Source of the DNA: Owenia fusiformis
Lineage: Eukaryota > Annelida > Polychaeta > Sabellida > Oweniidae
Direction: 5' to 3'
DNA: 64,000 bases
NCBI GenBank assembly: GCA_903813345.2
Contig: CAIIXF020000010.1
Span: 13,089,181 to 13,153,180 of the forward strand
The notes below the pieces were generated by a model that worked only from the letters and a program-made list of their open reading frames with translations, had not been told where the DNA came from and made no database searches. The position numbers were made by a program, and so were the translations under genes. This document shows, in pieces, positions 1 through 64,000 of this stretch; positions within the stretch are counted from its first letter, which is position 1; each line of letters opens with the position of its first letter.

Positions 1-620
1 CACGTTCTTATTATTTCTGGTGATACCTTATATTAAATATGACTGTATTTTCCCATCTAATTTTGCTCTCGCGGTTTTTTCCTTGAATCAATTTATGATG
101 TTATGAGTATAAGCTATTAATTTCTAATTTTTTCTTGAAGTATTGTGATGACTTCAGTAAAAATGAAATTATCCGTGATATTGTGGTCTTTGATTGTGAT
201 ATTGGATTTTGAATGGTTTGGGTAAAAGGTGGTATTAATTAAATATTAGGGAGTTTAAGCTTGCATTTAAAGTCGAAACGCCAATCTCTACGTATGACCA
301 ATCGTCAATACAAATGCATCGCTTAAATATTTTTCGTTCTCGTTTAGGTTGTGAAAAACATTGCAAGCTTAAACTCTCTATTGTTTCTTTTCACATTAGA
401 TCATTGTTTGGGGAAATATTGGATTTGTTTTTTTATAACTGGTTTACATTTAGTTTTTGCTTTTTCTTGGTAAATTCCATTACAACTTTTGGTCCTTTCC
501 CATTTGGCACTTGTGCTTAGATATCTTGGCTTGATTGACTCAAAATGTGATTTTGACCATGTAATTGGTATTTTTTGTAAAAAGGCAACATTTTAGATAT
601 AATGGAAAAAAGATAGTTAC

Positions 621-3600
621 CTTGTTGTGACTCACATATAAACTGAACAGCGGATCCACAGGAGACGTCATGCCATTTCTGATAATCGGAGTGATGAAAT
701 ACAACACATTGCTCACCAGCAGAATTGGGTTGACCAACCGACCATCTGAAAAATAACATTCAGACCACATAACAAACTTCCCATGTGAATGTACTTATTT
801 CTATGGGCCTTTTGACTGATGTAATTGGCCATTGTTTACAGAATTTTACTTGGTATATGGAGTAATAGGGTGGTCAAAAAAGGTAACCCAAACAACAGTT
901 AATAACTCAGGCATTTAGCACATAGCGCGTGGGTTGGAAGTCACAGTTGGTACAATTAAACCTCGTTCTATGTTTTTTCATTCAATTAAGTTTCATTTGG
1001 TCTAATCCAAATGTGCACGATTTTATTGCCAATTTAATTTACAAAATATCCGCTCAAAATACCTGTCTCGTCTCTGGAGGCAAACTTGAACGCATTAGGT
1101 GACGTTATTCTTATTGTTCTTCTGATTCTTCTGAATTTGACATTTTCTCTCAACAAAGTTCCTTTGTCCCTAGGCGTCAACATACAAAATTTGGAGCATA
1201 TTTGTCCACTGGTATTTAGTTATCAAATATTACTTTTTTTGAAAAATGGCAGCCATTTTAATATTCAATGGCCATCATGAAAATTCCTTCTTAGCAGAAC
1301 TCCTTTGTCCCTTGACATCAACATATAGAATTTAAACTAAATCCGTCAATTGGCATCTGAGTTATCAAAGATGACGAAACATGGCGGCCATTTTACAATT
1401 TTGCCACCATCTTGAACATTCTTTCTCGAACAGAGCTACTGTGTCCATGGGCAGCAGCATATAAATTTGAATCAAATCTGCTCACTGGTATTTGAGTAAT
1501 CAAAGATGAGTTTTTTGTAAGGCGGCTTTTTTAAAATTCAACCGCCATCTTAAAATTCTTTCCTAAATGACGATAAATCTGCCTATTTTATATAGTAGCT
1601 AGTAACAATGACTTTCGTGAAAGATTCTTCGATTTTTTTCTTATGTTTTGTGGATCTTGGCAGGCCTATTACGATCTGTTCACTTATTCAAGCGAGTGGC
1701 TTTATTATAATCGATCCAAACAGGTCATAAAAGTCATGTGATCACTGATCACTATTCGGGTTGTTCGTTATTTCGACTTCAAAATGACGGGTTATAGATC
1801 CTTTATACATCTATCGCATTTATTACCCTTTCTAACTAACAAAATCATGATATTTTGTTTTTTATTGAAAAACTAACATTTTACCAAAAGGTCTCCCTTG
1901 GTTCTTTTACCTACTTCTGACCTCATTTTACCTCCCCCCATGTGTAAAAAAATACGTTATTCATAAGGGCTAATACGGTAGCCGGCAGCCTGTAGTTGCA
2001 TTCGTGAATACAAGCTAAAACTGTAATAATCCCATCTATATTTGACTCCAAGAAGGGGAGATGGAGCTGGAAGTGGTTTGAATGTCTACAATCTAAATAA
2101 TGTTATCAGCTACGTATGTGAACTACCATGATGGTAGATCGTAGTCTTGCTTCATTGAGTTTATATCGTCGGTAGCTAAATTGGTATACTTCAAATTACT
2201 TTAAAAAAGGCGATATGTTCTGAGAATCCGAACGGGGGAGGAGTATATACCAACCATGACAACCACAAAACAGTTACCTTGTAAATACGGAAGGGGTGCC
2301 ATCGTCCCAAGTTTCATAAATGTTTACAGTCGGGTTCTTCTGTTTCAAGCCTATAGTAAAAAATTGTATATTACTAAATATGGACATTATCAGGGATCGG
2401 GCAGGCGAGGACAATTTTTTATTGAATCTCTGAAGTCATAACAATGACATACGATCTGCAATATACAAAACAACTAAAACTAGGCTAAACTAACTAATTC
2501 AACACTTTTAGTTAAAAATGTTAAAATGAATATATTCCTATAAAAACTTGGTACTACGATTTAAATATGGAAAGAAATTCAAACGCAAGTACTAAATTGA
2601 TTATTATCAACAGAAGCGAAATAGGCAGTTCAAGAATTACAAGGAGTGGGAGGAGGGAAACCCCCACAGCTTTAGATATATTTAATTTCTTGCGTACCTC
2701 CTTTCGTTTGCCCAAATTCCCACCAGCTAGTTTTCGAGTATAACACGTCGTTGTGATCTTTTTATCGATATAAGCATAGAAATTACGCCAGAAGACGCCA
2801 GAAATTAACCATGGGCGTAGGGCTATATTTTGGTACGCACACTCGGGGATGCCACACGCGGGGGGTCCGGGGGTATGCTCCCCGGGAGATTTTTTCAAGG
2901 ACGTTAGATGGAATCTAAGTGTTTTTATCAACTTTAAATGTTGACAATGGTAAAAATACAGATACGGTAGGAAGCATCAATAAAAAATTAATTAATGCAT
3001 TTTAACACATTTTTAATTTTTCAAATTCATTTGGTACGCCTGTGCGTATTTTGCGTAATAGGCGCTACGCCCATGTTAACATAATATTATTCGAAGTGTG
3101 ATTAGAAAATCTTAAATCCACCATTTCTGTATGTCGATTTGGACCATAAGACGTTAGGTCATTTCGATACAGATTTACATTATAGACGTAGGTCATCTTT
3201 GAACCCTGGGGTTTTCCCAGTCTTGGGTGGGAGCATTTAATCCCTGCATGCACTTCAGTCACCAAATACTATTTATCTTACCCATGTATGTGAGATAAGT
3301 TGAACCATCAAGAATCGTGTTCACAAAATTACTCTCTGCTTCATCGTTAATGGAGACCAGATAGCCATCAAATGCTTGGCAATACAGTGAGGCATCATCA
3401 TAAGTCGTCAATGGAGATTCGACAAATTCATAACAATGTCCATTGTAGTTATGTTTGTGATTGGCACATGCTGGAAAATTCATTGTAAATGAAAAACTTA
3501 AGGATTTAAGCCCTGGACTCAGTGCATTGTGTGCTGAATCATTCCTCTACAGAGGTGCTGTTTTCATAATTTACATGAGCGCGTGGAATTAAAAAGGCGT

Positions 3601-4986
3601 TGCCTGCATTAGTTAAGATTTATTTCATCTGAATGTTTAAAAAGAACATGCAATATTTAAGATCTTGTAATATAAAGAGGCAAAGAAAAAAGAAAACTTG
3701 GCAAAGATAACGAATAAAACTAGTTTCAAAATTATTTTATTAATTTCAAAACTTTTTTTGTGCTTTCAATAGAATACTAACTTAATTAGGGCACGCGACA
3801 GTACGGATTAATAAAAGACCCTTATTAGGATCAAAACTAGTTGAATGTAATAAGAATGAGGGAAAAATGGAATTACGTTTTGCGTCACATAAAAGATTTC
3901 TTTTGTGAACATCTCTGGAGCACTTCACCTAAAAAACACATTAAATGTAGACTTATTTTAAATGATATGAGACCATAAATGGAGACACAATTTTGTCCAT
4001 TTCATGGGAGCAAAATGTTTTCCTTTCAGAAACATATTGAAGAAGACCTTCAAAAAATGAATGCACAATTTCCAAATCGCGTGCATATTCTGAGACTAGA
4101 CTCTCCTGGAAGATCGTGATCTGCAACTTGACTTTTAAGTAAGTTTAAGACGCAACGTCACAGTAACTAGTTTTGGAACAGTGTACATCCCATGTGGGTG
4201 GTTGTATCATCTGTATGTTATTTTTGCCTTTGTTGAAACTCCAGTTAACACTACGAATTAAAATTATTGAAAAGGCTTCATTTTGTCACAATCGAAAATT
4301 ATTTTCATTTCACCAGTATAGTGTTAGTTTCACCAAGTTTAACGAAGAGTATAATGATTTGAAAATGAGAAATGATTTATTATTAAAGTTTCACATGATA
4401 AACGATTTATATCCTTGCATTCATAGCATAATACACAGCTTCTAGGTGTGGCATATTATTGTAGAACTATTGACTATCGATATCGTATTATGTAAAAAGA
4501 ATACTTGTCTAAATATGTATTTCTTGATAACAACTATTTGATGGCGATCTCTCATCTCATTCAGACCGTACATGTTTCTTATTCCTATAGAGGAAATGTA
4601 GAAAAAAGAAAAATATAGTTGAAAAAACTGACTTTAGAATTTGCAAGGTGTTGTTTGGACATCTGCACGTATTGATAGTTGGTGTCATCCACTAAGGCGA
4701 ATCCTTCTCCAATGACATTCTTGTTCAACACACATCGTTTGCCGCCAGCACTTGGGTCAATTATTTCAAAATTCACCGAAACACATGTATTCATTTTATT
4801 ACACTCTCTGAGACACTGCAGCACATTCTCAACAAACACTGTAGTGATCTCACTATTTTGTAACATTTTGCCATTTATTATAGTCTCGTAGATTGTTGTT
4901 TTTGATGAAAACAATGTGCTCGAAGGTCCAGATTTAATCCTTGCTATGAAGAGGCATTGTATCAAAGCGATGAATACGACCTTCAT
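621..4986 (-). CDS. Secreted PAN + C-type lectin domain protein, copy A (3' part beyond window)
   Basis: Exons in transcript order: 4633-4986, 3877-3928, 3282-3470, 2278-2350, 621-745. All join in frame (phases 0, 1, 1, 2, 1) and give 264 residues. Residues 1-19 are a hydrophobic signal peptide (MKVVFIALIQCLFIARIKS). The rest of exon 1 is a PAN/apple-like domain with a C-x3-C-x5-C cluster and a later Cys. Exon 2 is a 17-residue Cys linker (KCSRDVHKRNLLCDAK). Exons 3-5 form a C-type lectin domain: CYEF, a WDDG loop, GQPN at the sugar-motif position, WHD, and the final C-ESQQG. Copies B and C end in an AbfB-like exon about 0.6 kb further on. Here that exon would fall at or beyond base 1 and is not seen, so I call this gene partial. 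Probably an extracellular sugar-binding protein; the ligand is unknown. The donor after exon 1 is GTCAGT, weaker than in copy C. Confidence 0.8.
1140..1570. repeat. Degenerate tandem repeat, about 140-bp unit
   Basis: Three decayed units in a row carry the same ordered words: TTTGTCCC, CAACATA, a TCCACTGGTATTTGAGTTATCAAAGAT-like stretch, then GGCGGCCATTTTA. The same unit recurs at 13380-13960. It lies in the last intron of lectin copy A. No coding potential is seen. Confidence 0.6.
2805..3079. mobile_element. MITE-like element in an intron of lectin copy A
   Basis: Inverted ends: TTAACCATGGGCGTAG on the left, and TTAACATGGGCGTAG when the right end (3061-3079) is read on the other strand. It has a G+C-rich inner segment with runs of C and G. 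About 275 bp, no ORF. It lies between exons 3 and 4 of copy A and has no counterpart in copies B and C, so it inserted after the duplication. Confidence 0.55.
3505..3590. repeat. Dispersed repeat, second copy at 56279-56360
   Basis: A stretch beginning TAAGCCCTGGACTCAGTG and containing GCTGAATCAT is shared with the glutaminase intron near 56.3 kb. Here it sits between exons 2 and 3 of lectin copy A. It is probably a fragment of a transposon whose ends I could not define. Confidence 0.45.
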
Positions 4987-5039
4987 TTTATTTCCTCGTT
5001 CAGCGTCTCGATCTTAAAACGCTTATTAAAATAAAGAAA

Positions 5040-5540
5040 TGTATTCAAAATCCAGATTTAATTACGAAAGTTTATATTTATTTTCTTCTGCGTCAAATGT
5101 TACTAGTTGCTAAATTGCTAAATTGTCTATAATGTCCATTCGTGGTTTTAAGTTTCCTTCCAATTTTTCAATCTTATAATATTCTCGGCTTCTCTTAGGG
5201 ACAGATCAAATGTAATCAGCCTCAATATACAGTCTTTTTAATTGTATTTGGTTGCTGTTGGCTACAACTTTTGTTTGCAATCGCTTTTGTATTACGTAAC
5301 ATTTCTAATTGGCTTGGAATAATCAATTATGTTCTGATCTCTAGGAAGCCCATAAATCAATTAACTCACATGCTTTTTTGTTCGATTTCAAATGAGTAAT
5401 TATATAATGCATAGATTCCAATAATTACTCAGTGAGTGCGATACTAGGAACACGAAGCTTAAAAGCAGGCAGACCTTATGTATTTCGATTTTTCAATTCA
5501 AATGTCTTTGAATTCACTGGAATCAAATGGAAACGTGAAA
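5040..5540. other. Upstream block of lectin copy A, duplicated upstream of copy C
   Basis: Bases 5190-5365 align with 28380-28560 upstream of copy C, including the shared words TTTTGTATTACGT, AATAATCAATTATGTTCTGA and TCTCTAGGAAGCCCATAA. Smaller shared blocks occur at about 5085-5110 (TTCTGCGTCA, also near 26627) and 5470-5560 (also at 12950-13050 and 28680-28740). The block starts about 200 bp upstream of the copy A start codon. Promoter function is only inferred from position. Confidence 0.55.
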
Positions 5541-5561
5541 CAATTTTAGTATGCTTCCGAT

Positions 5562-5790
5562 TTTCGATTTTCAAAAATTCATCAAATTTATCATCAATTT
5601 TCGACCTATTGTAACTGAGGAAAAAATTGAGAAAATTTGGAGGTATTGGAATTAAAGTCAAATTACGTTTCCATTAATAGTATAAGTATTTTCATCGCAG
5701 GTTAAGTAAATAAAAATTCAAAGGTAAAGAGGCTTTAACACGAAGTTCAAAGGGGGAAAAAAGGTTGCCAAACTTATGGAGGGGAGTGTA
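5562..5790. mobile_element. Solo right end of the TACACTCCC inverted-repeat element
   Basis: It matches the right ~220 bp of the complete elements at 10442-11327 and 61775-62654, ending GGTTGCCAAACTTATGGAGG then GGAGTGTA. The left half is absent. Confidence 0.65.
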
Positions 5791-5934
5791 CGTCAATGTT
5801 GTCGGCTAACCGCGTGTGTCAACCGCGTCGCCTAGTTGCTAGTGCATCACTGGGGTTTGCTTGCAAAAAACTGTGATGTCTTTCAAAAAAAGAATTATGT
5901 GAGTGTAGGTGCCCCTGGATGAGCTATTTTTGTT

Positions 5935-7165
5935 GAAAAGCAAACTCTATAAAAATACCTTCGAAATCCCAACGATCAAAATAAAAAGCAATATAAATCT
6001 TTTGCAAATCTATTAAAAAAGATGAAAAAAGATCGACTTCCATAGCGGTTCAAACTTTTATTGAAAAGAGAAAGAAAGCGATTGATGATAGGGAATTTAC
6101 TATTGGACTGTTTCTTGATTTTTCCAAGGCCTTCGATACAATTAATCACTATTTAGTAAACTTGAATTTTATGGCATTCGTGGTGTTGCGCTCAATTGGA
6201 TCAAAAGCTATTTTACACACATAATTCAGAAATCATTTTACAACAATGCCTTATCCGAGCCTGAATTTATCACTTGTGGAATCTCTCAAGGTTCAATTCT
6301 TGGACCACTTTTCTTTATTCTGTACATAATTGAAATTTACCTTTCTTGTCAACGGCAGTTTTTGTTTTATTTGCGGATGATACCAATTTATTGATAAAAG
6401 GTAAAAATCTAACTGAACTTGCCGATATTCACAATACTGAATTAAAACTTATAGAGGAGTGGCTTATCACTAATAAATTATCCCTTAATGCAGATAAAAC
6501 AAAATATATTATTTTCACCTTAATTCAAAAAAGATATAACGCAAATAATATAAACATCTATCTTAATAAAAAGAAGCTTCGTCAGATCGACTACATAAAT
6601 TGTCTTGGTATTACCATGTTATGTCTGTTAACGCTAAAATCTCTAGAACCATTGGTATTCTATATAGGGTCAAACAACTGTTAAATGGTAAAGCATTTTT
6701 GAGCATCTATGATTCCCCTATTCACTCGTATTTGATGTATGGCAATCTTATCTGGGGTAAAGCAGGTACTAGTTTGTCAAACTCCCTTCATTTTTTGCAG
6801 AAAAAATTACACGTATTGCAACAAACAGTAACTACAGAGCACATTTAAACAACTGAACATTTTGAATATATTTGATATTAACAAGCAGTCGAAATGCCTT
6901 TTCATGTACAAATGGATTAATAAACTCCATAACTATCATAAAATTTTTCAAAACCTTTTCAGTACCATCCAAGAGACACTTGTTTACAACACTCAGATAA
7001 AATTAATTATGTCAAACCCCAAATTCGAACAAATTATGGTAAAGTTTTGATATCTTTTACTGCACTATCAATTTGGAATTCACTACTTTGAAATATACCA
7101 CCATCTGGAAGTATTTTTATTATGAAAAAAGAATTGAAAAAACATCTCATTAATCAATAATACCA
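5935..7165 (+). mobile_element. Decayed non-LTR retrotransposon (reverse transcriptase fragment)
   Basis: Broken reverse-transcriptase reading frames on the plus strand: [14 protein letters not shown] near 6105-6150, a SQGSILGPLFFILY-like stretch near 6285-6330, [20 protein letters not shown] at 6358-6420 (the catalytic FADD box), and a C-terminal piece ending near 7160. It belongs to the same family as the longer element at 49206-52192 ([14 protein letters not shown]). It is 5'-truncated, has internal deletions and several frameshifts, and is inactive. It lies between lectin copies A and B. Confidence 0.8.
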
Positions 7166-9895
7166 ATTTTAAATAACCATAGTGGGCATTATATGACACA
7201 TAATTAATCAGACATAGATAGTAGCATTCATCACACAAGCAGATCCCAATCTGTTCATTTCCATGTATAATTATAAACACGGGAATACACACGAGTAGTG
7301 TCACATGTTTACTGTACACTTGTTGTTGAAATATATATGAATACATAAATAAAAAATAAAATAAAACCCATGAGCATGTAATTTGCACTGCAGGGCTTAT
7401 TGTTCTTTTTAGTTTTACCTTGGGCGAAAACTCTTAAAAATATTATGCAATTCACTAGCACCGAGTGCATACAAAAATACAGCCCAAGACTAATTATTTG
7501 TTTTAGGTCCGTTGATTGTAAACCTGCTCAGGAATTTTAATGTACATGTTTATCGAATAGAAACTACACAACTAAAATAAATCATGCCAATAAAAAGATG
7601 TAAAAGTTAAAGTCAAATTAATTGTTTTATTCAATTGACAAACTATGTTAATAAGTCCCATCCACTATTCAATTTACAACCGACGTTTTAAAATGTATTA
7701 TCCAATACATTTTTAACCCATGTTTTGAAGTCAATGCCCATTTTTACAAGAGCGTTGCCCTATTTGCAATGCTGCTGCTACAATTTCGTTGCCAATGGTA
7801 ATGTCGCTGCATTGGTTTTGAACGCTGTTAAGTTGGAACAAGTCAAGCACATCAACTTTACATTATTCGCAAGGAGGGACTTTCAACTGAAAGCTTGCAT
7901 TACTTTTGAATACAGCTGTATCCTCATACCCTTGTGCAACCAACTGTCCTCCCGAAACTGTCAAGTAGTCCCCAGTAGACGAGTGCAATGTTATATATCC
8001 TGGCCAAAATTCATCTTGAACAAATATGAATGTTGATTCATGCGGGAAATTGATGTCAGAAGCATAATTATCTTCGTTCTGTAGTGAGACAGTCTGAGCA
8101 GCTACATGCATCACGTTTCCCGCTTTGTCGTCACGGATGAGCGATACCGAGTGGTTTTGCCGTGTGTTTCCAGGTGTTCGGAAATAGAAGGCATCCGGGG
8201 TGGCCTATTGATTAGACAGCCAGAGTTGGTTTGTGTTCAGAACCCCAATATAACTCGAGTTATCACTTTTGGTCTGGAGATAGTAAGGACCGTCCAATAA
8301 GTCCAACGAGGGTCCTGTAATACAGAAAAATTTTGATGGGCTGCTATTACATGAATCTTGGAACTTTTTCAAGAGCACAAATTCACGATAACCCTTCTAG
8401 AAAAAACCGCCAGATATATTAAAAATAATTAATATTTGTAAACCGATGTATACACGCTAAATACAAATTTTATGTAGACATTCTTCCACTAGAAGTAAAT
8501 GAATAGAAGCTGATCGACAATGATCGACACGCAATCGAGGCGTCACATTTGCTCATGAAAGCGAGACTCTAAGTTTTGAAAGTAGACTTCATTTTCAAAT
8601 GTATTTACAACAAAACCGTTGGTTTGTTTAAGTTTCATATGCAGTAGAGCATATGGCCTTAAATGTAAGCAGTTTTTATTCAGATATATGTGAATCCAAT
8701 ATGTAATCCAAAATGTACAAACGTCGTGTATCTAAAATATGAATCCTTTTTCATTTCCCATATAATTTTGCACTTATTCTGTGAATATTTTTTCTAGATT
8801 TGATTAAATCAAATGCGATTTTGACTACTGGACAGGTAATTTTTGTGAATAGGCAACATTTTAATTAATTGATTTTAAGACAAACTGGAAAATAGATTGG
8901 TTACCTTGTTGTGACTCACATATAAACTGTTTCTTTCCACAGAGTTTGTCTTGCCATTCCAGGTCATAAGCTGGATCAAATACAACGCAATGCTGATTAG
9001 CACCAACGGGTTGACCAGGGGACCATCTGAAAAAAACATTCAGACCACATAGCATACTTCACCTATAAAATTACTTATTTTAATGGGCGTTTATTCCAAT
9101 ACCCTTACATGCAAAACAAGTTGACCTTGATATTCAAAATGACAAACATTTGTACAAATTTGGTGTAGATCTTTCGATATTTACTTGGTGATGCTTTTCG
9201 ACAATTGAATTCAATGAAATCTATGTACTTCTTATAATTTCTTATTACATGAACTAGAGTAAGCATCAAATAGACTACATGATACATTGCTACTTATCAA
9301 AAATACAAGCTGAAAAACTAATTGGACTTACTACAAACATTTATCTAAAACTGTACATTACACATAACTGTACATTACACTTTTGATTCAGCCAAGAGGG
9401 GAGATGGGGCGAAGAGGGGTTTGAATGTCTACTTAATTTAACCTAAAGGTTATCATTTAAGGGAACTAAATCCTACTGAATTAGTACCCTTGGTATTTAA
9501 TTTGGTATACTTCAATATAAAAATCACTTTTAAAAAGGAGACATGTTTTGAGAATCAGAACGGGGGTTGTATATAACTAGCAACTACAATACCACAAACT
9601 AACTAACCTTGTAAATCTAACAGTGGTACCATCGTCCCACGTTTCATAAATGTTTTGTGTTGGGTTCTTCTGTTGCAAGCCTACAATAAATAATCGCAAC
9701 TAATCGCATGGACATATACATCTGGATATTCTGCAAAAGGCTGATATAAATAAGCCCGTTTAAAGCAGATATATGGTTTAACAGTGATAGAATTTGAATA
9801 GAATATAGTTTAAACATTAACATTTAAAAATAGATCTATGGTTTGGTTACAACTCATTTGAATCTGATGGGAAACTCCCTGGTTGGCCATGTACC

Positions 9896-10104
9896 CAGGC
9901 CCGTAGCCAGGGGGGGTTCGCAGGGTTCGGGCGAACCCCCCCCCCCCTGGCCAAAAATTCTTTCAAAATCATGCAGTTTTTTACCATTTTGAGCACTTTT
10001 CAAGTGATTTTAGCCATATTTGGGGCAAAATTGTCAAATGTGAACCCCCCCTAGAAATTTTTGAAAATTGAACCCCCCCTTGGCAAATCCTGGCTACGGG
10101 CCTG
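9896..10104. mobile_element. 209-bp MITE with 6-bp target duplication
   Basis: The ends are inverted: CAGGCCCGTAGCCAGG at the left, CCTGGCTACGGGCCTG at the right. It is flanked by TGTACC on both sides (9890-9895 and 10105-10110). The interior has long G and C runs. It is inserted upstream of the second exon of lectin copy B and absent at that place in copies A and C. Confidence 0.8.
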
Positions 10105-10441
10105 TGTACCCTCCTATGAAGTCCCTTAGTGTTGAAATACACTGGGACGACTGACAGGCTACCGCGTTCTCATCACCCCTCTTTACCAGTAGTGCAGGCT
10201 TGTTGTTGTGCACAAGACATTCTACATTATTAATTGTTAATAAGTTGCTTGCTGACAGAATACTTAAAACTGGATATTAAGCTATCACTGTCCAATATAA
10301 TCACTAGATAGAATGTTCTATTTTACTCTTGTCCGATCCTTGGAAAGTTGGTTAAATTTGTATGCATCCGTTCTGGCAGCTGGTTGGATGAATTTGGATG
10401 GATGGAACTGTCTAGTGTCTGTGTTTGTTTGAGAGTCGAAG

Positions 10442-11327
10442 TACACTCCCGTCCATAAGTTTGACAACCTTAGGTCCCCCATTGAACTACGTGTTAAAGC
10501 CTCTTTACTTTTGAATTTTTATTTAATTAACCTGCGATGAAAATACTTATACTAGTCTATTGATTGAAACGTAATTTGACTTTATTTCCAATACCTCCAA
10601 ATTTTCTCAATTTTTTCCTCAATTACAAAAGGTCGAAATTTGATGATAAATTTGATGAATTTTTGAAAATGGACATTCCCATGTTAACCAATGGAAAATG
10701 GTAGGTTTGCCGCAAGTCATGTGACAGAATATCCAACACTCCGAGTCCTTGCAAAAAATACAAGTTAGGTAGGCCATTGAATTTGCTAACTTTACTTAAC
10801 AAAAAATTGATACCTTTCTTCAGGATCAGCAAAGTTATAGGTATTTAAAGTCAAAATTATTTTTCAAAAAACCTCTCCCATTGAAATAACACAGAAGGCG
10901 AAAAATGAATTTCAAAAATGACTTTGAAGCTCTGTAACTTAAATTAGTATTCATCAAGTAAGCCAAACACTTAGTGTACAAAAAAGTTAGACAATTCAAT
11001 TTTCTATATAAAAAATACTTTTTGCTGAATCTTTTACTGAATAGATATCCTGATTTTTGATTTGACCCGAACCCACCATTTCCCATTAGTTTACATGGGA
11101 ATGACGATTTTCAAAAATTCATCAAAATCATCAATTACCGGCCTATTGTAATCGAGGAAAAAAATTGGGAAAAATTGAAGGTATTGGAAATAAAGTCAAG
11201 TTATGTTTCCATCAATATTATAAGTTAAATCATCGCAGGTTAAGTGAATAAAAATTCAAACGTAAAGAGGCGTTAACACGTAGTTCAGTGGGGGAGCTAA
11301 GGTTGCCAAACTTATAGAGGGAGTGTA
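10442..11327. mobile_element. Inverted-repeat element, TACACTCCC family, 886 bp
   Basis: Ends read TACACTCCC...GGGAGTGTA, with terminal inverted repeats of roughly 200 bp and TA at each boundary (TA target duplication, as for Tc1/mariner-type elements). A near-identical element lies at 61775-62654; a solo end lies at 5562-5790 and short relatives at 31982-32172 and 33108-33148. No transposase is seen. It sits in an intron of lectin copy B. Confidence 0.8.
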
Positions 11328-12142
11328 TGTGACGTCATAACGGCGGGCCGTAGGAATGGTGGACCATAATGAATATTCGAAACATTTTGGTGGGTTTTTA
11401 TGTTCGAATCGTAATTAAGATAATATATTCTTAAATAAAAGCCTTCTTAAATAGCACTAATACCCATAGAACAGGCCCGGCAAAGTGGTAATAATAGTTA
11501 ATACAAAGGCGGGGGCAAGAATTAGGAATGAGAGCATTAAATCCCTGCATGCAACTCCGGTACCAAATATTATATATCTAACCCATGTATGTGTAACCAC
11601 TTGAACCATCAAGAATCGTCTTCACAAAATTATTCTCTGCTTCATCGTTAATGGAGACCAGATAGCCATCAAATGCTTGGCAATACAGTGAGGCATCAAC
11701 ATAAGACTTCTGTGGAGATTCGACAAACCCATAGCAGTGTCCATTGTAGCTATGTGTGTGGATTTTGCTACATGCTGGAAAATTTAAATGTTCATACATC
11801 ATAATGATATATCAGTATCATAGAAGTACAAAGGGGGGCGAGTTATTTGTAGAATGAATCGGGGGATTTTTTTCATGAATTTCGCTTATGTTTTTCATCC
11901 AAAAAACATCAATACACTTTAAAACATTTTGTTTACTTTAAGATTACACCATGTAATCCAAAAATATATTTCTCATTTTCAAAGATAATCCATGGATTAA
12001 CACCCAGGTATTTTTATTTTTCAAACTTCAGAGCTGGGAATCAATGATGCTCAACGCTTTTGAATACGATAAATGCTGTTGGTTTTACGTATGTCAATAA
12101 TTTCTCAAATTATGTATTTATGTACCCTTATGTACCTAATAG

Positions 12143-12670
12143 TAAAGCCCGGTATACACCAATGGGGCAAAATCCCACTTGCCCCATCGAGTCCCATCTT
12201 GCCCCATCGAATCCCAATTTGCCCCATCGAATCCCACGAAGTCCCATGGGACCTTGATGACTTTGCCCCATCGTGCCCCATGGAGTCCCATCAAGCCCCA
12301 TGGAGTCCCATCAAATCCCACCGTGCCCCATTGGTGTATGTCGGGCTTCACACAACACGTCATATGATCGGAAATCCCACGATGCCCCATGGAAAGAATG
12401 AACATGTTCATTCTCGATGGGACTCCATGGGACTTCGTGGGATTTTGCCCCATCTTGCCCCATCGAGTCCCACCGAGTCCCACGTGGGACTTCATGGGAC
12501 CTCATGGGACCTCGTGGGACTCGATGGGGCAAGATGGGGCAAAATCCCACGGAGTCCCATGGAGTCCCACGGACTTCATGGGGCAAAATCCCAAAAGGTC
12601 CCACGAGGTCCCACGCAATGTTAAGTCTATGGAGGTCCCAACTTGCCCCATTGGTGTATACCGGGCTTTA
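12143..12670. mobile_element. Foldback element filled with a palindromic GTCCCATG-type satellite
   Basis: The first and last 28 bases are perfect inverted repeats starting TAAAGCCCGGTATACACC. Between them the sequence is almost wholly made of the words GCCCCATCGAGTCCCA and GGGACTTCATGGGAC in alternating orientation. A third, degenerate terminus (CCATTGGTGTATGTCGGGCT) lies inside at about 12328-12350, so the element may be two nested units. Open frames on both strands here come from the repeat and are not genes. It lies where exons 1-2 of lectin copy B are missing. Confidence 0.75.
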
Positions 12671-12949
12671 TATGCAAATTAAAATATGTCCAGTAAAAGA
12701 AAATAGTATATGTCCAATACAAGAAAATATATTTCACTTTCTGTGATTTTATAACATGGAGTCTATGGGGAATCTCCCCTGACTGGTAGTCACATTTTGG
12801 AAAACAAATTAAATTTTCAAAGTTGATAAACAACTTTTGAAACCATATTGCTAGATGAACTTTTGAATGCAGATTTCAAATATGACATCACGTTTACTGA
12901 AATTTGAATATTTATGACGTTAATCGAGATTATTTCTTCTCGCATCTAT

Positions 12950-13060
12950 TCGATTTTTCATTATTACAATTTTAATGTCTTTAAATTCACTGGGAGTGGG
13001 AATCAAATGGAAACATGAAACAATTATAGTATCCTTCCGTTTTGAATCTTGTATATATAT
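12950..13060. other. Relic of the lectin upstream block in copy B
   Basis: Words such as AATTCACTGG, AATCAAATGGAAAC and GAAACAATT match 5490-5570 upstream of copy A, and a more diverged stretch lies at 28690-28740 upstream of copy C. It shows that copy B once had the same 5' flank and that the gene-5' segment between here and 11774 was lost. Confidence 0.5.
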
Positions 13061-13379
13061 TAGAAATATACATGTATTACATGTAGAATAAAGATGGTCC
13101 ATTGGATATTTTTGAATTCATTCTCTTTTTTTGGAAACAAGGGAATTTTCTCAGAGATACGAGGAAACTACATGCATGTACATGGTGTACAAAAATGAAG
13201 CATGCGTTTGTCACCCATTTAGTATTCACTTTTTGCTAAATATGGTTTGACCGTAATTAATGAGCGAATCATACCTGATTTGGTTTTGTTTATTCAGGTT
13301 AATTTGTCAAAGGATTAATTCCCCAGGCAAGGGTTGATGTAACATCAAAAATTCCACGGTGTACCAAATCCCACAGAAT

Positions 13380-14015
13380 AAAACATTTAGAATCAAATCT
13401 ATCCACTGATATTTGAATTATCAAAGATTATGTTTTATAGTAAAAGATGGTGGCCATTCTTAAATTCAGCTGTCATCTCGAAAATGTAATCTCTGGAAGC
13501 TCTTGTTTCCCTAGACATCAGCATACAAATTTTGAACCAAATCCGTCCACTAGTATTTTAATAGTTATCAAAGATTACGTTTTTACGAAAAATGCCAGCT
13601 ATTTTAAGATTCAATGGCCATTTTAAAAGCCTCGTTGACCCAAACTCTTTTGTCCCAAGGCATCGGCATATAAATTTAAACCAAATCTTTTCACCGGTAT
13701 TTGAGTTATCAGCGATTACGTTTTTACAAAAATTGGCGGTCATTTTCGGAAATTCATCGGTTATTTTGAAAATCTCATTTGAAAATCCCATTTGAACCAA
13801 TTCGTCATCTACAGTATTTGAGTATTATATTTCTCATGAGAAATAGAATTGTACGACCATATTGAAATTCCTTTTTACAGCGGTCCTACATCCATAACGC
13901 ATAAAGCCTATATCATTTGAATCAAATACTTCAACCGGATATATTTGAGTTATCGGCCGGTCAAACGAACGAATGGACGAACGGACGGACGAACGCACGA
14001 CCGAACGGACAGTCG
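13380..14015. repeat. Degenerate ~140-bp tandem repeat ending in an ACGG/ACGA simple repeat
   Basis: The same unit as at 1140-1570 (TTTGTCCC, AGCATACAAATTT, GGTATTTGAGTTATC, TGGCGGTCATTTT), in about four decayed units. Bases 13965-14012 are a simple repeat of ACGG, ACGA and AACG words. Confidence 0.6.
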
Positions 14016-14060
14016 GACTTCTTCTCTATACCCTTACGAAGTTCGTACGGCTGGTTAATT

Positions 14061-14600
14061 TGAAATATTTCCTGAAAGAAGCTAATTGAAGGCCATGCTT
14101 TTTCACGATGTGGATTTTAGACCATTTAAAATCAACAGAGATTTATATTAGCAATGACTTGACTTCGCATAACGAAATGAACGCACCAAGGATAAATATC
14201 AGTACTTTTACTCAACAAGGGTGGAAAAGTCGTCGCAACTGTTTTTGAAACTAAGGTTTTTGAACCGATCAATGGGAAAAATCGATGTCGATATACTATT
14301 TTTGTTGCTTAGTTTGAGTTCAGTTCTGATATATCGTTTTTAATCATAACTCGATATTTTCATTAAGCATTGTCATTCACAGATTATTGACAAACGATAT
14401 CACCTGTGAACTCGGAACATCAAATATAAAAACCAAGTCCCAGATATGGACTCCAGTTACTCCCAATCGATTAAAAACAGTAGGACAACTGTGCGTGGTA
14501 TAGTTTGGTGATCTTGACCTCCGCTCTTTATAACAAATTGATGATTTTCATAAACTATTAAAAAGTTTATTGGTATTTCAAGACAACCGTACGAAAAGAT
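14061..14600. repeat. Segmental duplication, partner at 28975-29470
   Basis: Collinear matches with 28975-29470 include CAGAGATTTATA, TACTTTTACTC, CCAGATATGGACTCC and GTTTGATGACCTTGACC-like stretches. It is the outer flank of lectin copies B and C, so the duplicated unit reached at least this far. No ORF. Confidence 0.6.
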
Positions 14601-14622
14601 AAAACAAAAAATTGAGTAATAC

Positions 14623-14700
14623 CTAGATCACATGATATGCACCGGGCGACGGCCGATGAGTAGTCATCGACCGATTTCTAAATCGACCGGGCACCGCTGA
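14623..14700. mobile_element. Fragment of the CGGCCGATGAATC MITE family
   Basis: A short degenerate copy (ACCTAGATCACAT, CCGGGCGACGGCCGATGA) of the hairpin family seen whole at 57961-58089 and 45175-45241. Confidence 0.4.
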
Positions 14701-15500
14701 CTTTTCCATGATGTCTTGATTTCGCCGTGAGTATGGTCACATTAGTTCAGGCTCCATACGGCGCCCACAAACAATTAAATTTGAAGGATATCGTAAAGGA
14801 CAGTGTGTATCACCACGTACAATGACGAATAAAATAGCAATACTACTGGAGTAATGTGAAAAGCAATGAACCATAAAATATGAAGTCAAAAATGTATGAA
14901 AAACTTTTTTTTTAGTTTTTATTTATTTCTGAATCATATGCATTTATTTGTAATTCATACAAAATACAAGGTTTATTTCAAACAACCCAGTCGACTTTGG
15001 GCTTATTAACTACTTTTAATAACATTAAATAATAATTTCAAAATGTAAATATAAATCAGCTGTTGTCTTCTTTCACATGCATCCCAAATGTATTTTAATT
15101 TTCAAAAACATATTATTTAATTTTTAAGCCATCAGCCTGTACATGATAATTCAAATGACCAAAAAAAATTTCCCGAAGGTCCTTATATACGTGTACCTAC
15201 CCTTTGCATTCGTTTGACTTCACTTCTTAAAAGAGAGCTTCGTAGTTAAACTAGACTCTGCACGCAGGTGTATATACCTCACAACAAAATAGGAAATGAG
15301 CCTCTGATTCAACCCAATTATTGTTACATAGAGTACAAATTCTATTTTCTACCTGTTCACCTCTAAATCGCCCTCTTTCTATGCACAAGGGTCAAATTCC
15401 TAATCGTAACTGAGCCGTGAGCCTCCGCTCAAATTTTCTAAAATTAAGCAAAGTGTGTTTTTCTGCTTTAAAATTTGTCTTGAATGTTGTATTTAGAGGT

Positions 15501-15611
15501 TATGTCACTATCGTGGCATATATGCCCGAGGTCTCAGTGATATATGGCCCGACCTTGGGAGGGACATTGATCTCTGAGAACCGAGGGCATATGTGCCACG
15601 ATAGTGACATA
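15501..15611. mobile_element. 111-bp hairpin element
   Basis: The left arm TATGTCACTATCGTGGCATA and the right arm (TATGCCACGATAGTGACATA with one change) form a stem of about 27 bp. The unpaired middle contains TCTGAGAACC. It looks like a tiny foldback MITE and directly abuts the next element. Confidence 0.6.
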
Positions 15612-15615
15612 AACG

Positions 15616-15871
15616 ATTTATAACATACCTATGATGATGTAGACTGGTCAGAGAGTACCGTTTTCTTATAGAATTGACAAACAAATGGTTTGATAATGAT
15701 TGAAATGAGTTTAGAAAAATTGCTCGCGCAGTTTTATCTTCGATTGATTGGTTATGACGTCAGCGCCTTGACCAATCAGAAAGTTAGCGGGCGCAGGCTT
15801 TTCAAAACTTATATTGGCCCGCTGTCTTGTGTACACTTTGCACTATACATCATCATAGGTATGTTATAAAT
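15616..15871. mobile_element. 256-bp MITE with perfect 26-bp inverted ends
   Basis: ATTTATAACATACCTATGAT... at the left is mirrored exactly by ...ATCATAGGTATGTTATAAAT at the right. The interior has TGACGTCA and no ORF. Confidence 0.75.
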
Positions 15872-16371
15872 GTTCTTAAAGATTTATTCAAACATGACCG
15901 TGCTCTATTCGAATTTCTCAACCAATCAGAATGCAGCATAGCCAATATAGAACGTTCTCTAATTCTCCATAGATGCACGACCATGCTCTATTCAATCTGC
16001 AATTTGCATTGTTTTGAGTGACGTCACATCTCAGCTGCACATCTGGGGCTCTGTCTGGGGATAGATGTTCTTTTTTACTCCCTCCTTAACTACAATCTGC
16101 AATTTGCATTGTTCTGAGAAACAATATTTCACTGAAATACACGAAGGCAATTAAATTATAGTTGATAATTGTCATTCTAGATATTTATTTTTATTTTATC
16201 AACACCCCATGTTTGCATACACCGTATAAAATCTAAAACGGGGAGTAAAATAGAACAGCCCAAACAAATTCTAAAATTTTTCCGGCCGACTTCAGAATCT
16301 TGACAGCATGCGTATTCTTCCTTCATGCCCGTTCCACAGACACGGCTTTTACTAATTTTTATGTTTGAATC

Positions 16372-16530
16372 GGAATAAATAATGATAGGCCATTCAATAT
16401 GGTGAAATTCAGCACTCGTTGGACAGAATGTTAGTACAAATGCACCCACCTTCGGTTCGTGCTTTGTACAACATTCTGTCCAACTCGTGCTGAATTTCAC
16501 CATATTGAATGGCCTATCATTATTTATTCC
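16372..16530. repeat. 159-bp near-perfect hairpin
   Basis: The outer ~43 bp of both arms are perfect complements (GGAATAAATAATGATAGGCC...). They are followed by a 2-base mismatch and about 17 further paired bases, leaving a loop of roughly 20 bases rich in CACC and GGTT. Transcription of either strand would give a long dsRNA-like hairpin. It could be a foldback element; no target duplication was identified. Confidence 0.7.
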
Positions 16531-17142
16531 TTAACTAAACAGATAAGTAGGTCAGTATTACATAATCATGAAATGGATAAGTCTTAAAATACAATTGGTC
16601 AGAATGTACTAAAACCTGCTTGAAACTGAAAAACATTGCATGCTCTATTCCACACAATTTGGAGGCTTTTGAAATTCGCAGTAACAATGAATACGTGCCT
16701 GTATATAATCATTGCATAGAGAACACTTCATGTAGCTAGTGTTTATCAGATGTATGAGTTGACCAAAATACTCATTTGTTTTCTATATACTGGACTACAT
16801 ACTGGCACCTTTACATATATGTTACTGTGCATATTGAAGAATTAGCACATAAGAGCTTTGCAAAATCAACATCTTATATTGTTAGTACCTCAGTGTAAAT
16901 ACTCGCATCTGATTGGTCAATTGGCGGTCAACATTTTTACCTGTACCCCACCTGTGCATCATGGGATATCATATTATTGACCGCGTATGTTACTGTACTT
17001 CACTTGTGAATTATGGGGAATATGACGTCATAATGTTTACAGAAAAAACATGGTAGACGGACATTTTTTAAACGTTGATGAAAGTGATATTTTGACTTTG
17101 CTAGACGACAATTATAGCAAAAATACAAATAGAAACGTAAAA

Positions 17143-19170
17143 TTAAGGATATACCAGTGTAACCCTTACGACAATGGTGATATATTTTTAAATTACAGAA
17201 ATAGAAAATTAACACCTCTATGAAAAGCTCGTTTGTTAACTTCACGTTTGACAAGTGTTCTGTATTAAATATCAAGGACGCAGAATGACGATATATGACG
17301 CTTTGCGACATAGTAATCCATAGCAACTATGAGATTCTCATTTTCAATGTTGTTTTATCATGACGTCATATAACACTTTTGTTAATGGGTTCTCGGAATA
17401 TGATACCATTATCTGTGACGTCATCGACATATTGACCCATCAACAAATAAACAAACAAATGAACTATACGTCATCAATTCTTCCAAATAATTCAGTAATT
17501 TTTTGTATATTCTTGTTTCATTCAAGTTTCGTGTCCGTTTCTTTCGTTTATCCCAGCAGTATATGTGTATGTGCCCATGTATTACAAACACGACAAATCT
17601 AATTTGTAACTTGCTTCTTATTTCGATTCAGTCTGTATGAGTTTTCATTAAGTTATAGTCTATAGCCTATGTATTGACCAGGGGTATTTAATATCAAAAG
17701 GTAACTGTAAAATACAGTATTCTATTTTGGAATTTCTATAATTCATGTATACACTTATTACATGAACCACGGACACTTAAAGGATCCGTGCATGAACATT
17801 CATTTATATGTATTTCTATTGAAATCATTACCTTGTTTCGTTCTGTCAAACCAAATACCATCAAACATGTCAAACAAGCCATTCAAACCTTTGTTCAATT
17901 TATGTTATTATTCTATATTTTTTATAATTATAGTTACCAGTTAAAAATATTTTCCCCAGTAAGTATTAACGACCATGATCGGACATGCCGGATACAATGC
18001 GAAAAACGTCCATAGCCGTTCACAAAAACACATTATTCGTGTACTACATTCAGTAGACGTATCTTGCTCAAATCCGACAGCTTTACATAAGTGGGGACCT
18101 CGGGGTGAGGAATGCACAGGGAATGTACAACCCCACCCGAAAATCATCAAAAAGCACACATGCTATATATCACGAGTGAAATCATTCATGCCTGATCTGC
18201 GAGGTTATACTTGTGAAGGCAGTTCATTAAGACAGGACATGTTGAGTTTTCACAATTGTTAAACTCAAATGTAACGTTATCCTTTCCCGAAAAATGAACA
18301 GAAATATTAGCGTATTAGAATAGGACACAAATATAGCTATTATTTGCCATTTTAATTATCATCGTTTATTGAATGAATGTCTTACTGGGGCATCTAGCCG
18401 TCAATTTATTCATAATTTATAATATTTTGAAATGATGTTTATCATGTGGACTTAGCTAGTTTATGTTTTTGTGAGCAGTCGATTTTGTTAATTCTTGAGA
18501 AAGACGTCATATATTTAGTTAAATTATGACGCGAATTGACCAGTGGCTTTTGTATCATCGTCAAATCACATCAAACTTCAACGGCATTTTCAAGCGTAAA
18601 ACAGACCTTTGACCCTATGTTTTCTTTATATCAAAATAAACACGAGAACACATTTTTTAAAATGAGCAAATAAAACAAATACCTCAATCGATTGGAAATT
18701 TGCGTAATTTTCGATTCAAAACGTGTCAGAATGTGAAAATGAAAAAGTTCATTTTTTAATGGAAAGACGTTACAAAATCTGACAAATAGGTTTGGGTTAG
18801 GGGAAACACTTTAAGTAGAAAAACTAAGAAAAAATGTCTTGAGTGTGCCAAAATTAAAACTAACGTAATTATAGATAAATGAAGTTTATCTAGGAGCTTC
18901 AAAAATCGTCAATACTTCCTAAATCATCATTTTATCAAAGAAATATAGAAAAAATATATTTTTGGCTGTGAAATCAATGCCGCCACAAATGTTCAAATGA
19001 GGATAACGTCACAACTGTTTTCAGAAGCTTCTTGTGAAAAAACTAAACCTTTGACCTACCCTTTTTATTACATATTTCGAATCGCTTCATCTATGTCTAT
19101 AATAAAAACCTAGTCTCGTTGAGATTGAAAATGGTCGATTTTTTCGGAGGTTACACTGGTATATCCTTAA
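17143..19170. mobile_element. TTAA-bounded inverted-repeat element, about 2.0 kb
   Basis: 22-bp perfect inverted ends: TTAAGGATATACCAGTGTAA plus CC at 17143-17164, and its complement at 19149-19170. Similarity stops exactly outside the TTAA. A TTAA target duplication is the hallmark of piggyBac-type elements, but I see no transposase, so this would be non-autonomous. Short ORFs inside show no recognisable domain. Confidence 0.5.
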
Positions 19171-19348
19171 CATTAATTTACCAGTGAGTACGCAGTGATG
19201 TACCGAAAACAGAGAGTTTAGCTACAACTGTCTTCAGATTTTCTTAAAAAAATATTGCTGGCGTGATTCGGAGAAAAGATTGTGAAATGAAGCCATGATT
19301 GATGACTGTTGTCTATATGTGTATTATTAGGTTTTTCGGGCTAACAAA

Positions 19349-19519
19349 ACAATTGTAGACCTCTCCATTCGGTCAACCGTCAAAATCATATACCTCGACT
19401 GTGTAAACCTTGAAACTACTGTTGACCTCGACCTTCGGTCTCTGTCAACAGTAGTTTCTCGGTTTACAGTCTCGGTATACAATTTTGCCGGTTGACCTCT
19501 GGAGAGGTCAACAATTGTA
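19349..19519. repeat. 171-bp imperfect hairpin
   Basis: Arms start CAATTGTAGACCTCTCC and end GGAGAGGTCAACAATTG. The centre pairs ACTACTGTTGACC with a GTCAACAGTAGT stretch around a TTCGGTC loop. Foldback-type element without ORF. Confidence 0.6.
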
Positions 19520-21270
19520 TACTATCAACGTTATGGACGGCTTGCCCAACCTTATAGGCAAACTATATTATAGACAAATTTGAAGATAAATGATAATAAG
19601 TAAATAATGTTTTGTAATATTTCGCACCGGTATAACCATGCACAGTAGAATAAAACACAGGGTAACCCTAAATTGTAGAAACATGAATATGAATTAATTA
19701 ATTCATATATCCCAAGGATTTCACCTGTTTGACATCTTATCATTTTTATTTCCATATGTTATTGACATGAGAACTCAAATGATCAATGGGAAAACAATGC
19801 TAAACTTGAACAATGAAATAGGTATTCCAGTAGACTTAGGAAAATATGGCTAGAAAAAGATGCTACACCTAATGGCTACAGATGGACAAACTATTCCCCC
19901 TGAAAAGTATTTTAGGGGTCAGATCACTAAATTCATGATTGCATTGAAAAGCTTTGAATGCTAATTTTCAAGAATTGATGTATTATTAAGAAGAAAATAT
20001 GAAGGATTCATATCGTTTATTTCGAGTGATTACTTAGTGTCAAGTTTTGTCTCTAGTGACAGCATGTTACTGAATATCTCATCAAGTGACCTAAACTTTA
20101 GCAGCTAAAATAAGCATACCAACATATATAATTATAATTCAGTATGATTTGGAGAAGGGGATTATACAGTTATAAGGGATTAGCAAGTTATTTATTATCT
20201 TACAATTTAGCTCACTTCTTGAATTTGAAGATCGACTGCTATATTGTTTATTATGCATTATAATAGATCGGTTTGATGGTAATAACTAGTATGTGATATG
20301 ATCGATCGATTTTACCTTTTTGTCATCATTGCTAAGGAATACAATAATACCATTCCAATTAATGATAACACACTTATTGTATTTTACTTAATGTGCTTGA
20401 TACATATGCTGAAAGATATGCTTTTAAAATTAGTAAACCATTACCAAAACTATGGTTACCCTGTAGTAGTGAAAGGCACATAAAATGAATATCACCTCTT
20501 CAATCTATTTTTACAGGTTTTTATGATTATTTCACATTTTTCTATATTTTGCGTAACCAGGACGGTGAATTTTGTTCATTTTTCCTCAAACATTTGGCTT
20601 AACAATATTTATATATCTGTCAATTTCAAGAAAATCGCGTCGCTACGTTTGAAAATAATTCAAATTATATCGTTTTTCCCATTGAGCTCCATTATATGGA
20701 ATTTTCTTAATATAATAATGTAATAATAACTTAATATTTTAAAATTCTACGTGGTGAAAAGTTGCATATTGAGTAGTTAGTTCATGTTATGGTGTGAGCA
20801 ATTCAAAACAAAAAGGAATAAAGAAAAAATACCACGGAGAAGTCTCATTAGCATCTCTTTAATTTACGTTTTCCTTTTTCGTCATTTAGCCATTCTAGAG
20901 AATAATTATTTAAGAGTCCCCTTTTTAAAACGATTCAATCAACATATTCAGTATTTACATACATGTGATTTAATCCATTGTCCTATTTACAACCTGGCCA
21001 ACGTTTTAAAGTGTGAAGTCCATGTCCATTTTCACAAGCGCATTGGCCAATTTACAATGCCGTTACAAGTTTATTGTCAATAGTACAAGGCATTAACATT
21101 CAAAATGTCACCACCATTTGTTAAAGACGCCAACCGCCGTCACAAAAAATGGAGACCATAAAAATATGTCACAACTTTTTGGTGATGACATAAAAACTGA
21201 TTGTCGCTGCAATTTTGAACGCTGCTGTTAAGCTGGGACAAGTCAAAAGCGCAACAGTTTTGCATTATTC

Positions 21271-24200
21271 TCAAGGAGACACTATCAACTGAAAGCTTGC
21301 ACTACTTTTGAATGAAGCTGTATCCTCATACCCTTGTGCAACCAACTGTCCTCCTGAAACTGTCAAATAGTCCCCAGTAGACGAGTGTAATGTTATAAAT
21401 CCTGGCCAAAATTCATCTTCAATAAATATGAGTGTTGACTCGTGCGGAAAATTGATGTCAGAAGCATGATCATCCTCGTTCTGTAGTGAGACAGTCTGAG
21501 AAGCTACATGCATCACGTTCCCCGCTTTGTCGTCAGGAATGAGCGAGACCGAGTGGTTTTGCCGTGTATTTCCAGGTGTTTGAAAAAAGAAGGCATCCGA
21601 GGTGGTAGTTTGATTAGAGAGCCATAGTTGGTTTGTGTTCAGTACCCCAATGTAGCTTGAGTTGTCACTTTTGGGCTGGAGATAGTAGGGGCCATTCAAA
21701 CAGTCCAACGAGGGCCCTATAATACAGAAATTGTTGATGAGCGGATATGTAATGAATCTTGCAACTTTTTCAACAGTACAAAAACACGTTAGCACTTCTA
21801 GAAAAAAAACATTATATATATCGTAAAAATGCAACACTCGTACACCAGTTTATACACGCTAGTAAATACTTTGATGTAGGAATTCTTCCACTAGCAGTAA
21901 ATGAACAGAAACTGGTCGTCAACAAACCGATACTATGCAAATATGCGCCGTATTTGCTCATAAACACCCTATGCAGACAGAGCCTGTGGGAAATATTGGG
22001 TGCGGAGCAAATGAGCGGAGGGTGCGGAGCTAACGGTCATTTTTGAATTTAAATTTGGGATATTTCTGAAACTAAGCCGTTTTGGGACTTCAAATATACC
22101 AAGATATGTGTATTTTACACCAAATATCAATACACTTGTGAAAATAGTAGCGCAATTCATTCTATAGCGACGCAGTGTGCCTTAAACCTTTCCCAGACCT
22201 ATATATTTTGAAATTATCCTTTTAATACTGAGTCCCCAGCATTCATAAAAAAATGGTGTTCAATGTACACTATCTATACAAATTGTTTTTGCATCGTGGA
22301 AGCCAGGCAGTATCTGTGTGATTTTATAAAAATTCGGAAATGTTTTTCAGATATGAGCCCCCTCTAAATATTGGGTGCGGAGGAGCTCCATAAACGTACC
22401 TCCGCACCCAATATCTAGAGGGGGCTCATATCTGAAGAACATTTCCGAAATTTTTAGGTCTGGGAAATGTTTAAGGCATACTGCGTCGCTATAAAATGAA
22501 TTGCACTACTATTTTCACAATTTTATTGATATTTGGTGTCAAATACACATATCTTGGTATATTTGAAGTCCCAAAACGGCTTAGTTTCAGAAATATCCCA
22601 ATTTTAAATTCAAAAATGACCGTTAGCTCCGCACCCTCCGCTCATTTGCGCCGCACCCAATATTTCCCACAGGCTCTGTCTGCATAGGGTGATAAAGTGA
22701 GACTCTTTTTGACACTAAACATCAGGTCATTTACAAATTTATTTACAACAAAACCTTTGTTTTATCTAATTATCTATATGACGTTAGGAATTTAGGCAGT
22801 TCCTATGCAGCCATGTGTGAATCGTCGAAAGAACCATCAAAATGTAATGTTGTAACCCAAACAACAAACAGATCAAAACAAACAGTTTGTGTCTAACATT
22901 TCCTGTGAATACTTTTTCACTCGAAGTGATTCATGTGAATAGGCGTCATTTTAGTAAAAACAATATGGAAAATAGGTTACCTTGTTGTGCCTCACATATA
23001 AACTGTTTGTTGTCACAGATTTTGTCATGCCATGACAGTTGAAGAGATGGATCAAATACTACACACTGCTCATTAGCACCTCCGGGTTGACCAGTGTACC
23101 ATCTAAAATAACATGCAGACCACATACCATATGTCCCGTATGTAAGTACTTATTTTAATGTGGTTTTACTTCAGGGTTTTTGGTTCATGGAGTTCAATTT
23201 TCCAATACTGTAAAAATTTTGACCTTGATTTTCAAATTGGGAGTAGATATACAGTTTTTAATTTGGTATACTTCAATATTAAAATCACTTTTAAAAAGGC
23301 GATATATTTGAAGAATCAGAACCTGGGCGGAATATACTAACAATTAATCATAATACCACAACATATTTACCCTGTGAACCCAAGAGGGGTGCCATCGTCC
23401 CAGGTTTCATAAATGTTTTCGGATGGGTTCTTCTGTTTCAAGCCTACAATAAAGAATTATTGTAACTAAACATGGACATAACCAGGTATCGGGCAAGCGA
23501 GTCGAAAATAGAAAGATATTATTCTATTCACTCTCTGATTAGTCACTACATGTACATGTACAAGCTATAATTGTCTCTACAGTTGTCTCTTCTGTATCAT
23601 GTCTGGCTAAGCCCATATGTACAATATAACTTTTATTTATAGGAATTACATATATGTACCTTTTTTGATCCATCCAACATAGACCTTAGCCTTGCCCAAG
23701 TCGGTATTTTTTACTTATCTGATCTTGAATTATTAATAGAAATCAAGATAGTAAAAGGGACCCCACTTGGGCAAGGCTACATAGACCTGTTTGTTTGCCT
23801 TTTTTTGGTAATGATAGAAATACTTTTTGTTGGGGCTTAGGTGAGGGCATTTTTACATTGTGGAGACAAGGAAAAGCCTTTAAGTTTGATAAATGTATAA
23901 AGTGCCTTTCAAAATGTGTATATAAAACCCAGACCCAATAACATGTTTAAACTGATGTATGCTTCTAAATCAGCTCTGTTAAGTGTCTGGAAGAATCATG
24001 CACATTGTGTTAAAAACGTTTCCACTGATAAATAAAAAAAATAAAATGGCTTTGAAGAATAAACTACAGTTACATTGTATAAGTATGGAAAGAAAGTCTA
24101 ACGCAACTACTAAGGGATTGTCAATAGAATACAGGCGAGGTCAAGAATTAGAAGGAGTGAGAGATTAAATTTCTGCATGCACTTCTGTGACCAAATACTA

Positions 24201-26482
24201 TTTATCTTACCCATGTATGTGTAACCACTTGAACCATCAAGAATAGTCTTCACAAAATTATTTTCTGCTTCATCGTTAATGGAAACCAGATAGCCATCAA
24301 ATGCTTGGCAATAAAGGGAGGCATCATCATAAGACTTATGTGGAGATTCGACAAACCCATAGCAGTGTCCATTGTAGCTATGTGTGTGAATTTTGCTACA
24401 TGCTGGAAAATTTAAATGTTCATGCATCATAATGCTGTATCAGAATCATAGAATTGCAAATTATATTGTATATTCTCACAATATTCCATTCGAAACATTA
24501 TTTCATTATTTATGTTAGTTATTGATCACATTTTAACCCCAAATACAGGCAAGGTTTTGTTGGCATATAAACTAGGTGGTGAAAGGGAATGGTTACTTTG
24601 AAACATTTTCGGCGTCAACTTTAAATGCTAGATCTTTGCACTTTTTTGCAAAATAACATAAAATAAACCAATACACATTCCATTTATACTTTCATCAGAA
24701 TAAAGCAACAACATCGAAGTAAATCCTTTTTATGGATGTTCTACGTACACTGTATAAGTATGGGTCCGGAGAAATAATAGTTTTAAGTTTCACTCTCGAT
24801 CAGAATGCTTATTTCCCATTTAAAGACAGGTGCTAAGTTTGAAGCTATAGTTTCATTCAAATATTGTTTTCCTTTTTATGACCAGAAAAACTATTTGAGA
24901 ATTTTTTGAAAATGTAACTCTTGAATAAAAATTGTTCATCTTATAATTTTTCAAATATTGAGTTTTCCGCCATTTTTGAAATTTGAAGTTTCACATACCA
25001 CATTTTGATAACATTGGATAAGACTATGATATAAGCCAAAGTGGTTTAAACTTTACATGGGGGCTTTCAACATTTAAGAACATGTCTTCAACGCGTGGCC
25101 CTTTGATCACTCTGACCTATTTTCAATGATTTGACCTACTTTCTAACAAAAAGTAGTACACCCTTAATTAAGGGATGTTTGAACAAGCCTTCCAATGGAT
25201 CCATTGGGTTTAATAAGCCTATTCCATTTACAGTTTTCAATCTGCAGAAGGGGGATCGGGGGGATCAATGTCAGACCCATTCCCTTGCCGGTTCGTGTTA
25301 TAAAAAGGCGTTGCCTGCGCTGTAGTTAAATTGATTTCAACTGAATGTTTAGATAGAACATGCAATGATTATACTTAAATCATAAAAAGGCAAAGAAAGT
25401 ACAAATCTTTGCAAAGATAGAGAATGGAAAATAGTCTCAAAATCATTGTATTAATTTCAAAACTTGAAGTGGAATATTTACTTAGGGCACGCTACAACAT
25501 GGATTAATAAATGAGTCAGATCAAAATTAGTTGAATTAAACGAAAGGAGAAACGAGAATGAAAAACTGGAATTACGTTTTGCGTCACAAAATAGTTTTCT
25601 TCTGTGGACATCTTTGGAGCACGTCGCCTGAAAAAAGCATTAAAAAGGTTTTATCGTTTTGACTTAATTTAAAAGATGTGAGACCATGGTCTTGAGACCA
25701 TTTTGCCCATTTCTTTGTCGTGGACTTACAAAAGCGAGGGACTATTAAAATATAAATCGCGGATTCGTTTAAACACCATATTCTCAAACGCGTGCATATT
25801 ATGAAACTAGAGAATCACTTAGTTGCCAAATGTTATTTCATGTATTTTATTTTTTAGTATATGTATCTAGTCCTGTATTGGCACTCAACTTCGTCTAGTT
25901 CCAATATAGAATTTCTTGAGCAGAATATATCCTGTATTGCACTTCAAATCATTCAATAACTTATAATATCATATTGTATTCACAACTTGTATTGTCATTT
26001 TCATCATTGTATATTTAATGGGGATATCTCGAGATTTTATTCACACCGAACATATTTATAATCATCGGAAAACACAGATCAATCTTTTTTTGGCATACAG
26101 AATAAAAATATATTAGAAAACATCTTACTTTAGAATTTACAAGGTGTTGTTTGGACATCTGTACGTATTGATAGTTGGTGTCATCTAATAAGGCGAATCC
26201 TTCTCCAATGATATTTTTGTTCAACACACATCGTTTGCCGCCAGCACTTGAGTCAATTATTTCAAAATTCACCGAGACACATGTATTCCTTTTATTACAC
26301 TCTCTGAGACACTGCATCACATTCTCAACAAACACCGTAGTGATCTCACTATTTTGTAACATTTTGCCATTAATTATAGTCTCGTAGATTGTTGTTTTTG
26401 ATGAAAACAATGTGCTCGAAGGTCCAGATTGAATCCTTGTTATGAAGAGGCATTGCATCAAAGCGATGAATACGATCTTCAT
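21271..26482 (-). CDS. Secreted PAN + C-type lectin + AbfB-like domain protein, copy C (complete)
   Basis: Exons in transcript order: 26129-26482, 25576-25627, 24211-24402, 23371-23443, 22981-23102, 21271-21716. The joined frame is open for 412 residues. Residues 1-19 are a signal peptide (MKIVFIALMQCLFITRIQS); to about 118 a PAN/apple-like domain (CLRECNKRNTC, GGKRCVLNK); 119-135 a Cys linker (ATCSKDVHRRKLFCDAK); about 136-264 a C-type lectin domain (GHCYGF, WDDGTP, GQPG, WHD, CEAQQG); 265-412 an AbfB-like/beta-trefoil domain (NVMHVASQTVSL, FITLHSSTGDYLTVSGG, a family-typical ASFQL end). Each junction fits GT-AG. Exon 2 is short (52 nt), but its phase 0 to 1 is needed to join exons 1 and 3, and it is conserved in copy A. 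The combination suggests an extracellular carbohydrate-binding, possibly immune, protein; that role is inferred. Confidence 0.82.
21965..22691. mobile_element. 727-bp foldback transposon in lectin copy C, with 5-bp target duplication
   Basis: Terminal inverted repeats of over 200 bp begin CACCCTATGCAGACAGAGCC. A second, inner hairpin (about 22335-22455, arms ATATGAGCCCCCTC) fills the centre. It is flanked by ATAAA at 21960-21964 and 22692-22696. The homologous position in copy B (8555-8559, ATGAA) has no insertion, so B preserves the empty site. It lies in the intron before the AbfB exon. No ORF with a known domain. Confidence 0.88.
23687..23779. mobile_element. 93-bp mini-element with 9-bp target duplication
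   Basis: Inverted ends TAGCCTTGCCCAAGT and ACTTGGGCAAGGCTA. Direct repeats CATAGACCT flank it at 23678-23686 and 23780-23788. A 9-bp duplication fits Mutator-like elements, but the family is not established. It is in an intron of lectin copy C. Confidence 0.7.
24820..25075. mobile_element. Fragment of the TTTAAAG inverted-repeat family
   Basis: It shares the stretch around AACATTGGATAAGACTATG and GTTTAAACTTTACATGGGGG with the end of the element at 30995-31835, in opposite orientation. A further diverged copy is near 48040-48200. Confidence 0.45.
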
Positions 26483-26998
26483 TTTATTTTCTCGTTCGGC
26501 GTCTTGAGCTAAAATATGTAGTTACGATTTACAATAATTGCTAGGAATAAGGAAATGGTTTTGAAATTCAAATGAATATTAATAACTTATAAAAGTATTG
26601 AAAAACTGTGACATTTGTATTAATGTTTTCTGCGTCAGATGCATATTTACTAGTGCTTACATATCTTAATGTGTGCACAGTATACTCGTATGTATCATAA
26701 AAAAAATATGATATATCATCGAACATTTCTAAATATCGTCGTATATATGAGAATAATAATGTCCCAAGTGCCATTTTTGAAAAAATTGAGATTTTCACAG
26801 ATTTCAACTAATTAAATCATCCTCTCTCTTGCTGTGATATTCCCTTACCTTTATCTCCTCTCAATAGCCTGCTTTTCAGTGTCAAATTGTCCTACCTTAA
26901 TGAAAAGTTCAAAAATACAATTTAACTTTGTTCTATGTAACACTTTAACCAATCAAATTGTTTGAATAACACCATGTGACTAAGAATTATTTTGCTTG

Positions 26999-28000
26999 TA
27001 CGAGGGGTGATCAATAAGTAATGGACATTTTTTACACAGATGCTTTTTATAGACCAATCCCTTCGATTTTCTTACCAGTTACATCATTCAATTATCCTGA
27101 AGATTTGAAAACAAATCATGTAATATATTTTGATATGTCTTTATTTCCGTGAAGGAGGTATAGGTACCCCGGGACCGACATGACGTCAAACCTTCTGAAG
27201 CTATTTTAGCTTGTTTAACATGCAACGCAGTTGAATGCAGGCTGAACAAAACAAACCATTATGGTCATTTATTACCTCATTTTGTTAATCCATAGTTGGA
27301 TTTTGAATATTTTATCATCACTATGTGGTTAACTCAAGATTGTGAGACAAGGCTGAATCCATTCTCTGACATGGTAGCAAGATGCAGTTGCACGGGTTGT
27401 TTTATTTCATCAATGTCAATAAATCTGCGTCCTTTCTCTATAGAAGTATAGAAATAAATAAGTCACGTGTGGGCAGATCTTGACAATATGGTGCATTGGC
27501 CAAGGGCTCAATTTTGAGGTCCAGGGATATTGTTTTCTGAACATTTTGAGATCTATGGGCAGGTGCATTGTTCATATGGAGTAGGGTGTTCCCTTCTCTC
27601 ACTAACCCCTTTTTCCAAAATGCTTTCTAAAATTGACCTGCAAACCCTGACCATACAACACTCTGACATCACAATACTTACTGTTTACGTGTTTCCAGTC
27701 AGCAAAATATTTCAATCAACACAACACTTGCTGCATTTAAAAAAAGTTAAAATCTAACTTAAAATCTAATTTGCCAAACTGGCTAATAACTGAATATGTG
27801 ACCTAAATGTCGGTCCCGGGGTACCTGTACCTCCTTCACAGAAATAAGTATATATCAACATCTATTATATATTTTGTCTTCAAATCTTCGAAATCGATAG
27901 ATAATTGAATGCTGTATCACTGGTAGGAAAATCAAAGGGATTGGTCTATAAAATGTTTCTGTGTAAAAAAGCGTCCATTACTTATTGATCACCCCTCGTA
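26999..28000 (-). mobile_element. Decayed mariner transposon, about 1.0 kb
   Basis: TA on both sides and terminal inverted repeats of about 180 bp beginning CGAGGGGTGATCAATAAGTA. On the minus strand near 27580-27350 broken frames give mariner-like peptides: MNNAPAHRSQNV (block around the second catalytic Asp, here Asn) and KGRRFIDIDEIKQPVQ (the C-terminal block of mariner transposases). Several stops and shifts, so inactive. It lies about 0.5 kb upstream of lectin copy C. Confidence 0.75.
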
Positions 28001-28374
28001 TTACAATTTTAAACTGAGATTTGCATTTATTTTCTAAAAAAACAAATAGAGAAATTTGTGTCCATTGAAAATACATAGCAAAATGGACATAGCTCAGCTT
28101 TAATCTTTCGATGTTACGAAAAACTCGAAATTGAATTGTCCTATCTCCATTTTTAATTTGCTAAAATATTGGCTTAGAAAATCTTAAGATTCATGAATTC
28201 TTTAGTGCATACAAAATTTTTGATAAAAATAAAGTAAAAAATTCACAAATGACAGATAGATAGTATTGAAGTTACAGATGCCTAAACTTTCACAAATTGA
28301 TTTCTCAGTTTCACAAAAATGTGAGTTGGGACATTTTTATTCTCATAGGGCAATATTTCTCACTATCTTATTGG

Positions 28375-28740
28375 CTAAGAATAGATCACGTGTAATCACT
28401 CTCAATCTGCAGCCTCTTCAATCGTGTTCGGTTGCTATTTTTTACTACGACTTTTGTTTGCGATCGCTTTTGTATTACGTTATATTTCTTATTGGCTGGG
28501 AATAATCAATTATGTTCTGATCTCTAGGAAGCCCATAATCGATTAACTCATACATCGGTTATTTTTGAGACAAATTTATAGTACATTTTTTGTTAGATAA
28601 TAGTACATGTAGATTCCAATAATTTCTCATTGATTGTCACTTGCCACATCAAGTACATGAAGAAGCACGCAGACCTTGCGTATTTAATTTTTAATGACAT
28701 TGAATTTATGTTCTGTGAATCAAAACGTGAAATAATTGTA
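28375..28740. other. Upstream block of lectin copy C (partner of 5190-5540)
   Basis: Conserved with the immediate upstream region of copy A, but pushed about 1.9 kb from the start codon of copy C, 1.0 kb of which is the mariner at 26999-28000. A G-run of nine lies at about 28777. Confidence 0.5.
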
Positions 28741-28974
28741 GTTGATTTATCTAGGAATCCATCAATCAATCAACTGGGGGGGGGGGTTGTCTTTTGTTGA
28801 ATGAAAGACAAAAAGTGCATAGATTCCAATAATTACTCATTGATTGATGAAAAAGTACGCGCGCAGATTTGGAACGTAATATTCAAAAAGATTGCAAAAT
28901 GGTCATATTTATAAATCTAGAATTAAATTTGATTAGATTTTGAGACAGATGCACGCACTTTTGTTAAAAGATTA

Positions 28975-29470
28975 ATTTCCCTGGTGAAAAGGGATTTAAT
29001 ACCATTTCAAATCAGCAGAGATTTATACTAGACAAACGTGACTCAACATAACAAAATTTACGCACCAGTGATGAATAGAATGGAGAATATCGATCGAGAT
29101 TTATGAGACGAGAGTACTTTTACTCGATAAGGGTGAAAAAGTCGTTGCAACTCTTTTTGAAAATATAATTATTCGATCCGATTGATTGGAAAACTCGATG
29201 AGATGTTGAGTTGCTGTTTCTGTTTTTCTTTGCATGAGTCCAGTTCTGACGTATCGTTATTGATCGTACTCGATATTTTCCTTTGGTATTGCCATCCACA
29301 TATTATTTTATTGAGAAATAATGTCATCGGCGCATCATTAAATATAAAAAAAATCCAGATATGGACTCCCAGGCAGTCACTATCAGTATATGACATAGTT
29401 TGATGACCTTGACCTTTGCTCTTCATAACAAGCAAATGGGTGATTTTCATTAAACTATTAAAACGGTTAT
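28975..29470. repeat. Segmental duplication, partner of 14061-14600
   Basis: Collinear, diverged copy of the outer flank of lectin copy B. It has the same order of CAGAGATTTATA, ACTTTTACTC, CCAGATATGGACTCC and CCTTGACCTTTGCTC-like words. No gene is seen between here and 30424. Confidence 0.6.
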
Positions 29471-30423
29471 TGATAACGATATTGTTAACGATATCCTATT
29501 TTCCTTGGCCAATATCATATTTTCCATGGGAATAAAACCAATATTCGATCCCTCCCATTAAATAACCTCCATTTAATATATCACTGTCATATTCATCACT
29601 CTCTGATTGGTCCATATCCCAAGCGTGAATAAAAAATAAGCAAATATTCCATTCTATGAAAGGCAATATGCAGTCCGTAGGGCGAGGGAAATACATGCTG
29701 CAAAAATTATTGAAAGTGCAACAAGTATTGCCCGAACATAGAATGAAATATTTGTTTTATTGTATCATTGCTAGACATTCTCTACGATGGCTACGCATTT
29801 CAAAGAAATATAGAATATTTGTTTTTACCTACCTATGAACATTTATTTTACAGTATTCAATAAATAAATGATGAACCCATAAAGTAACATATAATTACGT
29901 ACGCGTATCATTGTTACACCTTTATTTTCGTTCAGTGTGTTGGTGTTGTTCTTTGTGTTGCTAACTTTATCAACTGAGCGTGTAAACATAATTTATAATT
30001 TCACTAGAGAATTATCATGCTGAAATCCCGTTAAATTAACATAATTTTCATAGTTTTCAGGAATGCTGCACTTTTTAGCCCATTCATTAAACGTTACTTT
30101 AGTGAGGAAGTATATTGATGATTTTGCAATCTTACAAGGAAATACATTCGCAAAAGCTTGGATTTTCTAAAACCTAAGACTCTGAAACACGTTTGTGCAA
30201 AAAGGGTTGTGGTGATTCTGCTTATATCTTGTGAAATCATGGAAAAACAAAAACGTATCGAAATAGTTTGCGATAGTGCAACTGTCGGCTGACAACTTGA
30301 CCGCCATTCCACAGTCAAATTTAAATAAGAATATGAACAGCAGTACGTACGTGTACTATACAAAATAACAATCAAATCGCAGTCAAGTCGTCAGTCGACA
30401 GTTGTCAATTGAATTCGCGAATG

Positions 30424-32975
30424 CTAGCTTAGAAAATCAGTATGATTGTTTTTGCATTGATGTGGCGACCACCAACCATCTATTTCCCATGATTGTTTTA
30501 CATCCCAAGTGTCATGAAGCAACGTACATATTGTGCACGCATCACTATAAATATTCCTAGTAACCACCTCATAGCGGTCTTTCCATTTAAAGTACGACTC
30601 ATATAAGGTTTGATTGTTGAAAACTTTCCATAAGTAGTCAGCGAGATGCTTAATCGAGGGAAAACTATCAGTGTGTATAAACGATCCAGGTGGGAGGTAT
30701 CTGGCATAGCCGTTGAGGCTTCCCCTTACGATAGGGATAAGATTGCGAGAGAAGGAATTCTTCCAGCTTTTCTCGGTGATGTAATCAGGACAGTCACTGT
30801 TCTCTAACGCCAGATAAAATTTGTAATTGTTTTCTGAAATCAAATTTTAAAATTATATTAGGCACCCCGTGAAATAGATTCGTGAAGTGTTTTACTGTTG
30901 ATACATACGAGAAAATATAAGTGAAGGGGAAAAACTAATCCAGTGATTGGCGTTTTAGAAAATGTGCAATTGATCGAAGCCTAAAATGTTTTCTTTAAAG
31001 GCCCCATGTAAAGTTTAAACCACTTTCGCTTATATTGTAGTCTTACCCAATGTTATCAAAGTGTGATATGTGAAACTTTTTTTTTTAATTTCAAAAAGTG
31101 GTTTTTGATAGACTTTTTGTTCCAAAATTTGTGAATTTATTTAAAACCAACTTTTAGAAGTCACTCATATCTTTTAATTAGCCACAATTCATACCAATGC
31201 ATAGCATTCATCCTCCCATGTTATTGCCGAAAAAATTAAGAAAATCGGTTGAAAACAAGCGAGAAATGAACTTATCAGTGCATGAAAATGGTTCTGAGAA
31301 AGATGCATTTCAAAATTTTAGTTCTCATAGAAACCAATGGTAAAATGATATCTAAAACATAATTTATTCTTCCTTTTAACCTGGTTAGACAATCAACATT
31401 GGTTTTTTATGAAAGTCTAGCATATTTAGAAAAGATCGACATCGAAAAAAAAATTTCAATTTTTTTCAAAAAGTTTTTGCTACCTTAGTGACATCACTAA
31501 TGTTTCAAAATATTTTTGATATGCTAAAACATTGAAGTGGCCCATTAAATATGGCATTTTATTACTGAAATAGTGTGTCCTTTGTTCAATCTTTGCATTG
31601 GTGTTAAAAAGATAATCTTTTTTGAAATGCATTAAGAAATATTTGATGATTAAGAAATTTCAACTTTTTTTTTAAAATGGCGGGAAATTTGAATATTTGA
31701 GAAATGAAATGTTCACAACTTTTTTTTCAAAAATTTTTTGTTTGTTCAAAAATCTCTAAATTCACTTTTTAAGTCCTGACAATTAGTAAATGAATGATAA
31801 AAAAATATTTTCAAACCTTAGACGGGGACTTTAAATAATCATCAACTCAACCAATGCTTGTGTATGATCTCCCTTGTCAGTCATACTGTTCCGGTGCGTA
31901 CATAATTTAGGTACACAGTGCCAATGATAGGCACTGGTGGAAAATTATAAGTAAGTATATATTGACTCCATTACCAATTGGTACACTCCCATTCATAAAT
32001 TTGGTAACCGGATGTCCCATTTTGATCATGTATCAAAGCCTGATAATTCATCGAATTTGTCATATTCCGAACTATTGTAACCAAGGAACAAAATTATGAT
32101 TCACACACTGAAATGGTTTGATATGGTATGCAGTGGATACTTTCGGTTGCCAAATTTATGAAGGGGAGTGTAGGCTTACCTATATGGTCGAAACAGTTCT
32201 CTGGACATGTAATTGTTCCACACCGTCCGTATGAATCTACGGGGATGTGTTCTTTTAATTTACGTACAAACTGTTCTCTGCGTGACTCAGTGGTACAATG
32301 GCTAGCAACCCACGCAATTGGTAGAGTCCTGTTAGAATAGGATGGTAGTTTAAATATTTTCTCATTTTCTAACATTTTGTAATAGCCATAACGTAACTGT
32401 TTGCTTGCATCTGATCTAACTGTTACTGTCAAATTGATCAAATGGTTCCATTTTGCATATTTGGCATGTTTGTGAAAGTCGTATCTTGGAGCTTCCACAG
32501 TAGTGAACAGCCATTTCTGCCAGTAAGGTCTAATGGGAGGTATAGCTCCTATTTTAAATTCTCTGGAAAGAGCATGAAATACAACAGCATTGGCTCGCTG
32601 CAACAGCTTCAAATTTAATTTAAATTTATCTACAGGAGATATGAATTTTGCACCTAGTTTTGATAACAGTGCATCGCTCTCGGCAACAAATCTGCAATTT
32701 TTCTGTGGACATCCTAGCATATATTCATTAGATAAATGCTTGTTAGGCATATGTGTCCATACCAGAATTTTGATGATCTTTGGTTTTGGAGGAATATTTT
32801 GTTTTTTTACTGGGTAGATCGTACAGAATGGACTAATTGGTCGTTCGCTGAATTGGTGTTGGTCTTCTATGTTCTCAATGATCGATGCAAATATAACACC
32901 GTATAGCAAAAATAAGACGATGCACCCAGCCAGCAAAAACTGAAAGAAAATATTGAGACATAGACTCCCCTCCAT
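30424..32975 (-). CDS. Alpha-1,3-fucosyltransferase (GT10 family)
   Basis: Two exons, 32180-32975 and 30424-30833, joined in phase 1 (donor GTAAGC, acceptor TTTCAG), giving 401 residues, normal for the family. Residues about 8-32 are one membrane-spanning segment after a very short N-terminus: a type II Golgi protein. The stem and N-terminal lobe follow. The first family block is WVASHCTTESRREQFV, then YGRCG and CPENC. Exon 2 carries the donor-binding signature YKFYLALENSDCPDYITEKS, followed by PGSFIHTDSF. Sequons NLT, NRT, NQT and NHT are present. By family the enzyme moves fucose from GDP-fucose to GlcNAc of N-glycans or Lewis-type glycans in the Golgi; which acceptor it uses cannot be told. 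A 191-bp MITE begins at intron position +8. Confidence 0.9.
30995..31835. mobile_element. TTTAAAG inverted-repeat element in the fucosyltransferase intron
   Basis: Ends TTTAAAGGCCCCATGTAAAG and, read inversely at the right, TTTAAAGTCCCCGTCTAAGG, about 840 bp. A+T-rich interior with many T-runs and no coding signal. Related pieces occur at 24820-25075 and near 48040-48200. Confidence 0.55.
31982..32172. mobile_element. 191-bp MITE, TACACTCCC family, next to a splice donor
   Basis: Ends TACACTCCCATTCATAAATT and (inverse of the right end) TACACTCCCCTTCATAAATT, with TA boundaries. The right end is at intron base +8 of the fucosyltransferase gene, so the donor reads GTAAGCC and then the element. 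Confidence 0.75.
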
Positions 32976-33107
32976 CTGTTTGACGACTCGAAGCGGTCAT
33001 TAGGATAGCGTGTTAAACCTGTTTATATTGGAATCTTAATTTATAGCAATGGTCCAAATTTCATGATTTTTGATTCGTCAAATATAAACAGGTTTTCCGC
33101 GATCTAG

Positions 33108-33148
33108 AAAAAGGTACTTCCGATTACCAAACTTATGGAGGGAGTGTA
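33108..33148. mobile_element. Short end fragment of the TACACTCCC family
   Basis: ACCAAACTTATGGAGGGAGT followed by GTA matches the right terminus of the family, just upstream of the fucosyltransferase start. The rest of the element is missing or too diverged to see. Confidence 0.5.
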
Positions 33149-33789
33149 AAGACCATGTGTTGAGTTTAAAAAGATTTCCAAAATCATATAATGATGTTTC
33201 ACATCACAAGTAATTTGATAAGTTCTCCGAATGCATAACGCATAACTTCTCTACATGCGTTCTTTGTGTAAAGACTCAGATATTGTTTTATTTTGTACAT
33301 ACTTTAAATCGCAGCTTTCTTCTAAATGCTCTAAGAAACCAGGCGCTGTTTGGGATGAATATAGAAAAACGGAAATATCCTTTTATTTTCACGTTTTTGA
33401 AGGTATTACCGTTTTGTTTAACAAAATTGTGACTTCGTTCCTTTGTTATATTCCCGTTAATCCTCATCATGTAGGCATTGTAAATAATACTATTTTATCG
33501 TAGTTCACAGTTGGTAATTAAGGGGTTACACTTAATAACATGTAATTATAATCGCATTTGTCTATTTACAATGAAAGGTTTAACACGTTAATTGAGAAGA
33601 TAATAAAACCGTAATGATTTTCACAATAGTGTTAATTGTTCAATTTTCGATTTCCAAGGTTTTATCGCAAATGTTTTCATTGTTTTTTTAAATATATATT
33701 GATATTTGACGCTAAGTGTCAGAGCAAAGGAATTGACGTTCATGTGTGCATTCAGGCATGGGGCAATTGCCTCAACAAAATTGCATATA

Positions 33790-34391
33790 CAGGGTGTCAA
33801 ATAAGTCCAGTCCCCACTGCTACAGCTAAAACCTGAATAGATGGTACCTAGTGTGATATACCATTGAAAAGGTCATCCAAAGTTATGTTAAGTCATCAAC
33901 TCTCAAGTATTTTGGATGAAATTCACCTATATTTTCATGATGTCCTTTATATTTAGCATACCCTCATTAAAGCAGCTATTTTGCGTCAAAATTAAAAGGA
34001 TATGACCTCGGAAATACGTCAAAAAGTTAACCTTTTTCACATTCCACTCGTTACAAAAAGGTTTTCACCACTTTCCTTGCACCTCTATTTTCTACACATC
34101 TAACCCGACCCAGAGATTGGTTAAATTCATTGCCATTTACATATGTAGTTATCTTCAGGTCCTTTGACTTTTCTTATACACGATTCTTAAAATCCTGCAA
34201 AATACGCCAAATTGCCATGTTTCTGGGCCTATGGTCACCTCAATTGATACAATGTAAAAATTTGTGAGATTGATTGACATGTGTCGGATATATGCTACGT
34301 AACTTTCTAAGACCTTTCCAATGATATATCACACTTGGTACCATATATCTTGGTTTTGGCTGTAGAGGGGGGATGGGACTTTGACACCCTG
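33790..34391. mobile_element. 602-bp inverted-repeat element (CAGGGTGTC ends)
   Basis: CAGGGTGTCAAATAAGTCCA at the left and its near-complement at the right (GGGACTTTGACACCCTG). Similarity of the arms extends about 90 bp inward (GCTAAAACC / GGTTTTGGC, GGTACC, GTGTGATATA). No ORF that resembles a transposase. Confidence 0.7.
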
Positions 34392-34791
34392 AACTAGTAG
34401 TACCCCACACAAAAGGCTGCAGTTCCCTCATATTTTCTCATTCTACAACTTTCCCACAGCTCAATCTTAACGAAACTTGGTGTGCTTATTCCCTAGTATA
34501 TTTGTGACACCCACATATTTTAATATTATTTGAGCTGAAATAATAGAAAAGTTATAAGTTTGGAAATATATTAACTAATTCATTAACTTCATTAACTATT
34601 CTGAATATGTCCAAAATCACTTCATATTTTGCATTAAAATTGTATCTTTTTATTCAACTAAAAACAGCAAAAGACAAAGTTAACATTTCACAATTTTCAG
34701 CCATTATATTGATTTAGGGTGCAGACATACTATTTTTTCAAGTATTTTTATATGTCATGCTAAAAACATTGGCGGAGAAAGCGATGTAGGC

Positions 34792-35275
34792 CCGGTGTGA
34801 AAGAAATTTGATAGGACCATCTACCCTTTTACACCGGTATAATGTGTGAAATAATATCTTTGAAATAAGTGCTCAGTAAACAAGGAAATAAAGCAAGCAC
34901 TACTATCGCATATCAGGGACACGTTATAACCGGCCCCAATGCATCCTTCAAGATCGGTCCTTCACTGCTTTCATAGCAGCTCATGATGCCCCGATGTGGA
35001 TAAGTGAATTTTACGACAGATTCAGCAAGGAGTAAAACGAGTAGAAGTTGCCAATCATCGTGATATTAGTGTTAAACTGTCAAGTCAGAGTTGTTAGAGA
35101 TATTGGTGGAGAAGCTATTATTGGATAATGCGAGTAAAATTCCAACTTGATCAAATGCAGAAGATGTGCTGATTGATATAGCTGAAGAACAACCCATTAG
35201 TAGATAACTGAAATAAACAAGCAATTGGTGGCCAGGTGTAAAAGGGTAGATGGTCCTATCAAATTTTGGTCCTAC
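34792..35275. repeat. Inverted pair of GGTGTAAAAGGG elements
   Basis: A 46-bp foldback (34792-34837, CCGGTGTGAAAG ... CTTTTACACCGG) and an inverted copy of its right part at 35233-35275 (GGTGTAAAAGGGTAGATGGT). The same sequence occurs at 58846-59018. The two copies may be the ends of one ~480-bp element. Confidence 0.55.
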
Positions 35276-36773
35276 TCTATGCTTGATTGTATTGACCTCT
35301 ACTTGATCCAATATGTATGATTAGGGACATACAGTAGTGTATATGAAATGACATTTAACATTGAATCCGCTCTCGATCTTATCTTATATTGGTATTTTGC
35401 TTGATTTTGTATCCGTATTTCAAAAATGTGGGCCAATATGTTCAAGTAGCCTCGATGAAAAGGTGGCGGTATAAACCAAGACGCAGGAAAACAATTTGCT
35501 CGTAAGAGTGAAATAAAGAACATTAGAAGAAATATAAGGTATAATATATAGTTATATAATATTATTTTATATAATATTATACTAGTAAAAAGACAGGTGT
35601 GCAACAGAACTAACATGAAACATGTTGCAACTGTATATATGGGCCATTTTACGATAATTGATATTTCAAAAAAGATTCGAAAATTAAAATCGTAAGCGGC
35701 ATCATTGGAACTAAATTGGCATTTCGAAATCTGAGCATTTTTAAAGGAATAAAAAATTAATATATTTTGTTAATCGCTAAATAAGGCTGGTTTAATTTCA
35801 AACAAGATATTATTTATCACATTTGTGTGTGTCTAACAAACAATAAACACGTTTCCTTCCAGGGATGAGTGAACACATGCATGCAAAAATTAGCCAAACC
35901 GATCAATTTGGCTCAAACTTTGATTCACAAAATGACTCATTAGTTCTATTAATTTTTCATTTAATGAATTATCTAAATTTTCATCACCATACAAAAGAAA
36001 CTAAATTTTGTCAACTGTGTTCAAACTCTGAACCAAAAGATGAAGATCTGAAGTTCGCAGTCCTGCAAAGTTTCACGCTCGTTTACAAGCAGAGGACATT
36101 TTAAGATAAAATGAGAAGGTGTTTGTGGTAATCCACATTTACAAAAGGGATCACTAACAATGGTGAAATTATGAGCATATGTTGCGATTTTAAAAGAAGA
36201 CCCACTCTGAGTTTGTTAAAAGCACATTCACCATTTTGATAGTGGGTAGCATGGAGACAGGGCTCTTGTAATCTCTTACTAATCTTTTGAAGCTTGATAT
36301 CGGTTGACCTCTTCTCATGTCAAGCTGTAAATTATTCCATATTCTAATTCCATTCAAAATAGTTGACCTCCGGAATGAATTGCTAGCTTTTGTAGGAATT
36401 AAGTAATATCTTGTATCTCTCAGTTGCCTAGTCTGAGTATTTTCATAACTTTTAAGTAATTCACAAATGAAAGCTGTGGGTAAGAGTTGTACCTACATTT
36501 AAACATAAACATTTTAAAATGCTCATCTCTTCTAGTTGATAGGGATTTCCAGTTTAAGGAACTTAGAACAGAAGCAGTGTTTGACCCATGTATAACACCA
36601 GAAACCAAACAAGCTGCTCTGTAGTGCAATCTATCTAAACACTGAAGTTTAACATTTGAAGCTTTACTGTAAATTGTATCACAGTAATCAAAATGTGGCA
36701 TAATGAAAGCATTGTAAATTGTTTCCAAGTGTTTACTTTTAAGAAGTTTGCTAAGCTTCTTTAAAGGTCTCAT

Positions 36774-37970
36774 CAAGGGCGTTACAATACCCGGGAATTT
36801 ATCGGTTCGTGCAGTACTTGTTTGTGATAGCGCCCTCTGTAGGTCACTGTGCTTATAGCCTACATTAATACGGGGTAGGATATCGGGAATTCGGTCAGTT
36901 TCCATCCGTCGATTTCGCTATGAATTGAACCAAGTGTGACCACTTTATCCACTTAAACAATTTGATAATTGATTAAATCTTTAAACAAAATCGATAAACA
37001 CGTTATACACTTCCTATCTCCTTAGAAATTAGCATGTATTTATGGATTGTGTTTTCGAACAAGGCTCGACCCAAACCAATAGGGAAATCCTTATGCTAAT
37101 TAGTATGACGTCATATTTTCCTGGGAAATCCTAGATTTCAAAGCCTCAGTCTGTTATTGTGTCAAATGTAAACGCTCTTTTGCAGACAGAAAATTGACAG
37201 ATTAGCTTTTAACTTTCAGCTTTGATGTTTAAATATTCTGTATTTCTACCGGACTTCTTGCTGAATATCATATAATGTTATAACTTGACTTGGACCATTG
37301 CCTGATTGATCATTCTGAAATTTTGATTGTGACCGTATGATTGATTGGCGAGAAAAATAATTCCTATTGTTTTCCAGCGAAGTCAAAATGTTACAGCATG
37401 AGTTATAATGTCGAGTTTGCATCACGTTAAATTCTGCTAGTGATTAGAAGTCCATGCACAAGCATACACATAACTTGAGAGACAAACACACCCAGGCTCC
37501 AGGCCGTGGATGGAAATATAAAACTATTTAAGGCACAAACTGGTATTTAATAGACCGATATGTAGTGTCTGCCATGTATTGAAGGTAAACAATCTGCATT
37601 ATTAATGTTACTTCTATCAATACATGGATTGTGCAATGGAAAAGCAATGGCACAATCAAAAATGTGCATATCAATCGTGAATATCTCTCGGTTCAAAGCT
37701 TATTTTCAACAGAATCGTGTCAAAATATGTGTCTGAGTAACAGTTATACATTATAAGATCGCAAACTCTTACCAATTATCAGCCGAATGGCTCATTTTCA
37801 ACGAAATGTCCTTAAGACAACAGCCCTGGGTCGCGCCTGAGACCAAAAACTATTTCAAATAGCCCTCCCCTAATTATATTGGATAATCACATTTATGCGT
37901 GCGCGCGCAGCTCATCCACTGAACGAAACGCCACTTCCCGCTGAAATGACTGGGTATTGATCTTTCCCTT
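36774..37970. mobile_element. 1197-bp DNA transposon nested in the LINE, 8-bp target duplication
   Basis: Flanked by GGTCTCAT at 36766-36773 and 37971-37978. The RT reading resumes exactly across it (LMRP before, LKKL after), which confirms the boundaries. Ends share CAAGGG and AATACCC in inverted form, imperfectly. An 8-bp duplication fits hAT-type (or P-type) elements. No transposase frame, so non-autonomous. Confidence 0.85.
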
Positions 37971-38887
37971 GGTCTCATTAGCGAAGTTACTCTCGTGACA
38001 AGTTGATCAATATGGTCATTAAAGTTCAAATGTTGACCCAGAATTAGCCCCAAGTGCTTATGACTATTGCATGTTGGTATCATTTCATTTCCTAGATGTA
38101 AAGGGGGAGGTTCAATAACTAAGTTTCTAGTTCCCGTGAAAATCAAATCGGCGCTTTTTTGTGCTTTAAAAGTCATTTTCCAGGTATATGCCCATAAGGC
38201 AAGATTATCTAAGTCATTTTTAATGGGTTGGTGTACATGGATATTAATAAAATTCTCACTTTTCTCATAGGAGTTATAGACTGAAGTGTCATCTGCAAAA
38301 ATAAAGGTTTTTGAATGCAAATTATCAGGAAGATCATTCACATATAATAGAAAAAGCAGGGGTCCTAATACCGATCCTTGGGGAACTCTAGCATTTATGA
38401 CTAAATTGTTATGTAAATTATTTGGGTTGTTTGTATTGTCATTTGCATTTTCATTGGACCAATTCGAATAGCTATTATTCACTTTAACTTTTACTCTTCT
38501 GTTGGATAAATATGAAGTCATCAGTTTAATAAAGTTTTCCTGACAACCGTAACCTTTAAGTTTAAGTAGCAAAAGTTTGTGCGGAACTAGGTCAAAAGCT
38601 GACGTCAGGTCAAGGGAAACAGAGCGAACGTTTTGGCTATTGTCAATTTGAGCATGGATATCATGAACAATATTGATTAATTGGTTAACTGTACTGTGTT
38701 TCGGTAAAAAGCCACTCTGAAGTTTATAAATCAAGTTATTTTCTAAAAGAAATGATAAAAAGTTTTTATGTATAATTGTTTCAATTGCTTTTGAAAGGCT
38801 GCTTAAGAGGGTTACAGGTCTATAATTTGTAATCAAGCCTTTGTCACCCTTTTTGTAAAGGGGGGTTATAAATCCTTCTTTCCACAT
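37874..38887 (-). pseudogene. Reverse-transcriptase fragment of the LINE
   Basis: About 305 residues of RT starting WKEGFITPLYKKGDKG. The catalytic boxes are intact ([29 protein letters not shown]). The upstream part continues in another frame (38866-39135, NKIF...), a one-step frameshift near 38885. The downstream end reads into the nested transposon after TSLMRP (37971-37978), so the last residues of the frame are not RT. Confidence 0.85.
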
Positions 38888-39471
38888 ATCAGGAAAAATA
38901 TTTTATTAAAAAGCTCAGCAGTTGGTATTGCTAGAGATTTAGCACAGACTTTTAACATTTTGTTAGATATATTGTCAGGCCCATGTGCTTTAGAAATGTC
39001 AAGATCTTTTAAAATTTTAAATACTTCATCAGGAGTGGTTACGATTTCCTGAAAAATATGATGAGTTCTGGGTCTAAATATTGGAGAGTACTTCTCTGGA
39101 ATAGTAACAATGTTCTTGCTTACAAAGTATTTCATTAAAACGTTTGCTTTATCAGAGCTCGTGGCTGCTGATAAGTTGGAATTAGGGTCAAATAAAACCG
39201 GAATTGATGTAACTTGATTTTTTCCAAGTAAGTCGCGAATTAAAGACCAGTAGTCAACCGAATTTTTGGAAATGTTCTCAATTTTTTTCCCGAATTTTTA
39301 ATTCATGTTCAGATTTTGCTTCCGAAATCAATTTGTTCACTTTCTTACTTTGAATTTTAGGTCAAAATGTTAGTGGATTTATAGTTATGGTGAAGTTTGT
39401 TTCTTTTGTAAATCTCATTTTTGATGTTATTGGAAAACCAAGGTTGATCATCATACCTGTTTGAAATAGTC

Positions 39472-40740
39472 TTATGAGATACATGTGGCATTATTGACAT
39501 TGTTGGTCAAAATAAAATCCCAATTAGTTTCTGAAATTTTTTGGATCAGAAAATCAGAGTATTCTGTTTTAAAATGCCATAAGGTTTTCTTAATTGAGGG
39601 TTCTCTTGGATTTTTTTTGCTGACAATCGTACAGTGATCTGAGTTTCCAATTGGCGGGTCAACACTAACAGATAGAAGATGATCAGAGTCGGTTATTAAA
39701 AGGTCAATGCATGATTTAGAAACATTTGTAATCCGTGTAGGTTCATTTACCAACTGATGTAGTCCTAGGTCAAGTAAAATATTATTTAATTCCGAGCCAG
39801 CTAAGTTGTCAATATCGTTGTTATACCAAATTTTATTTCTGGCATTGAAGTCTCCATTTAAGATTACATCATCTGTTGGTAGCAAAAGCACTTGAGAAAT
39901 GTTTAACTTTAAAGAATCTAAGTAAAGTCTAGTTGCATCTGCTGACATTGATGGTGAGCGGTAGAAGAAACCATACATAAAAACTTTATGTTGAGCCTTA
40001 ACCTCTACCCAACAATTTGCTAAATCTTGAGACATAAAAGTTTCACATACTTTAGCCTCGATGCTATCATGTGACCATAACAATAGACCTCTTCCCTCAT
40101 TTGAAGTATACTTAGGTTTACCATATCCTCTTATGAAAAAATCTTTTGAGTTCAAATCTTCATCAGTGACATTGCCTGATTCACAAAGTGCTATTAGATG
40201 AAAGTCACCATTTAATGCAAAATCTTTTAAAAAAGCTAACCTTGTCAGAGAATCTGCCTTCACACTATTTATGCTTGTGAATAGTATTTTCAAATCATCA
40301 ACTGGACCTGGGTTTCTTTCTATATCCCCACATAGCAAAAGTAACAACCTGCCAATATGGCCTGGGTTGTGAAAAATTAATGACATACCTGGAATGCAAG
40401 TTAGAGTCACTAAAAATACAACAATTTTCACAAATATCAGTGTGACGTTGCGATGCAACTTTACTAGGTTCCTTATAATACTGAGAAGCAACCATGTTAA
40501 CAGGCAAATATATGTGATTTCGCATAAGAGTACAATGGCAAATGCTAAAGACTTCAAAAGTATACGAATGTTAGTGAAAGGTAAAATCCATAACCCTCCA
40601 CAGATTAGTAAGAGGGTTAATAACAGAAGGTATTCATAAACGTTATCTCTGGAACAGGACTTTTGTTTGATGTTTAATGAGATTACCACATTATTAAAAA
40701 GTCCTACTGCTGTCCTCCAAGACTCTAAACTAACAGGCAT
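39472..40740 (-). CDS. LINE ORF: membrane-segment leader, 2A motif, endonuclease (EEP) domain
   Basis: 422 residues, open. Residues about 36-58, 60-90 and 98-122 are strongly hydrophobic, which suggests two to four membrane passes. Residues 134-146 end in the 2A-type motif GDIERNPGP (138-146). From about 148 an endonuclease/exonuclease/phosphatase domain of the type found in APE non-LTR elements follows: LKILFTSINSVKADS, ALCESGN, YGFFYRSPS, LNGDFNARNKIW, IDLLITDSD and GNSDHCTIV (the last with the catalytic SDH). The ATG overlaps the stop of the preceding ORF as TAATG. By known 2A action, translation would release a membrane leader and a separate endonuclease-RT protein. Downstream RT is frameshifted here, so this copy is probably dead. 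Confidence 0.8.
   Translation of the reverse strand: MPVSLESWRTAVGLFNNVVISLNIKQKSCSRDNVYEYLLLLTLLLICGGLWILPFTNIRILLKSLAFAIVLLCEITYICLLTWLLLSIIRNLVKLHRNVTLIFVKIVVFLVTLTCIPGMSLIFHNPGHIGRLLLLLCGDIERNPGPVDDLKILFTSINSVKADSLTRLAFLKDFALNGDFHLIALCESGNVTDEDLNSKDFFIRGYGKPKYTSNEGRGLLLWSHDSIEAKVCETFMSQDLANCWVEVKAQHKVFMYGFFYRSPSMSADATRLYLDSLKLNISQVLLLPTDDVILNGDFNARNKIWYNNDIDNLAGSELNNILLDLGLHQLVNEPTRITNVSKSCIDLLITDSDHLLSVSVDPPIGNSDHCTIVSKKNPREPSIKKTLWHFKTEYSDFLIQKISETNWDFILTNNVNNATCIS
40303..40329 (-). other. 2A-type ribosome-skipping motif
   Basis: Encodes GDIERNPGP, which fits the consensus D-[VI]-E-x-N-P-G-P, preceded by a leucine-rich stretch (RLLLLLC) as in active 2A sequences. Separation would occur between the last Gly and Pro (residues 145/146 of the ORF). 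Confidence 0.9.
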
Positions 40741-40946
40741 TAGCCTATCCCCACTTTTGCAGGATGATCACTAACACATAAAATAATATCAAAAAGTATG
40801 CAAGCAATTAACATCAATGGCCCATAGAACTCACAGTTTACCCATTTTAAGCTAGTATCATATTCAGAATGCATATTTGCAAACTGCGACACAAAACACA
40901 TGAAAGAGAAAAAAAACTCTAATTGTGTCCTGTATGAAGCTTGCAA
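40740..40946 (-). CDS. Small hydrophobic ORF ahead of the LINE endonuclease ORF
   Basis: 68 residues with two hydrophobic stretches (EFFFSFMCFVSQF and GPLMLIACILFDIILCV). Its TAA stop shares bases with the next ATG (TAATG). No zinc-knuckle or esterase motif of a usual LINE ORF1 is seen, so it may be only a remnant or leader. Confidence 0.35.
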   Translation of the reverse strand: MQASYRTQLEFFFSFMCFVSQFANMHSEYDTSLKWVNCEFYGPLMLIACILFDIILCVSDHPAKVGIG

Positions 40947-41650
40947 GGAGCATTTGTAATATCATGGTTTCATGTGGATGGGAAAGATACTGGCCAAATC
41001 AACGCAATTATAAATAGGAAAGTTAAAAGTGATAACTTGGCAAAATACGTTCATACAATAAATTGACAAGAATGTTCATACAATTTTACATGCACAGTTG
41101 CCCGCGATGCCCTCACTGTATCTCCAATACATCTGTATTTTCACTCTTTTATATACAAATTTAAGACATTTTAATGTAATATATCCATTTCGCAAACAAA
41201 CAAATGTATCCAAAATACAATTATACATAAGATTTATTGTTAGAATTGCAGTACAAAAATATGTAGCTCTAGAATATACATGTAATATATTGACATTATT
41301 TTCTCCTTCACCCAAATCAAAGAAAATGATTTTGTTAGAAATATTTCCCTAAAACCAGCTTGTGAAACGTATTTTTATTGTGCCCGTGGTGCACGCAGCG
41401 CACTCACTCTAAGTCAGTGTCTAATATGATATTTAGTATTTAAAATACAGCACTTGAGTGTTACATATAAAAACACGACATATTTGCTCCCATTACTCAT
41501 TCTCTATAATGTACTCATCAGGTCCTGAGGGTGAGCTTTATCCTACCATACAACCGAATGATTATGTCTGTTTATGAACTTTTCTTGTCTTTTTGGCCCA
41601 GCTTGTTTTTTTAATTTGATTATATTTCCTGAGCTGACATAAACGTCCAG

Positions 41651-41807
41651 TTACTCTATAGAATTCGATTCATCATCGGCTTCTATCCCCGATTCTGCCA
41701 GTGACAGAGACCCTATGCCGATGTCCCCTGCGATAAATTGCCTGAGGTAATTCGTAATTTCTTTATGTCCAAAGCGCTTGGCGTCATCCATCGGCGTAAA
41801 GTCCCAT
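41651..41807 (-). CDS. GLS: Glutaminase alternative terminal exon, distal
   Basis: Acceptor TTCCAG, same phase as the proximal exon. Codes for 51 residues starting [17 protein letters not shown], then a Ser/Glu/Asp-rich tail ending NSIE. It completes the last ankyrin helix (human counterpart begins WNNTPMDEA). A possible poly(A) signal ATTAAA lies at 41610-41615 (minus strand). Confidence 0.82.
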
Positions 41808-44800
41808 CTGGAAGTACACGAGGCGAAGTGTGAAACTATATGATCTTTTTGTTGTCCAGTATATTAACAATGATTGTTTTTATTTAAGGTTAAGAAGAAT
41901 CGATGGTGATACATACATGTACACCATATTAATCCAAAACACGCACAACGTATCACACTTTATTCTGACAGGACCACAGATTGAACAAGATCTTTTAGAG
42001 ATGTCTTGTTTTCAGAACGTTCATTCTGCCCGGGTTTGTATTTCCAGAAGTACTCCTCGACTTCACTTTGTTGAAATTTCTTAGCGTCGTCCGATGGAGT
42101 AAAGCCCCACCTATGTATAAATATGGAGCCTTCTCCAGTCCAAGTATGGCAACTATTTATATAACGATCGCGTGTTTTCATTTCATAATATTATTCCAAA
42201 TAATCTTCAAGCCAAAGTGTGTTAAATTTAAGAAAGGATATTGAGAGGTGCAGTATCATTCTCAGGAGATGATCCGGGCTACTTTTGATTTTAGTGAAGT
42301 TATTTTCAAAGAACGTTAGATTCAAACCAAAACGTTAGATAAAAATTATAAAAGACAACTCACCTACTAACTAACATTAATGAAAAATATAGGCAAATAA
42401 AGCACCATACCTGTCTTTTGGGTCAACTGGGACTTTACATTTTTCTAGAAGAAACTGGACAACATTTAGCCTCCCCTCTGCTGCCGCAAGATGCAACGCC
42501 GTACGACCATCATAGTCTCCTTCAGTAAGGTCCATTCCAGAAAGTGCAAATCTAAAACACATTTACATCCATTAAAAGACAGGAATAAAACCCAACAATG
42601 ACCATTCCGTATGAAAATAGGACAAATCAAAAGCTAATGCGGTTAACCTGCATTGTTCTGATGGTAATTAACATTTATCTACCTCCTCACGGCAGATAGG
42701 TCTCCATTTGAGGCAGCAAAAAGCAAGGCAACAATGGAATTGGCCGAGACATCTCCTTTCCTCACTCGGGGGTCCATCTTCTTGGTAGTGTGCTTCAGGT
42801 TGTCATAGTTATGGAAGCTAAACTTGTCAATCAGTTCCTGCATAGGACAAAAAATATGCCAATAACGGGACTGAAAACAATTTCACTACAGGGAATATAG
42901 GTCAACAGAAAGATTGTACTACTCTGTTCTAGTCGCTTGTCTATAAAGAGAAAACATACACCAAACAGAACACCGAACACTACCGCCATCTTTAAGTCGA
43001 TCCAGTATCTATCAAAGACAACACATTGCTGACAACTAATGGGTAGTTCAAACTTTTGTGTTCTGTTCCGTCATGCATTCCGGACAAGAACATTGACATT
43101 ATTTTTCGTAAAATAAATCAAAAGACCTAATACATCTTCAGTAGATGCTGAAAACATATGAAAATATAATCATGTCACTGTATCGTGCCATATAAAATTA
43201 AAGGAATGTACGTTTTAGAGTATGATGCACTGGCTCCGTTTTACTCCTAGCATGAAGGTTACCAGCAAATGAACGACTATATTACTCACCTCACAAAACT
43301 GGATCCCTCTGTTGCTGTTGCCGTGCTTGTCCAGGGGAGGAGACCAGGTACAAATGCCCATTAGGTTAGGAATAACCAATAGGACTGCCCCAGCTACTCC
43401 CGATTTTGCTGGTAAGCCGACCTGTAAGAGAACGAACCACATACTGTATAGCTACATATAATTACTTCTTTGAATCGTCATTCTGTTTCTTGTATTATTA
43501 TAGGCTGAAATGTATTTAAGGTTTGTGCATAAAGTTGTTCACATAGGGAAGATATACTCTGCGAAGTTGAAAGATCTTAGTTGACTTAATTAAGAGATAC
43601 ATGTGTCTATAGGCTACCCTATACTGTATAGTATATTTTCTAAAAGAATATGCATGGGAAAGACTTTATTGGCAGATTGGTTGCGATTCTACAAAGGTAG
43701 GCCTATATGTATATTATAAACTTAAATCTAATAGTGTCGTGATTATACTTACGTGGAAGGCAAATTGACCAGAATAGTCATACATTCCACATGAATACAT
43801 AAGCGAAAGTGTGTTCCTGACAGCGTCTCCTGAGAGGACTTTTTCTCCTGTAATGGGACAAATCCCCCCGTTGGCTAAAGTGGCCGCTATAACAGCTCCA
43901 GACTCCGCTGTTATCTCGATTGAACACAGCTGTAATGAAGAGGCGTCTTACAAACAGATCTCTCAAAATAATCAAGTAAGGGGGAAGTTTTGAAATTGAT
44001 GCCAATAAAAATGAAAATCATAAAAAAGTAAAATAAAATGTTTAGTAATCATGCTTGATCAGCTTGATAATAATCATTAAGCATCTTGATTTCCCTAAGA
44101 TTTAACAGGCAGCTTTAGTGCGTGGAAATATATTAAGGTAAAATCATGGACAAATATTCGCGAATCGCGTTCTCTTCACGAAAAAAAAACGGTTTGACTG
44201 GAACTAAATATTTGTGCAAACTGTGAAAATCGTGTTATGATGATTACCTTATCCAAATTTAAGATTTTTTCTAATTCTGCACTACCCTCAACTTTTCGAT
44301 TACACTAATTCGATTTATATTCCGTTGTTATGTGGCTGCTAGGCAAAATCATTGTCAAAAAGTATGTTGTAACAATACCAAGTCAAGCCTCTAACTATTT
44401 TCTTACTAAACCACCGATTTCTATTTTATATCTTCAAATACGAAACAAGTTGAAATTGAAATTGTTGATCATTCAATTATGCGTTCCATTGATTTCAATG
44501 GGTTTTCGCAATACTCGCTAACTCGACATTTTAGTTCAAGAAAAGCTTTTACATTGATTTTAATCTGCTTAAAAGATAATAGATGATTCTTTTAGGAAAT
44601 ATAGCATTTTTGGCGCCAAAAATAATTTCGATAAGAAAATGAACAATTTTTCACAAAATGTCAAAAATGTTCACCCCTATATCACGTTCACCTCGATTTG
44701 ACCTTTGGTACCCTACTTCTTCTGAAAAACAACACTTTTCTGCAGAGTTAATTGAATTTTACAACAATACTAATATTATTAGTACAAATGTTCCATTCCC

Positions 44801-47800
44801 TTGCGATTCAGTGTTATAAAAAAGGTTGAAAACATTAAAGGCAATGGTGAGTTAGAGAGACGAATTGGGTTGAAAGTAATTACCGCTCTAGAAATTAGCT
44901 CAGATTTCATGTCCAGGCTATTTTCTAAAAGGTCAATCGTTTTGACATCTTAATAATAATGCATTTATTTCTTTAATTTTATATTAAATCCATCATTCAG
45001 ATATGATAAAAAAGGTAACTTCTTTTTGAATATTGCTTGAAGTATTTTTTGGAATGATTAAATAGTTAATAGAGAGGTTGGGTTAAGCGTTTGAGGGAAC
45101 ATGATAATATAAAGACACCCATCTATGTATATTAAGACAACCAGGAATTGAAGTCCCACTATCAATTGTTTTAAACCACATTTGCTCTGATTCATCGACC
45201 GGGCGCCGGCCGATGAATCAGAGGCAATGTGACTTGGGCTTAAGTAACATTATTTAATTAGCATTAAACATGTTAAACATGATTTCTTCATTTAACAATT
45301 AGAATCTGTAAATATCTAATATATAACCTTTGGAAATGTTATTAATGAACTGTCACCAAACAGAAGAGTATTCAAAACTTTGTTATCATGTCAATTATGA
45401 ATTGAAATAATAGGATTATTTAGTAAGAAAATTATTACAGAGAGATTTCGCAACTCAGTTATAGTATATGTATTATTCCCGTATAGCATATAACAAGAGG
45501 GATTAACTCCAGAGTTCAAATATGACATACGCTTATAATGTAAACCTGTATTGAGATGACACCTCTGATTGGTCCAAATCGATAAACAAAAATGGCGGAT
45601 TCAAAATTTTCTAGCAACGCTTCGGATAATGATAACGTTGATTCCTGGCACAGCTTGGTTTTTCACATCAAGATAAAGAAATATGTAAGGAATATGCTTA
45701 CATCGATTAAAACATTACGACAACGCGTTATATTCGAAAATTAACTGGTGAGAATTTGCACAAACGAAGGTGGTACGCAAGAGACGTAATACTTCGGTCA
45801 GTCAAAAAGTTCTGTTTATTTATCTCTAACTATGTCATTTTGAGGATTTACTTCTTGATATTTGGTACATCTATAGAACATATATTTGTGCAACTATTGG
45901 CTAAATATTGTATCTCAACTATGATTGGTTATTGAATTATGGTTGCTATGGTAACAGAATTGCGGGGTACACGGTTCAGCTAAAAAACGTCATATTTTTA
46001 ATGTCACATTAATTTCATTTGGCATCAATTAATTGAACAGATTTTCATGTTAAAATATCAGATTTTGCAAATTGACAGTTTTTGATGCCAATTCTATTGT
46101 CTTGAAGACATCACAGTCAAGGAAATATTCAATTGTGACAATTTTCAGCTGACATAGATGATTTTTTGGATGAAAAGATGAAAAAGTGAAAAGGGGATTT
46201 TGAGAAAAAATCATGTCAAATATTGATTCTCCTAGCAAGTTGTTAAAGTGGAAGCAAAGAAACTTGATACAGTATATGGTAGAAAACAGGAAAACACTAC
46301 AAGAGACATATCCACTTGTTAAAGGTGATTTTGGACAGGATGCTCCAAGACATAATACTGTCCGTAGATGGTACAATGACTTCTTGTCTGGAAAAGGGAT
46401 AAACTGTCTGATTCAGCACGGACTGGCTGGCCCAAGAGTTCTGTGAATGAGGACAATGCTGAGAAAATACAAGAGTTGATTGAGCAAGATAGGCACATTT
46501 CACTGGATGAGATTAGTTCCATTCTGAATATTTCTCATGACTCTTGCCATACAATCATCGCTAAAGTATTGAAAAAGTGTTATGTAGCCTCAAAATGGGT
46601 TCCTAGATTCCCCACTCAGGAACAGAAGCAATAAAGAATTGATGTCTTGAGGCAGTTTCTTGACGAATATGGACAATGCTCATCCCCTTACAAGTAATGT
46701 TGCCAAGACTGCCTTAGAAGACCTCCAATGGAGCAGGATTCCACAAGCACCATACTCCCCATACACATCTCCATGTGACTTTTACCTCTTCAGCAATCTA
46801 ATGAGGGGTCTTCGGGGGATCCGGTTTGATTCCGATGAGGCTCTGCGGGCAGCCGTGCGCAAACGTTTAAATGAATTGTCGGCTGGTGGTTAAAGGTGTC
46901 TTCAGAGACTGGGTAGAAAGGCACAGAAAGGTCATTGCTGCAGGAGGCGACTATTTTGAAGGCTAAATAACTCAATTAAACTTAGATATGACATCCGGGA
47001 CTTAGATAAAAAGGAGTTTTTAAATATTGAGACAGTTTAAAGTATATTTCATGTAATATAACAGTGTATGAAAATCAATAAAATTGGGTTGAACCGAGTA
47101 CATCGCCCTTCTGTTACCATAGCAACCATTATTCAGTAACCAATGATGGTTGAGATACAATGTTTAGTCAATATTAGCACAAATGTATGTTCTATAGATG
47201 TACCAAATATCAAGAAATAATACCTCAAAATGACAAAGTTAGAGATAAATAAACAGAACTTTTTGACTGACCTAAGTATGTCAGTCATCGCAAGAGCTCT
47301 GGGGGTTTCGCCCTCTTGCATATACATGTATCTTGTGAAGCGTTTGATTACGTCATCATTTAATGCGTGCGTAGCTCCATACGTCCGTATGGGTATAGAT
47401 GACGATTTATAAGAATACATTGGATTCCCGTATATTATAAGTGAGTTGAGAAATCTCTCTAGTGGCCCTTCTTTACGAGTTTGGGCCTGACATACCATGA
47501 AATAAAGTTCTAAAGTTTCCACCAGATCCAAACCTTCAGGAAAACAACCATGTTCCTTCATGTAATAGCCTACATGTAGGGCAAAGTTCCTGTCAGCTGT
47601 CGCCCTCTCACTAAGGTAGGTCGAATTGCTGAATCCAGTGTACCCCCGCCCGCAAGAAGGCTGTACATTGATTGTGTTTAGATGAAAAAAGAAAAGTGCA
47701 CAATGAGTTAGGAGTGGGGATTGCTTGTGCGTACCGAGTGCGACTCACCATGAAGTAAAACTCAAGGGTTTCTACCATGTCTTCGCCTTCAGGAAAACAT

Positions 47801-50800
47801 TTATGTTCTTGCATGTAATATCCCAGAGCAAAGTTCCTGTCTGCCGTTGCTCTTTCTGATAAATAAGTTGAGTTGCTAAAACCAATATTTTCACCACCTG
47901 CTAAACGTTTGAAACTTTCCTGAGCCTGCAATCAAATCAAACACGTGTTTTCATATTTTAAAGACTCCAATCAGAGGCAGTTTGAAATGAAAATATTTTT
48001 TATTTATCCAAATAATATGTGTTATGACTTAAAAGGTTAAAGATCATTTATGAAAAGCAGGAAAATCAGCAAACACTTTGTAGTCAAAAATTCTAAAACT
48101 AGACTCTGAAAAGTTGAGCAGGCATTTGACATATCACATTTTGATTACTAGTACATTGTGCAACACTACGATATTAGCCAAAATGGTTTTCATCGGGCCT
48201 TTAATTGTATACATCTTTATTTGGTTTCATGTGTCAGTGTCAAAAGAAAATACATTATAGAATATCTTCTTTTCTTTTTTCCTTACAATATTAAAAAAAA
48301 ATGTGAGGTATAAAAATATTTTTTAACCTCGATTTCTTCGATGTATGTTCTAAACTGAACTTACATATTCGAATCTTTCTGATATCGGATGTTTTCTTTT
48401 TAATAGTCCAGCTGTAATTATAGCGCCTGCATTTATAAGAGGATTGTGTGGTTTATCTAAAACACAATACGGCAATGTTGGTTCAAGAAAAAACATCAAA
48501 TCACAAATTCAAAAAGTGGTGGAGCGATTGCTGGGAACTCAATTAATACTTTAAAATGACTATAGTTTTTGAGTTACGAAATACATAAAATTATATAGTA
48601 TAAAATATCATGTAGTGTTCAAGGTTGGAAAATTCCCAATTTATTCATTCATTTGCTATAATCAATATTTTTCGATAGACGCCAGTCCTTGAAAGCAACT
48701 TACTGCGACTATCTAATGTCAATTCATTGAAGCTACGGCCGCTTGGCTCCTGGCCGACATATTTGTGAGTTTCGTCTACTCCTATCTCACTCATAGCAAG
48801 TGCGTATGTGAGAGGTTTACTGCAAGACTGGATACTGAATGGTTTCGTTGTATCACCGATTGAATGTCTGAAATAAAGTACCATTACATTGACAATTATA
48901 CTTTATGAAAATAATGCATTAATACAGGGATAAAATGAGGTTATAACTATGCTATCGTCTGGACAGCAGGGAATACAGCATGTTTCTTAGGATACACCAT
49001 TTTAGAATAACTTCTTAAGTTACAACTTCAGTCCAAAATTGTTTGACTGGAGGTCAAAACAGAACTCTGTTATCTTTGTTCAAAAAATGTCTAAAAATGC
49101 AAAAAATGTCATTTCCTGTTTTGTCATTTCCTGTTAACTTCCATAGCACCTTAAGTAATTGTACATATACCTAATCTTTAGAGATAAAGACAGCATTTGT
49201 GAAATGAATCAAGAACTAACTTACCTAACTACTCATCAGAATTTAATTCTAGAATAGATAAAAGAGGGGGTGGTGTCTGTATAAATGTTCACAACTCCTT
49301 GCAGTATATTACACGCAATGACCTTAGGGTTGATAATCTAGAGTGTGAATCAGTAGCTATTGAATTAATCAGTCAAAACTCAAAAAATATCATTATTACT
49401 GTCATATATAAGCCACTTGGTGTTGATGTGTCACATTTTAATAGTGACTTGGGTGATTATATGAATAAAATAGCAGATGAGGGTAAATTATCTTACATCA
49501 TGGGTGACTTCAACATTGATTTACTTAAGGTTGAATCTCATGAACCCACACATGATTTTCTGAACCAGTTTTATTCATTCAACCATGTCCCACTAATATA
49601 TAGGCCGACAAGAATTACTGACAAGACTGCAACTCTTATAGATAATATTTTTACTAATGTCCCTAATATTGATGGATGTGGTATCATCATGGAGGACATT
49701 TCTGATCACTTTCCAATCTATTCCATTTCACATTATGATACTACCAAACCTAAAAAAACATTGAGCAGTTATCGTAATTTCAATGACTCTAATAAGCAAT
49801 TATTTCTTGAGAAACTCTCAAATGTCGACTGGACCCGTTGCTATAAAAGTCAAGATGTAAACATAGCATTTAATATCTTCATTAACTTGTTAATGGAGCA
49901 ATACGATTCTTCATTTCCACTCAAATCCAAATTTATCAAAGTTAATCATGATCCTAATAGACCCTGGTTGACTTCTGGCATCTTAACTTCTGCCAAAACT
50001 AAAAATAAGCTATATACCAAATATTTGAAAAATCCCTGTTGCAAAACAGGAAAAGCTTACAAGTCCTTCAACCATAAACTTAAGCACATAATTAAATACT
50101 CAAAACGTACACATTATCAAAATAAGTTTGCCGAAGTAAGTGGTAACATTAAAAAGTCTTGGTCTATCATTAATGAACTACTTGGAAAAAACAAAAAAGC
50201 TGCATTGCCATCTAAATTCACTATAAATGGAAAGGAAACAACAGATCATGAAATCATTTCCAATGGATTTAATAATTTTTTTACCAATATTGGTAAAACT
50301 CTAGCCAAGGAGATTCCAAAATCCAAAAAATGCTTTAATGAATACGTAGCAAGAGCTCAAAAAGTTCAATCATCTATTTATCTCAAAAAGACCTCAAAAA
50401 CTGAGCTTGAATTAGAAATGTGTCTTCTAAAATCTTCCTCGCCTGGACCTGATGGGATTCTACCATCACTTATTAAGTCTGCAAGACAGTTTTTAATTGA
50501 TCCACTCTTGTATATATTTAACTTATCTTTTAAATCTGGTATTTTCCCAGACGCCCTCAAATTGGCCAAAGTAACACCTGTATTTAAAAAAGGTGTCACT
50601 ACAAATCCTTCGAACTATAGACCAATTTCAGTTTTATCTGTATTTTCTAAATTGTTAGAAAAGCTCATGCATGCCAAACTCACTGGTTTTTTAGAACGTT
50701 TTGAAATTATTTTTACTTATCAATTTGGATTTCAGAAATTCAACTCTACCTACATGGCCATTTTATATTTCATTGAACAAATTCGAAAATCAACTGATTT

Positions 50801-53800
50801 GGGGAAAACGAGCATTGGCATAACATTGGATTTTTCCAAGGCCTTTGACACAATTAATCATGACATTTTGATACAAAAACTTGAATATTATGGCATCAGA
50901 GGAATAGCTAAGTCCTGGTTTGAAAGTTATTTAAAAGACCGCAAACAATATGTCACCATTAACAATTATGAATCTAAACAATCATCTCTAAATTGTGGTG
51001 TTCCGCAGGGCTCGGTACTTGGACCACTATTATTTATTCTTTACATAAATGATCTGCCTTTTGTTGCCCCTAATTTAAAATTTATTATGTTTGCTGATGA
51101 CACCAATCTTCTTGATAGTGATTATGATTTAAATGAACTTATGACTAGAACTAATGCAAACTTGAATTCAATAGATGGCTGGATAAAAGCAAACAAACTT
51201 TCACTTAATATTGGCAAAACCAATGCTATTCTATTTGGACCCCCCAAAAAATCAAACAAATCTGAATCTTAAAATACGCAATGAGAACATAAATTTCCGG
51301 GAAAAATTGACTTTCTTGGAATTATTATTGATAAAAACTTGAAATTTAAAGAGCACATAAAATCTGTTGAAACAAAGATTTCTCGCGTCATTGGTTCTCT
51401 TTATCACATTAAACATCTACTTCAAATAGACAGTTTCAAAACAATTTACTACTCATTGATACACTCTCAATTAAATTATTGCAACATAATCTGGGGTAAC
51501 ACATTTAAATCATTTTATGATCGTCTACATAAACTGCAGAAACAATTCTTAAGGCTAGCTTTAAATAAGGATAGACTTTCTCACTCCGCTCCCCTATTTA
51601 AAGATCTTAGAATATTAAATATTTTTGATATCAACAGATATTGTACTGGTCAGTTCATGTACAAAATCTTTAATAAGCACCCCAGTCTTCCAAAAAATCT
51701 ATTTCAAGACTTGTTTGATATCAACATTAATATTCATCATCATTACACAAGACAATTGCATTATTTTCATATCCCTAAATGCTCTAAACTTTCCCTTCGC
51801 TATCTGGGTCCTAATCTTTGGAATGCTCTACCACATGATATTAAAAAATGCTCCACTCTAAATATTTTCAAATCTTCATATAAAAAACTACTCATCTATC
51901 GATAATGTATAATACCAATATCATACTATACTGTTGATTTTATACTGGTACCCGATTTTTGTAACATTTTTACATTGTACATCCTTAGATTAATTGTTAA
52001 TACCATTTTTATATACCTACATGTAACATAATATAAGTGTTTTCTTTTATATGTAGTCTAGTTGTCATTTTAATGATTTCTGTTAAACCGCAACATATAC
52101 CCACTAGGGTGTCTAGCGGCTTGTTTTTATAGTGTATATTATATAAGAATTATGAAATAAATAATTGAATTATAAAAAATAATTGAATTATAACTAACAC
52201 CCCAGTCACATTTGTCGTACGGCGGCCGTACGTCGACCGCAGATCAATTAAATCAGTGTATTTCTGCGGCGAGCATAGGAAAACTATGCTCGCCTTGCGG
52301 CCTCCGTACGGCGTATCCAGTTTTTTACAGGCCGCATGGTCGCCGTAGAAATTATAACTCGGAGTTATAATATTTGTTCATTTCTGAGGTCCCCGTAGAA
52401 ATCAACTGGCTGAACAAGATTGAATCCTTATTTGTCAATGTTTCGAGATCACTTTTCATTTGATATTACATCCTAGCACTATGAATAACATTTATAAATT
52501 GTCCTGATGTAAATAAAATGAAAACAAGTATTATTTATCAACAGAAATGTAAAATTCACCTTGGGAAATGTGACTGCAAAAGTACAGAAATTCTACAGCG
52601 AGCGTAGAAAAGCTAATGGCCGCAGAAATGATAGACCGCACGGCGGCAGTGGGAAATGTGACTGAGGTGTTAGGAATCACAATTTCCAATTCAAATTCCT
52701 TTTTCGTGCATTACATCTGTATATTCCGTCGTGTATAATTCTATATTGTTGTTTACTTTTTTTATTCAATATAAAGTAACTTTAGTATTTGCCAAACGTA
52801 TTAACAGTTTATAGTTGGTAAATAACTTGCCTCTGTCCATCCACTGTGCACACTGAGACTCCCCATAGATTTGGATCCACTCTAGCCAGCTGTGGAATGT
52901 ACTGTGCTGGCTACATGAAATCAAAGAAAAAATCATGAATATGAATTACTTAAATAACTTTAAATGCATTCCAATCTTAAAGTTTTCATTGAAAAGTAAC
53001 GTCACGATTTTTTATATAACCTTTTTTTGTGGGGATACTTATAATTTAAAATGTTTGAACAAGTAATGCAGAGCGTCTCAACAAACAAACAACATGCGAA
53101 TAAGCAAACAACAGTACTCACAGTTCCTTGGGTGTTTTTCTGACACGAGTAGTATAGCGTGTCTATGTGACCCGTAAAATCCCAGAACTCCGGGATGATC
53201 ATTTCATTCTTGAAAGCCATACCAATCAACACAATATTGTCATGAGTACACCTAAAGAAATAAATAGTATATGTTTTACTCTATTACAGATTAATATTTA
53301 GGATTTCTCGCTTTAAGTACAATCAATGTGCAAATAATTAATAACGGTAGTTTAAGGAAGTATCAGCTCTAGCAGCACAATGACCATATTTTCATCATCA
53401 GGTTGTTAATTCGGGAACGTGGTAGATATTAGAAAGTTCCTTTGAACTTGAATATTCATCTATTGGTCAATTTTTATATTACCTATTTTGATATACAAAT
53501 GAAAGTAAAATAAAAGTCACAACAATAAAAGGAACTATATTTCTCTTATTGTGATTTTATAACATTGATCTCCCCGACCTAGAAATCACATTTTCAAATA
53601 AAATTTGATTTTTAAAGATGATAAACTGTTTTGAAACCTCATTTCAAAATATAATTTTATTTGCTGTTTTAATGAAGTTTTTAAAGATATATTATTTTGA
53701 TATTTTTCATAACATTTCGTAAATAATTTAAACAAGGCATAACCATGCAGAATGTCACCATGTACCATTTTTACAGATGCCCAAGACCAGACACCAGGTG

Positions 53801-56800
53801 TTAAACGCCGTCTCAAAAATGGAGACCATAATAATATTTCACAGAGTCCTTGGTGGTGACATTAAAAACAGTAACGACATACATTTTTTTAAGATAACGT
53901 CATCAGTTTGTATAAACAGGTCATGTAGATGTTAACTGCTGAATTGCAGCACAAGTATTAATGTTTCCACCATTCATGATGTTTCGTCTTTTTAAATAGA
54001 TTGACGCCTTTGGAGCAAATCAGTTTAAAAATTCATGTAGATGTTCACTGTCGAATCACACCACAAATATTGATGTTTAACCAGTCATGATGTTTTGCCT
54101 TTTTAAATAGATTGACGCCTATGAAGCAAATCAATTAAAAAAATTTATAGATTACATAACAAAGTTTACCGTTCCATTCACCCATTCACAAACAATAAAT
54201 CATGTTACAAAAATCAAAAAATGTTTTGACCCCTGCCAATGATAGTCAAAATTACAAATAAATGTATCATTTCTATACACCAACTAATTTAGTGACATTA
54301 AAAAATATATTTTTCACTCAATAACCTTGAAGCAACTTTGGTTCATTTTTGTTATTTTAGTGTTGTATTTATGATTGTCAAATAGTAACGTTCATAGTAG
54401 CTACCTCAAAAGCTGAATTACTTTGCTCATGCTAATTCAATTTTGAATCAATTTTATGTTGTTCATACCTCTTCCACTCATAGATAAATGACAGACTTTG
54501 CAGAAACTATGCCATACAACCTTGGATCTAATAAATATGTTGCTATACTTGGAGGTTCTGAACCAAAAATAGTTTGATGTCTATGACATCATAATTTATG
54601 CAAATTAACTAATTTGCATCAGTGAATATCGTTACCATACCGGTTATTCAATTAGGATCAATTCAATACCAAGATCTTCTCTATAGACCAAATAATGACA
54701 AAACTACCAAACATTTCAATTCTAAGGTAAGATGTTTAAAGATAATTGTTAAATGATAACGTTCATGGTAGCTGCCTAGAAAGCTTATAATAACTTTGTT
54801 AGTTTTAATCCAATTTTGAATATGTTTTCACTTTTATGTTGCTTATACCTTCTGCTAATAGAATAAAAGTCATAACATTAAAGAAATTCTACCGCATGGC
54901 TTCAGTTCTTAAAGATACATTGCTATTCTTGAAAATCCTGAACCAAAAATAGATTTATGATGTCAAAATTTGCAAATGAGCTAATTTGTATAATTCAATA
55001 TTGTAACTATATGCTAAATTTATTTAGGTTTAATTTAATACCAATATAATTTCTATAGACAAAATAATGACAAAGCTACAAATAATTTAAGATTCCAATG
55101 TAAGATGTCTATAGATGCGAAACCATGGTACCGGAATGCTACAATACAGAGCATTCGATGAGAGTTTGCAAAGGCATCCGGCAGAAAATTGAACCTCAAA
55201 ACGTTACCTTTCAAAAAAGTATGGATGCCATAAATTAACAGAGACTGATACGTTGGGTAAATTTTTTGGAACGATAGAGAGGCATGGGTTTCTGACTAGA
55301 AGGAGCCAAGGGAGGTCAACTGAAAATGTTACACTTTTTTCAATAACTGATATCATGAGCTGTACACCTGATCTTGAAAACATTTGGCCTCTTTCCTTAT
55401 CATTTCAAATTTGGCTGGCACATATCCCAAAATGTAATTTTAAAACTGAACTGTACTTTTTAAATGTTTCTCTATCAACTTTTTCATCATTGCTCTCATC
55501 TGTGTCGTAGAGATGTTGCTCCCGTACATCATCTAAATTAGCCTTTGTTTCTTTTAGCCTGGGGTCAGTCTCCCTCAATCCAGTCATTTCTAGCGCCTGT
55601 CAAATTAAAATCAGACTTTTTTACATTTCCAAAAACATGGGAATGATTCGTTGTTTACGTTTACGATTCTCATTTTAATATCATCGTTTTTATATCATCA
55701 CAGTCAAGACATCGGCTGGTCTTTAATGAAATATATCAGTCATACGTACAATTACATACCCCATTGTACTAGGCCAGGCAAGTAAATTCAAATAATCTGG
55801 TCATTGTGAGATCACATATAACAACATTGATACATGAGTAAGAACAGATCTAGGATGAAGAAAAGAAGTTATTTATCCTAGGAACACATAAACGATTGAC
55901 TGGACTGTGTCGAGTGTGCTCACTAAAATTTGAGTGTATTTTAAACGAGTAATACCTTTTTTTGCGGAGAATAATCAAATGTTCCAATCCATCTCAAACC
56001 AAATGAGTCTGACAAAACTATACTGATAATTTGAAAACAATTAAGAAAACGGCTAAAAGATTCTACTTACAGCCCAGAATTTCTGAATGCTGACCATATC
56101 TCCATTCTTGAGAAGATTAAACAGTGCATCTTCAATGTCTGTGGGCTTGGTAACTCGACTCAGCTGCTCGGCGCTACAAATGGAAATATGGGTGCTGCTA
56201 TATGCAAGACATGACGTTTAATTTGTTTAATTGGCTATGGCAATTACAAACAGGAATACATACACTGTACATATTATGGACTTAAGCCCTGGACTCAGTG
56301 TATTGTTTGCTGAATCATACCAAGAAGGTGTTGTTTACACTTCTTAACATGACCGCGCAGCGGGAATACATAGTTTAGGAAACAACGCACGAGTTGAATG
56401 AAACAGCTAAAATGCATGAGTTTTGGCTTAAATTCTTTTCACACATTGCAAAATATGTTCTCCAAAATTATCTAAAAGGAACAAAATAGCTAAAAGAACA
56501 CATTTTCAATGACATTTTTTGCAAGGGTCAAGTTGGCAAGTTATCAAATCCAATCATCACCATGACATGTGTTTAACTGGTGACCTTGCATGTGTTATTG
56601 ATATTTCACACATTGTTCATTATGCGAATACTCTGTTCTGGTTGGCTGGAATCGGACACACCTTGTCTAGCTACGTGTGAAATACAGATTATCCTTTTCA
56701 CTTAAAAATATTTCAGACATTAATAACTAGTACTTTTCGAATGTCAATTATTTAAAAATAATTGAAGCAACTAGGAAAATTCAAAGCGGCCGATTTTTCG

Positions 56801-58166
56801 AAAAATGCAAAATGGCCGCTCTGTAGTACATTCGGCATACCCACACCTTATCAAGTTTTCCTGGAAGCTTTTTTGGAAAAAATCAAAATGACCGCCGAGT
56901 AATTTACTCAGCATACCCTTAACCTAATCAGATCTTGGCACTCGTCTGCACTAGCATCTGTAAAAAAACTACTAGTTGAACTAGTTTAAGAGGGTTTCCT
57001 TGAATGATGATGACAACATTTGATTTATGTGGCGCCCACACTCGCATGGCCGCATGCCAATCAGCCCAAGACCGTGGTTATATAGTCCTTCTTCAAAGTG
57101 TGAATAAAACTTATGTGTCATTGTGTCTTCAAGAATTGTAGCAATCGTATTCCATTATTTATAGCCTTTTATCTGCAACACTTTCTGTGTAATTGGCAGT
57201 GTTAAAATAAATGAATTCATTAACAATTTTAACATATTTAAGCTATGGTATATAAAGAAAAGAACTATTTTACCGAAGTTAATTCTTGGTGATATGCAAG
57301 TTAGAGATCATTTTAAATTATCAGACAATTTTATGATATATTGGGTGTCTCAAAAATGAGCCATTTTATGATAAGTATTTTTTCGGCAACTGATAAACAA
57401 AATTCCCAGAATTGTTGTACATATTTTGGTCAAATAAACATTCTGTGAGTACTAAGATATTCAAAACGCACGTTAAAATGCCCATACCGGACCTCTTCAG
57501 TGCTTGTACCAGTTATCATTTTCACACGCCTGGCCTTCACTGCGTTCGATGGGATCTCTTACATATTCATAGCACTAGCAAGAATTCCCTAAAGTGCCTC
57601 GGGTAAAGTTTTTAAAGAATTTGGCTTATCTATTGCTGACTCTGTCAAGTTGCTTCTCAGTTTTTGGTACAAAACGCTATGAAGTTCTCATTGCGTAGCT
57701 TCTGTATGGGATAATTATTAAGACATGCTATCTTGAATTCCTTAGTTCTCACATTACATTTACTTGATTTTTTTAATATTTTTGTACTTTGCTAACAATA
57801 CTCTTGGGCTGCTTTCTACAAACTATCAGTGAATTTGGTTGATCAGTTGCTGAGATAATACTTGTAAAAAAGTGCCTCATTTTTTGGACACCCGATATAG
57901 CATTAGAGCTAGCTAGTAAAAATAATTATCAGGAAAGCTATTCAAAAATAAACCACTACTGCCTAGCTCAGATTCATCGGCCGGCGCCCGTACGATTGAG
58001 TATTTTGTTCAGAATTAAATTTCGTTTCAAAACAGAATACTGAATCGTACGGGCGCCGGCCGATAAATCGGGGCTAACGTGAGGTAGGCATTACTCACCA
58101 CAGTTTTTTGAAGTCTCCTAATATAAAGTCTTTGTCAATATTACTGATTTTATTCTCGGAAGCCAT
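41651..58166 (-). CDS. GLS: Glutaminase, kidney-type-like, with ankyrin-repeat tail
   Basis: Exons in order: 58099-58166, 56071-56173, 55457-55596, 53122-53251, 52831-52910, 48704-48867, 48365-48456, 47749-47925, 43753-43929, 43290-43421, 42683-42837, 42411-42551, then 41960-42110 or 41651-41807. All phases fit; 569 or 571 residues. It deaminates glutamine to glutamate and ammonia. Catalytic Ser188-x-x-Lys191 (QSCSKP), Tyr151, Asn237, Glu283, Asn290, Tyr316, Tyr368 and Val386 all sit 98 below the human residues. Ankyrin repeats follow ([20 protein letters not shown]). The start is the first ATG after an in-frame TAA about 90 bp upstream. The N-terminus ([12 protein letters not shown]) lacks an obvious mitochondrial presequence, so a cytosolic form or another first exon is possible. 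At the inhibitor-loop position of human Phe322 it has Thr224. Intron 5 uses a GC donor. Confidence 0.93.
41879..41884 (-). other. GLS: Possible poly(A) signal of the proximal glutaminase exon
   Basis: AATAAA on the minus strand, 76 bp after the TAA of the proximal terminal exon and before the acceptor of the distal exon. It supports independent 3' ends for the two forms. Confidence 0.45.
41960..42110 (-). CDS. GLS: Glutaminase alternative terminal exon, proximal
   Basis: Acceptor ATACATAG, same phase as the distal exon. Codes for 49 residues starting [20 protein letters not shown], ending in [10 protein letters not shown]. Clearly a diverged duplicate of the distal exon: FTP-DDAK-F shared, the tail unlike. 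Choosing between the two would change the C-terminus only. Confidence 0.8.
44000..45790. other. Glutaminase intron sequence, no gene seen
   Basis: A+T-rich sequence between exons 9 and 8. It holds the small hairpin at 45175-45241, and no coding exon was recognised. Confidence 0.5.
45175..45241. mobile_element. Hairpin MITE, CGGCCGATGAATC family
   Basis: Near-perfect palindrome: CACATTTGCTCTGATTCATC and its complement surround CGACCGGGCGCCGGCC. It shares its core with 57961-58089, 60725-60800 and 14623-14700. Confidence 0.65.
45790..47278 (+). mobile_element. Decayed mariner transposon, 1.5 kb
   Basis: TA at both boundaries and terminal inverted repeats of about 190 bp (inner words GGTCAGTCAAAAAGTTCTG). 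Plus-strand frames give transposase pieces. At 46213-46440 is an N-terminal helix-turn-helix part ([13 protein letters not shown]). At 46443-46634 is a second DNA-binding part ([15 protein letters not shown]). At 46660-46893 is the block with [24 protein letters not shown] and [13 protein letters not shown], where the second and third catalytic Asp of a DD34D mariner lie. The first catalytic region is deleted and stops interrupt the frame, so inactive. It lies in the glutaminase intron between exons 8b and 9. Confidence 0.88.
47496..47660 (-). CDS. GLS: Second copy of glutaminase catalytic exon 8 (alternative exon)
   Basis: 165 nt, exactly 55 codons in phase 0-0 like the main exon (177 nt, 47749-47925), with acceptor TGTACAG after a pyrimidine tract and donor GTATGT. 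Twenty consecutive residues ([20 protein letters not shown]) are identical to the main exon, yet 15 of those 20 codons differ, all silently. It has a two-residue insertion (HV) after this block and a shorter, different start (PSCGRGYT). The intron between the two exons is only 88 bp, too tight for normal sequential splicing in many animals. It encodes the substrate-binding Glu and Asn, so a mutually exclusive exon is likely. A one-base deletion in a G-run near 47643 could alternatively have made it a relic. Confidence 0.72.
49206..52192 (+). mobile_element. 5'-truncated non-LTR retrotransposon (nearly intact endonuclease-RT)
   Basis: The plus-strand frame is open from about 49206 ([16 protein letters not shown]; first ATG 49299) to 51272. 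It carries the second half of an APE-type endonuclease ([22 protein letters not shown]), the RT domain ([60 protein letters not shown]) and, after a 40-bp zone with two compensating shifts, the C-terminal part 51339-51905. The 3' end carries a short ATAATTGAATTATAA repeat instead of poly(A), as in CR1/L2-type elements. It lies in the glutaminase intron between exons 5 and 6, opposite to the gene. It could be recently inserted. Confidence 0.88.
52194..52672. mobile_element. 479-bp MITE with CTAACACC ends
   Basis: CTAACACCCCAGTCACATTT at the left and its complement with one change at the right (AAATGTGACTGAGGTGTTAG). The interior is unusually G+C-rich near both ends (GTACGGCGGCCGTACG), with several smaller palindromes. 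Inserted directly behind the LINE tail. Confidence 0.75.
53924..54147. repeat. Tandem duplication, 112-bp unit
   Basis: Two adjacent copies, each running from TCATGTAGATGTT to a TTGACGCCT...GCAAATCA stretch, about 80 percent alike by eye. In the glutaminase intron between exons 3 and 4. Confidence 0.65.
54375..55110. repeat. Old tandem duplication, about 370-bp unit
   Basis: Two collinear, diverged units share AACGTTCATAGTAGCT, TCCTGAACCAAAAATAG, AATTTGCA and a CTATAGACAAAATAATGACAAA-type end. Non-coding, in the same glutaminase intron. Confidence 0.55.
57339..57897. mobile_element. 559-bp inverted-repeat element with TA boundaries
   Basis: TATTGGGTGTCTCAAAAATG at the left and (inverse of the right) TATCGGGTGTCCAAAAAATG. 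Arms stay similar for about 60 bp (AGTATT, GCAACTGAT). No transposase. In the first glutaminase intron. Confidence 0.7.
57961..58089. mobile_element. 129-bp hairpin MITE beside the first glutaminase donor
   Basis: Arms GATTCATCGGCCGGCGCCCG and CGGGCGCCGGCCGATAAATC with outer GCCTA/TAGGC ends. The loop contains AAATTTCG. The right end is only ten bases from exon 1 (donor GTGAGTAAT, then the element). Confidence 0.8.
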
Positions 58167-58240
58167 TGTGTTATAAACACCTGGGGTCACACTGCACGCC
58201 GAAGCCCTTAGGCAATTACAAGCAGAGATCTCAAAAGATG

Positions 58241-58325
58241 TTACCCGCCAAAGGTATTACACGCCAAAGCTGCTACTCGCCAAAGGTGTTACACGCCAAA
58301 GCTGCTACTCGCCAAAGCTGTCAGA
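58241..58325. repeat. Short minisatellite upstream of the glutaminase start
   Basis: Five alternating units of 15-17 bp: TTACACGCCAAAGCTGC and TACTCGCCAAAGGTG. Within 160 bp upstream of the ATG, so possibly 5' UTR or promoter. Confidence 0.75.
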
Positions 58326-58523
58326 CAGCAGGAATGACAGAAGCTCAGAGGATCTTGCTAAGTAAACTACTAGCGATGAGTCTACACTGTAGCTGCAAGC
58401 CAATGTTTAGATAATTAGTCGCTAAAATTAAGCATGACATACCAATCACTGGAATTTACGATATCTTGGAAACTCCTCTGTGTTCTGATACCTGTTTGGA
58501 TCGCAGTGGTAGGTGTGCGATTG

Positions 58524-58762
58524 TCGCTCATTGTTACCTATTTTGAGATTAAAAAGCCCATAGAATCAGTTCAACGGTTTGGGCTCATTGTAACCTATTT
58601 TGTGAATAAACAAGCCCATTGAATAGATTCAGCGGTTGTGCCTCATTGTTACAATTCTGAGAATAAACAAGCCCAGAGAATCAGTTCAATGGTTGTGTCT
58701 CATTGTTACCTATTATGAGAATAAACAAGCCCATTGAATCAGTTCAATGACTGTGACTCATT
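58524..58762. repeat. Minisatellite block 1, about 58-bp unit
   Basis: Four units containing GCTCATTGTTACCTATTTTG, AATAAACAAGCCCATTGAAT and CAGTTCAACGGTT. Block 2 of the same satellite is at 59279-59565; the sequence between them looks like an insertion. Confidence 0.8.
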
Positions 58763-59278
58763 GTAAATGAATAAACACAAGGAGGACATGCGTCTCGAAC
58801 TTGCAACCTCGTGGTTACGGCGCCCAATCGCCTAGCTCGAACGTGCCGGTGTGAAAGAAATGATGGTCCCCTAGGGATTATGGTCCCCTTTCTTAAGGGC
58901 CCTATCTGGCCCTGGTTGCGTGTAAGATAAAGAGGGAAGGAGTTGTATTTAGGTCACAATGTAAATCAATGGAGAGTAAGACCATAATTTGATAGGACCT
59001 CCTTCCCTTTTACACCAGCGCTCTACCCCTCTCGGCCAACTCGACAACCCCAAAAAGGTTGTTTTGTCAGTCGATCTGACTAGAGGCAGCTGATGTTAAC
59101 ACTCGAACACACTAGAGGAAGCACAACGGACATTTTCTACCCACACACACACTGCTTAAACCAGAGCGGGTTAATACCTCTGCAACTGAAAGCTCAGACA
59201 GTGATCATAAATGAATAAACACAAGGAGCACACGCGTCTCGAACTCGCAAACTCGTGGTTACGGCGCCCAATCGCCCA
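58763..59278 (-). mobile_element. tRNA-like SINE composite split by a GGTGTAAAAGGG MITE
   Basis: On the minus strand, near 59045-59015, is a box A-like GAGTTGGCCGAGAGGGGTAG, and after the MITE (59018-58846) a tRNA 3' half with CACGAGGTTGCAAGTTCGAG (box B-like GTTCGAG). Another copy of the same 3' half is at 59218-59278. I read this as a Leu/Ser-tRNA-derived SINE carrying a MITE, not as a functional tRNA gene. Confidence 0.5.
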
Positions 59279-59565
59279 TAAACCTATTTTGAGAATAAAC
59301 AAGCCCGTTGAATCAGTTTAACGGTTGTGCCTCATTGTTACATTTTTGAGACTAAATATATAAAACAAGCCCATTGAATCAGTTTAACGGTTAGGGCTCA
59401 TTGTTACATTTTGGTAAGTGAACAAGCCCATTGAATCAGTTTAACGGTTAGGGCTCATTGTTACATTTTGGTAAGTGAACAAGCCCATTGAATCAGTTTA
59501 ACGGTTAGGGCTCATTGTTACATTTTGGTAAGTGAACAAGCCCATTGAATCAGTTCAACGTACAA
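59279..59565. repeat. Minisatellite block 2, about 57-bp unit
   Basis: Five units. The last three are almost identical (AACGGTTAGGGCTCATTGTT, ACATTTTGGTAAGTGAACAA, GCCCATTGAATCAGTTTAAC), which suggests recent amplification, while block 1 is more diverged. Confidence 0.85.
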
Positions 59566-59569
59566 GTTA

Positions 59570-61770
59570 GTATATGTAAATCGAATGCCATTAAATGAGG
59601 AATCAAAGTTGTACTCAAACCATTTTACACTTTTTAGATATTTTTATGCTATCTTACCGTATGAAGGCCACACTTTACGATGGTGAACCATCAGCAATTC
59701 CAAAAGTTCATTTTATCATGATATCGGGGATATAAAGTCAGCACGTGAATGTTTTTGTAGCAAAACTGATTTCATTATCAGAGCAGAAATTTCACGTCAC
59801 GTGACATGACGTGTGTGGTTAAAACAATTCGCCGCGAAATACGATTTTGTAAATAAAGATGAAACTCTGGCTTTCCAAAACGAGGTATTCGCTCTTATGT
59901 TGAGCCAATTATTGCATGATTGAGGCTTCTCTCATCGATTTTGCGAAGGGTCTAATATCACTTGCAATATTGAGTGTAAGTTATATAACAGCAAACATTG
60001 CCAGTGTTGGGGTTCTCAATATACATTTTCATTACACAAGACAGGATACAAGTGATTTGCTGTGAGCCGTTATTACAAAGGAAATAGAAATACAAAGAAT
60101 ATCAAATTCTTTTTGGCCGCGAAAATCGCATCTATCATTCGTACGTATTTAAGGTACAAATTTGAGGCATAAATATTATTAATAATATATAATATGATAT
60201 AATGATTAATATTGCAGTGCTCTTTCCCCAAGAATTTCTTTTTGTGAAGTTCAACCAATTAAAAATATTTATGTGGCTATTGGAATGCGTACGAAAGTGG
60301 AATTAATGTATATTTTTACTTTGGCTCAGCCTTCGTAGTAGTTTGCAACAATTTTTCGAATTTTGCGCCATAATAACACACACGATACGTCGTGGTCAGG
60401 TGACCTCAAAAAAGTGCGCAGAAATAACAACATTTCAAGGGTTGACAGTCTTACCTGTTAATAAATCGTGTTGTGTGGGGAAATATCACAAGCTTTGTAG
60501 TCAAATAACAATAGGGATGCTATTTGTGCTAAAAACAAGATAATAAGGGATTCTTAAATTGGTTTTAGTCCAACTTTATTTGTTTTTCTTGGTTGACTGT
60601 CTCAATAATAATTGATCTAATACTTATACAATGATAAAATAATATCATATCATATTTTGGTACATAACTTTGTTTACAGAACAATTAAACCTTATTGCAT
60701 ATTTAAGAAAATATCCACGACCTAATGCCTAGGTCACATTTACTTCGATTCATCGGCCTGTGCCTGGCCGGTCGAGTATTTTGAGCAAATTGAATGTCAA
60801 ATCTCAAATTTGAGGTCAGACGTGAACTCCCGAGAGCTTGTACATGATTAAAAACTTCAATTTAAAGCAAGTTGAAATCGAAATACTGCAATGGATAGAA
60901 ATATATTTGTTGAAATGAATAATAAACTCGCCACATATTTTCAAGCGTAGCAAAATGCAAAAATGCAACTTTGAAAAGTTGATCTCATTAGGTACAGTAT
61001 CGCCTTTTCGTTTATAAATGTTTATAACGAACCATACCATTTAGGAGGTGTATTTAAGATTTAGAATAACAAAAGTCGCGACCAATATATTAGTCGCGAC
61101 CGTTTAGTCCCTTTCTTTTCATCAAAAACGGAAAAACAGCAATGCATCTGCATTTTGCGGCGAGTAATGATTTATTTTCACATTGTATTTACGTATTCTT
61201 GCAAAACATACATATATTTTACCAAAACAGATTAAGAACAAAATCATTTCGGTTTCATTGATTGAAACGCATGTTCAGGAGGAAATTAAACGTTCAGTCG
61301 TCGTTCAACCTGACACGTTCATAAGGACAAAATGTGTGTGGTTGAAAACTTAATAAAGAACCTGTATAACGAGTATATAAAAATGACTTGATTCAAAGCC
61401 AAATATATTCGAACACTCTTATTATAGCCGACCCTATGGCTAGATAGCTCTACGCTTGCAATGAATTTATGCAAACTAAACAAAATGTCAATGCTATCTA
61501 CATACCCGGATGATTGGAGGGCAAAATATGGGTTTCTCATCAGTGGGAGTCGAGATTTGATTATTTCATTGTCCACATTCTCACTCTCTGTCCGCCATGA
61601 TCGAGCATTAAAACATCAAATAGTACCGTGTGTTGCATATTGCGCGTACAGTGTGCCTATTTTATTAAGAATCTGATTACTGAGAGAATCAGTCTTCGGT
61701 CTCGCCACCGTGGCATGAATTAAAGCTGCGTTTGCAACTTTTACAGACTGAGAGCGGCAATTATTTCCAC
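59570..61770. other. Non-coding stretch upstream of glutaminase
   Basis: No exon with a recognisable product. It includes one MITE fragment (60725-60800) and A+T-rich palindromes (about 60178-60200). Confidence 0.55.
60725..60800. mobile_element. Fragment of the CGGCCGATGAATC MITE family
   Basis: CCTAGGTCACATTTACTTCG, ATTCATCGGCC and GGTCGAGTATTTTGAGC match one arm of the 57961-58089 element. The second arm is missing. Confidence 0.5.
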
Positions 61771-61774
61771 AACG

Positions 61775-62654
61775 TACACTCCCCTCCATAAGTTTGGCAA
61801 CCTTTTTTCCCCCATTGAACTACGTGTTAAGGCCTCTTTACCTTTGAATTTTTATTTACTTAACCTTCAATGAAAATACTTAAACTATTGATGGGAACGT
61901 AATTTGACCTTAATTCCAATACCTCCAAATTTTCTCAATTTTTTCCTCAATTACAACAGGTCGAAAATTGATGATAGATTTGATGAATTTTTGAAAATCG
62001 ACATTCCCATGTTAACCAATGGGAAATGGTAGGTTTGCCGCAAGTCATTTGGCAGAATATCCATCCATCCGAGTCCTTGCAAAAAATACGAGTTAGGTAG
62101 GCAATTGAATTTGCTAACTTTATTTAACAAAAAATTGATATGTTTCTTCAGGTTCAACAACGTTATAGGGTTTTAAAGTGAAAATTGTTTTTCAAAAAAC
62201 CTCTCCCATTGAAATAACACAGGAGGCGAAAAAATATTTTCAAAAATGACTTTGAAGCGCTGTAACTTTAATATTCATCAAATAAACTAAACACTTAGTG
62301 ATCAAAAAAGTTAGAGAATTCAATTTTCTATATAAAAATATTTTTTGCTGAATCTTTTACTGAAAATATATCCTGATTTTTGATTTGCCCCGAACCCTCC
62401 ATTTCCCATTGGATTACATGGGAATGACGATTTTCAAAAATTCATCAAATTTATCATCAATTTTCGACCTATTGTAATTCAGGAAAAAAAATTGAGAAAA
62501 TTTGGAGGTATTGGAAATAAAGTCAAGTTACGTTTCCATCGATATTATAAGTTATTTCATCGCCGGTTAAGTAAATAGAAATTCAAACGTAAAGAGGCTT
62601 TAACACGTAGTTCAATGGGGAAAAAAGGTTGCCAAACTTATGGAGGGGAGTGTA
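61775..62654. mobile_element. Inverted-repeat element, TACACTCCC family, 880 bp
   Basis: Full-length sister of 10442-11327: TACACTCCCCTCCATAAGTT at the left, AACTTATGGAGGGGAGTGTA at the right, TA boundaries, arms of about 200 bp. Open frames of 60-70 residues inside are shared by both copies but have no domain, and they follow from the arm sequence. Confidence 0.85.
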
Positions 62655-64000
62655 AGTTTCATTAATAAGCTTTATACTAAATAATCTATATTTATGACGT
62701 GCACGGACCTGGGGACAATTCAAGAAATACGGGCTAATCTCAGCTTTAAGCGTAATATCTGCCTTATTTAAAAAGCTAACTATGTGCTTTATATATCATT
62801 TTAAAGTACTTTTATTCTCATTTCAGTGAAGTTCGATGGGATCTACCATATTTCTAGAGTTAAATTTACCCAGACATCGTAAAATACGCTGTAAGACGTA
62901 ACATTTCACGGTTCGTTGAAATCGGGATAACTTTTGAAATACTGATCAGAATTTTATTAAAATTTCACATTTTATTCAATAGAACATGTGCATTTATGAC
63001 GTCACAATTGCACAACGGCTACAGTTCAAATTGTCTTATATGAACGTTGTGTAAAATTGTGTAAGGTTTTGAAGGCGAGGAAGACAGGCAATAAGTTTAC
63101 CTTTATTTAACCTTCTAATTTAGGTCTGATTTCAAAACAAATTAATTGCACAATATTGTCATGACGGAATTAACAAAACAATAACCGATTTCTTTATTTT
63201 TCAAATAATATGAAAATAAGAGTTGCTTTTAGGGACTTGGAAAAATGTAACGCATCGATTTTTTACCACAATCCCATACATATCAATTTTTACTAACGTC
63301 CCGGGTGGATTTCCTCACCGTTTTTCAAAAATCAAAAACATTTTAGAAATATTGTCTTCGAGATCTTGTTGCTCTTTGAATTTTACCAAGATTGGATAAG
63401 AATAAACCATCTTATTTTTAGGCTGACTAAACTAAAATGTAACGCTTGTCGGTTTTGACGTTATAAGGCTGATTGCGCCCTATACTCCTCGTTGTTTTGT
63501 TTTGGTATTTTGACGCCATAATTTTACGCTATTTGTCCCCTGTTCGTGCGACGTGTAATTACATTTAAACATTTAGACTACATTCCAAAAAAATAATCAA
63601 ATATGCTAAAGTGTAGTTTATATTATGATCATATTTTACAAGAAAAATAATTATATATTGTTCTACCTATTGGATGTGCAGTCAGCGTCTTTTCTCCACA
63701 ATGACCTTCCACTTACGGCAAATAACTTATCTATCTTCACGACCTTGGCTGTTAAACCAAACTTGCAACGTACAACTGCATGCTTCTTTAACTAATTTAA
63801 TTCATGTGTAGCTTATATCACAGTAGGGATCCCGTCCATGTACAATGACCTCTTCGTGTAAATAAAAACTGAAAATGTACCGTCACGCTTTGAATGAATT
63901 CGGAGCTTAGATTAAACGTATTATTTAAGGATCACGAGGATATGTTTTCTTGGATATTTTCTATGAAATCCCATCCAATGGTCAAGGTAAAATTTTGATT
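62655..64000. other. No gene seen
   Basis: A+T-rich sequence to the window end without a recognised exon, repeat pair or RNA gene. Confidence 0.5.

What the first reader, a model, noticed from the sequence alone, without database searches (positions are those of the whole stretch)
47496..47925. Duplicated catalytic exon in a glutaminase gene, probably mutually exclusive
Two copies of the exon with the substrate-binding Glu and Asn lie 88 bp apart. Both are phase 0-0 with good splice sites and an open frame. Over a 20-residue block they code for the same peptide, while 15 of 20 codons differ silently, which is strong evidence that both were kept under protein-level selection. The second copy differs at its start and has a two-residue insertion next to the active-site helix, so isoforms could differ in kinetics or in filament or tetramer contacts. 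I know of no mutually exclusive exon at this place in mammalian GLS or GLS2.
Basis: partly seen in the sequence, partly recalled or inferred. Interest (0 to 1): 0.78.

Follow-up and report, generated by a model that had tools for sequence, protein, structure and literature searches.

The report
Old swappable exon pair in glutaminase
An invertebrate glutamine-splitting enzyme carries two old alternative copies of the exon that holds part of its active site, in each of three neighbouring genes; in the gene read here the second copy looks damaged, while its neighbours keep both copies intact.

Summary
The duplicated exon is real, at the stated coordinates. It also lies in both neighbouring glutaminase genes of the same cluster (G1 and G3), but was not found in the genome's three other glutaminase genes. 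In G1 and G3 both copies are intact 177-nt, phase 0-0 exons, separated by a 69-70 nt intron. Copies A and B are saturated at silent sites, and copy B evolved between G1 and G3 under strong purifying selection (dN/dS 0.06, like the rest of the gene). The pair therefore predates the cluster and both forms were kept. The short intron carries its only YTRAY branch-point motif 38-41 nt from the donor, below the roughly 50 nt steric limit, so mutually exclusive splicing is the likely mechanism. No RNA data were available.

In the window gene (G2), copy B is the damaged one. Against G1 and G3 it has lost the ancestral acceptor AG, lost one base and gained six bases between the conserved NFAL and GYY. 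The 'acceptor' at 47661 is former coding sequence. The frame survives only because the 17-nt shift and the 1-nt loss cancel. It is most likely a decaying exon; a remodelled one is possible. All three genes also carry two alternative last exons.

The parts
47749..47925 (-). Exon A: intact 177-nt phase 0-0 copy (human GLS 358-416, with E381, R387, N388, Y394)
47661..47748 (-). The last 17 nt match the start of exon B in G1 and G3; the ancestral acceptor reads AA instead of AG. The only YTRAY branch-point motif is 41 nt from the donor, and the AG at 88 is the first AG after it
47496..47660 (-). Exon B as drawn (165 nt): damaged or remodelled copy. 1-nt deletion near its start, 6-nt insertion between human positions 391 and 392, changes S48L and F56L (exon residue numbers), intact donor gtatgt
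48365..48456 (-). Exon d, upstream neighbour of the pair, donor gtaagt, phase 0 (5' edge set by eye)
43753..43929 (-). Exon e, downstream neighbour of the pair ([10 protein letters not shown]...)
53122..53251 (-). Exon a of the same gene (5' edge set by eye)
52831..52910 (-). Exon b, with a GC donor (AG|GCAAGT) in all three cluster genes (edge set by eye)
48704..48867 (-). Exon c, with an SCSK stretch (5' edge set by eye)
43290..43421 (-). Exon f
42683..42837 (-). Exon g
42411..42551 (-). Exon h (ankyrin repeat, named by eye; 5' edge set by eye)
41960..42110 (-). Alternative last exon i, own stop, AATAAA before i2 (5' edge set by eye)
41651..41807 (-). Alternative last exon i2, own stop (5' edge set by eye)

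Best explanation
The exon coding for human-GLS positions 358-416 was duplicated in tandem in an ancestral glutaminase gene, before that gene multiplied into a cluster of three (G1, the window gene G2, and G3, within about 90 kb). This residue range holds the substrate-binding Glu and Asn, six of seven named filament-contact residues of human GAC, and phosphate and inhibitor contacts. Both versions were kept by selection. They are most likely used one at a time: the intron between them is too short, and its branch point too near the donor, for A to be spliced directly to B, so each transcript takes A or B. In the window gene, B has since lost its original acceptor, lost one base and gained six. 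It is most likely a decaying exon, and this gene then makes mainly or only the A form while G1 and G3 can make both. Shown: the anatomy, the age order, the selection on B in G1 and G3, and the lesions. Inferred: mutually exclusive splicing, its steric mechanism, and the loss of function of copy B in G2.
For: The pair is in 3 of 3 cluster genes and was found in 0 of 3 other glutaminase genes, where this stretch is split by one or two introns instead. G1B versus G3B: 19 changes at 36.5 silent sites, 7 at 140.5 replacement sites, dN/dS 0.06, Fisher P 2e-10 on rounded counts; the rest of the gene gives 0.065 over 314 codons. A versus B within a gene: 30.7 of 35.5 (G1) and 33.1 of 35.3 (G3) silent sites changed, dN about 0.19. 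The B clade has support 100, 100 and 94 in nucleotide, codon and protein trees of nine sequences. The A-B intron is 69 and 70 nt; the 12 other introns of G1 and G3 that I tabulated are 130-5768 nt, and 27 myosin introns are estimated at 126 nt or more (raw gaps 94 or more). The single YTRAY motif lies 38 or 41 nt from the donor and 31 or 29 nt from the acceptor. A-B intron identity between G1 and G3 is 0.69, against 0.46-0.66 for 12 intron-end stretches elsewhere and 0.46 on average (0.57 at most) for 500 shuffles. G2 lesions, absent from G1 and G3: acceptor AG to AA, 1-nt deletion, 6-nt insertion. On the G3 branch exon B has two silent changes and no replacement, on the G2 branch three replaced residues.
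Against: No transcript data. The exon lengths are multiples of three, so joint inclusion would not break the frame. The branch point is a motif, not mapped; looser YTNAY motifs also occur in the A-B intron (at 23, 32, 42 nt in G1; 34, 65 nt in G3), and 3 of the 12 other introns have no YTRAY within 60 nt of the acceptor, so the motif is a weak predictor. The minimal spliceable intron of this species is unknown. G1A versus G3A dN/dS is 0.43 and only weakly below neutral (P 0.06), so A is less constrained than B. Substitutions alone do not single out B in G2: on the G2 branch exon A also has two replaced residues and two silent changes, and one of the three in B (L3S) lies in the part now upstream of the drawn acceptor. 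Copy B of G2 still has an open frame, an intact donor, and an AG that scanning from the branch-point motif would meet first. Two of three trees place G1A beside the B clade (codon 69, protein 72), so the A copies are not cleanly one clade.
Confidence: 0.57

Rival explanations
1. Copy B of the window gene is still used, in remodelled form. After the ancestral AG was lost, the spliceosome uses the next AG 17 nt downstream, and the 1-nt deletion restored the frame, giving an isoform with a shortened, altered start and two extra residues.
For: The AG at 47661 is the first AG after the branch-point motif. 17 + 1 = 18 nt keeps frame, the insertion is 6 nt, the frame is open and the donor intact. Replacement counts on the G2 branch are similar in exon A (2 residues) and exon B (3, two of them in the retained part), so they do not by themselves show relaxed selection on B.
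Against: Net frame retention has a chance near one in three. The insertion splits the conserved NFAL/GYY stretch, six residues are lost and about six altered before the conserved GFSN, and F56L hits the conserved FYF near the exon end; that these break the protein is inference.
Confidence: 0.28
2. The exons are not mutually exclusive: both can be included, giving an enzyme with a tandem 59-residue repeat, or B is a cassette exon.
For: Both exons are phase 0-0 and multiples of three, so inclusion of both keeps the frame.
Against: A second copy of the active-site and interface segment inside the domain would very probably not fold (inference). The 69-70 nt intron is shorter than the 39 other introns measured or estimated (12, 27).
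Confidence: 0.12
3. Assembly or polishing error makes copy B of G2 look damaged while the true allele is intact.
For: A single assembly was available; the 1-nt deletion is in a G run.
Against: Three different kinds of lesion (acceptor substitution, 1-nt deletion, 6-nt insertion) fall on one exon; the other exons of the gene listed are open in their reading frame.
Confidence: 0.07

Closest known systems
OGDH exons 4a/4b in vertebrates (PMC7969005, abstract and passages seen)
   Same: Tandem duplicated exons in an enzyme of the glutamine/2-oxoglutarate route (route recalled), kept mutually exclusive by human branch points 25-41 nt from the donor, which force the intervening intron to stay short
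   Different: Different gene and fold, other animal group; here the branch point is only a motif, about 30 nt from the acceptor, not a distant one
Alpha-tropomyosin exons 2/3 (recalled) and the 57 human MXE clusters with donor to branch point under 50 bp (PMC5740500, passages seen)
   Same: Steric interference between donor and branch point as the rule for A or B
   Different: Other genes; here an active-site exon of an enzyme
Mammalian GLS isoforms KGA and GAC (recalled)
   Same: Alternative 3' exons of glutaminase; the cluster genes also have two alternative last exons
   Different: KGA/GAC differ in the C-terminus only (recalled); no swap of the catalytic exon was seen in the searches or in text searches of three papers
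Human GAC/GLS2 filaments (PMC10912226, passages seen)
   Same: The exon spans human 358-416, which holds F373, N375, F378, Q379, D412, Q416 (filament contacts) and R387, Y394, E397, K398 (phosphate and dimer-dimer contacts)
   Different: In this cluster L stands for Q379 and M for Q416 in both copies; whether the enzyme forms filaments is unknown

Membership tests
Glutaminase (Pfam PF04960) | Match to the family profile over the curated cut-off | tested here: met
   24 matches in six genes, the window gene among them, marked over the cut-off, one of them only with its neighbours
Glutaminase (Pfam PF04960) | Substrate-binding Glu381 and Asn388 present | tested here: met
   Both in copies A and B by alignment to human GLS chains; roles recalled
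Tandem duplicated mutually exclusive exons | Adjacent homologous exons with same phase and compatible frame | tested here: met
   177/177 nt, phase 0-0 in G1 and G3; 177/165 in the window gene
Tandem duplicated mutually exclusive exons | Both forms under protein-level selection | tested here: met
   G1B-G3B dN/dS 0.06, P 2e-10; G1A-G3A 0.43, P 0.06; A-B contrasts P 1.1e-14 or less. For the window gene's own B the lesions suggest relaxed selection
Tandem duplicated mutually exclusive exons | Exactly one of the two in each mRNA | not testable with these tools
   No RNA reads available
Steric-hindrance type of mutually exclusive splicing | Branch point under about 50 nt from the upstream donor | tested here: inconclusive
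   Only YTRAY motif at 38 and 41 nt, but the branch point is not mapped and the motif is absent in 3 of 12 other introns
OGDH-type distant branch point | Branch point far from the acceptor, near the donor | tested here: not met
   Motif lies 29-31 nt from the acceptor in G1 and G3, an ordinary distance ('ordinary' is recalled)

The most novel reading that the evidence does not exclude
A cluster of three glutaminase genes keeps two exchangeable versions of the segment that forms the active site, the phosphate/inhibitor pocket and the filament surface, plus two exchangeable C-termini. Splicing would then tune phosphate activation or filament assembly tissue by tissue, and the window gene's copy B would be a third, remodelled version in use.
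Probability: 0.18. Interest if true: 0.7.

Novelty: new member of a known kind. Interest (0 to 1): 0.5.

Why it matters
Well-known mutually exclusive exons in metabolic enzymes are few (OGDH; PKM recalled). Here the swapped segment is the one that in human GLS couples catalysis, phosphate activation and filament growth, so two natural versions kept for a long time would be a ready-made test of which residues set those properties (consistent differences, with G1B and G3B as B, at human 358, 360, 363, 371, 399, 405). The three paralogues also show the fate of such a pair after gene duplication: kept in two genes, apparently decaying in the third.

Tried and rejected
Rejected: that the two-residue insertion is a designed isoform feature. 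G1 and G3 lack it. Rejected: chance similarity and a recent exon copy (silent sites saturated). Further copies of this exon: the search with G3 copy B gave nine places, all in the six genes, at E up to 10 (the tool scores only its best candidates). No match joining several exons of a cluster gene, which could record a splice choice, appeared; I ran no search made for that. Literature: ten searches. One search found 22 papers with both 'glutaminase' and 'mutually exclusive exon' (20 listed) and two; apart from passages of PMC7969005 these were judged from the listing only. No paper on a duplicated or mutually exclusive catalytic exon of glutaminase was seen, in an open-access library that lacks most subscription journals. 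Text searches of PMC9741552, PMC5740500 and PMC9013439 for glutaminase or GLS gave 0 occurrences.

Full report
What is there. The window lies on contig C10 (13089181-13153180) of a 498 Mb genome. The gene is a glutaminase on the minus strand, with the exons that I could place, a to i2, between 53251 and 41651; exons upstream of a were not sought.

The same pair elsewhere. The genome search shows six glutaminase genes. Two lie beside this one: G1 (locus L005, plus strand) and G3 (L006, minus strand), all three within C10:13.080-13.168 Mb. In both, copies A and B are intact 177-nt exons separated by 69 and 70 nt. The three other genes (L007, L008, L009) show one copy, broken by an intron after NAT, and in L009 by a second. 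A whole-genome search with the G3 copy B found nine places, all in these six genes (the tool scores only its best candidates).

Age and selection. Between A and B of one gene, silent sites are saturated (30.7 of 35.5 in G1, 33.1 of 35.3 in G3) while dN is about 0.19; between G1 and G3 the rest of the gene has dS 0.54. Copy B forms one clade in all three trees, with support 100, 100 and 94, so the exon duplication is older than the cluster. Copy B has dN/dS 0.06 between G1 and G3, like the rest of the gene (0.065). Copy A is looser (0.43; P 0.06), and in the codon and protein trees G1A sits by the B clade (69 and 72) while the nucleotide tree joins the A copies (64); gene conversion is possible, and I did not resolve this. 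Residues that differ consistently between A and B (G1B and G3B) are at human 358, 360, 363, 371, 399 (K to G) and 405.

Damage in the window gene. Aligned with G1 and G3, copy B of G2 reads AA where the ancestral acceptor AG was, lacks one base near its start and has six extra bases between human 391 and 392. Polarised with G1, the G2 branch has three replaced residues in B (L3S, S48L, F56L; the first lies upstream of the drawn acceptor) and the G3 branch two silent changes and no replacement. Exon A has two replaced residues and two silent changes on the G2 branch and one replaced residue (two bases) on the G3 branch. Exons a to g without A and B have 4 replacement and 8 silent changes (G2) against 2 and 7 (G3), one unpolarised. 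So the substitutions alone are a weak sign, and the case for decay rests on the three lesions. The 17-nt shift and the 1-nt loss cancel in frame, and the new AG is the first after the branch-point motif, so a rescued exon cannot be excluded. I judge decay about twice as likely.

How it probably works. The intron between the copies is 69-70 nt, against 130-5768 nt for the 12 other introns of G1 and G3 that I tabulated (b-c, g-h and h-i were not) and an estimated 126 nt or more for 27 myosin introns (raw gaps 94 or more), from 49 of 92 match rows. Its only YTRAY motif stands 38 (G1) or 41 (G3, G2) nt from the donor; looser YTNAY motifs stand at 23, 32 and 42 nt in G1 and at 34 and 65 nt in G3. 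In 3 of the 12 other introns there is no YTRAY within 60 nt of the acceptor, so the motif is a weak guide. A threshold near 50 nt is cited in PMC7969005 and used in PMC5740500, which counts 57 human clusters under it (passages). If A cannot be spliced to B, each transcript takes one of them. The A-B intron is also more alike between G1 and G3 (0.69) than any of 12 other intron-end stretches (0.46-0.66; shuffles 0.46 on average, 0.57 at most), although its short length means that both splice sites are included.

What the swap could change. By alignment to human GLS (residues 362-415; extended by four residues before and one after) the exon spans 358-416. PMC10912226 (passages) places filament contacts at F355, F373, F378, D412, Q416, N375 and Q379, and phosphate or dimer-dimer contacts at R387, E397, Y394 and K398; PMC5295402 (passages) names Y394 among the inhibitor contacts. 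All of these but F355 are within this exon. A and B do not differ consistently at these sites, but do at 399, next to K398. Functional difference is therefore inference.

A second duplicated exon. All three cluster genes also have two alternative last exons, i and i2, each with an acceptor and its own stop, with a poly(A)-signal-like hexamer between them. The other genes match once each. Between G1 and G3, i has dS 0.35 and dN 0.18, i2 dS 0.95 and dN 0.15; the first is only weak evidence of constraint.

Verdict. This is a new member of a known kind.

Noticed in passing
window 41651-42110 (- strand); L010, L011: Two alternative last exons (i, i2), each with its own stop, in all three cluster glutaminase genes; a second set of duplicated exons in the same genes.
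   Followed up: partly
G000 contig C9:37986009-37994334: Twelve tandem matches to the same stretch (about positions 18-84) of the myosin head family: probably a large array of alternative N-terminal exons of a myosin heavy chain.
   Followed up: no
L005 5474-5882: Six partial copies of the start of exon h ([10 protein letters not shown] or close to it), 75-76 bp apart, in the intron before exon h of G1.
   Followed up: no
window 49203-51905 (+ strand): Long open frames of a non-LTR retrotransposon (endonuclease and reverse transcriptase by eye) inside the intron between exons b and c.
   Followed up: no
window 46204-46893 (+ strand), flanks 45711-45935 and 47133-47412: Mariner-like transposase fragments (by eye) in the intron after exon B, with flanking stretches that code for similar peptides on opposite strands, so probably an inverted repeat.
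   Followed up: no
window 52831 (- strand) and the same site in G1, G3: A GC-type donor (AG|GCAAGT) ends exon b in all three cluster genes (read by eye).
   Followed up: partly
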